The notes beneath the pieces are model-generated. The model was given only the letters and a program-made list of their open reading frames with translations, had not been told where the DNA came from and ran no database searches. From Magnetospirillum sp. ME-1 (GTDB lineage Bacteria; Pseudomonadota; Alphaproteobacteria; Rhodospirillales; Magnetospirillaceae): a stretch of DNA of 64,000 nt. A program made the position numbers and the translations under genes. Positions 1 through 64,000 of the stretch are shown here, piece by piece. Position 1 is the first letter of the stretch. Every line of letters begins with the position of its first letter. The stretch lies in the NCBI RefSeq assembly GCF_002105535.1, contig NZ_CP015848.1, positions 186,001 to 250,000 on the forward strand, given 5' to 3'.

Positions 1-1444
<1,444 letters not shown>

Positions 1445-1452
1445 GTCTTTCC

Positions 1453-2472
1453 ATGATCGCCCTGCTCATCGACGACAACCCCACCAACCTGATGCTGCTC
1501 AAGCACCGTCTGATCAAGATCGACGGCTGCGAGGTGGTGTGCATGGACTCGGCGGTCGCCGCGCTGGCCTGGTGCGAGAACAACACCCCCGACATCATCC
1601 TCACCGATTACATGATGCCGGAAATGGACGGGCTGGAATTCATCGCCCAGTTGCGGACGCGCCCGGCCATGCAGGACATTCCCATCGTCATGGTCACCAC
1701 CTCGGACCTGCGCGAGATTCGCCAGAAGGCCCTGGACCTGGGCGCCGCCGACTTCCTGACCAAGCCGGTGGACGGGCCGGAGCTGATGGCGCGCACCCGC
1801 AACCTGCTGGCCCTTCGGGCATCGCGCCTGGCGCTTCACGACCGCGCCGCCGAGGAACTGGTGATGCGGCTGTCCAAGGCCGCCGAATACCGCGACCCCG
1901 AGACCGGCGCCCATATCGAGCGCATGGCGCGCTACAGCGCCCTGATCGCCCGCCGCCTGGGTTTCGAGGCCGAGGCGGTGGACAGGCTGGAGCTGGCCGC
2001 GCCCATGCACGACGTGGGCAAGGTGGGTATTCCCGACATGATCCTGCTCAAACCCGACCGCCTGACCGAGACGGAGTTCGTGGTGATGAAGCAGCATGCC
2101 TCGTACGGCTGGGACATCCTCAAGGACAGTTCGTCGCAACTGGTCCGCCTGGCCGCCCTGATCGCGCGGACCCATCACGAAAAGTACGACGGCAGCGGCT
2201 ATCCCGCCGGGCTGGCCGGCGAGGCCATCCCCATGGAGGGCCGCATCGTCGCCGTGGCCGACGTGTTCGACGCGCTGACCTCGACCCGGCCCTACAAGAC
2301 GCCGTGGAGCGTGGAAAAGGCGGTGGCCTTCCTCGAGGAGCAGCGGGGGCGCCATTTCGATCCGGCCTGCGTCGACGCCTTTCTCTCCGACCTGGATGAA
2401 GTCCTGCGCATCAAGGCGGAGTTCCGCGATCACCCGGACGAGAATCCGCCCCATCCCCTGGCGGATTACTGA
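1453..2472 (+). CDS. Response regulator with HD-GYP c-di-GMP phosphodiesterase domain
   Basis: This 339-residue protein has a receiver domain (1-120; acidic pair in LLIDDN, acceptor Asp52 in LTDYMMPEMDG, Lys in TKPVD) and an HD-GYP domain (about 135-325). HD is at 186-187 (MHDVGKVGIP) and GYP at 249-251 (HHEKYDGSGYP). HD-GYP proteins with these residues usually hydrolyse c-di-GMP. The ATG at 1453 is chosen because the receiver begins at its first codons; the same frame is open further upstream, but that stretch overlaps the preceding kinase. The protein is probably phosphorylated by that kinase and lowers c-di-GMP in response (inference). Confidence 0.95.
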   Translation: MIALLIDDNPTNLMLLKHRLIKIDGCEVVCMDSAVAALAWCENNTPDIILTDYMMPEMDGLEFIAQLRTRPAMQDIPIVMVTTSDLREIRQKALDLGAADFLTKPVDGPELMARTRNLLALRASRLALHDRAAEELVMRLSKAAEYRDPETGAHIERMARYSALIARRLGFEAEAVDRLELAAPMHDVGKVGIPDMILLKPDRLTETEFVVMKQHASYGWDILKDSSSQLVRLAALIARTHHEKYDGSGYPAGLAGEAIPMEGRIVAVADVFDALTSTRPYKTPWSVEKAVAFLEEQRGRHFDPACVDAFLSDLDEVLRIKAEFRDHPDENPPHPLADY

Positions 2473-4055
2473 GCCGGAGCCAAAGGCAGGCGGCCCTCGG
2501 CCACCAGCGTCCGGCAGGCATCCACCACTTCGGCGTCGAAGCGGGTCCCGCGATAGGCGATGATCTCGTTCATGGCTACCTCCAGCCCCAGGGCGGCGCG
2601 GTAGGGACGGTCCGAGGCGATGGCCTCGACCACGTCGGCCACCGCCAGGATGCGCGCCTCGAACAGAATCTCGTCGCCCTTCAGCCCGTCGGGATAGCCG
2701 CTGCCGTCCATGCGCTCGTGGTGATGGCGCACCATGTCGGCCACCGGCCAGGGAAACTCGACCCCGTCCAGGATGTCGCAGCCGTCGGCGGCATGGCTGC
2801 GGATGATGTCGAATTCCAGGGGCGACAGCCGGCCGGGCCGGGTCAGCATCTCGGCCGGAATGCCGATCTTGCCGATGTCGTGGATGGTCCCCGCCACGTG
2901 CAGGCCCTTGAGACGCTGCGCGGATAGGCCCAATTCCTGCCCGATGGCCACCGCGATGTCCGCCACCCGGCGCTGGTGTCCGGCGGTATAGGGATCGCGC
3001 ACTTCGATGGTCGAGGCCACCGCCTCGATGGTTCCCTCCAGGGCGCGCTCCAGAGCTTTCTGCGCCCGCTCCCCATCCTTGATCTGCCGGCGCAGATCGC
3101 CGGTATGCACCAGCAGGCGTCCGGTCAGCGGCCGCAGGATCAGTACGAAACCGGCGATTCCGAACCCCACCAGCACCATGGCCCCGATGGCAACGGAAAG
3201 CACCAGACGGTCGATATTGCTGTGCAGTTCCCCCTGGTCCTGGCGGATCACGACGATCCAGTCCGATCCGGGCAGGCGCTGGGCCAGCACCACGTCGCGG
3301 CCGCCCCCGGGATTTTGCAACAGCACGGGGGAGGCGTCGTCGGAAGCCAGGGCGAACGCCTCGCGCACCTCGTCATCTGCGCCGGGCGCGCCGTGCCGGC
3401 GGGGAAAGAACACGTCCGCCCCCGCCCCATGGCCGCGCCCGACGATGATCTCGCCGGTCTGACCCAGGGTTTCAAGATCGGCCACCACCGCCCGCAACCC
3501 CTCGGCGTCGAGCAAAAGAACGTCGACCCCCTCCCGCGTTCCATCCCGGCCCAGAATCGGCGCCGAGACCATCAGCACCCAGCGCCCCTCCACCAGGGCC
3601 GGCGCCCCCAGGACGGGCGGCTCGCCATGAGCGGGGCTCCACAGCTCGGACGGAACGGGCCGCCCCACCGTGACCAGCGGCCGCAAATCGGGCCCCAGCC
3701 GGGTGATGCCCAGCATCTCCCGCGACAGCTTCAGGGAATCTCCCAGCTTGTCGGTGGTGAAGGCCCGCAATTCGTCGGCGGACATGCCGCCCCGGTTATA
3801 GGTGATCAGGGCGTCGCGGATGACGCTGCGGCTGGTGACCTGGCGAGCGAGTTCCCCCGCCCGGCTCACATTGGCCCGCAAGGCCTCGATCTGCAGGTCC
3901 AGGCCGTGCTCGAACGCCCGGTCGGCGGCGGCCACCATCTGGGCATGCAGCGGAACGATGGACGCGAAGGCCACCCCAAGCCCCACCATGGCCATGGCCA
4001 GCACCGCATACATGATGATATTGCGCTGCAGCTTGACAGCGTCGATGACCTGCAC
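2466..4055 (-). CDS. Membrane-anchored HD-GYP phosphodiesterase with periplasmic sensor region
   Basis: About 529 residues. One membrane segment lies near residues 13-33, followed by a roughly 240-residue extracytoplasmic region resembling a Cache/dCache sensor, a second membrane segment (284-307), a short linker, and an HD-GYP domain (about 345-520). HD is at 392-393 (IHDIGKIGIP) and GYP at 453-455 (HHERMDGSGYP). All metal-binding motifs look intact, so c-di-GMP hydrolysis is expected. The GTG at 4055 is preferred because GAGAGG precedes it by nine bases and a longer reading would run into the hydrolase gene. An ATG 14 codons later is the alternative. It converges on the REC-HD-GYP gene, and the last 7 bases overlap. 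Confidence 0.88.
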   Translation of the reverse strand: MQVIDAVKLQRNIIMYAVLAMAMVGLGVAFASIVPLHAQMVAAADRAFEHGLDLQIEALRANVSRAGELARQVTSRSVIRDALITYNRGGMSADELRAFTTDKLGDSLKLSREMLGITRLGPDLRPLVTVGRPVPSELWSPAHGEPPVLGAPALVEGRWVLMVSAPILGRDGTREGVDVLLLDAEGLRAVVADLETLGQTGEIIVGRGHGAGADVFFPRRHGAPGADDEVREAFALASDDASPVLLQNPGGGRDVVLAQRLPGSDWIVVIRQDQGELHSNIDRLVLSVAIGAMVLVGFGIAGFVLILRPLTGRLLVHTGDLRRQIKDGERAQKALERALEGTIEAVASTIEVRDPYTAGHQRRVADIAVAIGQELGLSAQRLKGLHVAGTIHDIGKIGIPAEMLTRPGRLSPLEFDIIRSHAADGCDILDGVEFPWPVADMVRHHHERMDGSGYPDGLKGDEILFEARILAVADVVEAIASDRPYRAALGLEVAMNEIIAYRGTRFDAEVVDACRTLVAEGRLPLAPAQ

Positions 4056-4117
4056 TCGAAACGACCTCTCACCTTGGAATTTGACTTTTATCAAATTGAA
4101 GGTGGCGGCCGCAACGA

Positions 4118-4888
4118 CTACAGGAAAGGCCCGATGGCCGCCATGAAGGCGGCGGGGTTGTCGGCGTGGACCCAATGGCCGGCGCCGGGGATCTGCACGA
4201 TCTCCGCCCGGGGAAAAAGGCGGGTGATGGCGGCGTGATAGGCCGGGCGGACATATTCCGATGTCTCGCCCGCCACGAACAGGGCGGGACCGTCGTACCG
4301 GGTGCCCTCGGGGAAATCCGGGAACTCCATGATGTCGGTCATATGGGCGTTCAGCACCGCCAGGTTGGGCCGCCAGCGGTAGCCGCCGGCGCCACCCTCC
4401 AGATTCTGCATCAGGAAGGCGCGCACGCCCTTGTCGATCACGGTACGGGCCAGGGCGGCCTCCACCTCACCGCGCGACCCGGCCTCGGCCAGGGGGGCGG
4501 CGCGCATGGCCTTCACGAAGGGGGCGAAGGTGTGGTTGTAGGTCACCGGCGCGATGTCCACCACCACCAGACGCTCCACCATCTCGGGACGGGAAAGCGC
4601 CAGGGTCATGGCCGCCTTGCCGCCCATGGAATGGCCCATCACCGCCGCCCGGCCGCCCAGGTGCTCGATGACCGCCGCCACCTCGCGGGCCATGAAGGGA
4701 TAGTCCATGACCTCGCTCCACGGGCTGGCGCCGTGGTTGGGCATGTCCAGCGCCAGCACCCGGCGCCTCTCGCCCAGGGCCTTGACCACCGCGCCCCAGT
4801 TGCGGGCCGAGCCCAGCAAGCCGTGCAGGATCAGCAGCGGCACCCCGTCCGGAGCGCCGGGACCCGCCTCGATGGCGTTGAGCTTCAT
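4118..4888 (-). CDS. Alpha/beta-fold hydrolase (esterase YbfF-like)
   Basis: 256 residues, full length for the family. It shows the oxyanion-hole HGLLGS motif near residues 22-27, the nucleophile elbow GHSMGG in the middle, and a C-terminal HWVHADNP that supplies the catalytic histidine. The closest family by pattern is the small cytosolic esterases related to YbfF. The natural substrate cannot be deduced. The start codon overlaps the stop of the PilZ gene (TGATG), so the two are probably translationally coupled. Confidence 0.88.
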   Translation of the reverse strand: MKLNAIEAGPGAPDGVPLLILHGLLGSARNWGAVVKALGERRRVLALDMPNHGASPWSEVMDYPFMAREVAAVIEHLGGRAAVMGHSMGGKAAMTLALSRPEMVERLVVVDIAPVTYNHTFAPFVKAMRAAPLAEAGSRGEVEAALARTVIDKGVRAFLMQNLEGGAGGYRWRPNLAVLNAHMTDIMEFPDFPEGTRYDGPALFVAGETSEYVRPAYHAAITRLFPRAEIVQIPGAGHWVHADNPAAFMAAIGPFL

Positions 4889-5241
4889 CAGTGCCGGAAC
4901 AGATGGGAGCGGCCGACCAGCAGACGGCCGATGTGGCGCCCCACCACCTTCATCAGCGAGAAGGTGGGACGCACGAATTCCACCGCCACCCAGTCGGAGC
5001 CGAGCGCGCGCACCACGGCGACGCCCTTGGCCAGGGGATTGGGATCCTCGTAGGCCGAGCGCAGTTCGAAGGTGAAGCGGTAGCCGTGGCTGAGCAGGCC
5101 GGGCGGCCGCCGGAACTTCAGCCCGCCGATGGAGATGTCGACGACCTCCACCAGGATGCCGTCGAACAGCATGAACAGGCCTTCGCCTTCGTGGCGATCA
5201 TCGACGCGGCGGTCGTTGCTGGCGGACTTTCGGGCGGTCAC
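4888..5241 (-). CDS. PilZ-domain protein, probable c-di-GMP receptor
   Basis: A 117-residue single-domain protein. It has the RxxxR motif (within RRVDDR, about residues 10-15) and the downstream DISIGG motif, the two signature elements of PilZ c-di-GMP binding. The GTG at 5241 is chosen because AGGGGA precedes it; an upstream in-frame start at 5301 would add a low-complexity Arg/Ala stretch. It lies upstream of the hydrolase and, further on, the membrane HD-GYP gene, all on the same strand, so it is probably part of a c-di-GMP-related transcription unit. The effector target is unknown. Confidence 0.85.
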   Translation of the reverse strand: MTARKSASNDRRVDDRHEGEGLFMLFDGILVEVVDISIGGLKFRRPPGLLSHGYRFTFELRSAYEDPNPLAKGVAVVRALGSDWVAVEFVRPTFSLMKVVGRHIGRLLVGRSHLFRH

Positions 5242-5554
5242 GAGCGCTTCCCCTGCGGATGGACGACGAGACAGTCTAGCAGGGCACGCCGCCCGACGCA
5301 CCCCTCCATGTTGCCCGCCCTTTCCACTCGAAGTTACACGGCAATCACCTTACGCAATCTCCGAGACGACGAAAGTATGGGAATAACCCATTGGTAGACA
5401 ACAATTTTATGGGGTTTACGAAGCTTATACCACCACGCCGCCCACCCCACCGGATGCGCGCCCATGGGCGGGGATTGGAATAGCTACAATAAGTTGCCTC
5501 GAATTTTCCGGGACTTCCGGCGAGGCGAGCGAAACGCCAGGGGTGGGCAAGATC
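5242..5554. other. Intergenic region between the PilZ gene and a small ORF
   Basis: About 313 bases between divergent genes. The stretch 5370-5440 is clearly more AT-rich than its surroundings and probably holds promoters. I cannot assign confident -35/-10 boxes and see no conserved RNA here. Confidence 0.4.
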
Positions 5555-5746
5555 ATGACCGCACAGACCAACACCAACACCGTCACCGTCACCACGTCGC
5601 ACGTGCTGATCAAGCAGGCCATCGAGGACCTCGAGCGGGCAATGCCGCATCCGCGTCCGGGCGACAAGGTGTCGCTGGTGGCCGGCCCGTGGCAGGATAC
5701 CTTCATCATGACCGCGCGGTACGGATGGCTGAGGATGCCGCACTGA
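5555..5746 (+). CDS. Small hypothetical protein (63 aa)
   Basis: A short ORF from ATG 5555 encodes a Thr/Val-rich N-terminus, a helix (LIKQAIEDLERAM) and a PGDKVSLVAGPW segment. There is no signal peptide, membrane segment or recognised family. An in-frame GTG at 5543 is an alternative start; the only Shine-Dalgarno candidate is a weak GGGGTGGG. The codon use resembles neighbouring genes. Real coding status is plausible but not proven. Confidence 0.45.
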   Translation: MTAQTNTNTVTVTTSHVLIKQAIEDLERAMPHPRPGDKVSLVAGPWQDTFIMTARYGWLRMPH

Positions 5747-5766
5747 GGCAGCGCGACGGCAGGCGT

Positions 5767-5843
5767 TGGCGCGCCCTGCTGGGCTCGAACCAGCGACCTG
5801 CCGCTTAGAAGGCGGCTGCTCTATCCAACTGAGCTAAGGGCGC
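5767..5843 (-). tRNA. tRNA-Arg (anticodon TCT)
   Basis: The reverse strand folds as a full cloverleaf. The acceptor stem pairs GCGCCCT with AGGGCGC, the D arm contains AGCTCAGTTGGATAGAGC, and the anticodon stem pairs GCCGC with GCGGC around loop CTTCTAA. The T arm contains GGTTCGAGCCC. The anticodon is TCT, read as arginine (AGA/AGG). The CCA end is encoded (5769-5767). It decodes AGA/AGG, which are rare in this GC-rich DNA. Confidence 0.96.
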
Positions 5844-5863
5844 CCGTTGCCGCTTGACGGCGC

Positions 5864-6172
5864 TTAGAAGCGGCCGAATTCCAGCTTGTCGAAGCGGAAA
5901 TTGTCGGCGTAGTTCTTGGGCTTCTGCAGGCGGGCGTTCTCGGTGGCCACCTGGTAGTCCAGGCCCTTCTTCTTGGCGAAGGCCACGGCTTCTTCCATGG
6001 TGGCGAACTTGACGCGCACCTGCGAGGTGGTGTCGGTCGAGCCCAGCCAGCCCATCAGGTTGTCGGGCTGCTTGGGAGCCGCCGGCTCATATTCCAGAAC
6101 CCAGGACTTGGCGTTGCCACCCCGGCCCGATTGCATGGCGGTCTTGGCGGGGCGATAGATGCGGACCTGCAT
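5864..6172 (-). CDS. NDUFS4-like NADH:ubiquinone oxidoreductase accessory subunit
   Basis: 102 residues. The pattern VRIYRPAKTAMQSGRG near the N-terminus, then WVLEYEP, LMGWLGSTDT, FATMEEAVAFAKKKGL and the C-terminal NYADNFRFDK, matches the ETC complex I 18-kDa (NDUFS4) family. In alphaproteobacteria and mitochondria this is a supernumerary subunit on the peripheral arm of complex I. ATG 6172 follows AGGAGAG; a TTG one codon upstream is less likely. The gene stands alone next to tRNA-Arg, away from any nuo operon in view, as is common for this subunit. Confidence 0.9.
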   Translation of the reverse strand: MQVRIYRPAKTAMQSGRGGNAKSWVLEYEPAAPKQPDNLMGWLGSTDTTSQVRVKFATMEEAVAFAKKKGLDYQVATENARLQKPKNYADNFRFDKLEFGRF

Positions 6173-6297
6173 CAAAGTCTCTCCTGCTGGTCTAGACGTC
6201 CTGGCTGCGGGCGGGGCCTTTGAAAATCAAGGGGTTGACACCCCCTTCCCGGCTCCGCCCGCAAGGTATAATCGACGCTTTGGGAATCCGCAAGAAC

Positions 6298-7674
6298 CTA
6301 CAGCTTGAACACGGTCCGAAGGCCGATCACCGTGGCGTCGGGGATGGTCTTGCGCGAATTCTCGGGAAGCGTGGTGGTGCCGCCGGGATGGAAGATGTAC
6401 TGGGCGTCGGGCACCAGGGTCAGCCAGGGCGTCACCTGATAGCGGTAGATCAGTTCGATGGCCGCCTCGTAATCATGGTCGGGGGCGGTGGCGGTGCCCA
6501 GGCGCCTGGCGTCGGCATCGCGGGCGGCCAGAGCCGAGCTCATTTTGCCATAGGCGAAGCCGATGGCCGCCACGTCGTCGTCGCGCCCGTCCAGGGGCCC
6601 CTTGTAGCTGAGGCCGGTGTCGAAATAGAACGGCATCTGGTTGCGGTCGTCGGGCAACCCCGTCACCCGCAGGAAGGCCGACAGGCCCAGATCCTCGGTG
6701 CCGGCTTCCTTGAACAGCATGCCGTCATAGATGCCGTACATGGCCCAGTTGCCGCGATGCGTCTTGGCGGCACCCGCCGCATTGCTGCCCAGCGACACGC
6801 CGGCAAGGTCATAGCGCTGATCGGTGGCCCGGCCGTTGTAGTACCAGCCGCCCATCTTGAACATCTGGGGCAGGCCCGCCGCCCCCTTGGCCTGGTTCAG
6901 GCCGTACTGGCTTTCGAACATCCACACCGGCGGCTGGTCGACGGTATAATCCACGCCGCTGCGGTTGCGCTTCTGGGCGTCGTTGCCCACATTGGTTCCG
7001 GGGGCCACGTTGCCGGTGAACACACCGGCCAGGAACGCCAGTTCCTCGGTGGGCTGGACCTTGAGCCGCGTGCCCAGGTTGGATACGGGAAAGCCGCCGC
7101 CGCCGCTCTGCATGTTGGCGGCGAAGGCCCCCGGCCAGCCGAAGGCCGAATTGACCAGATTGGTGGCCACCACCGAGGTGAAGAACTCCTCCTGCATGGG
7201 CACCTGGCCGAAGCGCAGCGACACCTTGTCGTCCAGCACGCTCTGCTGCAGCCACAGGGAGAACAGGCGGGTCGAGGGCGCCGCCTCGATGTCGCGCACC
7301 GGAATCAGGTTGCCGATGAAATTGGCCGACAGCTGGCGCCCCTGGACATGCAGGCCGGTGACGTGAAAGGCGCCGCCCTTCCAGCCCATCGCCTGTTCCA
7401 GGTCGGCATCCACATCGGCCCACAGCAGGCCATTGCCGACCATGCGGCGCTTGATGCCGCCCGAAGGATTGCCCAGCATCTCGGCGGTATAGGTGGCCGT
7501 CACCTTGATACCCTTCTCGGCCAGATGGGTGCGCAGCCCGCCCCAGTCGCCGGTCAGCGTGTCGCGCTCCCACAATCCCTTGACCGCCTCGGCCTCCTCG
7601 GCCCGCGCCGGGGTAAAAGCCAGGCAAAGTCCGGCGGCAACGGCCAGTCCGATGGCGAAAGTTCCAGTCTTCAT
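6298..7674 (-). CDS. OprB-family outer-membrane porin under a cobalamin riboswitch
   Basis: 458 residues with a typical signal peptide (1-25, ending TPARA). The mature protein begins with a GDWGG-type OprB motif (LTGDWGGLRTHLAEKG) and continues as a beta-barrel of alternating aromatic strands, ending in the terminal Phe-Lys-Leu (TVFKL). OprB proteins are carbohydrate-selective porins, but the 5' leader carries a B12 riboswitch, so expression should fall when cobalamin is abundant. That suggests a role in uptake of cobalamin, a precursor or cobalt, or a B12-replaceable pathway, rather than sugar uptake (inference). The ATG at 7674 starts the signal peptide. Confidence 0.88.
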   Translation of the reverse strand: MKTGTFAIGLAVAAGLCLAFTPARAEEAEAVKGLWERDTLTGDWGGLRTHLAEKGIKVTATYTAEMLGNPSGGIKRRMVGNGLLWADVDADLEQAMGWKGGAFHVTGLHVQGRQLSANFIGNLIPVRDIEAAPSTRLFSLWLQQSVLDDKVSLRFGQVPMQEEFFTSVVATNLVNSAFGWPGAFAANMQSGGGGFPVSNLGTRLKVQPTEELAFLAGVFTGNVAPGTNVGNDAQKRNRSGVDYTVDQPPVWMFESQYGLNQAKGAAGLPQMFKMGGWYYNGRATDQRYDLAGVSLGSNAAGAAKTHRGNWAMYGIYDGMLFKEAGTEDLGLSAFLRVTGLPDDRNQMPFYFDTGLSYKGPLDGRDDDVAAIGFAYGKMSSALAARDADARRLGTATAPDHDYEAAIELIYRYQVTPWLTLVPDAQYIFHPGGTTTLPENSRKTIPDATVIGLRTVFKL

Positions 7675-7759
7675 GTTGAAATCCACCCCAAAAGAATGCG
7701 GCGCAAGTCCACCTGTATCCGGAACACCCCGCCCGGAGAAGCGCGCGCACGCGACGATG

Positions 7760-7950
7760 ATGGCAGGTCTCCTGGCTCGCGGGTCAAAGGTCCTGCCCCA
7801 GCCTTCCCGGTTCGACACGGCCCCCGGTGGAATCGGGGCCGCAACCAGTGGCGTTCCAAAACGGGCGGAACCTCTCCGCATACAGTTGCGGGGGCAGCCG
7901 CGGGCTGGGGGCGTCGAAGCCCTTGACCGCGTTCCCTTTTCACCTCGGGC
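7760..7950 (-). promoter_or_regulatory. Cobalamin (AdoCbl/B12) riboswitch
   Basis: Read on the minus strand, the segment contains the hallmark elements in order. GGTGAAAAGGGAA is near 7930-7945. The conserved core GGCTGCCCCCGCAACTGTA is at about 7881-7899. GGGAAGGCTGGGGCAGG follows at about 7795-7812, and the B12 box GAGCCAGGAGACCTGCC is at 7760-7776. The aptamer ends about 85 bases before the start of the porin gene. B12 riboswitches normally repress B12 biosynthesis and uptake genes when adenosylcobalamin is bound. The expression platform lies between 7675 and 7760; its fold is not clear by eye. Confidence 0.95.
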
Positions 7951-8132
7951 CCCATGGGAGAGCCGTCGGAACCATCAAACTTAAGTCTTACCCGTCCCCG
8001 AGTCCGAATGCAAGCGGCATGTTATACTGTAACATTTACGCAGGGAGGGGATCGTGGCGGGCAATCACGGGTTCGATTGGACCTGTGCCGGAGGTTGGGG
8101 TAAATTCCGCGCCCAATGGAGGCCCCACAGGG

Positions 8133-9944
8133 ATGAAACGGACGGATTCGCCCGAAACGGAATCGCATATGCCACCCGAAACGGATGGCGACGGCCGGCC
8201 GGCCCCGGCCGCCGAGGGCGGGTGGCTGACCGTCAGCGAGGCTGCCGAACATTCCGTTTCGACCGGCGGGGGCGGCCTGCTTGCGCCGCTCCGCCAGGGC
8301 CTGGGGCGGCTGGCCGCCAGCTGGCGCTATCTTGCCGACCCCGCCGAGCGGCACGCCCTGGCTCAGAACGTGCGCGGCGGCGTGGCCCGCCTGCTTCATC
8401 GTGCCGGCAGACAGTCCATGACCGGCGGCATGGCCTCGGCCGCGCCGCCGCCGGTTCTGCCATCCGAGATGTCCGAACCCGACGCCGTTCCGGCCTTCGA
8501 CCCTGAGACGGCGCTGGATCGGCTGCGCTCGGCGTTGCGCCAGTTGCCGGACAGGGGTGAGGTGGTGGTCCCGGGCAATCTCCAATCCCTGGACCGTCTG
8601 CTGAGCGATCCGCCCCCGGCCATGGATTTCCAGGCCGCCGATCTGCTGCACGACTGCTTTCCGCGCGGCACGCGGCATTCCGACAACCGGGTGCTTCTGG
8701 CCGTCGCCCGCAACCTGACCCGCAATTTCGGCCGCCCCGGCCGCCTGCCCATGACCAGCGGCAAGGCCTGGACCATGCTCGACCCCGCCGTCTTCGGCGA
8801 CCAGATGGCGGCCCAGCTGGCCGAGATCAGCAATTTCGTCCTGAACTGGCAGGCCCAGGAAAAGAGCTTCCTGATCCTGGAATTCGCCGAGGTCGAGCTG
8901 ATCGAATACCTGTTCGAACACCTGCACCCCAAGCGTCATGGCGCCCTGCTGGTTCGGGTGATGGACTTCAAGGTGCTGTCCACCCGCCGCGCCGGTCTGC
9001 TGCGGCGCATTCCGGCCCGCGTCCGGCGCTTCGTCCAGCACACGGCGGGGGCCGCGCCTTCGGTGCCGCTGGCCTATGCCAGGGATTCCGCCGTCCTGCT
9101 GGAGCATATCGAAAAGCGCATTCTGTTCCGGCCGGTGACCGAGGCCGCCGCCACGGCCCGCGCCGAGGTGGAGAAGATCATCGCCCGCCTGTCGCCCCCG
9201 GAGCACGAGGCTGCGCTGCGCCTGGCGCCGTCCGCCGCAGCGGATTCACAGCCCGACAAGCCCGGCCTGGACCAGATCAAGCAGGCCCTGGGCGGCACGC
9301 CCCAACCCGCCGCCGCCCCGCCCGCCCCAACTCCCGGCCGCATTTCCGCCACGCCCTCGGCGCCCCGGACGGTTCAGGCGGTGTCCGTGGCGGCCCCAAC
9401 CCATGCGACGGCCTCCCTCCCGGTGCCGGCGGCGCCCATGCGCAAGCGATTCGGCAACCGCCAGAAGACCGAGGCGGTGATGCGGGTGCTGGGCGGCGAA
9501 AGCCGCGAACAGGTGGCCGCCGCCATGGGAGCCACGCCCGAACTGGTGGAGCGCTGGCTGGGCGCCTTCCTCAACGGCGGGTCCTCGGCCCTGGCCGTGA
9601 AAACCAAGCCGGCCAGGACGCGCAGGGCCAAGCCCCCCGCCCCGCCGGAAGCCGCCTCCATCGACGACCTCAAGGCCAAGCTGCAAGCCCTGCTGCAAAC
9701 CGTCGAGGTGCTGAGCACCCAGATGAACGCGCTGCCTCAAACCGAGACCGCTTCACCGCCGCCCCCCGCCCTGCCGCCGCCGGAGCCACCACCACCACCA
9801 CCACCACCTCCTCCTCCTCCTCCTCCGCCGCCGCCGCCGCTGGCCATGGAGCCCGCCCCCAAATCCCCGCCGCCGGGCTTTCCCGCCGAGGACCCCGACC
9901 CGCCTCCCAGGCTGAAGCGCAGCCGTACGCCCCGGCGGCAATGA
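8133..9944 (+). CDS. Uncharacterised protein with HTH-like module and polyproline tail (paralogue A)
   Basis: 603 residues; I do not recognise the family. A central block (about 165-360) contains LLSDPPP, LLHDCFPRG, WTMLDPAVF, ILEFAEVELIEYLFEHLHP and LRRIPARVRRFV. A Pro/Ala linker follows. A second conserved block (about 436-486; RQKTEAVMRVLGGES then VAAAMGATPELVERW) looks like a transposase-type helix-turn-helix. The C-terminus contains a helix (IDDLKAKLQALLQ) and about 19 consecutive prolines. There is no signal peptide or membrane segment. The same architecture recurs at 28023-30452. ATG 8133 is preferred because GGAGG lies upstream; longer readings run through the riboswitch region. Confidence 0.75.
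   Translation: MKRTDSPETESHMPPETDGDGRPAPAAEGGWLTVSEAAEHSVSTGGGGLLAPLRQGLGRLAASWRYLADPAERHALAQNVRGGVARLLHRAGRQSMTGGMASAAPPPVLPSEMSEPDAVPAFDPETALDRLRSALRQLPDRGEVVVPGNLQSLDRLLSDPPPAMDFQAADLLHDCFPRGTRHSDNRVLLAVARNLTRNFGRPGRLPMTSGKAWTMLDPAVFGDQMAAQLAEISNFVLNWQAQEKSFLILEFAEVELIEYLFEHLHPKRHGALLVRVMDFKVLSTRRAGLLRRIPARVRRFVQHTAGAAPSVPLAYARDSAVLLEHIEKRILFRPVTEAAATARAEVEKIIARLSPPEHEAALRLAPSAAADSQPDKPGLDQIKQALGGTPQPAAAPPAPTPGRISATPSAPRTVQAVSVAAPTHATASLPVPAAPMRKRFGNRQKTEAVMRVLGGESREQVAAAMGATPELVERWLGAFLNGGSSALAVKTKPARTRRAKPPAPPEAASIDDLKAKLQALLQTVEVLSTQMNALPQTETASPPPPALPPPEPPPPPPPPPPPPPPPPPPLAMEPAPKSPPPGFPAEDPDPPPRLKRSRTPRRQ
9786..9840. repeat. Trinucleotide microsatellite (CCA)n(CCT)n(CCG)n
   Basis: An uninterrupted run of proline codons, arranged as blocks of CCA, then CCT, then CCG, lies inside the 3' part of the 603-residue protein. 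Three-base units keep the frame, so slippage would change only the length of the polyproline segment. Confidence 0.85.
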
Positions 9945-10340
9945 CGTCGCCGCCGAAGGGCAATGGACGCGAACCGGCGCGAGTCACAAGTCAGCAGCAA
10001 TTGTCACGCGAACATCCTTCGGTCGACACACCATTATAGGACTTCGATCCGCCCTTGCGCCACCGCCGCCCCGTGGTCCGCGCCGGAACAGACGGCAGGT
10101 TCTTTAGAATAAGTCCCGTTAAGGACTATATGCCTTATGGCTATAACCTCACAGCAAAGTGACGAATTCTGACGGCGCCGATACCCCATGAAAGCGGCAT
10201 GTCCACTGGCCTCCGGGAATGGCGGCACGCATCGGAGCCGACCCGGCACCACATTGCGTCACATGGTGCAACGACTTGTTATTGTACGTAACTCGGTGTT
10301 TATGATTTCCCTGTCGAAATTGTTCTGGAGGCTTGACCCC
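9945..10340. other. Intergenic region upstream of an OmpR-type regulator
   Basis: 396 bases without a convincing gene. It is locally AT-rich around 10020-10150 and 10265-10330. A short inverted repeat AGTCC(CGTTAA)GGACT lies at 10112-10127, next to TATA-like sequence, and could be an operator or part of a promoter. I see no tRNA, riboswitch or long ORF. Confidence 0.4.
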
Positions 10341-11099
10341 ATGGCGCGGATCGCGGTGGTCGAGGACGAAGCTCCTCTTCGGGCGGATCTGGTCGAATAC
10401 CTTTCGGCGTGCGGGCACGACGTTGTCGGCTGCGGCGACGGCAAGGAGCTTGACCGCGCCCTGGATGAACGTCCCGTCGAAATCATCATTCTGGACATCA
10501 ACCTGCCGGGCGAAGGCGGCTTCTCCATCGCCGGCCGGCTGCGATCCCACTCCGACGTGGGCATCATCATGCTGACGGCGCGCGGGCTGAACGTGGACCG
10601 CGTGGTCGGCCTGGAGGTCGGCGCCGACGTCTACATGGTCAAGCCGGTGGAGCTGCGCGAGCTGGAGGCCCAGGTCCGGACCCTGGCGCGGCGCATGCGG
10701 GTCTCGGCCGCGCCGCCCGGCACGGGTGAGCCGCGCCCGGCGCACGAGGCCGCCCCGCCCGCCGCCGCCGCCGCCGCCGCCGCGCCCGCCGTACCCACCG
10801 AGTGGATCTACGACCAGCTGACCTGGACGCTGATCGCGCCCGACGGCAAGTCCATCAAGCTGACCGGCAACGAGCGGGTCTTCGTCTCGCTGCTGGTGAC
10901 CCGCCCGGGCGAGCCGGTGTCGCGCGACGAGATCTTCCGGGCGCTGGGCAAGCGCGGCTGGGACCCGGCCGACCGTTCGGTGGATTCCATGGTGCGGCGC
11001 CTGAGGGCCAAGGGCGATCAAAGCTTCGGCCACCCGCTGCCCATCGAATCGGTCCACAGCGTCGGCTACGCCTTCGCCGCGCCGGTCGGCCTAAGGTAG
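10341..11099 (+). CDS. OmpR/PhoB-family response regulator
   Basis: 252 residues. The receiver domain (1-115) has an acidic pair in VVEDE, acceptor Asp52 in ILDINLPGEGG and the conserved Lys in VKPVE. An unusually long Ala/Pro linker (about 125-152, a GCC repeat) connects to a winged-helix Trans_reg_C domain (about 155-250, with GNERVFVSLL, DPADRSVDSMVRRLRAK and HSVGYAF). It should bind DNA when phosphorylated. ATG 10341 is preceded by GGAG. The REC-kinase gene begins three bases after the stop, so the two are probably cotranscribed partners. Confidence 0.95.
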   Translation: MARIAVVEDEAPLRADLVEYLSACGHDVVGCGDGKELDRALDERPVEIIILDINLPGEGGFSIAGRLRSHSDVGIIMLTARGLNVDRVVGLEVGADVYMVKPVELRELEAQVRTLARRMRVSAAPPGTGEPRPAHEAAPPAAAAAAAAPAVPTEWIYDQLTWTLIAPDGKSIKLTGNERVFVSLLVTRPGEPVSRDEIFRALGKRGWDPADRSVDSMVRRLRAKGDQSFGHPLPIESVHSVGYAFAAPVGLR

Positions 11100-11102
11100 C
11101 CG

Positions 11103-12494
11103 ATGGCGGAGCCGCGCAAACTTTCGCTCAAGCCCCGTGGCGATCGCTCCGCCCCCCAGACTTCGGCGCCGCCCTGGCCGATCCTGATCGTCGATGACGA
11201 CGAGCAGGTCCACCAGATGACCCAGGTCATCCTGCGCGATCTCAGCTACCAGGGCCGGCCGTTCAAGTGCATCGAGGCCACCTCGGCCGCCGAGGCCGCC
11301 GCCATCCTGGACCTGCAGCCGGAAATTCCCGTGGTGCTGCTGGACGTGGTGATGGAGACCCCGGACGCCGGTCTGCGCCTGGTCCGCCACATCCGCGACG
11401 AATTGGGCAACCGCCGCATCCGCATCATCCTGCGCACCGGCCAGCCCGGCGACGCGCCCGAGCGCGACGTGGTTCTGGGCTACGACATCAACGACTACAA
11501 GAGCAAGGCGGAACTGACCGCCCAGAAGATGTTCACCGCCCTGGTGGCCGCCCTGCGCGCCTGGAGCGACATCACCACCATCGAGCGCCTGAACACCGAG
11601 CTGTCCGAGTTGAACGCCTCGCTGGAGGCCAAGGTCGAGGACCGCACCTCGGAACTGCGCGAAAGCAACGCGGCCCTGGCCCGCTCCAAGACCCGCGCCG
11701 AGACCGCCCTGCTGCGCGAGACCGAGGCCAAGAACCAGCTGCGCCAGTTCCTGTCCATGGTCAGCCACGAATTCCGCACGCCGCTGGCCATCATCGATTC
11801 CTCGGCCCAGATGCTGCGTATCCGGGTGGAGAAAAGCGACCCCGGCGGCGTGGCCCGCCTGGACACCATCCGGGGCGGCGTGCAGCGCCTGCTGGGCCTG
11901 ATCGACACCTGCCTGGCCGACGAACAGCTGGACAGCGGCCGCATCGTGCTGCACGAGAAGTCCTTCGCCATCGGCCCCATGATCGAGGTCACCCTGGCCC
12001 ATTACCGGGTGGCGTCGCCCACCCACCTCTACCGCGCCCAGGTGGCGCCCGAGCTGGCCGTCTGGGGCGATCCCGGCATGATCGCCCTGGTGATCAACAA
12101 TCTGGTGGGCAACGCCGTGAAGTATTCCCCGGCGGGCTCGGAAGTGACGGTGACCGCCGCCCAGGACGGCGCCGACCTGGCCATCTCGGTCACCGACCAG
12201 GGCATGGGCATCCCCCCCGGCGACCTGCCCCACATCTTCGAGCGCTTCCACCGCGCCGCCAATTCCAAGGGTATTCCCGGGTCCGGCATCGGCCTGCACA
12301 TGGTCCGCCAGATCGTCGAGATGCACGGAGGCGCGGTGACCGTGGACAGCCGCCTGAACGCCGGCTCGCGCTTCACCGTGCGGCTGCGTCCGTCCCCCGG
12401 TCCGGGGGCCGAGGGCATCGATCCTGTGCAAGACGGCTTGAGCGCCCCCGCCCCCGATGATACCGTCCATGATCTTGGTGACGGCAACGGGTAG
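11103..12494 (+). CDS. Receiver-histidine kinase (REC-HisKA-HATPase)
   Basis: 463 residues without membrane segments. The N-terminal receiver (about 25-150) has IVDDDE and acceptor Asp81 in LLDVVMETPDAG. A coiled coil follows (ELSELNASLEAKVEDRTSEL), then HisKA with His222 in VSHEFRTPL, and HATPase with NNLVGNAVKY, DQGMGIP and GSGIGLHMV. A kinase with its own N-terminal receiver suggests a relay input from another kinase. Its receiver is closely similar to that of the diguanylate cyclase at 14537 (shared METPDAG, RTGQPG, APERDV, YDINDY), so one upstream kinase or adaptor may address both. It forms a run with SiaB, SiaC and another kinase. Confidence 0.93.
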   Translation: MAEPRKLSLKPRGDRSAPQTSAPPWPILIVDDDEQVHQMTQVILRDLSYQGRPFKCIEATSAAEAAAILDLQPEIPVVLLDVVMETPDAGLRLVRHIRDELGNRRIRIILRTGQPGDAPERDVVLGYDINDYKSKAELTAQKMFTALVAALRAWSDITTIERLNTELSELNASLEAKVEDRTSELRESNAALARSKTRAETALLRETEAKNQLRQFLSMVSHEFRTPLAIIDSSAQMLRIRVEKSDPGGVARLDTIRGGVQRLLGLIDTCLADEQLDSGRIVLHEKSFAIGPMIEVTLAHYRVASPTHLYRAQVAPELAVWGDPGMIALVINNLVGNAVKYSPAGSEVTVTAAQDGADLAISVTDQGMGIPPGDLPHIFERFHRAANSKGIPGSGIGLHMVRQIVEMHGGAVTVDSRLNAGSRFTVRLRPSPGPGAEGIDPVQDGLSAPAPDDTVHDLGDGNG

Positions 12495-12499
12495 CCATC

Positions 12500-13051
12500 A
12501 TGCTTGCCAAACATTACAGGTCGTTCAAGCACGACCTCGACCAGCGCGGCATCATCTTCTCGTTCTCAGGCTACCTGTCCGAGGAGATCCTCTATTCCCT
12601 GGGCAACGCGCTGCGCCAGAAGATGACGCTGGAGGACGCCAACGTCAGCACGGTGAAGAAGGTTTTCTCCGTCTTCGTCGAGCAGGCCCAGAACATCATC
12701 CGCTATTCCGCCGAAAAGCTGTCCAGCGACAAGGGCCAGTCCATCGAGCTGTCGTCGGGCATGGTGACCATCGGCACCGAGAACGACCGCTTCTTCATCG
12801 TCTGCGCCAACGTGGTACTGGCCACGGACGAGCCCCGGCTGCGGGAAAGGCTGGAACGGCTGCGCTCCATGGACCGCGACGCCATCAAGGCCTACTACAA
12901 GGAGCAGTTGAAGGAGGCCCCCGAGGAACAGAGCAAGGGCGCCACCATCGGCCTGATCGAAATCGCCCGGCGCGCCAGCGAGCCCATCGAATTCGATTTC
13001 GACCCCATCGACGACCAGAAGTTCTTCTTCTGCATGAAGGTATCCATCTGA
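12500..13051 (+). CDS. siaB: SiaB-family protein kinase (DUF6272)
   Basis: 183 residues. The sequence has FSFSGYLSEEIL near the start, a central FVEQAQNIIRYSAE helix, VTIGTENDRFFIVCAN, and a late KGATIGLIEIARRAS motif. This is the pattern of the SiaB/DUF6272 family, atypical GHKL-fold serine/threonine kinases. In Pseudomonas SiaB phosphorylates SiaC, which controls diguanylate cyclase SiaD. Here siaC follows directly (stop 13051, next start 13059). No PP2C phosphatase SiaA is present nearby; histidine kinases occupy the flanking positions. Kinase activity is inferred from the family. Confidence 0.85.
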   Translation: MLAKHYRSFKHDLDQRGIIFSFSGYLSEEILYSLGNALRQKMTLEDANVSTVKKVFSVFVEQAQNIIRYSAEKLSSDKGQSIELSSGMVTIGTENDRFFIVCANVVLATDEPRLRERLERLRSMDRDAIKAYYKEQLKEAPEEQSKGATIGLIEIARRASEPIEFDFDPIDDQKFFFCMKVSI

Positions 13052-13058
13052 GGTGGTT

Positions 13059-13442
13059 ATGGACAATTTGACGATCGCGGCTACGGAACGCTCGCCCGCG
13101 GTGGATTTCGATTTCGCCGCCGGGCGCCTCAGCCTGAAGGGCGAATCCTATCCCGAGGACGCGTCGGCGGTGTTCGGCCCCATTTTCGCCGCCCTGGAGC
13201 CCTTTCTCGGCTCGGCCGGCGGCCGTGAGGTGACCTTCGACTTCGACCTGGCCTATTTCAACAGCTCCAGCGCCAAGGCGCTGATGAACATGTTCCAGAT
13301 GCTCGACCAGGCGGCCGGGGCCGGCTGCCGGCTGACCGTCAACTGGTTCTACGCCCCCGACGACGACACCATGAAGGAGTTCGGCGAGGATTTCAGCGAG
13401 GACCTCGCCCACGTCACCTTCAATCTGGTGGCGGTCGAGTAG
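13059..13442 (+). CDS. siaC: SiaC-family regulatory phosphoprotein (DUF1987)
   Basis: 127 residues. DFDFAAGRLSLKGESYPED at the N-terminus and FDLAYFNSSSAKALMNMF in the middle fit SiaC/DUF1987. The Ser69 region corresponds to the phosphorylated Thr of Pseudomonas SiaC (family alignment by eye). In the known system, unphosphorylated SiaC binds and activates the GGDEF protein SiaD, while SiaB phosphorylates it. ATG 13059 is preferred over the GTG at 13053 because GAGG lies at the right spacing. The GGDEF gene two genes downstream is the likely target (inference). Confidence 0.86.
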   Translation: MDNLTIAATERSPAVDFDFAAGRLSLKGESYPEDASAVFGPIFAALEPFLGSAGGREVTFDFDLAYFNSSSAKALMNMFQMLDQAAGAGCRLTVNWFYAPDDDTMKEFGEDFSEDLAHVTFNLVAVE

Positions 13443-13447
13443 GCCCC

Positions 13448-14470
13448 TTGAACGGTTTCAACCTCTTCGACGCCGAGGAGAAGAGCCTTGAGCAGGCCGA
13501 GGAACTGCGCCGCCAGCTCGAATCCGCGCCCGAACCGGTCAAAGACGGCATCGCCTCGCTGATCGAGGCCTATAGCCGCAGTGTTCGCGAACAGCGCCGC
13601 CTGGTGCGCGTCTCCGACCGCCTGCAGGCCCAGTTGGCCTCGGTCAACCAGGAACTGGGCCGGCGCCGGGTCGAGGCCGAGGATGCCCTGGAAAGCCTGA
13701 AGGCCGCCCAGGAATCCCTGGTCCAGGCGGAAAAGCTGGCCTCGCTGGGCGCCCTGGTGGGCGGCGTCGCCCACGAGATCAACACCCCCGTGGGCATCGC
13801 GCTGTCGTGCGCCTCCCATCTGGCCGATTCCACCGCCTCCATGACCAAGCTGTTCGAGGCCGACGACATCTCGGTCGAGGATTTCGAGCGCTTCATGGCC
13901 ACGGTCAAGGACACCACCGGCCTGATCCTGTCCAATTGCGAGCGCGCCGCCGACCTGATCCGCAGCTTCAAGCAGGTGGCGGTGGACCGCACCACCTCGG
14001 AACGCCGGCGTTTCGACCTGGCCGCCTATATCCGCGAGACCCTGTCCAGCCTGGGCCCCCATCTGCGTCAGGCCGGCCACGCGGTGCGCCTCGACTGCCC
14101 CGACGGCATCGTCATGGACAGCTATCCCGGCGCCCTGTCCCAGGTGTTGAGCAATTTCGTCATGAACTCGCTGGTCCACGGCTATGACCAGGGCCGGCCG
14201 GGAACCCTGTCCATCACGGTGGAGCGCGACGGCAAGACGGGCGTGCGGCTGGTCTACGCCGATGACGGCAAGGGCATCGCGCCCGAGAACCTGGGCCGCA
14301 TCTTCGACCCCTTCTTCACCACCAGGCGGGGCAGCGGCGGCTCGGGCCTGGGGCTGCACATCGTCTACAATCTGGTAACCGGGACGCTGGGCGGCACCGT
14401 CTCGGCCGATTCTCCCGCCGGCGGCGGCACCCGCTTTTCCATCCAGATTCCCTTGGCGCCCAACACCTAA
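13448..14470 (+). CDS. Cytosolic sensor histidine kinase
   Basis: 340 residues without membrane segments. An N-terminal coiled-coil region (about 1-95) leads to a HisKA-like dimer helix with His109 in GGVAHEINTPVG. The HATPase domain has NFVMNSLVHGY (N box), ADDGKGI (G1), FDPFFTTRRG and GSGLGLHIVYNLV (G2). The HEINTPVG H-box places it among kinases often paired with receiver-cyclases. The start is a TTG five bases after siaC, with a weak ribosome site, which suggests translational coupling. It may phosphorylate the receiver of the downstream cyclase. Confidence 0.9.
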   Translation: MNGFNLFDAEEKSLEQAEELRRQLESAPEPVKDGIASLIEAYSRSVREQRRLVRVSDRLQAQLASVNQELGRRRVEAEDALESLKAAQESLVQAEKLASLGALVGGVAHEINTPVGIALSCASHLADSTASMTKLFEADDISVEDFERFMATVKDTTGLILSNCERAADLIRSFKQVAVDRTTSERRRFDLAAYIRETLSSLGPHLRQAGHAVRLDCPDGIVMDSYPGALSQVLSNFVMNSLVHGYDQGRPGTLSITVERDGKTGVRLVYADDGKGIAPENLGRIFDPFFTTRRGSGGSGLGLHIVYNLVTGTLGGTVSADSPAGGGTRFSIQIPLAPNT

Positions 14471-14536
14471 TCCTTCGTCACACTCCGGCGCAATGCGGGG
14501 GTGGCGTGCCCATGGGCAGGGGTGGAATATGAGCGA

Positions 14537-15991
14537 ATGAGCAAGAACCCGGACGATACCGGCCCGGAACCGGCCGCAAAGACCAAGCTCTCGCTGCGCC
14601 GCACCGGCAGGGCAGGCCCGGCGCAAGGGGCCGCCCCCTGGCCGGTCCTGGTGGTGGACGACGATCCCGACGTCCATTCCATGACCCGGGTGCTGCTGCG
14701 CGACTTCAGCTTCCAGGGCAAGGGCTTCGAAGTGATCAGCGCCATGTCCGGCGCCGAGGCCCGCGCCATCCTCAGCCGCCGCCACGATATTCCGGTGATG
14801 CTGCTCGACGTGGTGATGGAGACCCCCGACGCCGGCCTGTCCTTGATCCGCCACGTGCGCGACGACTTGAGGAATCGCCGCCTGGCCATCGTGTTGCGCA
14901 CCGGCCAGCCGGGCGAGGCGCCCGAGCGCGACGTCATGCTGGCCTACGACATCAACGATTACCGCTCCAAGACCGAACTGACGGCGCAGAAGCTGTTCAC
15001 CTCGCTGATCGGCGGCCTTCGCTCGTGGATCCATCTGTCGACCATCGAAGCCATGGCCTCGACCCTGGAGCGCCGGGTCACCGAGCGCACCTGCCAGCTG
15101 GACGAGGCGCGGCGCTTCGCCGAAAGCCTGGTGGAACTGCTGCCCAATCCCCTGTGGTTCAAGGACCCGGACGGCTCCTTGCGCCTTTACAACCGCGCCT
15201 TCCGCGAGATGTTCGCCGTGGGCGACGACGACTGGCACGGCCGCCCCTCCCACGACACCCTGCCCGAGCCCCTGGCCGGGCTGGACCAGCTGGCGGACCA
15301 GAGCCTCAGTCTGGGCGGATCGGGCGGATTGGCCTTCGAGACCACCATCGACCGCCAGGGCGCCACCCGCACCCTGATGGTCAACAAGGGCGTCGTGCGC
15401 AGCGATTGCCGCGACAAGCCGGACGAGCCCATCGGTACCATCGGCATCGTCACCGACATCACCGAGCGCAAGCGCATGGAAAGCCAGCTGCGCCACCTGG
15501 CCACCACCGACGAGTTGACCGGCTGCCTCAACCGCCGGGCCTTCTTCGCCGCCGCCGAGCAGGAACTGGAGCGGTCCGGGCGCTATGGCGGCTTCGTCTC
15601 GGTGCTGATGATCGACATCGACCATTTCAAGCAGGTCAACGACCGCCACGGCCACGCGGTGGGCGATCAGGCGCTGCGGGCCGCCACGAGCGCCATCCGC
15701 GCCAATCTGCGCGAGATCGACACCTTCGGCCGCCTGGGCGGCGAGGAATTCGCCGCCATCCTGCCCGAGACGCCGCTGTCCGGGGCCTTGCAGGTGGCCG
15801 AGCGGCTGCGCCAGGCGGTCGCCGCCGTCGCCCTGCCCCTGGGCGAAGGCGAGGCGCCGCTGCGCCTGACCACCAGCCTGGGCGTGGCCGAGCGCACCTC
15901 CGCAGATAGCGGCCTGGACCAGATCCTGGCCCGCGCCGACACGGCGCTGTACCGCGCCAAGGCCGCCGGACGCAATCGCGTCCTTGCGTGA
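14537..15991 (+). CDS. Receiver-PAS diguanylate cyclase (REC-PAS-GGDEF)
   Basis: 484 residues. The receiver (about 30-155) has VVDDDPD and acceptor Asp in LLDVVMETPDAG. The PAS domain (about 185-305) ends in DITERKRMESQ. The GGDEF domain (about 320-480) carries GGEEF at about 401-405, and an RxxD product-inhibition site (REID) lies five residues upstream. It should therefore make c-di-GMP and be feedback-inhibited. The neighbours SiaB/SiaC and two kinases suggest dual control by phosphorylation and partner switching. ATG 14537 is chosen; an in-frame GTG at 14522 is possible. Confidence 0.93.
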   Translation: MSKNPDDTGPEPAAKTKLSLRRTGRAGPAQGAAPWPVLVVDDDPDVHSMTRVLLRDFSFQGKGFEVISAMSGAEARAILSRRHDIPVMLLDVVMETPDAGLSLIRHVRDDLRNRRLAIVLRTGQPGEAPERDVMLAYDINDYRSKTELTAQKLFTSLIGGLRSWIHLSTIEAMASTLERRVTERTCQLDEARRFAESLVELLPNPLWFKDPDGSLRLYNRAFREMFAVGDDDWHGRPSHDTLPEPLAGLDQLADQSLSLGGSGGLAFETTIDRQGATRTLMVNKGVVRSDCRDKPDEPIGTIGIVTDITERKRMESQLRHLATTDELTGCLNRRAFFAAAEQELERSGRYGGFVSVLMIDIDHFKQVNDRHGHAVGDQALRAATSAIRANLREIDTFGRLGGEEFAAILPETPLSGALQVAERLRQAVAAVALPLGEGEAPLRLTTSLGVAERTSADSGLDQILARADTALYRAKAAGRNRVLA

Positions 15992-16085
15992 TTGACGCCT
16001 CCCCCTTTTCCATCCCACCTACTTCGGCCATACTGTGACGGGGCGTGACGCTTCGCGCCCAAATGTGGCGGGAAGGAAATTTCCG

Positions 16086-16847
16086 ATGCTGAGGGTTTGT
16101 CTCGTCGTCCTGGGCCTGCTGGCCGCCTGGCCCGCCTGGGCCGGACAGGTGGTCAAGGTGGGCGGCTACGACTTCGCCCCCTTCGTCGAAACCAGCGGAA
16201 CCGGTCAGCCAGACGGGCTGGCGGTTCGCCTGATCGAGGCGATGAACAAGCATCAGGACCGCTTCACCTTCCAGTTCGTCCCCACCTCGCCCAACCGCCG
16301 CTACAAGGATTTCGAGGCGGGAAAGTTCGACGTCATGCTGTTCGAAAGCCCCGACTGGGGCTGGACCGAGCGCAAGCTGCCGGTGGAAACCTCCCGCGTG
16401 TTCCTCGATGGCGGCGAGCTTTACGTCGCCCTGGCCCAGCCGGGCCGGGGACAGGAGTACTTCGCCGACCTGACGGCCAAGCGCATGGTGGGTCTGCTGG
16501 GCTACCATTACGGCTTCGCCAATTTCGAAGCCGACCCCGCCATCCTGACCTCGCGCTTCCGCATGACCCTGGTGCGCGACAATTCCGCCAGCATCGAGGC
16601 CATCCTCAAGGATCGCGGCGACGTGGCGGTGGTCACCGACGCCTATCTCAAGCGCTGGCTGCGCGCCCGTCCCGAGGCGAAGGACAAGCTGCTGGTGTCC
16701 GAGCGCTTCGACCAGCGCTACGCCCACCGGGCCCTGATCCGCAAGGGCATCGCCCTGACTCCGGCCGAAATGGACCGCATTCTGTCCACCATGGACCTGG
16801 ACGGCACCCTGACCCGGCTGTGGCGGGAATTCGGCATCCGCGACTGA
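16086..16847 (+). CDS. Periplasmic substrate-binding protein (ABC transporter SBP family 3-like)
   Basis: 253 residues with a signal peptide (1-20, ending AWAG). The mature protein starts with VVKVGGYDFAPFVE and has GLAVRLIEAMNKH and FEAGKFDVMLFES, characteristic of the bacterial extracellular solute-binding family 3 fold. No transporter permease or ATPase is near it. Because it follows a signalling cluster it may serve as a sensor accessory instead of a transport component (inference). ATG 16086 follows GGAAGGAAAT. Confidence 0.83.
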   Translation: MLRVCLVVLGLLAAWPAWAGQVVKVGGYDFAPFVETSGTGQPDGLAVRLIEAMNKHQDRFTFQFVPTSPNRRYKDFEAGKFDVMLFESPDWGWTERKLPVETSRVFLDGGELYVALAQPGRGQEYFADLTAKRMVGLLGYHYGFANFEADPAILTSRFRMTLVRDNSASIEAILKDRGDVAVVTDAYLKRWLRARPEAKDKLLVSERFDQRYAHRALIRKGIALTPAEMDRILSTMDLDGTLTRLWREFGIRD

Positions 16848-16855
16848 GCCACCCT

Positions 16856-16959
16856 GTCATCCTGACGACCATCGGGAGGAAGGATCTCGTCCTGGCACGG
16901 CTTTTCATGATCGGCACCGCCGCATCAAGCGGAGATCCCTCGCCTGCGCTCGGGATGAC
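16856..16959. repeat. Dispersed palindromic intergenic repeat, copy 1
   Basis: About 104 bases with imperfect inverted ends (GTCATCCTGACGACC at the left, GCGCTCGGGATGAC at the right) and inner arms AGGATCTCGTC and GGAGATCCCTCGC. The same pattern occurs at 48390-48493 and 56395-56498, in intergenic positions. Relative to those copies this one is inverted. It resembles REP/MITE-like elements. Confidence 0.85.
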
Positions 16960-17061
16960 ACCAAGAGTGTGCCCAGACGCCCATCCTTCGAATCGCTCAA
17001 AACATTGCCTGCGCCGCCATATCCGGCATAATGGTACCGCAATGCCACTATGAGGGCCGCC

Positions 17062-19062
17062 ATGCGCCACCGTCACCTGCTGTCGCCCATCACCCTGCGC
17101 GGCGTCACGCTGCCCAACCGCATGATCATGGGCTCCATGCATCTGGGCTTCGAGGGACTGCCCGATGCCTGGCCGCGTCTGGCCGAGTTCTATGCCGAAC
17201 GCGCCAAGGGCGGCATCGGCCTGATCGTCACCGGCGGCGTCGCCCCCAACCCGGAGGGCAGCTTCGGCCATGACGGCACCGTGCTGGCCTCGCAAGCCGA
17301 TCTGGGCGGCCACCGGCTGGTAACAGGGGCCGTGCATGCCCAGGGTGGGCGGGTGATCATGCAGATCCTGCATTGCGGCCGCTATTCCAGGGCCAAGGAC
17401 ATCGTGGCGCCGTCGGCCATCCGCGCCCCCATCAACAGCCAGACGCCCCGCGAGCTCTCCGATGCCGAGATCGAGCGGACCATTGCCGATTACGCCAATT
17501 GCGCCCGGCTGGCCGTGCTGGCCGGCTATGACGGCGTCGAGGTGATGGCGTCCGAGGGCTACCTGATCAACGAGTTCCTGGCGCTCAGGACCAACAAGCG
17601 CACCGACCGCTGGGGCGGCGATCTGCACGGCCGCATGCGCTTCCTGGTCGAGATCGTCCGCGCCGTGCGCGCCGCGCTGGGCGAGGCCAGGATGATGAGC
17701 GTGCGCCTGTCCATGGTCGATCTGGTCGAGGACGGCCTTGCCGCCGACGAGGTGGTGGCCGTGGCCCGGGCCATCGAGGCCGAGGGCTGCGACCTGATCA
17801 ACAGCGGCATCGGCTGGCACGAGGCCCGGGTCCCCACCATCGCCCACACCGTGCCCCAGGGGGCCTGGAGCTGGGCCACCGCCCGGGTCAAGGCGGCGGT
17901 GAAGATTCCGGTAGCCGCCAGCAACCGCATCAAGACCCCCGATCTGGCCGAATCCCTGATCGCCGAGGGCCAGTGCGATCTGGTCAGCATGGCGCGCCCC
18001 CTGCTGGCCGATCCGGCCTTCGCCGCCAAGGTCACGGCGGGCCAGGCGGACACCATCAACGCCTGCATCGGCTGCAACCAGGGCTGCCTCGACCCCATCT
18101 TCAGCGGCGGCGCCGCCACCTGTCTGGTCAATCCCCGCGCCGGCCGCGAAGGCGAGTTCATGTCGCGGCGGCCTTGCGAGACCCAGCGCATCGCCGTGGT
18201 GGGCGGCGGCCCGGCCGGCATGGCCTGCGCGCTGGAAGCGGCGAAGCGAGGCCATCAGGTCGCCCTGTTCGACGCCGCTGCCGAGTTGGGCGGCCAGTTC
18301 GTCCTGGCCCGCGCCGTGCCGGGCAAGGAGGAATACCTCGCCACCCCCGGCTACTACACCCAGGCGCTGAAGCAGGCCGGGGTCGAGCTGCATCTGGGCC
18401 GCCCCGCCACCGCCCGCGACCTGATGGCCTATTCCCGCGTCGTGCTGGCCACCGGCATCCGGCCGCGCGCCCTCGACCTGCCCGGCGCCGACCACGCAAA
18501 CGTGGTCGGCTACGAGGACATCCTGTCGGGGCGCAAAAGGGCCGGCGGCCGCGTGGCCATCCTGGGCTCGGGCGGCATCGGCTTCGATACCGCGCTCTAT
18601 CTGGTGGGCGAGGACTTGGAGACCGACTTCAACGCCGAATGGGGCATCGACCGCGCCTTCACCGGCCGTGGCGGCCTGGCCGAGCCGGTGGCGCCCCCGC
18701 CGCCCCGGCGGACCATCACCATGCTGCAACGCAAGGCCGAGCGCCCCGGCGCTTCGCTGGGCAAGACCACCGGCTGGATTCACAAGGCCCACCTGCAGCG
18801 CCACCACGTGGACATGCTGGCCGGCGTCACCTACCGCTTCATCGACGACCAGGGCCTGCACATCACCATGGGCGGCGAGGACAGGCTGATCGAGGCCGAC
18901 ACCATCATCGTCTGCATCGGCCAGGAATCTCGGCGCGATCTGGCCGACGAGCTGAAAGCCCTGGGCCGCGACGTCCAGTTGATCGGCGGCGCGCGGGATG
19001 CCTCCAAGCTGGACGCCCTGGCGGCCTTCGAGGAGGGGACGCGGCTGGGGCTGGCGCTGTGA
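17062..19062 (+). CDS. fadH: 2,4-dienoyl-CoA reductase-type NADH:flavin oxidoreductase
   Basis: About 666 residues with the two-part architecture of the FadH/OYE-like family. The N-terminal TIM barrel (PITLRGVTLPNRMIMGSMH) binds FMN. A 4Fe-4S motif C-x2-C-x3-C-x11-C sits at 335-354 (CIGCNQGC). A C-terminal FAD/NAD(P) module starts with VVGGGPAGMACALEA. Family members reduce 2,4-dienoyl-CoA in unsaturated fatty-acid oxidation; related enzymes act on other enones, so the substrate is likely but not certain. ATG 17062 has GAGGG five bases upstream; ATG 17050 is four codons earlier. Confidence 0.88.
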   Translation: MRHRHLLSPITLRGVTLPNRMIMGSMHLGFEGLPDAWPRLAEFYAERAKGGIGLIVTGGVAPNPEGSFGHDGTVLASQADLGGHRLVTGAVHAQGGRVIMQILHCGRYSRAKDIVAPSAIRAPINSQTPRELSDAEIERTIADYANCARLAVLAGYDGVEVMASEGYLINEFLALRTNKRTDRWGGDLHGRMRFLVEIVRAVRAALGEARMMSVRLSMVDLVEDGLAADEVVAVARAIEAEGCDLINSGIGWHEARVPTIAHTVPQGAWSWATARVKAAVKIPVAASNRIKTPDLAESLIAEGQCDLVSMARPLLADPAFAAKVTAGQADTINACIGCNQGCLDPIFSGGAATCLVNPRAGREGEFMSRRPCETQRIAVVGGGPAGMACALEAAKRGHQVALFDAAAELGGQFVLARAVPGKEEYLATPGYYTQALKQAGVELHLGRPATARDLMAYSRVVLATGIRPRALDLPGADHANVVGYEDILSGRKRAGGRVAILGSGGIGFDTALYLVGEDLETDFNAEWGIDRAFTGRGGLAEPVAPPPPRRTITMLQRKAERPGASLGKTTGWIHKAHLQRHHVDMLAGVTYRFIDDQGLHITMGGEDRLIEADTIIVCIGQESRRDLADELKALGRDVQLIGGARDASKLDALAAFEEGTRLGLAL

Positions 19063-19066
19063 TGAT

Positions 19067-19155
19067 TGGGCTATCGCCCAAACCCATTTGGGGCGATGCC
19101 CCAAACCCTCTTTGATTTTATGAATAGAAATGGGGTTCGGGGCATCGCCCCGAGC
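19067..19155. terminator. Bidirectional terminator region between convergent genes
   Basis: Three stem-loops lie between the converging fadH and flavoprotein genes. They are TTGGGC(TATC)GCCCAA at 19067-19082, TTTGGGGC(GAT)GCCCCAAA at 19087-19105 followed by a T-rich stretch, and TCGGGGC(ATC)GCCCCGA near 19137-19153, which serves the minus strand. The second and third stems are also inverted copies of each other. Confidence 0.75.
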
Positions 19156-19182
19156 GGGTGCGGGCGGCAGCCCGCCTGAGTG

Positions 19183-20370
19183 TCACACGCTCATCCCCGC
19201 CACCCAGCCCGACGACCACGCCCACTGGAAATTATAGCCGCCCAGCCAGCCGGCCACGTCCACCGCCTCGCCGATGAAGTACAGGCCGGGATGGGACTTG
19301 GCCGCCATGGTCTTGGACGAAAGGCCGGCGGTGTCGACGCCGCCCAGGGTGACCTCGGCGGTGCGGTAACCCTCGGACCCGGCAGGCACCAGCGCCCATT
19401 GGGACAGCAGGCGGGCCAGCCCGGCCAGGGCGGCGTTGGTGGACTGACCGATCGGTCGTCCCAGCAACCCGGCCCGCTCCACCAAAGCGCGGGCAAGGCG
19501 GGCGGGCAGGATTTCGCCCACGATGGTCTCCACCTGGGCGTTGGGGCGCGCCGCCTTGCGCTCCAGCACATGGGTGTTGATGTCCATGTCCGGCAGCAGG
19601 TTGACGTTGATGGACTGACCGGTCAGCCAATACGAGCTGATCTGCAGGATGGCCGGTCCCGACAGGCCGCGATGGGTGAACAGCACCGCCTCGCGGAACC
19701 GGGTCTTGCCGAAGCTCACCTCGGCCTGCACCGCGATGCCGGCGAGTTCCCGCATCAGATCCATGTCGGCGCCGGTAAAGGTGAGCGGCACCAGGCCGGG
19801 CCGGGGTGCGACCACCGACAGGCCGTAGCGGCCGGCTAGGGCATGGGCGAAGCCGGTGGCGCCGATTTTGGGCACCGACAGGCCGCCGGTGGCCACCACC
19901 AGGGCGGCGGCCTCATAGGTTCCCCGGCTGGTGGCCACCCGGAAGGGGCCGTCGCCGGTAACGGCGCCGACCTTGGCCTCCAGCACCATCTCGACGCCGC
20001 CCGCCCCGCACTCGTCCATCAGCATGGCGACGATGTCGGCGGCGGAATTGTCGCAGAACAGCTGGCCGTGATCGCGCTCGTGGTACGCGATGCGGTAGCG
20101 CTTCATCAGGTCCAGGAAATCGGCGGGGCCAAAGCGCTTCAGCGCCGAGGTGGCGTAATGGGGATTGGCCGACAGGTATTGGGCGGGAGTGACGGTGCGG
20201 TTGGTGAAGTTGCACTTGCCGCCGCCCGATATCAGGATCTTGCGCCCCGGCTGGTCGTTGTGGTCCAGCACCACCACGCGCCGCCCCCGTGCCGAGGCCA
20301 TGGCGGCGCACATCAGCCCGGCGGCACCGGCGCCGATCACGATCACGTCGAAGGGGGAAGACAGGCTCAT
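19183..20370 (-). CDS. HI0933/YhiN-family NAD(P)/FAD-dependent flavoprotein
   Basis: 395 residues. The FAD dinucleotide fold is at the start (VIVIGAGAAGLMCA). GRKILISGGGKCNFTN follows near residue 40, a diagnostic motif of the HI0933-like (BaiN/YhiN) family. The C-terminal part has the matching GEAVDVAGWLGGYNFQWAWSSG. Members are soluble flavoproteins; most have no known reaction, and one related enzyme reduces bile-acid intermediates. ATG 20370 gives the usual family N-terminus; an earlier ATG at 20406 is possible. It converges with fadH. Confidence 0.9.
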   Translation of the reverse strand: MSLSSPFDVIVIGAGAAGLMCAAMASARGRRVVVLDHNDQPGRKILISGGGKCNFTNRTVTPAQYLSANPHYATSALKRFGPADFLDLMKRYRIAYHERDHGQLFCDNSAADIVAMLMDECGAGGVEMVLEAKVGAVTGDGPFRVATSRGTYEAAALVVATGGLSVPKIGATGFAHALAGRYGLSVVAPRPGLVPLTFTGADMDLMRELAGIAVQAEVSFGKTRFREAVLFTHRGLSGPAILQISSYWLTGQSINVNLLPDMDINTHVLERKAARPNAQVETIVGEILPARLARALVERAGLLGRPIGQSTNAALAGLARLLSQWALVPAGSEGYRTAEVTLGGVDTAGLSSKTMAAKSHPGLYFIGEAVDVAGWLGGYNFQWAWSSGWVAGMSV

Positions 20371-20470
20371 GGACTGGGTTCTATAGCGGTCCCGGCATGA
20401 CATCAACCGTTCCGGCCAGATCTCTTGATTGATCCGGGTTTGCGGCGATTTTTCCGGCGGAAGAATATGA

Positions 20471-20595
20471 AAACCACCAAGGCACCAAGGACACCAAGAG
20501 GGTAGAGCAGGACGCCTCGCCCCCTCACCATTGTGACCGACCCAAGCGAAAAGCCGTCTTGGTGTCCTTGGTGCTCTTGGTGCCTTGGTGGTTAA
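20471..20595. repeat. Large inverted repeat built of 9-base units
   Basis: The left arm 20471-20499 reads AACCACCAAGGCACCAAGG and onward. The right arm 20557-20595 carries its complement, CTTGGTGTCCTTGGTG, with one additional 9-base unit, before the hydrolase stop codon. The arms can form a long hairpin around a 57-base loop. It lies just 3' of the minus-strand hydrolase gene and could act as its terminator. Confidence 0.85.
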
Positions 20596-21636
20596 TCAGC
20601 GCATCCGGTCGCGCCACTCCAGCAGACGGTACACCGCCCGGCCCAATGTCCAGCCGTCGGCCAGGCCCGAGACGGTGAGATCGGCATGGGCGAGGCTGTC
20701 CAGGCGGTAGAGCCGGCCATGGGGCAGCGCGGCGGTCAGCGCCTCGCCCTCGCCCACCGGCACGATGCGGTCGTCGGCCCCGTGGATGACCAGCACGTCC
20801 GGAACAAAGCCCGACAGGTCGCGGGCGGAAAGGTCCAGCCGGCCGATCTCGTCCCTGATGCCGGGCGGCAAGGCATCGATCAGAGCGGCCACCCGGTCCG
20901 GATCGGCATTGTCCAACAGCGCCATGACCGCAGCGCCTTGAGGCCCCAGCCGCCGGGCGAGGTCATCGATGGCGGCCCGCGGATCGCCCATGCGCCGCCG
21001 GGCGATGGCTTCAAGCAGAGCGCGGTCGCCGGAATCGGTGAGGCGGCCGGAATTGCTCAGTACGAACACCCACTTGCCGTAGACGTTGGGCTCCAGCCTT
21101 TGGCCCCGCCAAGTTCCGGTGGTGAAGAAGCCGATCACCCGCCGCGCGTCATAGGGCGGCCCCACCGCCACCATCACGGCGACCTTGGCCGCCACATCCG
21201 CCTCCAGCGCGGCCAGCACCGCCGGCACGGCGGCATAGGAGATGGCGGCCAGCGCCACCTTCTCCCCCGGCGCATGGCGCACCGCCTGGGCCACCTCGTC
21301 GGCATCGGCGGAGGACAGCGTCAGCGCCTTGGCGCCGGCCAGATCAGGCACCATCACCCGCCAGCCCGCCCCCACCAAGGCGCCGGCGAAGCGGACCAGC
21401 CGGGGATCGTCCTTGCCGGCGGCGGCCGCGCCGGGCAGCAGCACCAGCACCGGTCCGGCCTCGCCGTAAAGATCGGCGCGGCCACCGGGATAGTCCATGG
21501 GCCGGGCGACGGAGGGAGCGGACGCGCCGCCCAGAACGGCGATCAGGCGGATCGTGTCGAGAAGCCGGTTAGCGGGCGGCGAGACGAGGCCGAGGATGAC
21601 GGCAAAAAGAAGGATCAGGAGGCCGAAGCGCCTCAC
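20596..21636 (-). CDS. Membrane-anchored or exported alpha/beta hydrolase
   Basis: 346 residues. A hydrophobic N-terminus (LLILLFAVILGLVS) looks like a signal anchor. The body has alpha/beta-hydrolase features: VLVLLPGAAAAG, a degenerate nucleophile elbow AISYAA instead of GxSxG, DVLVIHGADDRIVP supplying an acid residue, and a late SLAHADL histidine. The degenerate elbow makes the substrate unclear. The start is a GTG that overlaps the upstream gene's stop (GTGA), so the two are coupled. Confidence 0.78.
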   Translation of the reverse strand: MRRFGLLILLFAVILGLVSPPANRLLDTIRLIAVLGGASAPSVARPMDYPGGRADLYGEAGPVLVLLPGAAAAGKDDPRLVRFAGALVGAGWRVMVPDLAGAKALTLSSADADEVAQAVRHAPGEKVALAAISYAAVPAVLAALEADVAAKVAVMVAVGPPYDARRVIGFFTTGTWRGQRLEPNVYGKWVFVLSNSGRLTDSGDRALLEAIARRRMGDPRAAIDDLARRLGPQGAAVMALLDNADPDRVAALIDALPPGIRDEIGRLDLSARDLSGFVPDVLVIHGADDRIVPVGEGEALTAALPHGRLYRLDSLAHADLTVSGLADGWTLGRAVYRLLEWRDRMR

Positions 21637-22133
21637 ACCTCGATCTCCCCCAGCTTGGCCTGGGTTTCCTTCAGGCGGTCGGCTTTTTTCTTCATCTCGT
21701 GTTCCATGCGCTTGATGCGCTTATCCAGCTCCTCGATGTGGGCCAGGCGTTCGGCCCGCTTTTCCTTGTTGTAGCCCGACACGAAACGCTTGATGCCCCA
21801 ATCGGCGGTGACGAAGAACAAAGCGGCGCCGGCCACCAGCACGATGATGGCCGCCACCCCGCCATAGGCGCTGTTGACCGCCACCATGGCCCCCCAGAAG
21901 CCGATGGTCACCAGGGACGAGGCGGTGGCCAGAACCAGCCGGTTGACCGTCTGGTCATGGCGCATCTGGCGCTTTTCATGCTCGCGCATGGCGTTGACGA
22001 TCTCTTCCTTGGCGATGGCCTGCCAGGTGCGGAACGACATGCCCTTGACCGTCCGGTTGTCACGGATGGTCTGCTCCAGCTTGCGCACCAGGTAATCGGC
22101 TTTCTGTTCCGGCGTCGGGCCTTCGGCGGCCAA
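21633..22133 (-). CDS. Hypothetical membrane protein with C-terminal coiled coil
   Basis: 166 residues. A soluble N-terminal helix region is followed by two membrane segments (about 64-86 and 91-110) and a charged coiled coil (about 120-162; EELDKRIKRMEHEMKKK). I recognise no family. The start is a TTG supported by AGGAG seven bases upstream. It overlaps the start of the membrane hydrolase by four bases, so the two probably work together at the inner membrane. Confidence 0.72.
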   Translation of the reverse strand: MAAEGPTPEQKADYLVRKLEQTIRDNRTVKGMSFRTWQAIAKEEIVNAMREHEKRQMRHDQTVNRLVLATASSLVTIGFWGAMVAVNSAYGGVAAIIVLVAGAALFFVTADWGIKRFVSGYNKEKRAERLAHIEELDKRIKRMEHEMKKKADRLKETQAKLGEIEV

Positions 22134-22173
22134 GTCTCGTCTCCTGCGATGGTCGCCGCAGTCTAATCAACCC

Positions 22174-23334
22174 TCACCCCTTGCGGAAAGGCCCTTCCTC
22201 GGCCTGTTCGGCGATGTCCTCGGCCACCAGGGCGCGTTCATGGGCGAGATAGCGGGCCACCGGCTCGGCCAGGCCGGGATCGGCGATCCAGTGGGCGGAA
22301 TAGGTGGCGGTGGGAAGATAGCCCCGGCTGACCTTGTGCTCGCCCTGGGCGCCCGCCTCGACCCGGGCGAGGTTGTTGGCGATGGCGAAGTCGATGGCCC
22401 GGTAGTAGCAGGCCTCGAAATGGAGGAAGTCCACGTGCCGCCCTCCCCCCCAGGTGCGGCCGTACAGGGTGTCGTCGCCCAGCATGTTGAAGGCGGCCCC
22501 CAGCGGTTCGCCATCGGCCTCGGCCCAGACCAGCACCACGGAATCCGCCAGGGAGGACGCCGACAATTCCTCGAAGAAGGCGCGGCTGACATAGGCGCGC
22601 CCCCATTTGCGGTTCACCACCGCCTGATAGAAGGCGTGGAAGACGTCCCAGTGGCGCGCCTTGACGTCGGCCCCAACCAGGGTGGCGAGCCGCACGCCGG
22701 ACCGCGCCACCGCGTCGCGCTCCTTCCGGATCTGCTTGCGCTTTCTCGACGACAGACGCCCCAGGAAGTCGTCGAAGCTCTGGTAGCCGTCATTGCGCCA
22801 GTGGTACTGGCTGCCCAGGCGCTGGAGGTAGCCCGCCTGCCCCAGCCCTTCGTACTCGGCCTGAGTGGGAAAGGTGACGTGCACCGAACTGGCCCCGGAG
22901 CGGCGCGCCAATTCCACCATGGCCGATGCCAGCACCCGGCGGAGCAGGGCGGCGTCCTCGCCGGCGCGGACCAGCAGGCGCGGCCCGGTGACGGGGGTGA
23001 AGGGCACGGCGCATTGCAGCTTGGGGTAATAGGAGCCTCCGGCCCGCTCAAAGGCCTGGGCCCAGGACCAGTCGAAGACGTATTCGCCGAAGGAATGGCT
23101 TTTGAGGTACAGCGGTGCGGCGGCCAGCAGCCGCCCCTCGCCATCCCTGACCAGGATATGGCGGGGCAGCCATCCGGTGGCGGAAGAGGCCGAGCCGGAC
23201 CGCTCCATGGCGTCGAGAAAGGCGTGGCGGATGAAGGGGTTGCCCTCACCCGCGCAGGAATCCCACTCGGCGGCGCTTACCTCCGAGATGGCGGCGGCGA
23301 TGGTGACGGTCAGGGGGCGGGTTCCATCGGGCAT
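22174..23334 (-). CDS. DUF482 / FemAB-like GNAT-fold acyltransferase family protein
   Basis: 386 residues. ISEVSAAEWDSCAG and NPFIRHAFLDAMERSG at the N-terminus match DUF482, as do PLYLKSHSFGEYVFDWSWA, a basic RKRKQIRKER segment, and WGGGRHVDFLHFEACYYRAIDFA near the C-terminus. Such proteins have a tandem GNAT fold similar to FemX peptidyltransferases, but most are uncharacterised. ATG 23334 is preferred because the family begins close to it; a TTG at 23394 would add 20 residues. Confidence 0.85.
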   Translation of the reverse strand: MPDGTRPLTVTIAAAISEVSAAEWDSCAGEGNPFIRHAFLDAMERSGSASSATGWLPRHILVRDGEGRLLAAAPLYLKSHSFGEYVFDWSWAQAFERAGGSYYPKLQCAVPFTPVTGPRLLVRAGEDAALLRRVLASAMVELARRSGASSVHVTFPTQAEYEGLGQAGYLQRLGSQYHWRNDGYQSFDDFLGRLSSRKRKQIRKERDAVARSGVRLATLVGADVKARHWDVFHAFYQAVVNRKWGRAYVSRAFFEELSASSLADSVVLVWAEADGEPLGAAFNMLGDDTLYGRTWGGGRHVDFLHFEACYYRAIDFAIANNLARVEAGAQGEHKVSRGYLPTATYSAHWIADPGLAEPVARYLAHERALVAEDIAEQAEEGPFRKG

Positions 23335-23471
23335 GAGGCCAAGATGAGCATTTTCCGGAAAGATTCCAAGATACGCATGCCCGTCATGACGCAACCCGCC
23401 CCTTCGGGGAGTATCAATTCCTGTGCCGGAAATGCTATGGGAGGGCCCGCATCACCCGAACCTCGCGGATC

Positions 23472-25079
23472 ATGAGCGCTTCCATCGACTTCTCTTCGCT
23501 GCCCTGGGCCGAGCTGACCGACGACGGCGGCAAGCCTCTGCGAGCCCGGCTGCTGGCCACCCATGACGTGGCGGACGCCGTTGCCCAGGCCGTGCGCGCC
23601 AATTGGGCGGTGATGCCGGCCGGCGGCCTGACCAGCGCCATCGGCTCCTACGACTATGCCGACGAGGGCATCGCCGGGTTTGCCGGCATCGTCGCCATCC
23701 GCCCCAAAGGCGCGCTGGCCGCCGAGATGGCCGCCGCCGGCACCGATCTGGCGGCGTTGAAGACCCATCAGGTGGCCATCGACACGGCCAAGGGCCTGGT
23801 ATCGGCGGGCGCGGGCCTCACCTTCACCCAGGTCAACGCCGCCCTGGCCGAGGCGGTCGGTCCCAACGCCCGCGTTCTGGTCGACCTCACCAGCATCGGT
23901 TCGGCCTTCGTCGGCGGCGTGGTGGCCACCGGCGGCATGGGGCCGCTGCGCCTGTCGCCGCTCGGCACCCTGGACGCCATCTGCCTAGCCGATGGCGGCG
24001 AGACGCCGCGCCTGATCGAGGGCGCCGCCCTGGCCGACGTCCAGGGCATGCAGGGCTGGACCGGCATGGTCGCCGCCGCCCGCTTCCGCTATGTGGAGGT
24101 TCCCACCGGCGAGTTCGGGCTGGTCCTGCCGGTGCAGGGCTCGGACGTGGACACCATCGCCGGATTGCTGGCCTGGCTGCGCCCCTGGACCCGCGTCACC
24201 CTGCCGGAACAGGCCGGCGGCCGCATCACCGGCGAGGGTGGCGACACGGTGCTGAACGGGATCGAACTGGTCAGCCGCGATTCGCTGGAAGCCTTCATCG
24301 AGCATTCGGAAGAGCCGGCGCGGTCCAAGGCGCAGGGGCTGCTGCAATCGTGCGAATACGCCGGCGCCGACATGCTGGCCTGCCTGACCGGCTGGTCGGA
24401 ACTGTCCATCGACGACGTGCTGATGAGCCTGTTGGACCCCGAGACCGAGACCATCGGCGGCGTGATGATCGATTTCGGCGTGGGCTTTTCGTCGGGCGCC
24501 GAAATGGAGACCTTCCGCGCCATCCGCGAGGGCGCCCCCGATTTGGCCCGCACCCGGGCGCGTGTGGTTCAACCCGGAAAATTGAAGCCCTGGAGCGCGT
24601 CCACCGACATCAACATCGTGCTGCCCGCCGATACCGGGGCCATCGTCGCGGTGCTGGAGGCCTATGCCGATTACCGCGGCGCCATCCGCATCCTGGCCCG
24701 CGAGCTGAAGGGCGCCGTCGAGGTGGAACTGTCGGCCTACGGCCACCTGTCGCCGTCGGGCATCGACCCCCACCACCGCGTCACCCTCTTCGCCCCCGAA
24801 GGGGCCGAGGCCGCTCTGGCCGGCGCGCGTCAGGCGGTGGCGGCCAACAAGCGCACCCTGATCCACGATCTGCTGTTCGCCGCCAGGAGCCACGGCCTGG
24901 ACGTGACCGGCGGCGAGAAGGGTGCCCCGTCCCTGGTGGAGATCGCGCGGGCCGCCGGCGGCGAAGGACGCCTGCCCGAAGGCCTGAAGGCCGCCTTCGC
25001 CCGGGCGCGGGCCGCGGTGATGGCCGCCCCGGCCAATTTCAGCTTCCGCGCGCCGGCCGAGTTGCGGACGGCGGACTGA
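23472..25079 (+). CDS. FAD-binding (PCMH-type) oxidoreductase
   Basis: 535 residues with no membrane segment. The N-terminal half resembles a FAD_binding_4 domain: VMPAGGLTSAIGSYDY near residue 47, AGAGLTFTQVNAAL, and LVDLTSIGSAFVGGVVATGGMG near residues 135-160, a typical pyrophosphate-binding turn. The C-terminal half contains HHRVTLFAPEGAEAAL. The family includes glycolate, lactate and other 2-hydroxyacid dehydrogenases, but the divergence is too great to name a substrate. It ends abutting the convergent sensor kinase gene. Confidence 0.78.
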   Translation: MSASIDFSSLPWAELTDDGGKPLRARLLATHDVADAVAQAVRANWAVMPAGGLTSAIGSYDYADEGIAGFAGIVAIRPKGALAAEMAAAGTDLAALKTHQVAIDTAKGLVSAGAGLTFTQVNAALAEAVGPNARVLVDLTSIGSAFVGGVVATGGMGPLRLSPLGTLDAICLADGGETPRLIEGAALADVQGMQGWTGMVAAARFRYVEVPTGEFGLVLPVQGSDVDTIAGLLAWLRPWTRVTLPEQAGGRITGEGGDTVLNGIELVSRDSLEAFIEHSEEPARSKAQGLLQSCEYAGADMLACLTGWSELSIDDVLMSLLDPETETIGGVMIDFGVGFSSGAEMETFRAIREGAPDLARTRARVVQPGKLKPWSASTDINIVLPADTGAIVAVLEAYADYRGAIRILARELKGAVEVELSAYGHLSPSGIDPHHRVTLFAPEGAEAALAGARQAVAANKRTLIHDLLFAARSHGLDVTGGEKGAPSLVEIARAAGGEGRLPEGLKAAFARARAAVMAAPANFSFRAPAELRTAD

Positions 25080-26882
25080 TCACACCGTCTCCGGCTGGGC
25101 CATGGTGGGCAGCCACACATGCACGGTGGTTCCCTGGCCGGGCTCGGATTCCAGCCACAGGCGGCCGCCATGCATCCTGGCCACCTTCAGCGCCGAAGCC
25201 AGCCCCAGCCCGGCGCCGGGGAAGGTGGAGCGTGAATGCAGCCGCGAGAACGGCCGGATGATGGTCTGCAGGTATTGGGCATCGATGCCGATGCCGTTGT
25301 CGGTGATGTCGATGCGCCAGCCGTCGCGCTCGGGCACGGCTGAAATCGAGACCTTCGACGCCACGTCGGGCCGCACGAACTTGATGGCGTTGCTGATCAG
25401 GTTCTCGAACAGGATGAACAGCAGCACCGGATCGGCATGGACGGTGGGAAGATCCCCCACCCGGAAATCGGCGATGCTGCCGGCCGACATGGCGCGGCAA
25501 TCGACGATGGCCTGTTCCACCACCCGGCGGCAATCCACCGGCGCGAAGGCGGCCATGGGGCGGTTCGAGCGGGTGTAGTCCACCAGGCCCTTGACCAGCA
25601 GGCTGAGCTGGTTGGCACCCTCGCGGATGAAATTCATGCTGCTTTGCGCCCGCTCGGGCAGATCCTCGCCGAATTCGCGGTCCAGGCGCTGGGTATAGGC
25701 CAGGATGTAGCGGATGGGCTCCTGCAAATCGTGGGAGGCGGCGAACAGCATGCGCTCCAGTTCCGCCTTGGCTTCCACCAGCATGTCGGCGCTGTGCTTT
25801 TGCACCGTCACGTCGCGGATGGACGAGCGCGAGCCCAAGGGCTCGCCCGCCCCGTCGAAGATGGGTTGCCAGGACATGGCCACCCACTGGACCTCGCCCG
25901 CCTTGGTCCGCACCCTGAACTCCATGTCCTTGCCGGACTGCCCGTCCCGGGCCGCCGCCAGGAAGTCGCGCACCTGGGGGCGGTCCTCCTCGACCACCAT
26001 GGGCAGGGGAAAATCCTCCATGGCGTGGCATTCGGAAACGTCGTAGCCGGTGATGCGCTCCACCGCCGGATTGACCCAGCGCAGGCGGCCGTCCACGTCG
26101 AACCAGTTTTCCCAGGCATAGGTGTAATCGGCGATGGCGCGGAACCGCTTCTGGCTTTCGTCCAGATCCTGGATGCGCGATTCCACCGCGCTGGACATGG
26201 AATTGAAGGCCTGGGTCAGGACGGCGACCTCGTCCTTGCCTTCCAGCTTGAGCCGGATGGAGAAGTCGCCCCCCGCCACCTTGAGCGACGCCCGGGTCAG
26301 CAGGTCGAGATGCCGGGTCAGCCAATAGCCGATGGCGGCCAGCAAGGTGATGGTCAGCACCACCTCGGCCACGGCGATGCCCACGCTCTGATGCAGCAAT
26401 TCCCGCCGGGCGGTGGCCAGGAAGGTGGTGTCGACCCCGTAGCGGGCCTCGCCGTAGCGCTGGCCCAGGAAGACGATGTCGAACGCGCCCCGGTATTCGG
26501 GCAGATCGGCCGACAGCATTTTGTCGGCGGGCGGAAGCGGCCCATCGGCGTCGCGGCCCCAGGCGGCCACCACCTTGCCCACGCTGTTGGTCACCACCAT
26601 GTAGGTGATGCTTTTCGACGCCCCCCAGCCCTCGACGATGCTTTGCAGGGCGGCGTAGTCGCGCTCCGCCAACTGGCCCGCCAGGGTGATGTTGAACGAC
26701 GCCTCCTGGGCCTGGAGCCGGGATTCGGTGCTGGCGGCCAGATGGGTCTGAATCAGGCGGACGCCGTTGGCCACCAGCAGGGTGAGCATGACCACCTCGA
26801 CCACCACGCTGAAAGCCAGCAGCCGCAGGCGCAACGAATTGACCGGCTTGACCGAGGGCGGCCGTGGATAACCGAAGGTCAA
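25080..26882 (-). CDS. Membrane sensor histidine kinase (HAMP-PAS-HisKA-HATPase)
   Basis: 600 residues. Two membrane segments (about 20-40 and 168-188) bracket a roughly 125-residue periplasmic domain. HAMP (about 186-238), a PAS/PAC domain (about 248-362), HisKA with His384 in SHDLQEP, and an HATPase (NLISNAIKF, DNGIGI, GAGLGLASA) follow. The start is TTG with AGGAGG five bases upstream, overlapping the stop of the preceding binding-protein gene by four bases (TTGA). The binding protein is therefore likely to deliver the signal to the periplasmic domain (inference). No response regulator gene is adjacent. Confidence 0.9.
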   Translation of the reverse strand: MTFGYPRPPSVKPVNSLRLRLLAFSVVVEVVMLTLLVANGVRLIQTHLAASTESRLQAQEASFNITLAGQLAERDYAALQSIVEGWGASKSITYMVVTNSVGKVVAAWGRDADGPLPPADKMLSADLPEYRGAFDIVFLGQRYGEARYGVDTTFLATARRELLHQSVGIAVAEVVLTITLLAAIGYWLTRHLDLLTRASLKVAGGDFSIRLKLEGKDEVAVLTQAFNSMSSAVESRIQDLDESQKRFRAIADYTYAWENWFDVDGRLRWVNPAVERITGYDVSECHAMEDFPLPMVVEEDRPQVRDFLAAARDGQSGKDMEFRVRTKAGEVQWVAMSWQPIFDGAGEPLGSRSSIRDVTVQKHSADMLVEAKAELERMLFAASHDLQEPIRYILAYTQRLDREFGEDLPERAQSSMNFIREGANQLSLLVKGLVDYTRSNRPMAAFAPVDCRRVVEQAIVDCRAMSAGSIADFRVGDLPTVHADPVLLFILFENLISNAIKFVRPDVASKVSISAVPERDGWRIDITDNGIGIDAQYLQTIIRPFSRLHSRSTFPGAGLGLASALKVARMHGGRLWLESEPGQGTTVHVWLPTMAQPETV

Positions 26883-27745
26883 TGGCCCCTCCTGCTTCTG
26901 ATGCTGTCCAACATCTCGGCATAGGGCCGGGCCTGGCGGATATCGGCGGCCTCCAGGGGCACCAGCCCCTCGAACCCGCCGGATTTGAAGAACGCCTTGC
27001 CGGAATCGGTATCGCCGAAACTCCCCAGCGCGGCCCTGATCGCCTCGACGGCGTCCGCCCCCAGCCGGTCATGGGCCAGGAACATCTGGTGCGGCATGCG
27101 CAGGCGGCTGGGAAAGGACGCGACCTGATCGCGCAGGTCCTCGGTAAGCTGCTGCATCACCGACGGGCTGCTGATGGCGGCGTCGGCGTCGCCGATGGCC
27201 ACCGCCCGAAGGGCCGTGGCATGGCTGGCCACTTCCTCCAGAATGTAATCCTTGCCGGCCTGTATGCCGAAATCCACCGAAAGCCAGGTTTCCGCCACCA
27301 CCGACAGGGCGGCCATGCGGTCGGCGGTCAGCACGCGGCGCCCCCGCAATTGCTGGGCTTCGCGCAAGGCGCTTTGCCTGGGCACCACGATCAGCGGCGT
27401 CAGTTCCTGATTGTAGCGGAACAGCGGCACATAGCCGACATCGGCGGCGATCACCCCGAAATGCGGCGCGGCCACCAGCACGTCGAACTCCTCGGCCCGG
27501 ATGTCGTCGAGATAGGCCTGGAAGGACCCGGCGGTATAAAGCTCGACCGGATGGCCCAAAGCCTGCTCCAGACGGCGGCGCACGGGATCGTAGAGCTTCA
27601 GCAGGCTGAGCGTGGCGATGGTGGGCAGCAGCCCGATGCGGACGGGACGATCGATCTGTACCTTGGGACCGGCCATCGCCGGCGCCGCGGCGACCAGCGC
27701 CAGCAGCAGAATCGCGATGATGAAACGGCCCAAGCCCGGGATCAT
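26879..27745 (-). CDS. PhnD-like periplasmic substrate-binding protein
   Basis: 288 residues with a signal peptide (1-26, ending PAMA). RIGLLPTIATLSLLKLYDPVRRRLEQALG and FDVLVAAPHFGVIAADVG match the phosphate/phosphite/phosphonate-binding (PhnD, family 12) fold. ATG 27745 follows a GGGGGGAACA ribosome site; an upstream in-frame start is possible but would lose the signal peptide context. No permease or ATPase is present. Its coupling to a sensor kinase resembles binding-protein-dependent sensors. Confidence 0.85.
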   Translation of the reverse strand: MIPGLGRFIIAILLLALVAAAPAMAGPKVQIDRPVRIGLLPTIATLSLLKLYDPVRRRLEQALGHPVELYTAGSFQAYLDDIRAEEFDVLVAAPHFGVIAADVGYVPLFRYNQELTPLIVVPRQSALREAQQLRGRRVLTADRMAALSVVAETWLSVDFGIQAGKDYILEEVASHATALRAVAIGDADAAISSPSVMQQLTEDLRDQVASFPSRLRMPHQMFLAHDRLGADAVEAIRAALGSFGDTDSGKAFFKSGGFEGLVPLEAADIRQARPYAEMLDSIRSRRGH

Positions 27746-28022
27746 TGTTCCCCCCAACCCGTGGAGACAACCATAGCATGCCGCCCCTCCCCGGCAAACG
27801 AATTGAGCATCACGGCCACTCAACCGAACGGAGGTAATCGGCCTCCTCCTTAATCAGGATCAGGCATAGACTCTTGGAATAGGCTGAAATATTTGCACTG
27901 GCGACATAAACTATTAAAATCTGTGTTGTAGCGTGTAGGAACGGAAATTCTCTCTTCGACCAAACGTCGCAAGGGGAATCGACAGGTGGGGTTCGGATAA
28001 CCTCCAGTCGGGTATATGTTGT

Positions 28023-30452
28023 ATGAAGTTTAAGGGCGGACGGAAGGGTAAGTTTTCTCCCAAGCGCATGGCCTCGTTGCCGCGCTGGAGGAAAGCTCGT
28101 CCTGAATTCCGGGAGCCGCGGCACTTCACCCCCTTCGAACGTCTCGCCAACCTGTCCAGCCAACGCCGGGGACGGCATGCCGAGCCGGCGCCGCAGGCTG
28201 AAACCCAGCCCCTGCCCACCACGCTTCTGGCCTCGGAACTTCCGCCCTCGCTGCTGGCCGAGCGGGTGATGGGCTGGGGCCGGACTCTCCTGCGCCGTTT
28301 ATCGCCGGCCGCAAAAAGCCCGACCGCAAAAGACAAGGGCGGGTTGTCCAGACTGTCCTCCGGCCTGTTGCGCATCGTCACGGCGCCTTGGACCCTGTTC
28401 GTCGACGGCATCCGGACGGCCTTCGCCCCCGTATCGGCCGAGGGCGACCGCAACAGGGGCTCCACGGCCTTCCACGCCCCGGCCCACGCCGCGTCCGCCG
28501 CCCCGTCCGGCCCGGCCATGCCGGCCGATGCGGCGCAGGCCATCGTCGCCGAAACCCTGGCCGGCCTGCCGGACAAGGGTATCGCCGAACTTCCCGCCGA
28601 TCTGGCGACCCTGGCGCTTCTGCTGTCCGACCCGCTGCCCGTCGATGACTTCAAGGCGTCGGATCTGGTCCGCGACTGCTTCGCCGCCCAGGGCGCGTCG
28701 GCGGCGCAAAGCCGGGCCCTGCTGGGCGTCGCGCTCCGCCTGACGCGGGAATTCGGCCAGCCGACCCGACGGCCGCTGGCGGCGGACCGGGCCTGGCGCA
28801 TGCTCGACCCCGTCACCTTCGAAGACGAGATGGCCGAGCAGCTGGAGGCCATCCGCGCCTTCATCTCCAACTGGCAGAAGACCCAGCAGACCTTCCTGGT
28901 CCTGGAATTCAGCGAAATCGACCTGATCGAATGGCTGTTCGAATGCCTGCATCCCGGCCGGCATTCCGACGTGCTGTTCGAGGTGATGAACTTCAAGGTT
29001 CTGTCCAACCGCCGCCAGGGCATCCTGCGGCGCATCCCCCACCGCGTCCGCAAGTTCGTCAAGGATTGCGGCGAGGGGCACGAGGCGGTGCTCTATGCCG
29101 CCGGGACCCGCGCCTACCTGAACCGCATCGTCACCACCCACGGCTTCACCCCCATCGTCGAGACCGCCACCCTTTGCCTGGAAGAGGTGGAGAAGGTCCT
29201 GGAGAAGCTGAAGCCGCCGCCCCTTCCGGGTCCCGCCGGCGAAGGCAACGGCCAGGCGCTGGCCCGCATCAACCCCATCAAGATGCCGGCCTCGGAACTG
29301 GCCGAGCAGGCCATCGCCGCCGCCCGCGCCCCGGCGGCGCCCATGGCCCCTCCGGTCCTGGCCCGGCCGCCTGCCGCTCCGCCGCCCGTGGCATCTCCGC
29401 CGGTCGCGCCGCAGCCCCTGTCCGCCCAGCCGCTGCCCCCCCGGCCGCAAGCGCCGTTGCCCCAGCCTCCCCAGGCGCCGGTGCCCGCCCTGGCGCCCGC
29501 GCCGCCGGCCACGGGGGTGCGCCCCGCCACCATTCGGCTGCAGCCCAAGCACATCCGCGCCGGCGCCGAACTGACCATTCCGTCGCGCTCGGCCGGAAAA
29601 ATTCCGCTGGGTCCCATCTTCTCCACCGACGGCGACCCGCACGCCCCGGTCCCCGCCATCACGGTGAGGAGCGAACAGACCCGCCCCGGCGCCCGTCCCA
29701 CCCGCCTGCCCGGGCCGGTCAACGCCGTCATCCCGCCCGCCCTGACGCACCTGGCCCTGCCGCCCCCCGCCCAAGCGCAGCAGCCCGCCCAGGCGCCCCA
29801 GCCTCCGCGCCCGGTCACCGGCCGCGTCAACGTGGCCCTGCCCGGCCGGCCGGCCGCGTCGCCGCCGAAGGAAATCGTCCAGGCCCAGCCCAAGGCCGCC
29901 CCCATCCCGGTACCGCCCACTCCCGTACTGGCGGCCAAGGCTCCGGCGGCGGCCTCCGCCCCCATTCCGGTTCCGCCGCTGGCCGCGCCTCCGGCGCGGG
30001 CCCAGGCCCCCATCCCGGCCCCACCCGTTCCCGTCACCGCCGCCGCCCCGCCGCCGGCGCTGGCCGAGAACGTCACCAAGCTCACCATGGTGCAGAAGCG
30101 GCGCCTGCCCATCACCCAGGCGCTCAAGCGCCAGTCGGTGATGCGGGTGCTGCGCGGCGAGGATCCCGAGGTGGTCGCCCAGGCCATCGGCATCAGCCGT
30201 CCCAAGCTGGACGAATGGGTCGACACCTTCATCGCCGCCGGCGCCGGCGCGCTGACCACCAGCCGCAAGCGCAAGTCCGAGGAACTGACCGTCGACACGC
30301 TGCGGACCAAGCTGGCCGAGGTCCTGGCCACCGCCCAGTTGATCGAGCAGGTGATGGAAGCCTCGCTGCCCCGCCGCCCCATGCTGCTGCCCGCCCCCCA
30401 GGACGGCACCGCCGAAACGCCCAAGCCGCGCTCGCACAAGAAGCGGGGCTGA
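28023..30452 (+). CDS. Uncharacterised protein with HTH-like module (paralogue B)
   Basis: 809 residues, a longer relative of the 603-residue protein at 8133. The shared central block (about 195-390) includes LLSDPLP, LVRDCFAAQG, WRMLDPVTF, LEFSEIDLIEWLFECLHPG and LRRIPHRVRKFVKD. A roughly 290-residue Pro/Ala-rich region separates it from the HTH-like block (about 690-746; KRQSVMRVLRGEDPEVVAQAIGISRPKLDEW) and a C-terminal helix (LRTKLAEVLATAQLIEQVME). The first 50 residues are strongly basic. I recognise no named family; cytosolic, possibly DNA- or RNA-binding. Confidence 0.78.
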   Translation: MKFKGGRKGKFSPKRMASLPRWRKARPEFREPRHFTPFERLANLSSQRRGRHAEPAPQAETQPLPTTLLASELPPSLLAERVMGWGRTLLRRLSPAAKSPTAKDKGGLSRLSSGLLRIVTAPWTLFVDGIRTAFAPVSAEGDRNRGSTAFHAPAHAASAAPSGPAMPADAAQAIVAETLAGLPDKGIAELPADLATLALLLSDPLPVDDFKASDLVRDCFAAQGASAAQSRALLGVALRLTREFGQPTRRPLAADRAWRMLDPVTFEDEMAEQLEAIRAFISNWQKTQQTFLVLEFSEIDLIEWLFECLHPGRHSDVLFEVMNFKVLSNRRQGILRRIPHRVRKFVKDCGEGHEAVLYAAGTRAYLNRIVTTHGFTPIVETATLCLEEVEKVLEKLKPPPLPGPAGEGNGQALARINPIKMPASELAEQAIAAARAPAAPMAPPVLARPPAAPPPVASPPVAPQPLSAQPLPPRPQAPLPQPPQAPVPALAPAPPATGVRPATIRLQPKHIRAGAELTIPSRSAGKIPLGPIFSTDGDPHAPVPAITVRSEQTRPGARPTRLPGPVNAVIPPALTHLALPPPAQAQQPAQAPQPPRPVTGRVNVALPGRPAASPPKEIVQAQPKAAPIPVPPTPVLAAKAPAAASAPIPVPPLAAPPARAQAPIPAPPVPVTAAAPPPALAENVTKLTMVQKRRLPITQALKRQSVMRVLRGEDPEVVAQAIGISRPKLDEWVDTFIAAGAGALTTSRKRKSEELTVDTLRTKLAEVLATAQLIEQVMEASLPRRPMLLPAPQDGTAETPKPRSHKKRG

Positions 30453-30530
30453 CCTTCCCATTGGCGGTTTCCCCTGTCTCTCGGCCGGGCTTATCCTGAC
30501 CTCATGGCTTGATCCATGGGGAGAGCCGCC

Positions 30531-31118
30531 ATGTTCAAAGCGCTTCTCGGCCTCCTGGTCCTGCTGGTCGCCGCCCCGGCGGCGGCGCAGGAGATGCCGG
30601 CCGCCACCGTCGTCCTGTTCGACGCGGTCTGCCTGACCTGCCACGAAGGCGAATGCAGCGGCCGCATGGCGCTGCGTACCGAGCGGGGCTCGGACGGACT
30701 GGCCGGCCATGTGGCCAGCTATGCCGGGCGGCAGGACGAGGGCATGGTGGGCCGGCTCAAGACCCTGATGAGCAGGCTCAAGACCGAATGCCGCATGCCG
30801 TCCCCACCGGTGGCCCTTCCCCCCGGCGGGGTGTGGGAGCCTTCGGCGCTGGCCCAGGTCACCCTTCCCGACCGCCAGAGGATGTTCGTCCCCCTGGGAC
30901 GGCTCGAGCCCGGACGGCATTCCGTCGCGCTGCGCCAGGATACGGACCAGCGGCTGCGGTTGCAGGTGGTGGCCGACACCTTCGACATCGTACTGGACGA
31001 GGAAGCCACCATCGGACCGGCTGCTCACCGCCTCCATTGGACGGCGGACGAGGCCGGGGCGTATTTTCTGCGCATCCAGGGACGCACCCCCATCGGCGCC
31101 CTGCGCATGGGGCCATGA
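30531..31118 (+). CDS. Exported protein with a single CxxCH haem-binding motif
   Basis: 195 residues. The signal peptide (1-20, ending AAAQ) is followed by CLTCH at residues 34-38 and a further Cys four residues on. CxxCH in an exported protein normally means covalent haem c. The remainder looks beta-rich and does not resemble a standard cytochrome c fold; candidate Met ligands exist but none is certain. ATG 30531 has GGGGAGA upstream. It lies about 150 bases before nifA. A redox or metal role is inference. Confidence 0.62.
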   Translation: MFKALLGLLVLLVAAPAAAQEMPAATVVLFDAVCLTCHEGECSGRMALRTERGSDGLAGHVASYAGRQDEGMVGRLKTLMSRLKTECRMPSPPVALPPGGVWEPSALAQVTLPDRQRMFVPLGRLEPGRHSVALRQDTDQRLRLQVVADTFDIVLDEEATIGPAAHRLHWTADEAGAYFLRIQGRTPIGALRMGP

Positions 31119-31270
31119 GCCCACCTACCCGCCCGGGAGGCCAAGCGGGTGTGGACGCAGGCACACCGATGAATTAAGAATTATGGAAGCAATCAAGAAA
31201 AGGTGGGGGGAGCGGGTCGCGGCGCGTCGCTGCGGCGTTGTTCCGGCGTGTTGGCCAATTGGTGGATTGA

Positions 31271-32946
<1,676 letters not shown>

Positions 32947-32950
<4 letters not shown>

Positions 32951-33519
32951 CCCAGACACCCCCGCTGCTGCCCTTTCCGCTGACCATCTGCGGCATCGAC
33001 GAACTGCCCCGCCACGCCGGGGCGGGAATCAGCCACGTGGTGACCATCCTCGACCCCGAATGGCCGGACCCCGAGCATTTCGCCCTGTATCCGCCCCATG
33101 CCCGCACCATCTGGCGCTTCCACGACATCGTCAATCCGCAGGACGGCCAGATCCACGCCACCGCCCGCGACGTGGAAGCCATTTTGGAATACGGCGCCGG
33201 ACTGAAGGCCGATGTGGTGGAACACCTGCTGATCCATTGCCACATGGGCATCTCGCGCTCGACCGCCACCGCCATCATCCTGATGGCCCAGGACAATCCG
33301 GGGCGCGAGGCCGAAGCCTTCGCCCATCTGGCGGCCATCCGTCCCTTCTCGTGGCCCAATTCGCGCATGGTGCGCATGGCCGACGACATGCTGGAGCGCA
33401 ACGGCGCCCTGGTCGACGCCATGCGCCTGCACCATCACGGAATCGCCCGCCTGCATCCCGACAAGATGCCCTATCTCAGGGCCAGCGAACGCGGCTCGGA
33501 AGTTCCGCCGGAAGAGTGA
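32947..33519 (+). CDS. Dual-specificity/tyrosine phosphatase-like protein coupled to nifA
   Basis: 190 residues. The cysteine phosphatase loop HCHMGISRS occurs at 97-105 (Cys98 nucleophile, Arg104 phosphate binder). The upstream DIVNPQDG region may supply the general acid, but I cannot place it exactly. The start is GTG 32947 overlapping the nifA stop (GTGA), so it should be translated together with nifA. It is the size of a single-domain DSP/PTP. A role in nitrogen-fixation control is an inference from the operon. Confidence 0.85.
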
Positions 33520-33526
33520 TCCCGGC

Positions 33527-35212
33527 TCACTCCTGGGGCCGGCCGTAGCGGCGGTTGCGATAGCCCTTGAGGCTGCGCTCCACCGCCTCGTCGTCGATTC
33601 CCGCCTGACGCAGCACCGAGCCCGCCATCTGCAGGCTGGCCTCCACCGTTTCCGGGATTACGGCGGTGGCGCCGATCTCGCCCAGCACCTGCTCCTGGGC
33701 GCGGTCGCGGGCGCGGGCCACGATGGGCAGGTCGGGCGCGGTCTGGCGGATGCACGAGATGGCGCGCTCGGCCTGACGGGCCTCGTTGACGGTGATCACC
33801 GCCGCCCGGGCCTGATTGATCCCCACCGAGCGCAGGATGCCGCTCCGCCCGGCGTCGCCGTAATACACGGGAATTCCGGCGGCACGCGCTTGCGCCACCC
33901 GGTCGGCATCCATGTCCAGCGCGATGAAGGCGATGTCGTGCTCGGCCAGCAGGCGGGCGATGGCGCGCCCCACCCGCCCATAGCCGGCGATGATCACATG
34001 GTCGGCCAGGTGGCTGGCCGAATCGGGAATGGGGTCCCCGCCCCGTTCGGTGGGAGAGAGGCGGAACGCCAGACGCCGCCCCAGGGCGGCCAGCGCCGGA
34101 GTCAGCACCATGGACAGGGCCACGCTGGCCACCAGGGCCTGACCCAGATTGCCGTCCAGCAGCCTCAGTTCGGCGGCGCGGCCGAACACCACGAAGGCGA
34201 ATTCGCCGCCCTGAGCCAGCAGGAAGCCCACCCGCAGCCCGTCGGCCCACCCCACCTTCATCAGGCGGCACAGCAGCACCAGCACCAGCGCCTTGACCGC
34301 CATGGTTCCGGCCGCCAAACCCAGCACCAGACCCAGCCGCTCGGCGACGAACGGCAGGTTGATGGACATGCCCACCGTCATGAAGAACAGGCCGAGCAGC
34401 AGGCCGCGGAACGGCTCCATATCCGCTTCCACCTGATGGCGGTAGCGGGAATCGGCCAGCAGCAGCCCGGCCAGGAAGGCGCCCAGGGCCATGGACATGC
34501 CCGCCTCGCCGGTGACCCAGGCCACGGCCAGGACCAGCAGCAGGTTGGCGGCGGTGAACACCTCGGGATTGCGGGCGCCGGCGATGAAGCGGTAGGCGGG
34601 GCGCAGCAGAAAGCGCCCCACCACGAAGATGGCGGCCATGACCAGCACCACCTTGCCCCCGGCCAGGGCCAGAGCCTCGCCCACATGGCGGCCCTCGCCG
34701 GCCAGCAGCGGCAGCAGCACCAACACCGGCACCACCGCCAGATCCTGGAAGATCAGCACCGCCACGGCGATGCGGCCGTGATGGGCCACCGCCTCGCCGC
34801 GCTCCACCAGGATGGCCAGCACGGTGGCTGTGGAGGAAAAGGCCAGGGTGAAGCCCACCACCAGGGCCACGTTGACGCCGAGATCGAAATAAAGGGCGAT
34901 GGCCAGGATCAGGGCGGCGCTGGCCGCCACCTGGGCCAGCCCCAGCCCCAGGATGTAGTGCCGCATGGTGCGAAGCCGCGACAGGGGCAGTTCCATGCCG
35001 ATGGAAAACAGCAGGAACACCACCCCGAACTCGGCCAGCGGGCGGGTGACCTCGAGATCGACCACCGGGCCGGGGGTATAGGGCCCCAGCACGATGCCCG
35101 CCGCCAGATAAGCCAGCACCGAGGGAATGCCGAAGCGCCGGAACAGCGGCACCAGCACCACCGCCGCCAGCAGCAGCGACAAGACATCGAACAACGCTTC
35201 CGACCCGTGCAC
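33527..35212 (-). CDS. CPA2-family monovalent cation:proton antiporter (KefB/KefC-like)
   Basis: 561 residues: about 12 membrane segments (residues 1-380) forming the Na/H exchanger fold, then a cytosolic RCK/TrkA-N domain (about 400-520; HVIIAGYGRVGRAIARLL binds NAD). The motif GVVFLLFSIGMELPLSRL and the glycine-rich FSSTATVLAIL are typical of KefB/KefC. It should exchange K+ or Na+ for H+. The start is GTG 35212, whose ribosome site GGGGAG lies inside the 3' arm of a hairpin, so translation may be structure-controlled. leuA lies 53 bases upstream on the same strand. Confidence 0.92.
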   Translation of the reverse strand: MHGSEALFDVLSLLLAAVVLVPLFRRFGIPSVLAYLAAGIVLGPYTPGPVVDLEVTRPLAEFGVVFLLFSIGMELPLSRLRTMRHYILGLGLAQVAASAALILAIALYFDLGVNVALVVGFTLAFSSTATVLAILVERGEAVAHHGRIAVAVLIFQDLAVVPVLVLLPLLAGEGRHVGEALALAGGKVVLVMAAIFVVGRFLLRPAYRFIAGARNPEVFTAANLLLVLAVAWVTGEAGMSMALGAFLAGLLLADSRYRHQVEADMEPFRGLLLGLFFMTVGMSINLPFVAERLGLVLGLAAGTMAVKALVLVLLCRLMKVGWADGLRVGFLLAQGGEFAFVVFGRAAELRLLDGNLGQALVASVALSMVLTPALAALGRRLAFRLSPTERGGDPIPDSASHLADHVIIAGYGRVGRAIARLLAEHDIAFIALDMDADRVAQARAAGIPVYYGDAGRSGILRSVGINQARAAVITVNEARQAERAISCIRQTAPDLPIVARARDRAQEQVLGEIGATAVIPETVEASLQMAGSVLRQAGIDDEAVERSLKGYRNRRYGRPQE

Positions 35213-35216
35213 GCGA

Positions 35217-35245
35217 ACACTCCCCGGGATAAGTCCGGGGAGTGT
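35217..35245. promoter_or_regulatory. Perfect 11-bp hairpin between leuA and the antiporter gene
   Basis: On the minus strand ACACTCCCCGG pairs with CCGGGGAGTGT around a 7-base loop, about 20 bases after the leuA stop. There is no following T-run, so it is a weak candidate terminator. The 3' arm contains the ribosome-binding site of the antiporter gene. Confidence 0.75.
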
Positions 35246-35265
35246 AGCCGTATTGGGCCGTTCCC

Positions 35266-36924
35266 TTAAGCCCTGTTCAACGCGCTCACCACCGCCTTCA
35301 GCGAGGCCATGGTGATGGAGGAGTCCAGCGCCGCGCCATGGACCGAGCCGCCGTTTTCCCCGGCGATCTCCACATAGGCGGCGGCCTGGGCCTCGGAACC
35401 GGCGCCCACGGCGTGCTCGTGGTAGTCGCGCACCTTGACCTTGCGGCCCAGCCCGGTTTCGAGGGCGTGGATGAAGGCGTCCAGGGGGCCGTTGCCCTTG
35501 CCCTCGATGCGCTTCTCGACGCCCTTGTCACGCACGGTGGCGGACAGGACGCGCACCCCGTTGCGTCCCTCGGAATGGGTTTCGTATTCCACCAGTTCCA
35601 GCGGCCAGTCCTTGAAATAGGTCTGGGAGAAGGCGGCCATGATCTCGCCCGAATCCAGCTCGCGCCCGGCCTTGTCGGCCACGGCCTGGACCACGCGGGC
35701 GAAGTCGATCTGCAGCGGCCGGGGAATCTCCAGCCCGTGGTCGCGCTCCAGCACGGCGGCGATGCCGCCCTTGCCCGACTGGCTGTTGATGCGGATCACC
35801 GCCTCGTAGCTGCGGCCCACATCGGCCGGGTCGATGGGAAGATAGGGCACCTCCCACACCGGGTCGTTGCCCTTCTTGCGCGCCGTGAAGCCCTTCTTGA
35901 TGGCGTCCTGGTGCGAGCCGGAAAAGGCGGTGTAGACCAGTTCGCCCGCGTAAGGGTGGCGGGGGTGGACGGGCAGGCCGGTGCAATGCTCGGCGGTGCG
36001 GCGCACGGTGTCGATGTCCGAAAGATCCAGCGCCGGATCGACCCCCTGGGTGTAGAGGTTGAGCGCCAGGGTGACGATGTCCACGTTGCCGGTGCGCTCG
36101 CCGTTGCCGAACAGGGTGCCTTCGACCCGGTCGGCTCCGGCCATCACCGCCAGTTCGGCCGCCGCCACGCCGGTGCCCCGGTCGTTGTGGGGATGGACCG
36201 AGACGATGAGCGAGTCGCGGTTCTTCACCGTGGCGCAGAACCATTCGATGACGTCGGCGTAGATGTTGGGGGTCGACATCTCCACCGTGGCCGGCAGGTT
36301 GCAGATCATCCTGCGGGCGGGCGTCGCCCCCCAGGCCTCGGCCACCTTCTCGACGATCTCGACGGCGAAGTCGGGTTCGGTGCCGGTGAAGCTTTCGGGC
36401 GAGTACTGGAACACAACCTCGCCACCGCTGCGCGCCGCCGAAAGCTCGCGGATGAGGCGCACGCCGCCCAAGGCAAGGTCGATGCAGCCCTGGCGGTCGA
36501 TGCCGAACACGATGCGGCGCTGCGCCTCGGAGGTGGAGTTGTACATGTGGACGATGCAGCGCTTCGCCCCGTCCAAAGCCTCGAAGGTGCGGCGGATGAG
36601 GTCCTCGCGCGATTGCACCAGCACCTGGATGGTGACGTCGTCGGGAATGTGGCCGCCCTCGATCAGGAGGCGGATGAAGTCGTAATCGGTCTGCGAGGCG
36701 GCGGGAAAGCCCACCTCGATCTCCTTGAAGCCCATGCCGACGAGGGTCTTCCACAAGGCTATCTTGCGGTCCGAGCCCATGGGGTCGATCAGCGCCTGGT
36801 TGCCGTCGCGCAGATCGACGCTGCACCACATGGGCGGCGTGGCGATGACGGCGTCGGGCCAGCGGCGGCTGGCGAGACGGATGGCGGGATAGGGGCGGTA
36901 CTTGGTGCTGGCGGCAGGCATCAT
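35266..36924 (-). CDS. leuA: 2-isopropylmalate synthase
   Basis: 552 residues. The N-terminal HMGL-like TIM barrel has WCSVDLRDGNQAL (DLRDGNQ is the metal/substrate loop), IEVGFPAASQTDYDF and HPHNDRGTG. The C-terminal regulatory LeuA-dimer domain (about 420-550) is of the kind usually responsible for leucine feedback inhibition. It catalyses the first committed step of leucine biosynthesis. The long form with DLRDGNQAL resembles the actinobacterial/alphaproteobacterial type. ATG 36924 is preceded by AGGAGG at eight bases. An upstream leucine-codon leader peptide suggests attenuation. Confidence 0.95.
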   Translation of the reverse strand: MMPAASTKYRPYPAIRLASRRWPDAVIATPPMWCSVDLRDGNQALIDPMGSDRKIALWKTLVGMGFKEIEVGFPAASQTDYDFIRLLIEGGHIPDDVTIQVLVQSREDLIRRTFEALDGAKRCIVHMYNSTSEAQRRIVFGIDRQGCIDLALGGVRLIRELSAARSGGEVVFQYSPESFTGTEPDFAVEIVEKVAEAWGATPARRMICNLPATVEMSTPNIYADVIEWFCATVKNRDSLIVSVHPHNDRGTGVAAAELAVMAGADRVEGTLFGNGERTGNVDIVTLALNLYTQGVDPALDLSDIDTVRRTAEHCTGLPVHPRHPYAGELVYTAFSGSHQDAIKKGFTARKKGNDPVWEVPYLPIDPADVGRSYEAVIRINSQSGKGGIAAVLERDHGLEIPRPLQIDFARVVQAVADKAGRELDSGEIMAAFSQTYFKDWPLELVEYETHSEGRNGVRVLSATVRDKGVEKRIEGKGNGPLDAFIHALETGLGRKVKVRDYHEHAVGAGSEAQAAAYVEIAGENGGSVHGAALDSSITMASLKAVVSALNRA

Positions 36925-37335
36925 AGCCTGGTCCTCCTTGGAATCGTTGCTGCTGATATGGGGAGCGCGGCCAGGATTTGCGGCCGCCGGGCGGCCGCGA
37001 ATGACCTTATGCCCGGCGACCGCAGGTTAGTCGCAGCAGCAGCAGGCCGGCGAAGGCCGGAGCGAAAACCGAAGGAGAGGAGGAGAAGAGATGAGACATG
37101 TGAGCGAACCCGACCCGAAGGCTGAAACCACGAAAACCCGGAACCGTCCTTACGATTCCAGGGTGGATAGCAGCAGCAGGGCGTTCTTCGCGTTGGTCAT
37201 CATGGGACTACACTGCCCGATACGTCCGATTGCGGTCAAGTCATAATACGTCGGCTATATTTGGACGTGTCGCACGTTGCGGGAATAGGCTAGACTCGCT
37301 CCAGACAACCAACGCCCGGGACCGACGGATCGGCC
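36925..37335. other. leuA leader / divergent intergenic region
   Basis: 411 bases. The minus strand holds the leucine leader peptide (37150-37203) and, near 36980-36998, a GC hairpin GCGGCCGC(CGG)GCGGCCGC that could be part of the attenuator. The right end should hold the promoters for leuA and the CHASE kinase. I cannot place -10/-35 boxes with confidence. Confidence 0.6.
37150..37203 (-). CDS. leuL: leu operon leader peptide (attenuator)
   Basis: A 17-codon ORF, MMTNAKNALLLLSTLES, has four consecutive leucine codons (CTG CTG CTG CTA) and a fifth later, ending at TAA. It sits about 225 bases upstream of leuA on the same strand. A short ORF with a run of codons for the pathway end product is the classic leader of transcription attenuation: ribosome stalling at low Leu-tRNA would allow read-through into leuA. 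The terminator and antiterminator are not clear by eye. Confidence 0.85.
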   Translation of the reverse strand: MMTNAKNALLLLSTLES

Positions 37336-38979
37336 ATGTCCGCTGACGGCGCCACCCAACAGCATTCCCAGACCGACAGGCAGGCGGTGACCTATCGGGT
37401 CGCGGTCACCATGACGTTGACCGCCGTGATCTGGATCGCGGCATCCACCTGGATCTCGCGCCTATACGGCGATTATCGCGAGGTGCAGTTACGGGGCCAG
37501 GCCACGGCCCTGGCGGTCACCTCGGCCGGGGCGCTGAGCACCGCGCTGAACCAGCGCCTGGCCCAGGTGCGGGGACTGGCGGCCTTCGTCGCCGTCAAGG
37601 CCGCCGAGAACCAACCCGGCGAGATCGACCGGGAATTCCCGGTCTTCGCCGCCTCCTACTACCAGCAGGTTTCCGGCATCCGCAACATATCGGTGGCCCC
37701 CGGCTTCGTGGTCGGGCTGGTCTACCCCGCCGATTCGGGCAATCTGAAGGTGATCGGCAACAACCTCCTGGAAGACAGGCGCCCCGGCTTCGCCGAGGCG
37801 GTCAAGCGGGCCATCCAGACCCGGGATCTGGTGGTCCACGAGCCGGTGGAGATGATCCAGGGCGGTGCGGGATTGCTGGCCCGCCAAGCCGTCTTCGTCG
37901 GCGACCATCCCTGGGGCGGGGTGGGCATGGCCTTCTCCATCGCCCCGATGCTGGAGTCCAGCCGCACCGGCATGCCGGCGGGCTATTCCTGGGGTCTGCG
38001 CACCGCCGCGGGAAACCATGTGGGCGGCGACGGACGGACATTCGACCGGCAGCCCGTCTCGGTCCACATCGACCTGCCCGACGGATACTGGGAGTTCGCC
38101 CTGGCCCCCGAACGCGGCTGGAAGAACGCCGTGGCCGACGAGGCGGAAATGACCGCCCTGTACTTCGGCCTGCTGATCATCGGCGTGGGACTCCTCAGCC
38201 TGACCTGGATCGTGCTGCAGCGTCGCGAAACCCTGGAGCGGCTGGTGGAAAGCCGGACCCGCGCGCTCACCTCGGCCAACCGGGAACTGGAGCGGTTTTC
38301 CTTCATCGTCGCCCACGACCTGCAGGAACCGCTGCGGTCGATCCTGTCCTTCAGCCAGCTGGTGGAACGCGGCCTGTCGGAACAGCTGACGGCCGAGCAA
38401 CGGGGCTGGCTGACCGGGCTGGGCACGGCGGCGCGGCTGATGCGCAGCCTGCTGCATGACGTCCAGATCTATCTGGGCGAGAACAACGCCCCCCTGCCCC
38501 GGCGCCGGATCGACGCCGGCGAGGCGCTGGCCATCGCCCAGCGCAAGCTGAATGCCCGAATCAAGGAAACCGGCGCCGTCATCGAATCCGCGCCGCTCCC
38601 CACCGTTTGGGCCGACCATCACCGTCTGGCCGAGGTCTTCGCCGCCCTGATCGGCAACGCCATCGAGTACCGCTCGCCCGACCGCCCTCCGGTGATCCGC
38701 CTGTCGGCCCGCGACGAAGGCCCCTTCCAGATCATCAACGTCGCCGACAACGGGATCGGCATTGAAGATTCCTATTTTGACCGTATCTTCGAAGTGTTCC
38801 AGCGCCTTCACTCGCGCGCCGCCCACCCCGGAACGGGAATGGGGCTGGCAATCGCCAAGAAGATGGTGGAACATCTGGGCGGAACCATCCGGGTCCGCTC
38901 GGTCGTGGGCGAGGGCAGCACCTTCTCCCTGGTCCTGCCGACGGCTCCGCCCAAGTCCGTCAATATTCGATCGGAGTGA
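37336..38979 (+). CDS. CHASE-domain sensor histidine kinase
   Basis: 547 residues. Membrane segments at about 22-42 and 273-294 enclose a roughly 230-residue CHASE periplasmic domain (VRGLAAFVAVKA, FPVFAASYYQQVSGIRNISVAPG and the ...ARQAVFVGD region). A short coiled coil, HisKA with His327 in VAHDLQEPLRSI, and HATPase (LIGNAIEYR, DNGIGI, GTGMGLAIAKK) follow. CHASE domains sense small ligands. The response regulator at 38976 starts inside its stop codon (GTGA), so the two form a two-component pair. Confidence 0.93.
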   Translation: MSADGATQQHSQTDRQAVTYRVAVTMTLTAVIWIAASTWISRLYGDYREVQLRGQATALAVTSAGALSTALNQRLAQVRGLAAFVAVKAAENQPGEIDREFPVFAASYYQQVSGIRNISVAPGFVVGLVYPADSGNLKVIGNNLLEDRRPGFAEAVKRAIQTRDLVVHEPVEMIQGGAGLLARQAVFVGDHPWGGVGMAFSIAPMLESSRTGMPAGYSWGLRTAAGNHVGGDGRTFDRQPVSVHIDLPDGYWEFALAPERGWKNAVADEAEMTALYFGLLIIGVGLLSLTWIVLQRRETLERLVESRTRALTSANRELERFSFIVAHDLQEPLRSILSFSQLVERGLSEQLTAEQRGWLTGLGTAARLMRSLLHDVQIYLGENNAPLPRRRIDAGEALAIAQRKLNARIKETGAVIESAPLPTVWADHHRLAEVFAALIGNAIEYRSPDRPPVIRLSARDEGPFQIINVADNGIGIEDSYFDRIFEVFQRLHSRAAHPGTGMGLAIAKKMVEHLGGTIRVRSVVGEGSTFSLVLPTAPPKSVNIRSE

Positions 38980-39431
38980 TTGTGACTGAAGTCAGCGAGC
39001 AGCAATTCAAGGTCATGCTGGTCGAGGATGATCCGGGCGACGCGGGCCTGGTCAAGGCCGCTTTCGCCACCAGCCGCTTCACCTGCCGCATCGAGCATAT
39101 TTCCGACGGGGTCGAGGCCATGAAGCGCCTGCGCGTGCTGGCCCAGGAGGGGCCTTCGTCGCTGCCCGACCTGATCCTTCTCGACCTCAACATGCCGCGC
39201 AAGAGCGGGCACGAGGTCCTGGCCGAGATGAAGGCCGACAACGACCTGAAGGACCTGCCGGTGGTGGTGCTGACCACTTCCGACGCCGAGCGCGACGTGG
39301 CCGCCGCCTATCACAGCGGGGCGTCGGGCTTCGTCACCAAGCCGGTGGACGTGGACGCCCTGTTCGAATCCATCCAGGGCATCCTGGAATACTGGTTCGG
39401 CCTGATGCGGCTGCCGGCCAACCGGCCTTAG
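38976..39431 (+). CDS. Single-domain response regulator (Rcp1-like)
   Basis: 151 residues, receiver only. The acidic pair is in LVEDDPGD, acceptor Asp70 in LLDLNMPRKSG, the Thr/Ser in LTTSDAE and the Lys in TKPVD. The motif and length resemble Rcp1-type regulators that pair with DLQEP-type kinases. It has no output domain, so it probably acts by protein binding or as a phosphate relay step. Translational coupling to the CHASE kinase supports the pairing. Confidence 0.93.
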   Translation: MIVTEVSEQQFKVMLVEDDPGDAGLVKAAFATSRFTCRIEHISDGVEAMKRLRVLAQEGPSSLPDLILLDLNMPRKSGHEVLAEMKADNDLKDLPVVVLTTSDAERDVAAAYHSGASGFVTKPVDVDALFESIQGILEYWFGLMRLPANRP

Positions 39432-39452
39432 GCAGCCGCCCCCTCCCCGCCC

Positions 39453-40244
39453 TCAGATCAGGAACAGGTTGTCCAGCGCCTTGAACAGGTCGTCGGCGAA
39501 GCTGGCGCCCTTGAACAGCACCGGAACGCGCTTGGGCAGCAGCTTCAGGATGTCGTCGTCCTTGTCCAGGCTGGTGATCACCGCCAGGGGGATGTTGCGG
39601 GTGGACGGCATGGCCGACAGCGCCATGGCCAGGTCGATGCCTTCCAGATCGGGCATCATGGCCGAGATGATCACCAGATCGGGCTTGGTCTCCACCACCA
39701 TGGCGAAGGCCCGAAGGGAATCGGCCATCAGCGAGACCCGGTAGCCGCATTGCTGCAACTCGCGCTCGACGAAGCGGGTCTGGGCGCCGTGGGGCATGAC
39801 GAGGAGCACCTCGACATTGCGGATCTCGATGTCGCCCAGGTCGAAGCCCAGCTTGGCCGGAAGGGCGCGCACCAGGGCGGCGGGATCGGTGTCGGCGGCC
39901 TTGCCCTGGGCCAGGCGGATCATCAGGTCGAAATAGCCGGCGAGGTCGTCCCAGATGCGCGGAGGCGTCACCTCGGGGGTGTTGGCCAGATATTCCTCCA
40001 GCCGGTGGGCCACGGTGGCCAGACGGTGCATGGCGAAATTGGCGGCCTGGCCCCGGAACTGGACGGCGGCGCGGCGGCAATCGGTCACCAGCTTGCGCAT
40101 GTCGCATCGCCCATTGCGGGCGGCATCCATCTCCACGTCCAGGGATTGCAGGGTCTCGGTCAGTTCATCGACGAATTCCAGCCGCAGCTGCTCGACGACT
40201 TCCTGGGCACTCCGGCCATGGTGGCCATTCGCAGAATCCGACAT
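39453..40244 (-). CDS. Degenerate Hpt-receiver protein
   Basis: 263 residues. Residues about 20-90 resemble an Hpt four-helix bundle, but the position of the phosphorylated His (HxxKG) is Val61 (VQFRG). Residues about 145-262 form a receiver-like fold in which the acidic pair is missing (VLLVMPHG) and the acceptor Asp is Ser194 (VIISAMMPDLEG), while Lys245 is kept (LFKGAS). Both phosphorylation sites look lost, so it is more likely a scaffold or inhibitor than a relay enzyme (inference). It converges with the Rcp1-like regulator. Confidence 0.78.
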   Translation of the reverse strand: MSDSANGHHGRSAQEVVEQLRLEFVDELTETLQSLDVEMDAARNGRCDMRKLVTDCRRAAVQFRGQAANFAMHRLATVAHRLEEYLANTPEVTPPRIWDDLAGYFDLMIRLAQGKAADTDPAALVRALPAKLGFDLGDIEIRNVEVLLVMPHGAQTRFVERELQQCGYRVSLMADSLRAFAMVVETKPDLVIISAMMPDLEGIDLAMALSAMPSTRNIPLAVITSLDKDDDILKLLPKRVPVLFKGASFADDLFKALDNLFLI

Positions 40245-40428
40245 TTATCCGAATCCGCCTTTCATTCACGGGATACCAACCCGAACACCCGGGGGGCAGT
40301 CTAGCCGAGACGGCGCGGTATGACCATGGTTTTACGGCCCGGTCATCGCCCATGGGGAGTTGCGCCGTCCGGCAAGTTGGTGGACACTCCATATCGGGCG
40401 CTTACCTTATTGCAGGATCGAGATTTCC

Positions 40429-42966
40429 GTGTCCTCCGACCAGACCATCGACCGCATCGTACAGAAGACGCTGCTCAACTGTTCTCCGTCCGCAACAATT
40501 CTCGAAGCCGCGCAGATCATGGCGGCGGCCCATTGCTCCTCCATCGTGGTGGTCGATGACGGCAAGCCGGTCGGCATCTGGACCGAGCGGGACGCCCTGG
40601 CCGTGGACCTCACCGATCCCCAGGCCTTCCAGCGCCCCATCGCCGAGGTGATGAGCGCCCCGGTCAAGACCATCCATTATCAGAGCACCATCGGCGACAC
40701 CGGCATGCGCTTCAAGCTGGAGGGCGTGCGCCATTTCGTGGTGATCGACGATGCCGGCGACGCCATGGGCATCGTCAGCCAGAGCGACGTCATCCTCGGC
40801 CACGGGGTCGAGCACTTCCTGGTGCTGCGCCCGGTGCGCTCGGCCATTTCGCGCCCCATGGTCACCATTCCCGGCGGCGCCAGCCTGACCGAGGCGGTGA
40901 ACCAGATGCACGCCGCCCGCGCCGACGCCGCCATCGTCCTGGGCGACGAGCACACGCCCCCCGGCATCATCACCGAGCGCGACGTGCTGCGCCTGATCGC
41001 CGGCGCCGGCACCATTCCCCCCACGGTGGGCGAAGTGGCCAGCCGCCCGTTGCTCACCATCGCCGAGGATGATTCCCTGCTGGCGGCGCGCGCCATGCTC
41101 GAGCAAAAGGGCATCCGCCACATCGGCATCGCCTCCGCCGCCACCGGCGCGCTGATGGGCCTCTTGTCCTTCTCGGACATCCTGGCGACCCTGCAATACG
41201 AATACGTCCACCGCCTGGACGAGGCCCTGAGGGAGCGTGACGCCGCCCTCTTACGCTCGCGCAAGGACCTGAACCTGGCCCGCAAGGTGATCGAGGCGTC
41301 GCTGGACGGCATCATGATCGTCGATGCCGCCCAGAGGATCGAGTTCGTCAATCCCGCCTTCACCCACATGACCGGCTACACCGCCGAGGAGATCATCGGC
41401 CAGAACCCCAAGGTCCTCAAATCCGGCCATCACGACGAATCGTTCTACAAGCACATGTACACGGTGCTGTCCGCCCAGGATTACTGGCAGGGCGAGATCT
41501 GGAACCGCCGCAAGAACGGCGAGATCTACCCCGAATGGCTGACCATCAACGTCATCCGCGACGATGCGGGCGAGATCACCCAGTATGCCGCCATCTTCAG
41601 CGACATCACCGAGCGCAAGAAGACCGAGGAGCGGATCAAGAACCTCGCCTATTTCGACGTGCTGACCGGCCTGCCCAACCGCCGGCTGTTCACCGACCGC
41701 CTGCAGATCGCCATCGCCAACGCCCATCGCCACGGCCATCAGCTGGCGATCATGTTCCTGGACCTCGACCTGTTCAAACGCATCAACGATTCGCTGGGCC
41801 ACGGCGTGGGCGATCAGGTGCTGGTGGAGACGGCGGCGCGCATCAGCCATTGCGTCCGCGAAGGCGACACCGTGGCGCGCCTGGGCGGCGACGAATTCAC
41901 CGTTCTGCTGCCCGAACTGGACCATCTGGAGGATGCCGCCAAGCTGGCCGAGCGGGTGATCGCCCACGTCAAGCAGCCCTTCATCGTCGACGAGCACGAG
42001 CTTTACGTCACCACCTCCATCGGCATCGCCGTCTACCCCGAGGACGGCGCCACCGTCGAGGTGCTGATCAAGAACGCCGACACCGCCATGTACCGGGCCA
42101 AGGATCTGGGCCGCAACAGCTACCAGCTCTACACGGCGGCCATGAACGCCCGCTCGTTCGAGCGCCTGACCATGGAATCGGCGCTGCGCCACGCCCTGGT
42201 GCGCGACGAGTTCCGCCTGGTCTATCAGGTCAAGGTGGATTCCGAGGACGGCCGCATGTCCGGCGTCGAGGCGCTGGTCCGCTGGCACCACCCCGAGATG
42301 GGCCTGGTGTCGCCGGTGGACTTCATCCCCCTGGCCGAGGCCATGGGGGTGATCTCGGATATCGGCGAATGGGTGCTGCGCACCGCATGCCGCCAGTGCA
42401 AGCACTGGATGGATCTGGGCCTGCCGCCGGTCCGCATCGCCGTCAACGTCTCGGCCCAGCAATTCGTCGAGACCGACGTGCCCGAGGTGGTGGCCCGCGC
42501 GCTCGCCGAAACCGGCCTGCCGCCCCAGTATCTGGAGCTGGAGCTGACCGAGACGGTGCTGATGCAGCGGGTCGACGAGGTGGTCAGCGTCCTGAAGTCG
42601 CTGCGCGCCATGGGCGTGCGCATCTCCATCGACGATTTCGGCACCGGCTATTCCAGCCTGTCCTACCTGAAGCGCATGCCCATCGACGCGCTCAAGGTGG
42701 ACCGCTCGTTCGTCAACGACATCTTCGACGACAATTCCAAGGTCACCGAGGACGGGGCCGAGATCGTCTCGACCATCATCAATCTGGCCCACAACCTGAA
42801 GCTCAAGGCCATCGCCGAGGGCGTCGAAACCCCGGAACAGGCCGAGTTCCTGCGCTCGAAGGGCTGTGACGAGGTCCAGGGCTACCTGATCAGCCGCCCG
42901 GTCTCGGGCGAGGACCTCATCAGCCTGTTCGACCGCAACCTGCTGCCCCAATCCAAGGATTGCTGA
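40429..42966 (+). CDS. CBS-CBS-PAS-GGDEF-EAL c-di-GMP protein
   Basis: 845 residues: two CBS pairs (about 5-125 and 130-260), a PAS domain (about 285-405, ending ITERKKTEE), a GGDEF domain with intact GGDEF near 486 plus RxxD (REGD) inhibition site, and an EAL domain (about 585-840) with intact EALVRW, ELTETVLM, DDFGTGYSSLSYL and KVDRSFV. Both catalytic motifs appear active, so this may be bifunctional. CBS pairs usually bind adenine nucleotides, which would link c-di-GMP to energy state. The start is GTG 40429, after AGGATCGAG. Confidence 0.94.
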   Translation: MSSDQTIDRIVQKTLLNCSPSATILEAAQIMAAAHCSSIVVVDDGKPVGIWTERDALAVDLTDPQAFQRPIAEVMSAPVKTIHYQSTIGDTGMRFKLEGVRHFVVIDDAGDAMGIVSQSDVILGHGVEHFLVLRPVRSAISRPMVTIPGGASLTEAVNQMHAARADAAIVLGDEHTPPGIITERDVLRLIAGAGTIPPTVGEVASRPLLTIAEDDSLLAARAMLEQKGIRHIGIASAATGALMGLLSFSDILATLQYEYVHRLDEALRERDAALLRSRKDLNLARKVIEASLDGIMIVDAAQRIEFVNPAFTHMTGYTAEEIIGQNPKVLKSGHHDESFYKHMYTVLSAQDYWQGEIWNRRKNGEIYPEWLTINVIRDDAGEITQYAAIFSDITERKKTEERIKNLAYFDVLTGLPNRRLFTDRLQIAIANAHRHGHQLAIMFLDLDLFKRINDSLGHGVGDQVLVETAARISHCVREGDTVARLGGDEFTVLLPELDHLEDAAKLAERVIAHVKQPFIVDEHELYVTTSIGIAVYPEDGATVEVLIKNADTAMYRAKDLGRNSYQLYTAAMNARSFERLTMESALRHALVRDEFRLVYQVKVDSEDGRMSGVEALVRWHHPEMGLVSPVDFIPLAEAMGVISDIGEWVLRTACRQCKHWMDLGLPPVRIAVNVSAQQFVETDVPEVVARALAETGLPPQYLELELTETVLMQRVDEVVSVLKSLRAMGVRISIDDFGTGYSSLSYLKRMPIDALKVDRSFVNDIFDDNSKVTEDGAEIVSTIINLAHNLKLKAIAEGVETPEQAEFLRSKGCDEVQGYLISRPVSGEDLISLFDRNLLPQSKDC

Positions 42967-43038
42967 CGGCGGGCAGGTGACGGAACGCCGGATGCCCCTA
43001 TATAGTCGGGGCGTTCCTTCTGTCTTGAGCGGGCTTTC

Positions 43039-44442
43039 ATGACCATGGTTCTCAGATCCCTTGCCGCCGCCCTGGTGATTTTCGCCGCCGCCCCAGCGGC
43101 CCAGGCCCAGACCCAAGTGGTCCCCACCTCGCGCGAGCAGGTGAAGCTGACCTTCGCGCCGGTGGCCCGTCAGGTGGCGCCCGCCGTGGTCAACATCTAT
43201 ACCAAGCGCGTGGTGCGCGCCGCCGCCTCGCCGCTGCTGGCCGACCCGTTCTTCCGCCGCTTCTTCGGCGACGTGCCGGGCATGGCCCAGGAGCGGGTGC
43301 AGCGATCCCTCGGCTCGGGCGTGATGATCGCCGCCGACGGCACCGTGGTCACCAACCACCACGTCATCAAGGACGCCGACGAGGTCACCGTGGTGCTGTC
43401 CGACCGCCGCGAATTCGAGGCCCGCATCGTCGGCTCCGACGACCGCACCGATCTGGCGGTCTTGAAGATCGACGGCGGCAGGGAAAGCTTCCCCACCCTG
43501 GTCCTGGGCGATTCCGACGCCATCGAGGTGGGCGACGTGGTGCTGGCCATCGGCAATCCCTTCGGCGTCGGCCAGACCGTGACCCAAGGCATCGTCTCGG
43601 CCCTGGCGCGCACCAATGTGGGCGTCTCGGACGTCCAGAGCTTCATCCAGACCGACGCCGCCATCAATCCCGGCAATTCCGGCGGCGCCCTGGTGGACCT
43701 GCAGGGCCGCCTGATCGGCATCAACACCGCCATCTATTCCAAGGACGGCGGCTCCAACGGCATCGGCTTCGCCATTCCCACCGCCCTGGTGCGTCAGGTG
43801 GCCGCCTCCATCGCCAAGGGCGGCAAGGTGGTGCGGCCCTGGCTGGGAGCGTCGGGGCAGGCGGTGACCGCCGATCTGGCCCAGGCCCTGAAGCTGGCGC
43901 GCCCCATCGGCGTGCTGATCAACCATATCCACGGCGATTCGCCGGCCGCCCGCGCCGGCCTGATGGACGGCGACGTCATCGTGGCGGTGGAAGGCCGCGA
44001 GGTGGACGACCCCGAAGGCATGCGCTTCCGCCTCGCCACCCTGCCCATCGGCAGCGACGCGCGCCTTACCGTGCTGCGGGCCGGGGCGGAGAAGACCGTC
44101 AACGTCCGGCTGGTGGCGCCGCCTGAGAACCCGCCGCGCGACAAGACCGAGATTTCAGGCCGCAATCCCTTCGCCGGCGCCACCCTGGTCAACCTCAACC
44201 CGGCTTTGGCAGAGGAAATCGGCATCAATTCCGGCCTGACCGGCGTGATGATCTTCGCCATCAAGCGGGGCTCGGTGGCCGGCCGCCTGGGGCTGCAGCC
44301 CGGCGACATGCTCCTGAAGGTCAACGAGCGCCCCGTGGCCACCGTCGCCGACGCCCGCAAGCTGCTGAGCGTCGAATCGCCCCGCTGGGCCATCACCATC
44401 AAGCGCAACGGCGAGGTGATGAGCCTGGTCCTCGGCGGATGA
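43039..44442 (+). CDS. HtrA/Deg-family periplasmic serine protease with two PDZ domains
   Basis: 467 residues. Signal peptide 1-23 (ending AAQA). The trypsin-like domain has the triad His108 (VTNHHVI), Asp138 (DRTDLAVL) and Ser214 (NPGNSGGAL). Two PDZ domains follow (about 250-340 and 375-465; GVLINHIHGDSPAARAGL and the later GVMIFAIKRGSVAGRLGLQPGD). It handles misfolded periplasmic proteins. It is distinct from the second protease at 54821. The rarA gene starts inside its stop codon (ATGA). Confidence 0.93.
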   Translation: MTMVLRSLAAALVIFAAAPAAQAQTQVVPTSREQVKLTFAPVARQVAPAVVNIYTKRVVRAAASPLLADPFFRRFFGDVPGMAQERVQRSLGSGVMIAADGTVVTNHHVIKDADEVTVVLSDRREFEARIVGSDDRTDLAVLKIDGGRESFPTLVLGDSDAIEVGDVVLAIGNPFGVGQTVTQGIVSALARTNVGVSDVQSFIQTDAAINPGNSGGALVDLQGRLIGINTAIYSKDGGSNGIGFAIPTALVRQVAASIAKGGKVVRPWLGASGQAVTADLAQALKLARPIGVLINHIHGDSPAARAGLMDGDVIVAVEGREVDDPEGMRFRLATLPIGSDARLTVLRAGAEKTVNVRLVAPPENPPRDKTEISGRNPFAGATLVNLNPALAEEIGINSGLTGVMIFAIKRGSVAGRLGLQPGDMLLKVNERPVATVADARKLLSVESPRWAITIKRNGEVMSLVLGG

Positions 44443-45743
44443 CCTCGCTGTTCGACAATCCGGCGGCCCCGGCGTCTGGAGATCGGCCCCTGGCCGAGCA
44501 ATTGCGCCCGGCCAACCTGGAGGAAGTGGTGGGCCAGGGCCATCTGCTGGCCCCCGCCGCGCCGCTCGGCCGCATGCTGGCGGCGGGACGCCTGGCCTCG
44601 GTGATCCTGTGGGGGCCGCCGGGCTGCGGCAAGACCACCATCGCCCGGCTGCTGGCCGAACGGGTCGGGTTGTATTTCGAGCCCCTGTCCGCCGTATTCT
44701 CCGGCGTCGCCGACCTGCGCAAGGTGTTCGACGCGGCGGAAAAGCGAAAACAGACCGGTCGGTCGACCTTGCTGTTCGTGGACGAGATCCACCGCTTCAA
44801 CCGGGCGCAGCAGGACGGCTTCCTGCCGTTCGTGGAGAACGGCACGGTGGTGCTGGTGGGCGCCACCACCGAGAACCCTTCCTTCGAACTGAACGGCGCG
44901 CTGCTGTCGCGCTGTCAGGTGCTGGTGCTGCACCGTCTGGACGACGCGGCGCTGGACCTGCTGCTGGAGCGCGCCGAAGGCGTGCTGGGCCGGCCTTTGC
45001 CGCTGGATGCGGATGCGCGAGCCGCCCTGCGCGCCATGGCCGACGGCGACGGCCGCTACCTGCTCAATCTGGCCGAGGATCTGGCGGCGCTGCCGCCCGA
45101 ACCCATCCTTGATCCGGCGGGGCTGGCGCAAGCGGTGCAGCGCCGCGCCCCGGCCTACGACAAGGACCGCGAGGGCCATTACAACCTGATCAGCGCGCTG
45201 CACAAGTCCCTGCGCGGCTCGGACACCGACGCGGCGCTCTACTGGATGGCCCGCATGCTGGAAGGGGGCGAGGACCCGCTGTTCATCGCCCGGCGCCTGA
45301 CCCGCTTCGCGGTGGAGGATATCGGGCTGGCCGACCCGGGCGCCGTCACCCAGGCCATCGCCGCCTGGGACGTCTTCGAGCGTCTGGGCAGCCCCGAGGG
45401 CGAGTTGGCCCTGGCCCAGCTGGTGATCTATCTGGGCACGGCGCCCAAGTCCAACGCCGCCTACATGGCCTACAAGGCGGCCAGGAAGGCGGCCAAGACC
45501 ACCGGCTCGCTGATGCCGCCCGCCCACATCCTCAACGCGCCGACCAGGATGATGAAGGACCTGGGCTATTCCAAGGGCTACCAGTACGACCACGACGACC
45601 CGGACGGCTTCTCGGGCCAGAACTACTTCCCCGACGGCATGGAACGCACGCGGTTCTACCGGCCGGTGGAACGCGGCTTCGAGCGCGAGATCAGGAAACG
45701 GCTGGACTACTGGGATAAGCTGCGCATGAAAAAGGGGGGCTGA
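44439..45743 (+). CDS. rarA: Replication-associated recombination protein RarA (MgsA)
   Basis: 434 residues, full length for the family. AAA+ domain with Walker A GPPGCGKTT, Walker B LLFVDEIHRFN and sensor GATTENPSFELNGALLSR, followed by the RarA C-terminal tetramerisation/MgsA domain (IYLGTAPKSNAAY, YSKGYQYDHDD, QNYFPDGM). RarA acts at stalled replication forks. It overlaps the protease gene by four bases, so the two are translated together although functionally unrelated. Confidence 0.96.
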   Translation: MTSLFDNPAAPASGDRPLAEQLRPANLEEVVGQGHLLAPAAPLGRMLAAGRLASVILWGPPGCGKTTIARLLAERVGLYFEPLSAVFSGVADLRKVFDAAEKRKQTGRSTLLFVDEIHRFNRAQQDGFLPFVENGTVVLVGATTENPSFELNGALLSRCQVLVLHRLDDAALDLLLERAEGVLGRPLPLDADARAALRAMADGDGRYLLNLAEDLAALPPEPILDPAGLAQAVQRRAPAYDKDREGHYNLISALHKSLRGSDTDAALYWMARMLEGGEDPLFIARRLTRFAVEDIGLADPGAVTQAIAAWDVFERLGSPEGELALAQLVIYLGTAPKSNAAYMAYKAARKAAKTTGSLMPPAHILNAPTRMMKDLGYSKGYQYDHDDPDGFSGQNYFPDGMERTRFYRPVERGFEREIRKRLDYWDKLRMKKGG

Positions 45744-45779
45744 CGCCCCCCTTCACAATGTCGGCCTACCGGAAAGCAC

Positions 45780-47222
45780 CTAGCATTCCATGGGCTTGTT
45801 GCGGGTGCGCAGGAACTGGAAGAACTCGACGCCTTCGCGCAGGCGGCGCTTCATCATGTCCCAGTCGTGCAGCATCTCCCAGACGATCTCGCCGATCTTG
45901 GCGGGGCGGAAGTAGAAGGCCTTGTAGAAGTCGGCCACGCCCTTGAAGATGTCCTCGCTGGTGAGGTCGGGGTAGGACAGCGCCGCCACCTGGTAGCCGC
46001 CGCCGCCGGTCTCCTTCATCAGCAGGTCCTTGTCCTTCTTGAACCAGCCGTTGGCGATGGCCTGCTCGTACAGCTCGGTGCCGGGATAGGGCGCGGCCAT
46101 GGAGACCTGCAGGGTGCGGGGATTGACCTCCTTGGCGAATTCCAGGGTCTGCCGGATGGTTTCCTTGGTCTCGCCCGGCAGGCCCAGGATGAAGGTGCCG
46201 TGGAGCACGATGCCCAGTTCGTGGCAATCCTTGGAGAAGCGCTTGATGATGTCGATGCGCAGGCCCTTCCTGATGTTGTTCAGGATTTCCTGCACGCCCG
46301 ATTCATAGCCGACCACCAGCACCCGCAGGCCGTTGGCCTTGAGCACCTCGAGGGTTTTGCGCGGAATGTTGGCCTTGGCGTTGCACGACCACGGCACGCC
46401 CAGATGGCCGATGCCGCGCGCGATCTCTTCCACCCGCTCCAGATCGTCGGTGAAGGTGTCGTCGTCGAAGAAGAATTCCTTCACCTCGGGGAACATCTGG
46501 CGGGCCAGCTTCACTTCCTCGATGACGCTCTTGGCACTGCGCGCCCGGTAGACGCGGCCGCCGATGGTCTGCGGCCACAGGCAGAAGCTGCACTTCGACT
46601 TGCAGCCGCGCCCGGTATAGAACGCCATGTAGGGGTGGCGGATATAGCCGATGAAGTAATCCTCGGGGTTGAGGTCGCGGCGGTATACCGGCCCCACATA
46701 GGGCAGGGCGTCCATGTCGTGGATCAGCGCCCGGTCCTTGGTATGGGCCGGCTTGCCGTCGGGGCCGCGGAAGGTCAGGCCGTCGATCTCGGCGAAGGGC
46801 TTGCCCTCGGCCACCTCGACCAGGGTGTAGTCGAATTCGTGCCGGGCCACGAAGTCCACCGCCTCGGAGGCCATCAGGGCTTCCTCGGGCACCGTCGCCA
46901 CGTGGGCTCCGACCATGCCGACCATGATGTTGGGGTTGGCGGCCTTGAACGCCTCGGCCACCTTGCACTCGGAGGCGTAGGTGGCGGCGCTGGCGTAGAT
47001 CACCAGCAGCTCGTAATCCTTGGCCAGCTTCAGGCAGTCGTCCAGGGTCTTGCCCGAGGCCGGGGCGTCCACCAGCTTGGAGCCGGGGATCATGGCCGCC
47101 GGCTGGGCCAGCCAGGTGGGATACCAGTTGGACTTGATCTCGCGCTTCGCCTGGAAACGGGCACCGGCGCCGCCATCGTAACCTTCGAAGGAGGGCGGAT
47201 TGAGGAAAAGAGACTTCTTCAT
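45780..47222 (-). CDS. hpnJ: Hopanoid biosynthesis radical SAM protein HpnJ
   Basis: 480 residues. An N-terminal B12-binding-like region precedes the radical SAM cluster CxxxCxxC at Cys207, 211 and 214 (GRGCKSKCSFCLW). The motif FFFDDDTFTDD and C-terminal features follow the HpnJ subfamily. HpnJ makes bacteriohopanetetrol cyclitol ether from BHT, modifying the hopanoid side chain. It lies directly after hpnI with a 3-base gap, so the two are probably cotranscribed. Confidence 0.9.
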   Translation of the reverse strand: MKKSLFLNPPSFEGYDGGAGARFQAKREIKSNWYPTWLAQPAAMIPGSKLVDAPASGKTLDDCLKLAKDYELLVIYASAATYASECKVAEAFKAANPNIMVGMVGAHVATVPEEALMASEAVDFVARHEFDYTLVEVAEGKPFAEIDGLTFRGPDGKPAHTKDRALIHDMDALPYVGPVYRRDLNPEDYFIGYIRHPYMAFYTGRGCKSKCSFCLWPQTIGGRVYRARSAKSVIEEVKLARQMFPEVKEFFFDDDTFTDDLERVEEIARGIGHLGVPWSCNAKANIPRKTLEVLKANGLRVLVVGYESGVQEILNNIRKGLRIDIIKRFSKDCHELGIVLHGTFILGLPGETKETIRQTLEFAKEVNPRTLQVSMAAPYPGTELYEQAIANGWFKKDKDLLMKETGGGGYQVAALSYPDLTSEDIFKGVADFYKAFYFRPAKIGEIVWEMLHDWDMMKRRLREGVEFFQFLRTRNKPMEC

Positions 47223-47225
47223 GTC

Positions 47226-48374
47226 TTAAGAGCCTTCAACCTGATCAAGTGTGCCGTCGGCACGGACGGCGAATCGCCGGCCACGCCATACCACAGTCCG
47301 TCCGCTACATGCGACAACATAGACGACGAACGACAGAATTTCCCTCAGAGCCAGCAGGCCGAGACCGCTGCGGCCAAGCCCCAGGGCCCGTTCCTCGACC
47401 CGCACCGCCCACAGCCGGCTCAAACCCGCCAGCCCCAGCGCCGCCAGGGACGGAAGCCACGCCCACCCCGCCAGCACCGCCAGCAGGGCCAGCGCCACCG
47501 GCTGGGTGATCACCGACGCCATGTAGGAAGCCCGGTCCACCGCCGCAATGGTCCGGCCCCAACGAATCTCGTGATCGAGCAAAGTTTTCACATCGGGCTC
47601 GTGCACGGTGATGTCCACCGGCCGGGCGGCCAGGGCGATTTCCAGGCCCTGGTCGCGGGCCATCTTGCCCAGCACCCAGTCGTCGGCCAGCACGTGGGAC
47701 AGGGCGGAAAGCCCGCCCCCCTTCTCCAGCACGTCGCGGCGCACCGCCATGGTGGCGCCGAAACAGCCGTCCTTGCGGCCGATGGCGCGGGCCAGCACCG
47801 CGCCCGGCAGAAAACCGTGATTGATGCCCATGGCGCCCAAGGCGCTCCACAGGCCGGGCACCGGGCGGCCGACGTAAAGGCAGGTCACCACGCCGATTTT
47901 GGGATCGGCGAAGGGCGCCGCCAGATCGTCCAGGTAATGGGGACCGACCCGGATGTCGCTGTCGGCGATGGCGATCAGGTCGTGACGGACCCGGGGCCAC
48001 ATGTTCAGCAGGTTGCCGACCTTGAGGTTGAGGCCGTGACGGGTAGCGTCGGCCACCGCCTCGATTTCCACGCCGGGCAGGTCGCGGGGCAGGCCGTCCA
48101 CCACCGCCAGCGCCGGATCGGCGGGATCGGCCACCCCGAACACCATCTGGAATTGGGGATAGTCCTGGCGCAGGCAGGAGTCCAGATTCTCGGCCATGCC
48201 GGGCTCGGCCCCGCACAGGGGCTTCATCACCGAGATGGGCGGCCGCATGGCGGCGGCGGGCTTGGGCGCCCGCTGGAAGCGGCGGACCAGCAGGGCCGAG
48301 GCCACCTGGAACAGGCAGCCGGCCACGGTCAGCGCGATCAGGGCCAAAGACAGCCCCTGCCAAACGCTAATCAC
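47226..48374 (-). CDS. hpnI: Hopanoid biosynthesis glycosyltransferase HpnI
   Basis: About 382 residues. A hydrophobic N-terminus leads to a family-2 (ceramide glucosyltransferase-like) domain with ISVMKPLCGAEPGMAENLDS, the DxD-type IAIADSDIRVGPHYL, LADDWVLGKMARDQGL and HEIRWGRT. C-terminal membrane helices follow. HpnI adds N-acetylglucosamine to bacteriohopanetetrol. GTG 48374 is preferred because GGAAGGGGGG lies just before it; an ATG at 48389 is possible but abuts the dispersed repeat. Confidence 0.87.
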   Translation of the reverse strand: MISVWQGLSLALIALTVAGCLFQVASALLVRRFQRAPKPAAAMRPPISVMKPLCGAEPGMAENLDSCLRQDYPQFQMVFGVADPADPALAVVDGLPRDLPGVEIEAVADATRHGLNLKVGNLLNMWPRVRHDLIAIADSDIRVGPHYLDDLAAPFADPKIGVVTCLYVGRPVPGLWSALGAMGINHGFLPGAVLARAIGRKDGCFGATMAVRRDVLEKGGGLSALSHVLADDWVLGKMARDQGLEIALAARPVDITVHEPDVKTLLDHEIRWGRTIAAVDRASYMASVITQPVALALLAVLAGWAWLPSLAALGLAGLSRLWAVRVEERALGLGRSGLGLLALREILSFVVYVVACSGRTVVWRGRRFAVRADGTLDQVEGS

Positions 48375-48389
48375 ACGCCCCCCTTCCAT

Positions 48390-48493
48390 GTCATCCCGAG
48401 CGCAGGCGAGGGATCTCGTCCTGGCATGCCGGAACCAAACCGGAAACAGCCGAACACGCGGAGATCCCTCCTCCCGACGGTCGTCGGGATGAC
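48390..48493. repeat. Dispersed palindromic intergenic repeat, copy 2
   Basis: About 104 bases between hpnI and hpnM. The ends are GTCATCCCGAGCGCAGGCGA and GGTCGTCGGGATGAC; inner arms GGATCTCGTC and GGAGATCCCTCC resemble the copies at 16856 and 56395. It sits immediately upstream of the hpnI start. Confidence 0.85.
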
Positions 48494-48515
48494 AGCCAGG
48501 CGACAGATCATGGAG

Positions 48516-49124
48516 CTACTTGTCCAGCCCGGCCGTCTGCTTCTCGATGGTCTCGATCAGCCCGGAAAAGCCCTTGGCGCGGAAGATGGAGCCGAATTCC
48601 GAGCGGCGCACCGCCACCTGGCTGACCGTGCCCTCGAACAGCACGTCGACGATACGCCACTGGCCCTGGTCCTGGCGCATGACGTAGTCGATCTGGGTGG
48701 GGTCGCCGTTCTTCGGCACCAGCCACGAGGGGACGATCACGTTGCCGCCGGTGGACGGGCGGGGCTCGCCCACGTCGAAGCGTTCGCCGTTCCACTCGTT
48801 GAACTGGGCGGCGTAGGTGCCCACCGAGAAGGCGGTATAGGCCTCGGCCAGCCTGGCCGCCTCGTCCGGCGTCAGCTTGGAGAAGGCGGTGCCGAGCGTG
48901 CCGCGGGTCATGGCGGGCATGTCGTAGGCCTCGGTCACCGCCGGGCGCATCTTGTCGGCGCGGCCCTTGTAGCCCAGCTTGACGCCGCCCTTCATGCTCT
49001 CCATCAGACGGTCGCAGAAGGTGCGGATGACCGCCTCGGGCCCCGCGCCTTGTGCCGAGGCGGGACTCACCAGACCGGTCATGAGCAACAGCGCCAGCAC
49101 CGACGCGGCGAAAAGCGAACGCAT
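48516..49124 (-). CDS. hpnM: Hopanoid-associated MlaC/Ttg2-like protein HpnM
   Basis: 202 residues. Signal peptide 1-24 (ending PASA) and the MlaC/Ttg2D fold: AVIRTFCDRLMESMK, MPAMTRGTLG, LAEAYTAFSVGTYAAQFNEWNGERF and WRIVDVLFEGTVSQVAVRRSEF. HpnM is a periplasmic lipid carrier associated with hopanoid loci, probably moving hopanoids to the outer membrane. ATG 49124 follows GGAGACGATCGC. In the usual order hpnM follows hpnI-J-K-L; here it is upstream of hpnI. Confidence 0.88.
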   Translation of the reverse strand: MRSLFAASVLALLLMTGLVSPASAQGAGPEAVIRTFCDRLMESMKGGVKLGYKGRADKMRPAVTEAYDMPAMTRGTLGTAFSKLTPDEAARLAEAYTAFSVGTYAAQFNEWNGERFDVGEPRPSTGGNVIVPSWLVPKNGDPTQIDYVMRQDQGQWRIVDVLFEGTVSQVAVRRSEFGSIFRAKGFSGLIETIEKQTAGLDK

Positions 49125-49302
49125 GCGATCGTCTCCACAAAGACCGGGGCGCCCCCGATTGGAGCGCCCGCCGGTGTCCTGCCATACCATATTGTCCCCG
49201 GTGGAGCCAGAGCGAGCCAGAGCGGACACAGGGTTGAAGGCCCCGACTGGACAGGCCATCTCCACTTATGGAATTCTACTTAGGGGATTGGGGAATAATG
49301 GG

Positions 49303-51090
49303 ATGGTCCTAGCGAGCCTTTGGGCCGCCATCAAGCAACGGTTCAGGCCGGCGCCGGGCAAAGGGCAGGAAGCCCCCGCCGCCCCCCGCCCCCGTGCCGC
49401 CAAGGCCTCGCCCCCCCAGACCGGCTTTCTCGATCCCGATGCCTTCGCCCGCACCCTGGTCGACGCCTCCAAGGGCGACGACCATCGTCTCCACGTCTTC
49501 TCGCTGACCGATTTCCGCCAGGCGGTGGGCTCGAAATGGGGGAAACTCAGCGGCCTGCTGGAGGTGGCGGGCGACGCCATCATCCGCCGCCACGTGGACC
49601 TGTCCAAGGACGTCATCACCCGCCTGGACGCCGAGATCGCCTGTCTGTCCATGCCGATGGCGTCACGCCAGGAAACCCGGGCGCGGGTCGCCTCCATCGC
49701 CGCCGACCTGTCCACCTACCTGTTCGGCGACGCCATGATCAATGGACGCCGCCCCCAGGTGGTGGCCGCCAACATGGCCGCCAAGGACGCGGTGACCGAC
49801 GAAGGCACGCTCGACCACGAGGCCATCCGCAAGGCCATCGCCAAGGCCGGAGCGGCACTGGCCCCCGAATCCTCCGGACTGTCCGCCCCCCATCGCGCCT
49901 CCCTGGCGGCCATGCTGCCCCCCGAGGAGGCGGCGAAACTGGTCCCCGGCAAGGGCGCCGCCTATGCCATCAGCGGCGGCGACAAGCCCTATCGCATTGA
50001 TGAATCCTCGGTGCCCAAATGGGTGACGGAAGAGCCGAAGAAGCGCGCCAGCGACCAGCCCCTGCCCGCCTTCCACATCGAGGGTGGCCAGGGCGGCGCC
50101 GACGCCCCGCGCAAGGTCATGACGGTGGAAGGCCGCAGCCTGCATGGTGCCGACGCGCCGCGCGAGGTGATGCGCATGGAGGGCCACGCCCGGGGCGGTG
50201 ACGGCGAGGTGATGCGGGTGGAGGGCCGCTCCCTGAGTGGCGCCGATGCCCCGCGCGAGGTGATGCGGGTGGAGGGCCGCGACGGCAAGGGCGCCGACTG
50301 GCTGGAGGAGCAGCTGGAGCGCCAGGCCGAGGCCGGCCTGGCCTCGGACCACCATCTGACGCCGGAATCCAGCCTGACCCTGGTGTGGACCCCCACCTGG
50401 GTGGCCACCAGGCGGGCGGTGGGGGCGTTCCACGCCAAGGTGATCCGCGTCGACAAGGAAGGGGCGCCGCCGGTGGAGGGCGCCTACGCCTATGCCGGCG
50501 CCGCCCCCATCGAATCGCTGACCATGGACCGTTTCGTCGCCACCCAGGCCGCCTACGAGCTGAAGGACCTGTTCTACGGCCGCCACAAGGCGGGAATCAC
50601 CGTGCCGTTCCATTGGATGAGCCTGGCGCCGCGCTGGCGCGACTGCATCCGCATTCCCTTCGAAAGCTGCCCGGCCCAGGCGCTGCGCAAGCATCTGAAG
50701 ATCGAGATCTTCGGATTGTCGCCGGCCATTCCTCCCCATGTGATCAACCGTCTGTTCCAGCCCCTGGAAAAGCTGGACTGCACCCTGATGGCCCGCCTGC
50801 CCCTGTCGGCACCGGGCATGATCAAGGCGCTGAAGGGGGTGAAGGCCATCGGCGTCGATCTGGCCCAGCTGACGCCGGAGGAAAAGACCGGCGACCTGGA
50901 ATTGCTGGCGCGGCTGGAACGCTTCCGCGACGTCGCCCACAAATCCGGGATGGCCTGCTATGTCTGGGGCATCCGCCGCCGCCCGCTGATCACCGAGGTG
51001 ATCCGGGCCGGCTTCTCCCTGGTCAACGGCCCGGGGGTGATGACCGACCTGTCCCGGCCCCGCGTGCCGTCGGCCGGGGTGGGGGAATAG
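49303..51090 (+). CDS. Unrecognised protein with tandem repeats and possible degenerate EAL domain
   Basis: 595 residues without a signal peptide or membrane segment. Residues about 30-170 are helical. About four units of GADAPREVMRVEGRSL occur near residues 265-330. The C-terminal part (about 400-585) shows spaced hydrophobic strands, and VKAIGVDLAQL, YVWGIRRRPLITEVIRAGFSLVNGPGVM resembles the end of an EAL barrel without the catalytic motifs. I would call the EAL relation tentative. ATG 49303 is preferred, as GGGG precedes it. It diverges from hpnM. Confidence 0.66.
   Translation: MVLASLWAAIKQRFRPAPGKGQEAPAAPRPRAAKASPPQTGFLDPDAFARTLVDASKGDDHRLHVFSLTDFRQAVGSKWGKLSGLLEVAGDAIIRRHVDLSKDVITRLDAEIACLSMPMASRQETRARVASIAADLSTYLFGDAMINGRRPQVVAANMAAKDAVTDEGTLDHEAIRKAIAKAGAALAPESSGLSAPHRASLAAMLPPEEAAKLVPGKGAAYAISGGDKPYRIDESSVPKWVTEEPKKRASDQPLPAFHIEGGQGGADAPRKVMTVEGRSLHGADAPREVMRMEGHARGGDGEVMRVEGRSLSGADAPREVMRVEGRDGKGADWLEEQLERQAEAGLASDHHLTPESSLTLVWTPTWVATRRAVGAFHAKVIRVDKEGAPPVEGAYAYAGAAPIESLTMDRFVATQAAYELKDLFYGRHKAGITVPFHWMSLAPRWRDCIRIPFESCPAQALRKHLKIEIFGLSPAIPPHVINRLFQPLEKLDCTLMARLPLSAPGMIKALKGVKAIGVDLAQLTPEEKTGDLELLARLERFRDVAHKSGMACYVWGIRRRPLITEVIRAGFSLVNGPGVMTDLSRPRVPSAGVGE
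50095..50292. repeat. In-frame tandem repeat, about 50-60 bp units
   Basis: Four imperfect copies encode GADAPR-V-M-EGR-type units of about 17-20 residues inside the protein above. The nucleotide copies share GAGGTGATGCGGGTGGAGGG, which points to recent duplication. Confidence 0.8.
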
Positions 51091-51209
51091 CCCCACTCCC
51101 GGCTCCCTGGCGTATTGTCCCTCGCCGGGCGGGCGCATCCGCGCCCTTGGCCGCGGCCTCAATGGCCGCTGGATACCGGCCAATGAGTCGATTCAAAGGT
51201 CGGCCGGTA

Positions 51210-52340
51210 TTACTCCATCACGATCCTGGGGCCCTTGCGGCCGCCCTGCAGGACCTGGACCTTGTCCCAGATCCTGGCGGCGATATCCATGTAGGCCTTG
51301 GCGTGGGGCGAGTTGGGCTTGGAGATGACGATGGGCTCGCCGGCGTCCGCCGTCTGGCGGATGGCGATGTCCAAGGGCACCTCGCCCAGGAAGTCGGCGG
51401 ACAGGCGCGCCGCTTCCGCCTTGGCGCCGCCATGGCCGAAGATGTGGGCCTCGTCGCCGCATTTGGGGCAGATGTAATAGCTCATGTTCTCGATGATGCC
51501 GAGCACCGGCACGTCCACCTTGCGGAACATGTTGAGGCCCTTGGTGGCGTCAAGGAGCGCGATGTCCTGGGGCGTGGACACGATCACCGCGCCGGTCAGC
51601 GGCACCCGCTGGGTCATGGTCAGCTGGGTGTCGCCGGTACCGGGCGGCATGTCGATGATCATCACGTCCAGCTCGCCCCAATGGACGTCGCGCAGCAGTT
51701 GCTCCAGCGCGCCCATCACCATGGGACCGCGCCAGATGATGGGCGAGTCCTCGGGCACCAGGAAGCCCATGGACATGCACTTCACGCCGTAATTCTCCAT
51801 GGGCATCATGGTCTGGCCGTCGGGGCTGACCGGCTCGCCGGTGATGCCCAGCATGCGGGGCATGGAAGGCCCGAAGATATCGGCGTCGAACAGGCCGACC
51901 TTGAGGCCCATGCGCGACAGCGCCATGGCGATGTTGGTGGCCGTGGTGGACTTGCCCACGCCGCCCTTGCCGGACGCGACGGCGACGATGGCCTTGACGT
52001 GGGGCAGCAGCGGCTTTTCCGCCTGGTGGCCCCCGCCATGCGCATGGCCATGCCCGCCCTGGGGAGCGCCCTTGGGCCCGCCCTGGGTGTTGCGCTCGGC
52101 GGTCAGCACCGCCGACACCGACACCACGCCCGGCAGATCATGCACCGCCTTCTCGGCGGCCTTGCGCAGCGGCTCCAGATGGGGGCCACGGCTGGCATCG
52201 ACTTCGATGGCAAAGGCCACGTGGCCGTTCTTCACCGCCAGGCCCGATACCATACCGAGACTGACGATGTCCGCCTTGCGGTCGGGGTCAATGACCCGGC
52301 TCAGCGCCTGGATGATCTGCTGTTCGGTGACCTCGGCCAT
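51210..52340 (-). CDS. apbC: Mrp/ApbC-type Fe-S cluster carrier P-loop ATPase
   Basis: 376 residues. An N-terminal MIP18-like domain (1-90; LSRVIDPDRKADIVSLGMV) is followed by a His/Gly-rich linker (about 93-107) and a P-loop domain with the deviant Walker A GKGGVGKS at 124-131. The CxxC (CPKC) near 292-295 binds a bridging 4Fe-4S cluster. Mrp/ApbC transfers Fe-S clusters to client proteins. ATG 52340 follows GAGGACAGC. The histidine-rich linker is unusual and could bind metal. Confidence 0.94.
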   Translation of the reverse strand: MAEVTEQQIIQALSRVIDPDRKADIVSLGMVSGLAVKNGHVAFAIEVDASRGPHLEPLRKAAEKAVHDLPGVVSVSAVLTAERNTQGGPKGAPQGGHGHAHGGGHQAEKPLLPHVKAIVAVASGKGGVGKSTTATNIAMALSRMGLKVGLFDADIFGPSMPRMLGITGEPVSPDGQTMMPMENYGVKCMSMGFLVPEDSPIIWRGPMVMGALEQLLRDVHWGELDVMIIDMPPGTGDTQLTMTQRVPLTGAVIVSTPQDIALLDATKGLNMFRKVDVPVLGIIENMSYYICPKCGDEAHIFGHGGAKAEAARLSADFLGEVPLDIAIRQTADAGEPIVISKPNSPHAKAYMDIAARIWDKVQVLQGGRKGPRIVME

Positions 52341-52561
52341 GCTGTCCTCTTCGCTGTAAAGACATACCAATTTAGTTGGTTATGCGCCGACGAAGCGCAC
52401 AAGCATCTCCTCATATAGGGGCCCCGGCGGCGTTTGCAAAGCCGATTCCCGCCGCCGCCCCTATATTGAAAACCGGTAATGTGGACGGCGTCGCGTTGCG
52501 CAAGGCGGAATCCTGCCCTATGTTCCCCATGAATGTTGGGAATTGAACGAAGGGAAACCTC

Positions 52562-53701
52562 ATGGCTTGGAATCCTCGTGGCGGCGGCGGCGGCCCGTGG
52601 GGCGGCGGCGGTGGCGGCGGCGGCCCCTGGGGCAACGGCGGCGGCAATCGTCCGGGCGGCGGCGGCAACGGCGGCGGCTTCGGCGGCGGACCGGACCTCG
52701 AGGACTTCATCCGCAAGGGCCAGGAACGGCTGCGCCGCGCCATGCCGGGCGGGTCCGGCGGCGCCAACGGCACGCGGGGCATCATGGCCCTGGCGGCGCT
52801 GGCGGTGGCGTTCTGGGGCTTCTCCGGCATCTATAAGGTCAGCCCCGACGAGCAGGGCGTGGTCATGCGCTTCGGCAAGTGGGTGGACACCACCGAGCCG
52901 GGGCTGCATTACCGCCTGCCCTATCCCATCGAGACGGTGCTGCTGCCCAAGGTGACCAAGGTCAACCAGCTGCTGCTGGGCTCGCGGGTCGGCGGCGATC
53001 TGCGCAGCGGCGGCCGGGTCACCGACGAAAGCCGCATGCTGACCGGCGACGAGAACATCGTCGAGGCGGAAGCCGCGGTGTTCTGGCGCATCAAGGACGC
53101 CGGCAAGTATCTGTTCGCCGTGCGCGACCCGGAGTTGACCGTCAAGGTGGCGGCCGAAAGCGCGCTGCGCGAGGTGATCGGCCGCAACCCCATCCAGGCG
53201 GCGCTGTCCGACAAGCGCGAGTTCATCGCCATCCAGACCCAGGAGGAGCTTCAGCGGCTTCTGGATTCCTATGGCGCCGGCATCCACATCCAGCAGGTCC
53301 AGTTGCAGAAGGTTGATCCGCCGGCGGCGGTCATCGACGCCTTCAACGACGTGCAGCGCGCCCGCGCCGACCAGGAACGCGCCCGCAACGAAGCGGAAGC
53401 CTACCGCAACGACATCATCCCCAGGGCACGCGGCGAGGCCGAGCGCCTGACCCAGGAGGCCCAGGCCTACCGCGAGCAGGTGGTCAACCTGGCCCAGGGC
53501 GACGCCAAGCGCTTCAGCGCCCTTTACGCCTCCTACAAGCAGGCCGAGGACGTCACCGCACGGCGCCTCTACATCGAGACCATGGAGGAAATCCTGAAGG
53601 GAGCCACCAAGGTGGTCATCGATCCCTCGGCGAAGGGACTGGTGCCCTATCTGCCCCTGCCCGAACTGAAGAAGCAACAGCAGGCGGGAGGCGCCAAATG
53701 A
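52562..53701 (+). CDS. hflK: FtsH protease modulator HflK
   Basis: 379 residues. A Gly/Trp-rich N-terminus (GGGGGPWGGGGG) precedes a single membrane segment near 75-95 and an SPFH/prohibitin domain with DEQGVVMRFGKWV, TGDENIVEAEAAVFWRI and VQLQKVDPPAAVIDAFNDVQRARADQERARNEAEAYRN. HflK with HflC forms the periplasmic cap over the FtsH protease in the inner membrane. hflC begins in its stop codon (ATGA). Confidence 0.96.
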   Translation: MAWNPRGGGGGPWGGGGGGGGPWGNGGGNRPGGGGNGGGFGGGPDLEDFIRKGQERLRRAMPGGSGGANGTRGIMALAALAVAFWGFSGIYKVSPDEQGVVMRFGKWVDTTEPGLHYRLPYPIETVLLPKVTKVNQLLLGSRVGGDLRSGGRVTDESRMLTGDENIVEAEAAVFWRIKDAGKYLFAVRDPELTVKVAAESALREVIGRNPIQAALSDKREFIAIQTQEELQRLLDSYGAGIHIQQVQLQKVDPPAAVIDAFNDVQRARADQERARNEAEAYRNDIIPRARGEAERLTQEAQAYREQVVNLAQGDAKRFSALYASYKQAEDVTARRLYIETMEEILKGATKVVIDPSAKGLVPYLPLPELKKQQQAGGAK

Positions 53702-54576
53702 GCCGCTCCCTCGTCTTTTCCGCCATCGCCGCCGCCATCCTTCTGGTGCTGGCGGGGTCGTCGCTGTTCATCGTCAACCAGGCCGAACAGGCGCTGGTGC
53801 TGCGCTTCGGCGCCCACCGCGCCACCATCAAGGAGCCGGGCCTGCACGTCAAACTGCCCTTCATCGAAGACGTGGTGCGCTACGACAACCGCCTGCTCGC
53901 CCTCGACCCGCCGGACGAACAGGTCATCCTGGGCGACCAGAAGCGCATCGTGGTCGACACCTTCACCCGCTACCGCGTCGCCGACCCGCTGAAGTTCTAT
54001 CAGGCGGTGCGCACCGAGGTGCAGGCCCGCGCCCAGATGACCCAGATCGTCTCGTCGGCCATGCGCCGGGTGATGGGTCAGGTGATGCTGCCCTCCATCC
54101 TGTCGGACGAGCGGGCCCGCATCATGGAGCAGATCCAGCACGAGGTCTCCGAGCGCAGCTTGCGCGAACTGGGCATCCAGGTGGTGGACGTGCGGCTGCG
54201 CCGCGCCGACCTGCCGGACGAGACCAGCCAGTCCATCTATGACCGCATGAAGTCCGAGCGCGAGCGCCAGGCCAAGGAAGCCCGCGCCCAGGGCTATGAG
54301 TGGAGCCAGCAGATCCGCGCCCGCGCCGACCGCGAACGCACCGTGCTGCTGGCCGAGGCGCAGCGCCAGGCCCAGATCGAACGCGGCCAGGGCGACGCCG
54401 AGGCCAACCGCATCTTCGCCGAGGCGTTCGGCAAGGATATCCAGTTCTTTACCCTGTACCGCTCGCTGCAGGCCTATCGGGCGGCGTTGGGCGACGGCAG
54501 CACCACCCTGGTCCTGTCGCCGGACAACGAGTTCCTGAAGGCGTTCGGCAACGGCCCGGGCCGCCGGGGCCAATGA
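53698..54576 (+). CDS. hflC: FtsH protease modulator HflC
   Basis: 292 residues. A membrane segment at about 5-25 leads to an SPFH domain: FIVNQAEQALVLRFGAHRATIKEPGLHVKLPF, LALDPPDEQVILGDQKRIVVDTFTRYRVADPLKFYQAV and DVRLRRADLPDETSQSIYDRMKSERERQAKE. It partners HflK. Its stop overlaps the next gene's ATG by four bases, giving one tightly coupled unit. Confidence 0.96.
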   Translation: MSRSLVFSAIAAAILLVLAGSSLFIVNQAEQALVLRFGAHRATIKEPGLHVKLPFIEDVVRYDNRLLALDPPDEQVILGDQKRIVVDTFTRYRVADPLKFYQAVRTEVQARAQMTQIVSSAMRRVMGQVMLPSILSDERARIMEQIQHEVSERSLRELGIQVVDVRLRRADLPDETSQSIYDRMKSERERQAKEARAQGYEWSQQIRARADRERTVLLAEAQRQAQIERGQGDAEANRIFAEAFGKDIQFFTLYRSLQAYRAALGDGSTTLVLSPDNEFLKAFGNGPGRRGQ

Positions 54577-54764
54577 CCGACCTGATGACCGCCCTGGCGC
54601 TGGTCCTCGTCATCGAGGGCCTCGCCTGGGCGGCCTTCCCCGAGGCCATGAAGCGCATGATGGCCCAGGTCCTGGTCATGCCGCCCGACCTGTTGCGCGG
54701 TATCGGGCTGTTCATGGCCATCCTCGGCCTGGGCGGCGTGTGGTTGGCGCGAAGCGCGCTTTGA
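54573..54764 (+). CDS. DUF2065 small inner-membrane protein
   Basis: 63 residues with two membrane segments (about 5-22 and 42-60) separated by AAFPEAMKRMMAQVLVMPPDLLR. It matches DUF2065, which is often found beside hflKC. The ATG overlaps the hflC stop (ATGA). Its role is unknown; it probably belongs to the FtsH/HflKC complex (inference). Confidence 0.85.
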   Translation: MTDLMTALALVLVIEGLAWAAFPEAMKRMMAQVLVMPPDLLRGIGLFMAILGLGGVWLARSAL

Positions 54765-54777
54765 GACAATATTCCAG

Positions 54778-54797
54778 TCGCCCCAGCTGAGGGGCGA
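54778..54797. promoter_or_regulatory. Hairpin upstream of degP
   Basis: TCGCCCC pairs with GGGGCGA around AGCTGA, between the DUF2065 stop and degP. There is no T-run, so it may be a weak terminator or an RNA element in the degP leader. Confidence 0.5.
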
Positions 54798-54820
54798 GAC
54801 CGTCCGGAGGACTGACTTCC

Positions 54821-56329
54821 GTGTTCATGGCAAGACGTGACAATTCCTTCCGCCCCGCCCGCCTGCTGGTGGGCGCCCTGGCGATGATCGCCCTCCTGCT
54901 GCCCGGCATGGCCACCGCCGCCGCGCCGCCCGGCGGTTTCGCCGATCTGGCCGAGAGGCTGCTGCCCAGCGTGGTCAACATCTCGACCACCCAGACGCTG
55001 AAGGGCAACCAGGGCGGGCCCGAGATGCCGCAATTCCCCCCCGGCTCGCCGCTCGAGGAATTCTTCAAGGAATTCATGGAGCGCCAGCAGGGCACCCGGC
55101 CCGACGCGCCCTCGCGCAAGGCGACCTCGCTGGGGTCCGGCTTCATCATCGACGCCGCCGGCTACATCGTCACCAACAACCACGTCATCGCCGACGCCGA
55201 CGAGATCAGCGTCAAGCTGCACGACGACACGGTGTTCCAGGCCACCCTGGTGGGCCGCGATCCCAAGGTCGATCTGGCGCTCCTGAAGATCGATCCCGGC
55301 AAGAAGCCGCTGACCCCGGTGCCCTTCGGCAATTCCGATGAAGCCCGCGTGGGCGACTGGGTGCTGGCCATCGGCAATCCCTTCGGCTTCGGCGGCACCG
55401 TCACGGCCGGCATCGTCTCGGCGCGCGCCCGCGACATCAACGCCGGCCCCTATGACGACTTCCTGCAGACCGACGCCGCCATCAACCGCGGCAATTCCGG
55501 CGGCCCCATGTTCAACATGAAGGGCGAGGTGATCGGCATCAATTCGGCCATCATCTCGCCGTCGGGCGGCTCCATCGGCATCGGCTTCGCCGTGCCGGCC
55601 TCGCTGGCGGTGCCGGTGCTGGACGATCTTCGCAAGTTCGGCAAGGTGCGCCGCGGCTGGCTGGGCATCCGCATCCAGTCGCTCGATGCCGACATGGCCG
55701 AGAATATCGGCCTGCCCGACCAGAAGGGCGCCCTGGTGGCCAAGGTCGATCCCAACGGCCCCGGCGTCAAGGCCGGGCTGAAGGACGGCGACGTGGTGCT
55801 GAAGTTCGACGGCAAGGACATCACCGAGATGCGCCGCCTGCCCCGCTACGTGGCCTCGACCCCCATCGGCAAGAAGGTGGACGTGGTCATCTGGCGCGAC
55901 GGCAAGCGCCAGACCATCACGGCTTCCGTGGGCGAGATGCCCGAGGACCCGGCCGAGCAGCAGGTCAAGGGCAAGCCCGAGCAGCCGAAGCCCCAGGCGG
56001 GCAAGGACGGCGTGCTGGCCATTCCCGGCGCCGGCCTGACCGTCTCGTCGCTGACCCCGGCGCTTCGCGAACGCTTCGGCGTGGACGACGAGGCCAAGGG
56101 CGTCATCGTCACCGAGGTCAAGCCCGACAGCCCGGCCGCCGAAAAGGGCATGCGCCCCGGCGACCTGATCATCGAGGCCGACCACAAGCCGGTGCGCGCC
56201 CCCGCCGACCTGGGCAAGCTGATCGAGGACGGCCGCAAGTCCGGTGCCAAGTCGCTGCTGCTGCGCGTCGAAAACCCCCAGCAGCTGCGCTACATCGCCC
56301 TGCCGCTGGCCGAGGGCAAGAAGAAGTAG
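54821..56329 (+). CDS. degP: DegP/Do-like periplasmic serine endoprotease
   Basis: 502 residues with an N-terminal signal or anchor (about 12-34), a catalytic triad of His121 (TNNHVI), Asp151 (KVDLALL) and Ser226 (NRGNSGGPM), and two PDZ domains (about 290-380 and 400-495; GALVAKVDPNGPGVKAGLKDGD and GVIVTEVKPDSPAAEKGMRPGD). It degrades or refolds damaged envelope proteins. The start is GTG 54821 with GGAGG upstream; an ATG follows two codons later. Its position after hflKC suggests coordinated envelope quality control. Confidence 0.94.
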   Translation: MFMARRDNSFRPARLLVGALAMIALLLPGMATAAAPPGGFADLAERLLPSVVNISTTQTLKGNQGGPEMPQFPPGSPLEEFFKEFMERQQGTRPDAPSRKATSLGSGFIIDAAGYIVTNNHVIADADEISVKLHDDTVFQATLVGRDPKVDLALLKIDPGKKPLTPVPFGNSDEARVGDWVLAIGNPFGFGGTVTAGIVSARARDINAGPYDDFLQTDAAINRGNSGGPMFNMKGEVIGINSAIISPSGGSIGIGFAVPASLAVPVLDDLRKFGKVRRGWLGIRIQSLDADMAENIGLPDQKGALVAKVDPNGPGVKAGLKDGDVVLKFDGKDITEMRRLPRYVASTPIGKKVDVVIWRDGKRQTITASVGEMPEDPAEQQVKGKPEQPKPQAGKDGVLAIPGAGLTVSSLTPALRERFGVDDEAKGVIVTEVKPDSPAAEKGMRPGDLIIEADHKPVRAPADLGKLIEDGRKSGAKSLLLRVENPQQLRYIALPLAEGKKK

Positions 56330-56353
56330 GCCTTTCCCAAGGGCTGAACGGAC

Positions 56354-56389
56354 AAGGGGCGGGCCCAGCAGGACCCGCCCCTTTCTCAT
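56354..56389 (+). terminator. Rho-independent terminator after degP
   Basis: AAGGGGCGGG pairs with CCCGCCCCTT across a 10-base loop, followed by TTTCTCAT. It lies 25 bases after the degP stop. Confidence 0.85.
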
Positions 56390-56394
56390 AGTCT

Positions 56395-56498
56395 GTCATC
56401 CCGAGCATATGCGAGGGATCTCCGCCTGGACCAATGGTGCCGATTCTGAGACGCCGTGCCGAGACGAGATCCTTCCTCCCTTCGGTCGTCAGGATGGC
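56395..56498. repeat. Dispersed palindromic intergenic repeat, copy 3
   Basis: GTCATCCCGAGCATATGCGA at the left and GGTCGTCAGGATGGC at the right bound about 104 bases with arms GGGATCTCCGCC and GACGAGATCCTTCC. It is in the same orientation as the copy at 48390. Confidence 0.82.
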
Positions 56499-56543
56499 GG
56501 CTGGAGGCGGTCATCCTGCGCCCTATCACGAAGAGACGCATCC

Positions 56544-56600
56544 TCTTCGTGCCCCTTCGTGTCTTCGTGCCCCTTCGTGTCTTCGTGCCTTCGTGGTGAA
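56544..56600. repeat. Short tandem repeat of CTTCGTG units
   Basis: Six CTTCGTG units with 1-3 base spacers, including two copies of an 18-base unit CTTCGTGCCCCTTCGTGT. A related TCACGAAGAG lies 10 bases to the left in inverted form. No coding function is apparent; the 363-base gap 56330-56692 is otherwise made of terminators and the dispersed repeat. Confidence 0.82.
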
Positions 56601-56631
56601 GCGAGCATTCACGCCCCTGGGGGCTACCCGG

Positions 56632-56677
56632 CAAAAAATGCCGAAGGCCCGCCGGAGTTTCCTCCGGCGGGCCTTCG
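56632..56677 (-). terminator. Terminator of the flgF-flgG-flgA-flgH unit
   Basis: CGAAGGCCCGCCGGAG (56642-56657) pairs perfectly with CTCCGGCGGGCCTTCG (56662-56677) around TTTC. On the minus strand a run of Ts follows the stem (56632-56638), so it ends the flgH transcript. Confidence 0.9.
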
Positions 56678-56692
56678 TAACGTGCCGTCCGA

Positions 56693-57484
56693 TCAGAACG
56701 GGAAGATGATGTCGAAGATCTGCTGGCCGTAGCGCGGCTGGGTGAGGTCGCTGACCATGCCGCGGCCGCCGTAATAGACGCGGGCCTCGGCGATCTTTTC
56801 CGAGCTGACCGAGTTGGACGAGCTGATGTCCTCGGGCCGGATGATGCCCTGGATGGACAGTTCGCGCATTTCGTAGTTCACCCGGAATTCCTGGCGACCC
56901 GAGATCACCAGATTGCCGTTGGGCAGCACCTGGGTGATCACCGCCGCCATGCTCATGGTGATGCTTTCCGTGCGGGTGGTATTGCCCGAATTGGTCACCG
57001 CCGAGGTGGACGACAGGTCGGCCAGGCTGGCCAGGTTGATGTTGGGCAGAAGCTTCTGCAGCTGGCTTTCGAAGCCCATGGCCGAGATGTTGGAGCCCGT
57101 GGTGCCCGAGCCGGCCTTTTCCGAGCCGGTGCGCGAATTGGTGAGCCCGGTGGTCAGCGTCGCGCTGTCGGAGATGGACACCGCCACGGTCAGGATGTCG
57201 CCCACGTCCTTGGCGCGCTGGTCCTTGAAGAAGGCCCGCGCCCCCGGACGCCACAGGGAATTGGCGTTCTGCGGCGGAGCCGAGGGCTGGGGCATGGGCA
57301 TGCTGACCGGCTGGTAGCCCGCCTTCTGGGTCGGATTGGAGATGGGCGAGCTTTGCGGGCCCGAACCCACTTCCGACATGCGGGTGAGCATGTTGCAGGC
57401 CGACAGCTCGGACACGGCGACCACGAGAGCCAGGGCGCGCATGGCCTTGCGGCCGAAGGTCCGGGAGGGAGTGGTGGTGGACAT
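56693..57484 (-). CDS. flgH: Flagellar L-ring lipoprotein FlgH
   Basis: 263 residues. The signal peptide ends in a lipobox-type LSAC near residue 30. The mature part has NSLWRPGARAFFKDQRAKDVGDILTV, a FlgH signature, and the C-terminal IQGIIRPEDISSSNSVSSEKIAEARVYYGGRG. FlgH forms the L ring in the outer membrane. It is the last gene of the flgF-flgG-flgA-flgH run. Confidence 0.96.
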   Translation of the reverse strand: MSTTTPSRTFGRKAMRALALVVAVSELSACNMLTRMSEVGSGPQSSPISNPTQKAGYQPVSMPMPQPSAPPQNANSLWRPGARAFFKDQRAKDVGDILTVAVSISDSATLTTGLTNSRTGSEKAGSGTTGSNISAMGFESQLQKLLPNINLASLADLSSTSAVTNSGNTTRTESITMSMAAVITQVLPNGNLVISGRQEFRVNYEMRELSIQGIIRPEDISSSNSVSSEKIAEARVYYGGRGMVSDLTQPRYGQQIFDIIFPF

Positions 57485-57506
57485 GATCTATCTCTCCGAA
57501 TTCGGC

Positions 57507-58481
57507 TCAGTTCTGGGCCAGGCTGCGCAGGCCGCCGGGCATCACCGACACCTGGCCGGGGCCTTCGACCTTGGCGTCGACGGTCTGCTTGCTCTGAATA
57601 TTGGTGACGCGGATGACGTCGCCGACGCTGCCGTCCTCGGCGGCGCGGCCCTGGGCGGTAAGCGTCATGAACTTGGAGCGCAGCATGATGGTCACCGAGC
57701 TGTTCTTGCCCACCACCACCGGCTTTTGCACCTCGGCGGTGCGGATCGGCGCGCCGGCGCGCAGCTGGTAGCGCGGCTCCTGGCCGATCAGCAGGCGGGG
57801 ATTGGTGACGATGTCGCGCCGCACCACTTCCTCGCGCACGTCCACCCACTGGATGTCGGCTTCGGTGATCACCTCGCCGCGGCCCATGGGATGGGCCAGA
57901 ACCGGAATACGCGCCGAGGCGAAGACGTTGCCCATCACCTTGAACCGCACCGAATTGGGCGCGCCGGCCGGGGATTCCACCACCGCCTGGAAGCGGTTCA
58001 TGCGCGGGTCGTAGGCCAGATCCTTGACGGCCACGGTGGGGGTGGCGGTGGCGGGAATGACGATGTGGAGCTGCTGGCGGTTGCTGATCTCGACGGTGGC
58101 GTTCCTGGGCGCGCCTTCCAGGGCCAGAGCTTCCTTCAGCTCGGTCTCGATGGTGCGGATGTCGACGCTTTGGCCGGCCCGCTCGGCCACCGCCCGCTCG
58201 AAGGGCGACGAGGGGCGCCAGTCGATACCGTAGGACTGGGCCACGGCCGCCAGCCAGCGGGTCTCCAGCGTGATCCGCTTGCCCGGCGCCGGCGCATTGG
58301 CCAGCGGGGTCGAAGCCTTGTCGCCGATATTGTCCCAGATGTCGCCCAGCGTGATGGCATCGCCGGTGAGCACGATGGAGGTCTTCAGCTGGGGCGGCAG
58401 TTCGGCGGCGCGCACGGTCCCGAAGGCGGCGGCCAGAACCAGTCCGGCGATGGTGGCGCGAAGGCAGAGGCGGCGGATCAT
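57507..58481 (-). CDS. flgA: P-ring assembly chaperone FlgA
   Basis: 324 residues with a signal peptide (1-25, ending VRA) and the C-terminal SAF/ChapFlgA domain: RIPVLAHPMGRGEVITEADIQW, RLLIGQEPRYQLRAGAPIRTAEVQKPVVV and GSVGDVIRVTNIQSKQTVDAKVEGPG. The long N-terminal half is typical of alphaproteobacterial FlgA. It chaperones P-ring subunit assembly in the periplasm. The gap to flgH is 22 bases. Confidence 0.95.
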   Translation of the reverse strand: MIRRLCLRATIAGLVLAAAFGTVRAAELPPQLKTSIVLTGDAITLGDIWDNIGDKASTPLANAPAPGKRITLETRWLAAVAQSYGIDWRPSSPFERAVAERAGQSVDIRTIETELKEALALEGAPRNATVEISNRQQLHIVIPATATPTVAVKDLAYDPRMNRFQAVVESPAGAPNSVRFKVMGNVFASARIPVLAHPMGRGEVITEADIQWVDVREEVVRRDIVTNPRLLIGQEPRYQLRAGAPIRTAEVQKPVVVGKNSSVTIMLRSKFMTLTAQGRAAEDGSVGDVIRVTNIQSKQTVDAKVEGPGQVSVMPGGLRSLAQN

Positions 58482-58491
58482 GATGGCCTCA

Positions 58492-59277
58492 CTACTTCAT
58501 CTGGTTGATGGTCGAGAGCATCTCGTCGGAGGCCTGGATGACCTTCGAGTTCATTTCGTAGGCGCGCTGGGCGCCGATCAGGTTGGTCACCTCGGCCACC
58601 ACGTTGACGTTGGAGGTCTCGAGGAAGCCCTGCAGGATGGTGCCGAAGCCGGGCTTGCCCGGGGTCTGCACCACCGGCTGGCCCGAGGCCGGGGTTTCCA
58701 TGAACAGGTTGTTGCCCCGCGCTTCCAGGCCGGCGTCGTTGGCGAAGGTGGCAAGGGTCAGCTGGCCCTTGATCTGGCTCTGGACCTGGCCGTCCTGCTT
58801 GACGATCACCTGGCCGGTGGAATCGATGGTGACGCCCACCGCGTCCGAGGGAATGGTGACCTGGGGGATCACCTGATAGCCCTCGTGGGTGACGATGGTG
58901 CCTTCCGGCGACAGCTGGAACGAGCCGTCGCGGGTATAGGCGGTCTCGCCCGAGGGCATCTTGATCTGGAAGTAGCCCTTGCCCTGGATGGCCATGTCCA
59001 GCGTGTTGTCGGTGCTCTGGACGCTGCCCTGCTCGGTGATGCGGTAGACGGCGGTGGTCTTCACGCCCAGGCCCAGTTGCACGCCGGTCGGCACGATGGT
59101 GCCGGTGTCCGACGACTGCGAGCCGACGCGGCGCAGGTTCTGGTAGAGCAGGTCCGCGAACTCGGGACGCCGCCGGGTAAAGGCGGTGGTGTTCATGTTC
59201 GCGATGTTGTTGGAGATCACTTCGACGTTGGTCTGCTGGGCCAGCATGCCGGTCGCGGCGATGTTCAGGGAGCGCAT
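58492..59277 (-). CDS. flgG: Flagellar distal rod protein FlgG
   Basis: 261 residues, the standard length. N-terminal MRSLNIAATGMLAQQTNVEVISNNIANMNT and C-terminal SNVNVVAEVTNLIGAQRAYEMNSKVIQASDEML are the conserved rod/hook helices; the internal YFQIKMPSGETAYTRDGSF is diagnostic. FlgG forms the distal rod. Confidence 0.97.
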   Translation of the reverse strand: MRSLNIAATGMLAQQTNVEVISNNIANMNTTAFTRRRPEFADLLYQNLRRVGSQSSDTGTIVPTGVQLGLGVKTTAVYRITEQGSVQSTDNTLDMAIQGKGYFQIKMPSGETAYTRDGSFQLSPEGTIVTHEGYQVIPQVTIPSDAVGVTIDSTGQVIVKQDGQVQSQIKGQLTLATFANDAGLEARGNNLFMETPASGQPVVQTPGKPGFGTILQGFLETSNVNVVAEVTNLIGAQRAYEMNSKVIQASDEMLSTINQMK

Positions 59278-59305
59278 GGCGTGAATTCCTTACTCGTTGA
59301 ACCGG

Positions 59306-60046
59306 TCAGTTGGTCTTGGGGGCGCCCAGGGTCTGGATCGCCTTGAGCTGGCGTTCGTGCTCGGCGTCCAGCATCTTCTGCACGCCTTGGTATTCGCGCA
59401 GGATCTGGGTCATGCGGGTCATTTCCATCACGGGCTGGATGTTGGATTCTTCCATCATGCCCTGGGCCACGTGGGGCCGTTCCACCACCGTCGGATCCTG
59501 GGTGGTCTCGTAGAGCGAGTCGCCGGCCTTGCGCATCTGCTGGTCGTTGTCGAACTTGACCACCTTGATGCGGGCCACCCGGCCATTCTCGGTGGAGATG
59601 GTGCCGTCGGAGGACACCTCGACCTGGGTCTCGTTGGGGGCGAAGATGATCGGCTGGTCGCGGTCGTCCATCACCGCGTAGCCCTGGGTGTTGACCAGCA
59701 TGCCGGACTGATCCAGGCGGAAGTGGCCGTTGCGGGCATAGCGCATGCCGGCCTCGGTCTCGATCTGGAAGTAGCCGTCGCCGTGCAGGGCGAAATCCAG
59801 GGGATTGTCGGTCTTGGTCAGCGGGCCTTCGCGGGTGTCGCGCAGCACGCCCACGTCCTGGACGAAGGAAAGCTTGTTGCCCACGGCCCGCTCGGACGAG
59901 CGGGTGGGAACCAGATACTCGCGGAACATCATCTGCTCGCCCTTGAAGGCGGGCGTGTTGGCGTTGGCCATGTTGTTGGCCACGACTTCCATCTGGCGCC
60001 ACAGGGCGGCCTGACGGGAGAGAGCGATGTAAGCGGTGTTCTGCAT
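59306..60046 (-). CDS. flgF: Flagellar proximal rod protein FlgF
   Basis: 246 residues. The N-terminal helix is YIALSRQAALWRQMEVVANNMANANT, the middle has YFQIETEAGMRYARNGHFRLD, and the C-terminus has MMEESNIQPVMEMTRMTQILREYQGVQKML. FlgF is a proximal rod component and lies 28 bases upstream of flgG in the same transcription unit. Confidence 0.96.
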   Translation of the reverse strand: MQNTAYIALSRQAALWRQMEVVANNMANANTPAFKGEQMMFREYLVPTRSSERAVGNKLSFVQDVGVLRDTREGPLTKTDNPLDFALHGDGYFQIETEAGMRYARNGHFRLDQSGMLVNTQGYAVMDDRDQPIIFAPNETQVEVSSDGTISTENGRVARIKVVKFDNDQQMRKAGDSLYETTQDPTVVERPHVAQGMMEESNIQPVMEMTRMTQILREYQGVQKMLDAEHERQLKAIQTLGAPKTN

Positions 60047-60361
60047 GGTTCGATCCTGGGTGGCAATTGCTTGCGCCGCCTTCCTTGCAGACGGCGTGCC
60101 AATTTCAGGAATCCAGCATTTCCGCCATTTTTTCCGTTCCCCTCTTCCGCCGGGGCAGGGCTTGCCGGGCAGTTATTGCCGCCTCCCCCCGGCATTGCTA
60201 TCGTGGCCGCGTGGTGGGGGAAGAGTGCGCGGAATTGATCGGGTCGAATCCCTATCTTTTGCGCCGGCTCAACCTTCTGTTAACCGCAAAGGTCTAGTTT
60301 TTATGGTGCGCACGTGTGGCCCCTGGTGGGCCGCCACGCCCGGAAGCGGCGGAAGAGGGCC
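60047..60361. other. Divergent promoter region between flgF and fliL
   Basis: 315 bases without a convincing gene; it should contain promoters for both flagellar units. A TGGCAATTGCTTGC sequence near 60061 resembles a sigma-54 site but is one base short in spacing. I see no terminator or riboswitch. Confidence 0.4.
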
Positions 60362-60910
60362 ATGGCCGAAGATCTGGAAGAAGATTTCGAGGAAGGTGAA
60401 GGTTCGGAAGAGGTATCCGAGTCACCGTCCAAAAAGCTGCCGATCAAGAAGATCCTGATCATCGTGCTGCCCATCCTGCTGTTGGGCGGCGCCGGTGCGG
60501 GCGTCTATTTCTCGGGGCTGCTCGACAAGCTTTTGGGCAAGAAGGACGACCACGCCCCGGCGGCCGATGCCGCCGCCCCGCCGCCGCCGCCCAAGGCGGT
60601 GCAGGCGGCGTCGTTCATGGATCTGCCCGAGATGCTGGTCAACCTGCAGACCACGGGGCGCAAGCAGGCCTTCCTGAAGCTGCGCGTCGCGCTGGAGCTG
60701 GAGGCGGTCACCGACCAGCCCCGCGTCGAGCAGATGCTGCCGCGCATCATCGACAATTTCCAGATTTACCTGCGCGAGCTGCGGGTCGAGGACCTGCAGG
60801 GCGCCTCCGGCATGCATCTCCTGCGCGAGGAGCTGCTGACCCGCGTCAACGCCGCGGTCAAGCCGGTCAAGGTCAACGACGTCTTGTTCAAGGAAATGCT
60901 GGTCCAGTAG
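60362..60910 (+). CDS. fliL: Flagellar basal-body associated protein FliL
   Basis: 182 residues. An acidic cytosolic N-terminus (EDLEEDFEEGEGSEE), a membrane segment (about 27-49) and a periplasmic FliL domain with FMDLPEMLVNLQTTGRKQAFLKLRVALEL and IIDNFQIYLRELRVEDLQGASGMHLLREELL. FliL stabilises stators. ATG 60362 is chosen because GGAAGAGGG precedes it. fliM begins 22 bases after the stop. Confidence 0.95.
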   Translation: MAEDLEEDFEEGEGSEEVSESPSKKLPIKKILIIVLPILLLGGAGAGVYFSGLLDKLLGKKDDHAPAADAAAPPPPPKAVQAASFMDLPEMLVNLQTTGRKQAFLKLRVALELEAVTDQPRVEQMLPRIIDNFQIYLRELRVEDLQGASGMHLLREELLTRVNAAVKPVKVNDVLFKEMLVQ

Positions 60911-60932
60911 CGGACCGGCGGGAAAGGCCGAC

Positions 60933-62111
60933 ATGGCGATGAACGACGACGGTGGAACCACCCGCGGGGCCGAGGACGAAGAGGCCCTGATGAAGGAATG
61001 GGCCGCCATGGCCGGCGACGACAATGGCGGCGGCGGCGGTGGCGGCGGTGACGCCGGCGGCGGCGACGGCGGCGACATGGCCGCCGAATGGGAAGCCATG
61101 CTCGGCGCCGGCGACAGCACCGGCGAGACCCAGGCGGCGGTGGCCAAGGACGCCACCCGCGTCCTGAACCAGGACGAAATCGATTCGCTGCTGGGCTTCG
61201 ACGACGATATCGGCGGCGCCGGCGACAAGTCGGGCATCCAGGCCATCCTCAATTCCGCCCTGGTGTCCTACGAACGCCTTCCCATGCTGGAAGTGGTGTT
61301 CGACCGCCTGGTCCGCATGATGTCCACCTCCATGCGCAATTTCACGTCGGACAACGTGGAAGTGTCGCTGGACAACATTCTGTCGCTGCGCTTCGGCGAC
61401 TACCTGAACTCCATTCCCCTGCCCGCCATGCTGGCGGTGTTCAAGGCCGAGGAATGGGACAATTTCGGCCTGCTGACCGTCGATTCGTCGCTGATCTACT
61501 CCATCGTCGACGTGCTGCTGGGCGGCCGGCGCGGCACGGCGGCCATGCGCATCGAGGGCCGCCCCTACACCACCATCGAACGCAATCTGGTCGAGCGCAT
61601 GGTGCACGTGGTGCTGTCGGACCTGTCGGCGGCCTTCGACCCGCTGTCGCCGGTGACCTTCCGCTTCGACCGCCTGGAAACCAATCCGCGCTTCGCCACC
61701 ATTTCGCGCCCCAGCAACGCCGCCATCGTCGCCAAGCTGCGCATCGACATGGAAGACCGCGGCGGACGCCTTGAACTGCTGCTGCCCTACGCCACCCTGG
61801 AACCCGTGCGCGAGCTGCTGCTGCAGATGTTCATGGGTGAAAAGTTCGGCCGCGACTCCATCTGGGAAACCCACCTGGCGGAAGAGCTGTGGCTGACCGA
61901 GGTGGAACTGGAAGCGGTTCTGGACGAGCAGGTGATGAACCTGCGCGAGGTCCTGAACTGGAAGCCGGGCTCGAAATTCATGCTGAACGCCACCGCCGAT
62001 TCGCCCATCGACATGCGCTGCGGCGAGGTGGCCATGTTCCGCGGCCGCATGGGACGCAAGGGCCAGTACATCGCCATCCAGGTGGATGAATCCACCATCA
62101 AGACCGGGTGA
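60933..62111 (+). CDS. fliM: Flagellar motor switch protein FliM
   Basis: 392 residues. The N-terminal region (1-77) is unusually long, Gly/Asp-rich, and contains two similar segments with MKEWAAMAG and AEWEAMLGA. The typical LNQDEIDSLLGF motif occurs at 78-89, followed by the FliM core (ILNSALVSYERLPMLEVVFDRLVRMMSTSM) and the C-terminal FliN-like domain (IDMRCGEVAMFRGRMGRKGQYIAIQV). It forms the C-ring and binds phosphorylated CheY. The N-terminal extension is discussed in the findings. Confidence 0.96.
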   Translation: MAMNDDGGTTRGAEDEEALMKEWAAMAGDDNGGGGGGGGDAGGGDGGDMAAEWEAMLGAGDSTGETQAAVAKDATRVLNQDEIDSLLGFDDDIGGAGDKSGIQAILNSALVSYERLPMLEVVFDRLVRMMSTSMRNFTSDNVEVSLDNILSLRFGDYLNSIPLPAMLAVFKAEEWDNFGLLTVDSSLIYSIVDVLLGGRRGTAAMRIEGRPYTTIERNLVERMVHVVLSDLSAAFDPLSPVTFRFDRLETNPRFATISRPSNAAIVAKLRIDMEDRGGRLELLLPYATLEPVRELLLQMFMGEKFGRDSIWETHLAEELWLTEVELEAVLDEQVMNLREVLNWKPGSKFMLNATADSPIDMRCGEVAMFRGRMGRKGQYIAIQVDESTIKTG

Positions 62112-62117
62112 AACGCC

Positions 62118-62654
62118 GTGGATTGGAAAGTCGTCCTCGACCTCGTCGTCTCCGTGCTGCTGATCGCCACCATCGGCTATGCCTGGATGCTGAATCAGCG
62201 CCTGTCCAGCTTGCGCAAGAACCGCGACGACCTGGCCAAGACCATCGCCGCCTTCAACGAGGCCACGCTGCGCGCCGAATCCTCCATCCCCAAGCTCAGG
62301 AAGGCCGCCGAGGAATCCGGCCAGACCCTGCAGGAGCGGGTGGAAAAGGCGCAATCCCTGCGTGACGACCTGGCCTTCATGATCGAACGCGCCGACACCA
62401 TGGCCAACCGCCTGGAGAACGCCGTGCGCGGCGCCCGCGCCGACGGCGTCAAGGCCGCGCCCGAGCCCCGCGCCATGGGAGCGGGTGGGGGCGCCCAGAT
62501 CGGCACCGCCTCGGCTCCGACCATGCCGCCGCCCCGCATGGCCGGCAACCGGGCCGCCGCCATCGCCGCCGCCGCCGCCGCCTCGGAAGGCGAAAGCGAC
62601 GACCGTTCCGAAGCCGAGCGCGAGCTTTTGCGCGCGCTCCAGTCCATGCGGTAG
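62118..62654 (+). CDS. DUF6468 flagellar-locus protein
   Basis: 178 residues: an N-terminal membrane segment (about 5-25), a helical coiled-coil domain (about 30-115; LRKNRDDLAKTIAAFNEATLRAE and LRDDLAFMIERADTMANRLE), an Ala/Pro-rich linker and a C-terminal ERELLRALQSMR. It matches DUF6468, found in alphaproteobacterial flagellar clusters. The start is GTG 62118, six bases after fliM. Function unknown; perhaps a stator or motor accessory. Confidence 0.84.
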   Translation: MDWKVVLDLVVSVLLIATIGYAWMLNQRLSSLRKNRDDLAKTIAAFNEATLRAESSIPKLRKAAEESGQTLQERVEKAQSLRDDLAFMIERADTMANRLENAVRGARADGVKAAPEPRAMGAGGGAQIGTASAPTMPPPRMAGNRAAAIAAAAAASEGESDDRSEAERELLRALQSMR

Positions 62655-62663
62655 GGAGGCATC

Positions 62664-63425
62664 ATGGCCGCCAAGACCCGCAAGCCCACTCCCGGCCCCA
62701 TCAGGATGCAGCCTCCCGGCGCGTCCAAGGGCAAGTCCGAGGCCAAGGCCCCCATCGTCCGGGTGCTGCCCGTGCTGATCTTCGCCGGCGTGCTGATGCT
62801 GTCGCTTCGGGTCGGCGACATCTTCAAGGGTATCTTCGGAATCGAATCCTTCTCCGTGGCCGAATTGCAGGCACAGCAGCCTCCCAAGGCGACGCCGCCG
62901 ACCGCTCCCGCCACCCCGGCCCAGCCGCAGCCCGCCGCCGCCACCGCCGCCCAGACGCCCGCCGCCACCCCGGCCAGCACCGATCCCGGCGCCGGCATGA
63001 GCCAGACCGAACTGGACGTGCTGCAGAAGCTGCAGGAACGGCGCGGCACCCTCGACGTGCGCGAGAAGGACATCGAGAAGCGCGAGGCCCTGCTGAAGGC
63101 CGCCGAGGATCAGATCGACCGCAAGGTCGCCGAGATGAAGACGCTGCAGAACACCATCGAGGGGCTGCTGCGTCAGTACAACGACCAGGAAGACAACAAG
63201 ATGCGCTCCCTGGTCAAGATCTACGAAAATATGAAGCCGAAGGAAGCGGCGAAGATTTTCGAACAGCTGGATATGAATATCCTGCTGGAAGTGATCGAGC
63301 GCATGAAGGAACAGCGTGTTGCTCCGATCATGGCTGAAATGGACCCGTCCAAGGCCAAGGCAGTTACTGCCGAATTGGCACAAAGACGCCAGATACCGAT
63401 GCCAAGGGCGGCCTCGGGCGGGTGA
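62664..63425 (+). CDS. motE: MotE-family flagellar protein
   Basis: 253 residues. An N-terminal membrane segment (about 32-52) is followed by a Pro/Ala linker, a coiled coil (about 115-175) and a MgtE-N-like C-terminal domain (NMKPKEAAKIFEQLDMNILLEVIERMKEQRVAPIMAEMDPSKAKAVTAELA). MotE proteins are periplasmic chaperones that stabilise MotC in alphaproteobacteria. The start ATG 62664 follows GGGAGG. Confidence 0.87.
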   Translation: MAAKTRKPTPGPIRMQPPGASKGKSEAKAPIVRVLPVLIFAGVLMLSLRVGDIFKGIFGIESFSVAELQAQQPPKATPPTAPATPAQPQPAAATAAQTPAATPASTDPGAGMSQTELDVLQKLQERRGTLDVREKDIEKREALLKAAEDQIDRKVAEMKTLQNTIEGLLRQYNDQEDNKMRSLVKIYENMKPKEAAKIFEQLDMNILLEVIERMKEQRVAPIMAEMDPSKAKAVTAELAQRRQIPMPRAASGG

Positions 63426-63546
63426 TTGTCGGGGGATTGCATAAAAAATGACTTGCGCAAGTGCGGTCCCCCATCTTAACTAGGAAAATTCGTAGGTTAC
63501 CGGGTTTTTCGGTTTCTGGCGGCTAGTGTCTCGAAGGAGCGGATGG

Positions 63547-63933
63547 ATGGCTGTCGATAAGAATATGAACGTCCTCATCGTCGATGATTACAAGACGATG
63601 TTGCGAATCATCAGAAACCTGCTGAAGCAGCTGGGTTTCAACAACGTTGATGAGGCCACCGATGGCGCCATGGCGTTGCAGATGCTTCGCGTGGGCAATT
63701 ACGGTCTGGTGATTTCCGACTGGAACATGGAGCCCATGACCGGTCTGCAGTTGCTGCGCGAAGTCCGCGCTGATGCCAAGCTGAAGCCGATTCCCTTCAT
63801 CATGGTGACCGCCGAGTCCAAGTCGGAGAACGTCATCGCTGCCAAGGAAGCGGGCGTGTCCAACTACATCGTCAAGCCCTTCAACGCCGAAACGTTGAAG
63901 ACCAAGATGGTGAGCGTGCTGGGCGAATTCTGA
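63547..63933 (+). CDS. cheY: Chemotaxis response regulator CheY
   Basis: 128 residues. The acidic pair in IVDDYKTM, acceptor Asp58 in ISDWNMEPMTG, VTAES with the switch Thr, and the KPFNAETLKTKM helix are typical CheY features. Phospho-CheY binds FliM to change motor rotation. ATG 63547 follows GAAGGAG. The 120 bases upstream hold a GGGGGA/TCCCCC complement that may be a hairpin and probably its promoter. Confidence 0.96.
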   Translation: MAVDKNMNVLIVDDYKTMLRIIRNLLKQLGFNNVDEATDGAMALQMLRVGNYGLVISDWNMEPMTGLQLLREVRADAKLKPIPFIMVTAESKSENVIAAKEAGVSNYIVKPFNAETLKTKMVSVLGEF

Positions 63934-63956
63934 CGATCTTGGGGGGTTCTGCAGCC

Positions 63957-64000
63957 ATGTCGGCGAAGGGCGTTGACCGCGATTTAGAGCTTCGCTTGGA
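63957..64000 (+). CDS. Partial gene after cheY, probably chemotaxis phosphatase CheZ
   Basis: Only the first 14 codons are visible (MSAKGVDRDLELRL). A GGGGGG ribosome site precedes the ATG and the gap to cheY is 23 bases. Position after cheY suggests CheZ, but the sequence alone does not prove it. Confidence 0.45.
   Translation, partial: MSAKGVDRDLELRL

Follow-up and report, generated by a model that had tools for sequence, protein, structure and literature searches.

In the window, the whole 64,000-nucleotide stretch of DNA from the magnetotactic-type bacterium Magnetospirillum sp. ME-1 analysed here, siaB and siaC belong to a run of six genes on the forward strand, which encode, in this order, an OmpR-type regulator, a first histidine kinase (HK1), SiaB, SiaC, a second histidine kinase (HK2) and a REC-PAS-GGDEF protein (ORF list; Pfam and NCBIfam). 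According to the ORF coordinates, the first five genes are separated by gaps of 1–5 bp and the cyclase gene starts 30 bp further on. The OmpR-type response regulator that heads the run (10188–11099) consists of a REC and a winged-helix domain (Pfam); a later ATG may be its true start. HK1 (11103–12494) is built of a REC (D81), a HisKA (H222) and an HATPase domain (Pfam), and is followed by SiaB (12500–13051) and SiaC (13053–13442). HK2 (13448–14470) comprises an N-terminal predicted SiaC-docking stalk, a DHp domain (H109) and an HATPase domain (Pfam, NCBIfam), with no input domain known to Pfam besides the stalk. The last protein (14501–15991) is a REC (D103)-PAS-GGDEF diguanylate cyclase (Pfam), whose GGEEF at residue 413 is preceded by REID, an RxxD motif that we take to be the I-site. 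This layout agrees with the preliminary description, which had placed siaB and siaC between a REC-histidine kinase, a second histidine kinase and a REC-PAS-GGDEF protein, and whose phospho-sites, His222 of HK1, His109 of HK2 and Ser69 of SiaC (counted from the ATG), were found as given. Among the window ORFs, neither a PP2C gene nor a stalked GGDEF gene adjoins siaBC, and the run is thus not a SiaABCD operon.

The SiaB–SiaC pair and its candidate phosphatase

SiaB is a member of the SiaB-family Ser/Thr kinases (NF038262, 1.3e-66; 223.5 bits against a subfamily cut-off of 85; 6kko_A, 1.4e-20), with the catalytic Glu61 aligned, and does not reach the narrower equivalog model NF038264 (117.4 bits, cut-off 225). 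SiaC, a STAS-like phosphoprotein, matches PF09345 (1.5e-42; 144.5 bits, cut-off 24.5) and 6kko_C (2.6e-21), and it also stays below its equivalog model NF038265 (93.3 bits, cut-off 150). Its Ser71 (codon 13263–13265; Ser69 when counted from the ATG) takes the place of Thr68 in the alignment with P. aeruginosa SiaC. By family membership, the two proteins are the partner-switch pair proposed earlier, and a profile search of the genome finds a single SiaC.

The pair had also been described as lacking a PP2C gene. This holds for the window, in which none of the seven SpoIIE matches of the genome falls, but not for the genome, where a candidate SiaA-type PP2C of 551 residues (L008; match G000:C1:3018918-3019778) is encoded 2.8 Mb from siaBC; the absence does not support the view that the system departs from the Sia pathway. 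L008 matches NF038263 at 2.2e-66 over model positions 380–656, the PP2C half, with 224.7 bits, below the equivalog cut-off of 700. It is the one match at E ≤ 1e-30 when the genome is searched with the SiaA model, 16 of 57 candidates having been scored. A match at this threshold covering the PP2C half is present in 39 of 39 SiaC genomes and in 0 of 21 others in a 60-genome set. The other PP2C genes were rejected as sources of the SiaC phosphatase, since only L008 matched SiaA when five of the seven, L004–L008, were compared with NCBIfam; of the four compared with Pfam, L004, L005, L006 and L008, three are REC-PP2C proteins. L002 and L003 are judged by the genome-wide search with its one match.

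The predicted SiaC-binding stalk of HK2

The SiaC-binding helix of Pseudomonas SiaD, with the motif RISDRYQ, has been defined by crystal structure, and S82, D83, R84 and Q86 are among the residues in contact with SiaC (PMC8457831). The N-terminus of HK2 carries this helix motif: YSRSVREQRRLVRVSDRLQAQLASVNQE. The crystallographic site aligns without gaps to HK2 residues 41–69 (13568–13654), the core of the predicted SiaC-binding motif, with R80, S82, D83, R84, Q86 and N93 of SiaD kept; the four listed contacts correspond to S56, D57, R58 and Q60 of HK2. Five contacts are altered (R74 to E, Y85 to L, M88 to Q, R90 to A and D91 to S), of which the change of R74 to E is also found in GGDEF stalks, such as that of L142. 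HK2 has one copy of the motif versus two in SiaD. On the SiaC side, the alignment shows changes at three contact residues for SiaD (D79 to Q, R103 to T and I71 to A).

The stalk domain as a whole spans HK2 residues 3–72 (13454–13663), which are covered at 5.1e-22 by a model made from 22 non-kinase effectors. A model built from the stalks of 12 GGDEF proteins only (E-values scaled to 1000 sequences) gives 1.3e-23 for HK2, 2.1 for HK1 and 56 for the REC-PAS-GGDEF cyclase, and one built from adenylate cyclases and HD-GYP proteins only gives 3.9e-11, 72 and 100, respectively. The NCBI SiaD model, through its stalk (positions 26–90), matches HK2 residues 6–70 at 1.6e-5, and it also matches the stalks of 28 of the 36 members of the A2 set. 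The A2 stalk model has one match in the whole genome, HK2, adjoining the only SiaC. The stalk is without a Pfam family, Pfam matches across the 36 members being weak and scattered. PDB sequence searches started from the HK2 N-terminus reached SiaD at no better than E 1.8 and 0.81, which leaves the family models and the NCBI SiaD model as the basis of the docking claim. In the AlphaFold2 model of HK2 (pTM 0.50), the motif and His109 lie within one helix, residues 29–137, along which confidence falls to 68 over residues 91–110. A Foldseek search for HK2 showed a standard histidine kinase core (LvrB, HK853, ZraS) and nothing further. No protein of the run unites a GGDEF domain with a SiaC-binding stalk as SiaD does: HK2 is without GGDEF, and the NCBI SiaD model matches the cyclase in the GGDEF domain only (model positions 85–252), leaving the stalk part unmatched.

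Stalks and receivers across SiaC loci

Among 160 SiaC loci compared, 136 of them distinct, a stalk protein is found near SiaC in 149 (copies of one locus counted) and none was seen at 11. Its output is a kinase, GGDEF, class III cyclase or HD-GYP domain, and the nearest one lies within 100 bp of SiaC in 122 of the 125 distinct SiaC having one. In the 60-genome set of relatives, ME-1 included, the stalk is present in 38 of 39 genomes with SiaC and in none of the 21 without it; because SiaC neighbours were the source of the stalk model, its success in SiaC genomes is in part circular, whereas the absence elsewhere is not. In a sample of 398 genomes of the phylum, SiaC exceeds the Pfam cut-off in 66, of which 59 have SiaC and stalk and 7 SiaC only; two more genomes have the stalk only. 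The distance from stalk to GGDEF is divisible by seven in 40 of the 42 proteins measured, a count that leaves out L186, L167 and L190; the distances of 19 and 26 measured in L147 and L130 are put down to false DxLT matches lying too early in the sequence, since both proteins have a GGDEF distance of 125, like most of the 49 class. Among 63 distinct kinases, 55 have a stalk-to-His distance of 53; when copies are counted, 77 of 85 do.

The receivers of HK1 and the cyclase are nearly alike, as had been noticed at the outset: 84 of 125 positions are identical (67–68%), and both contain METPDAG, RTGQPG and YDINDY. Among the nine genome-wide matches of the cyclase receiver (E ≤ 0.001, itself included), HK1 shows 68% identity and the other seven 31–38%, a likeness that exceeds that of any two receivers. 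The near-identity suggests that HK1 and the cyclase may share one phosphodonor. Of 58 distinct kinase-type loci, 53 have this receiver subfamily next to SiaC and five are without it, against 0 of 75 others; the split leaves out three loci whose type is unassigned, two of which carry the subfamily. Kinase-type loci are grouped by common descent, with 8 label changes on the tree of SiaC versus 44.3 when shuffled, so that this count and those of the spacings represent far fewer independent events. A REC-kinase of the subfamily is present in 50 of the 58 kinase-type loci and a REC-GGDEF gene in 14, and many kinase-type loci of the same family as that of the window have an OmpR-type regulator ahead of HK1. 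The gene after HK2 in L118 and L062 was rejected as a REC-cyclase: it encodes a REC-kinase of 943 residues with HEIRTP and no GGDEF motif. None of 100 ORFs bearing the receiver subfamily (69 distinct) matches the stalk.

Proposed wiring of the switch

The operon is quite probably a SiaABC partner switch in which a histidine kinase has taken over from a diguanylate cyclase as the output. By homology, SiaB would phosphorylate SiaC on Ser71 and the unlinked SiaA-type PP2C would dephosphorylate it. The homology of the stalk with that of SiaD points to docking of SiaC on HK2: unphosphorylated SiaC would clamp the parallel N-terminal helices of the HK2 dimer at RxSDRxQ, as on SiaD, and the signal would travel along one continuous helix to His109, setting the balance of kinase and phosphatase activities. 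By analogy with SiaD, docking may activate HK2, a direction to which we give slightly better than an even chance. HK2 would then phosphorylate the twin receivers, that of HK1 and, in this genus, that of the cyclase, and gene order and domains suggest two outputs, c-di-GMP made by the cyclase and transcription controlled via HK1 and the OmpR-type regulator.

The preliminary description had proposed two inputs onto the cyclase. In such a scheme, SiaC binds the REC-PAS-GGDEF protein directly while HK1 and HK2 phosphorylate its receiver in parallel. The cyclase does belong to the same gene run, the protein that SiaC activates in P. aeruginosa is a GGDEF protein (PMC8457831), and the GGDEF domain of the cyclase scores 177 bits with the NCBI SiaD model (cut-off 290), although PleD scores higher, 186. 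The lack of a stalk in the cyclase (E 56 versus 1.3e-23 for HK2) and in the ORFs of its receiver subfamily, together with the 44 of 58 kinase-type loci that have no REC-GGDEF gene, make direct binding very improbable, and a single series, from SiaC to HK2 and on to the receivers, accounts better for the two inputs. Many kinases of the HK2 type are bifunctional, and a rigid coiled coil would be able to lock either state. SiaC docked on HK2 might thus mainly favour the phosphatase or inactive state, with SiaB instead of SiaA raising receiver phosphorylation; this we regard as rather unlikely, as the same contact activates in SiaD (PMC8457831). The chances are about equal for and against HK1 and the OmpR-type regulator, and with them transcription, being the main conserved output, the cyclase then being a lineage-specific addition, a c-di-GMP side branch with a receiver duplicated from HK1. 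The prevalence of REC-kinases over REC-GGDEF genes at kinase-type loci argues for it, as do the receivers of HK1 and the cyclase being by far each other's best genome matches, while in L072 (copy L095) a REC-GGDEF gene follows HK2 with no HK1 in the stretch examined.

Compared with SiaABCD of P. aeruginosa (PMC8457831, PMC7647112), the proposed switch has in common a SiaB-family kinase, a SiaC phospho-site in the same place, a candidate SiaA-type PP2C in the genome and a stalked effector adjoining siaC. It differs in that the stalk is on a histidine kinase instead of a GGDEF protein and has one motif instead of two, in the Ser in place of Thr, in the unlinked SiaA, and in the added receivers, second kinase and OmpR-type regulator. 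RsbT–RsbU is also a system in which a partner-switch protein works through a coiled-coil linker, and the RsbU N-terminal domain is reported on several effector classes, histidine kinases among them; the partner is RsbT, however, and here the STAS-like SiaC, and no match in Pfam or NCBIfam links the stalk with RsbU. In HsbA–HsbD and BgrV–BgrR, a STAS-domain partner likewise controls a c-di-GMP output, but modulates the cyclase itself (PMC8457831), whereas here a kinase would stand in between. The literature searched, to which most subscription papers do not belong, contained no report of a SiaC–histidine kinase pair and nothing on Magnetospirillum together with SiaC.

More broadly, SiaC is likely to be a general plug and not a diguanylate-cyclase activator. 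Through the unnamed N-terminal stalk of ~70 residues, one switch would be able to act on histidine kinases, and in this way on phosphorelays, as well as on GGDEF and class III cyclases, on GAF-HD-GYP phosphodiesterases and perhaps on a PP2C; coiled-coil spacers whose lengths vary in steps of a heptad would make the output modules interchangeable. If so, Ser/Thr partner switching and His-Asp phosphorelay, usually treated apart, would be joined in one operon through a contact of a few residues between SiaC and HK2 that can be tested. The SiaC family would gain a predictable target, the neighbour bearing an RxSDR stalk, and the heptad-spaced linkers would offer a natural experiment on the passage of helical signals into kinases and cyclases.

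SiaC docking predicted on the second histidine kinase

All genes and residues named in the preliminary description are present at the locus: a REC-HisKA-HATPase kinase (HK1, 11103–12494), SiaB (12500–13051), SiaC (13053–13442), a second histidine kinase (HK2, 13448–14470) and a REC-PAS-GGDEF protein (the cyclase, 14501–15991). The run begins one gene earlier than described there, with an OmpR-type response regulator (10188–11099) that ends 3 bp upstream of HK1. The genome, a single contig of 4.55 Mb, contains one SiaC and one stalk, the N-terminal helix region of HK2 predicted to dock SiaC. The closest named relatives of this SiaC, from Phaeospirillum and Paramagnetospirillum, are 90% identical, in a comparison that may omit the window's own genome.

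In P. aeruginosa (PMC8457831), the helical stalk of the SiaD dimer carries two motifs, bound by four SiaC molecules; SiaC Thr68 contacts SiaD Ser82 and Gln86, and the residues neighbouring Thr68 contact Asp83 and Gln86. The second SiaD motif reads YHKQLRRLEKVARISDRYQQMMRDLNLAL, and YSRSVREQRRLVRVSDRLQAQLASVNQEL lies close to the N-terminus of HK2. The NCBI-curated SiaD model, which is independent of our own stalk models, matches HK2 residues 6–70 through its stalk region (1.6e-5). The same model covers only the GGDEF domain of the cyclase, and neither the cyclase nor HK1 scores with our stalk models, which argues against the direct binding of SiaC to the cyclase proposed earlier. A Pfam scan of HK2 found no sensory domain, leaving the stalk as its only visible input. 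AlphaFold2, run on a 44-row alignment (mean pLDDT 84, pTM 0.50), places the motif and His109 of HK2 on a single helix spanning residues 29–137, where block-averaged confidence falls to 68 at 91–110.

The motif serine and the phospho-acceptor histidine are 53 residues apart in 77 of 85 stalked kinases (55 of the 63 distinct ones). In the stalked GGDEF proteins, 42 of 45 of which were measured, the serine precedes the DxLT that opens the GGDEF domain by 21, 28, 35, 49 or 56 residues in 40 cases; the 49-residue class comprises 22 of these 40, many from Methylobacterium.

The stalk across SiaC loci and genomes

The survey covered 161 loci of this kind (160 others and the window), some being the same locus drawn from two collections. 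A SiaC reading frame was recovered by our own profile in all except L107, and at least one stalk protein was found in 149 of the 160 SiaC loci, copies included; none was found in the other 11 (L071, L074, L077, L157, L163, L164, L165, L168, L170, L192 and L193). Short sequence patterns sorted the 158 stalk proteins into 85 histidine kinases, 45 GGDEF proteins, 14 HD-GYP proteins and 8 class III cyclases, with 6 left unassigned, one of which is a PP2C by Pfam (L126). Pfam confirmed the one member checked per class: a cyclase (L048), a GAF-HD-GYP protein (L057), a GGDEF protein (L142) and a hybrid kinase-REC-Hpt (L066).

Counting identical SiaC once and classifying by the nearest stalk protein gave 136 loci: 58 kinase-type, 44 GGDEF, 13 HD-GYP, 7 cyclase, 3 unassigned and 11 without a stalk. 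The nearest stalk gene lies within 100 bp of the SiaC gene in 122 of 125 distinct loci. The phospho-site residue is Ser in all 58 kinase-type SiaC proteins and Thr in 8 of the 44 GGDEF-type ones. On a SiaC tree built on few columns, with 61 of 133 inner branches open, the four effector classes require 12 changes. In the window's family, as grouped by the tool, genome G035 differs: its siaA, siaB and siaC go with a stalked GGDEF protein of 263 residues.

SiaC and stalk also occur together across genomes. In a set of 60 that includes the window's own, SiaC scores above cut-off in 39 and the stalk in 38; the sole SiaC genome without a stalk, G039, has its SiaC some 400 bp from the end of a contig. 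No stalk was found in the 21 genomes lacking SiaC above cut-off, among them G027, which has a sub-threshold SiaC match. In a phylum sample of 398 genomes, SiaC scores above cut-off in 66, the stalk in 61 and both in 59, with at most 14 stalk candidates scored per genome. Within that scope, seven genomes have SiaC without a stalk (G112, G127, G200, G222, G252, G275 and G326), and two a stalk without SiaC (G136, and G276 at E 9.8e-4). The SiaC and stalk samples were taken as one draw, as their size and listed handles agree, match-less genomes being listed in part.

DUF1987 proteins have been proposed to modulate adjacent proteins (PMC8457831), and PMC12143880 proposes exchangeable coiled-coil linkers and places the N-terminal domain of RsbU on further proteins, among them histidine kinases encoded in rsbT operons. 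The SiaC–HK2 case is consistent with both the adjacent-modulation and exchangeable-linker ideas. In the accessible literature searched, including PMC7647112 and PMC12834913, we found no histidine kinase as a SiaC target, no stalk as a module spanning effector classes, no heptad spacing of stalk proteins and no link between kinase-type stalks and a single receiver subfamily.

Several loci depart from the common arrangement. L155 (6495–8368) holds both kinase and GGDEF stalk proteins, and L124 a stalked kinase with a second stalk-bearing stretch cut by the contig end, which suggests that one SiaC may serve two effectors. In L055 (1787–2086) and L096, HK2 is broken into two reading frames past the stalk, which would then be produced alone; this could be sequencing error or kinase loss. 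The stalked hybrid kinase of L066 (2780–5053) has its own receiver and Hpt domain by Pfam, and the stalked kinases of L047, L054 and L159, which are similar in length, are perhaps of the same kind.

A receiver subfamily at kinase-type loci

HK1 and the cyclase have nearly the same receiver, as noted previously: the two are identical at 84 of 125 positions, and in a genome-wide search they share 68% identity, against 31–38% for the other receivers found. With a minimum of 50% identity across more than 80 residues as the definition of the subfamily, such receivers occur in 53 of the 58 kinase-type loci, carried by a kinase in 50 and by a GGDEF protein in 14; the 75 loci of GGDEF, cyclase, HD-GYP or stalk-less type have none. 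Of the three unassigned loci, two carry one (L055, with its split HK2, and L124). At a 55% threshold, counting stalk proteins, the figures are 54 of 63 against 0 of 66. Since the loci cluster by descent, the association represents few independent events. HK2 would pass phosphate to receivers of this subfamily.

Candidate SiaA-type phosphatases

The reported lack of a PP2C gene holds for the window but not for the genome, which has seven SpoIIE-type matches. One of these, L008 (551 residues), lies about 2.8 Mb from the operon; its match to the SiaA model (2.2e-66) spans the PP2C half and stays below the equivalog cut-off. At a self-chosen threshold of E ≤ 1e-30, with at most 16 candidates scored per genome, each of the 39 SiaC genomes in the 60-genome set has a PP2C-covering SiaA match; among the 21 others only G022 matched, by the sensor half alone. 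SiaA therefore seems to be unlinked from the operon here, not lost. A PP2C-covering match sits no more than about 2 kb from siaC in G018, G023, G034 and G050.

Some proteins of G016, G024, G034, G037 and G022 (contig C463, 16183–17403) match the SiaA model in its front part (to about position 410) and lack the PP2C half. These matches, in G022 in a genome lacking SiaC, suggest that other outputs have taken up the sensor part of SiaA.

In L126, from a Magnetococcales genome, a SpoIIE/PP2C phosphatase (Pfam 1.9e-37) with a SiaC-docking stalk of its own is encoded at 1300–2331 (the same as L166, 15007–16038), at a distance of 5.7 kb from siaC. It is possibly an equivalent of SiaA able to recruit its substrate itself, or another effector.
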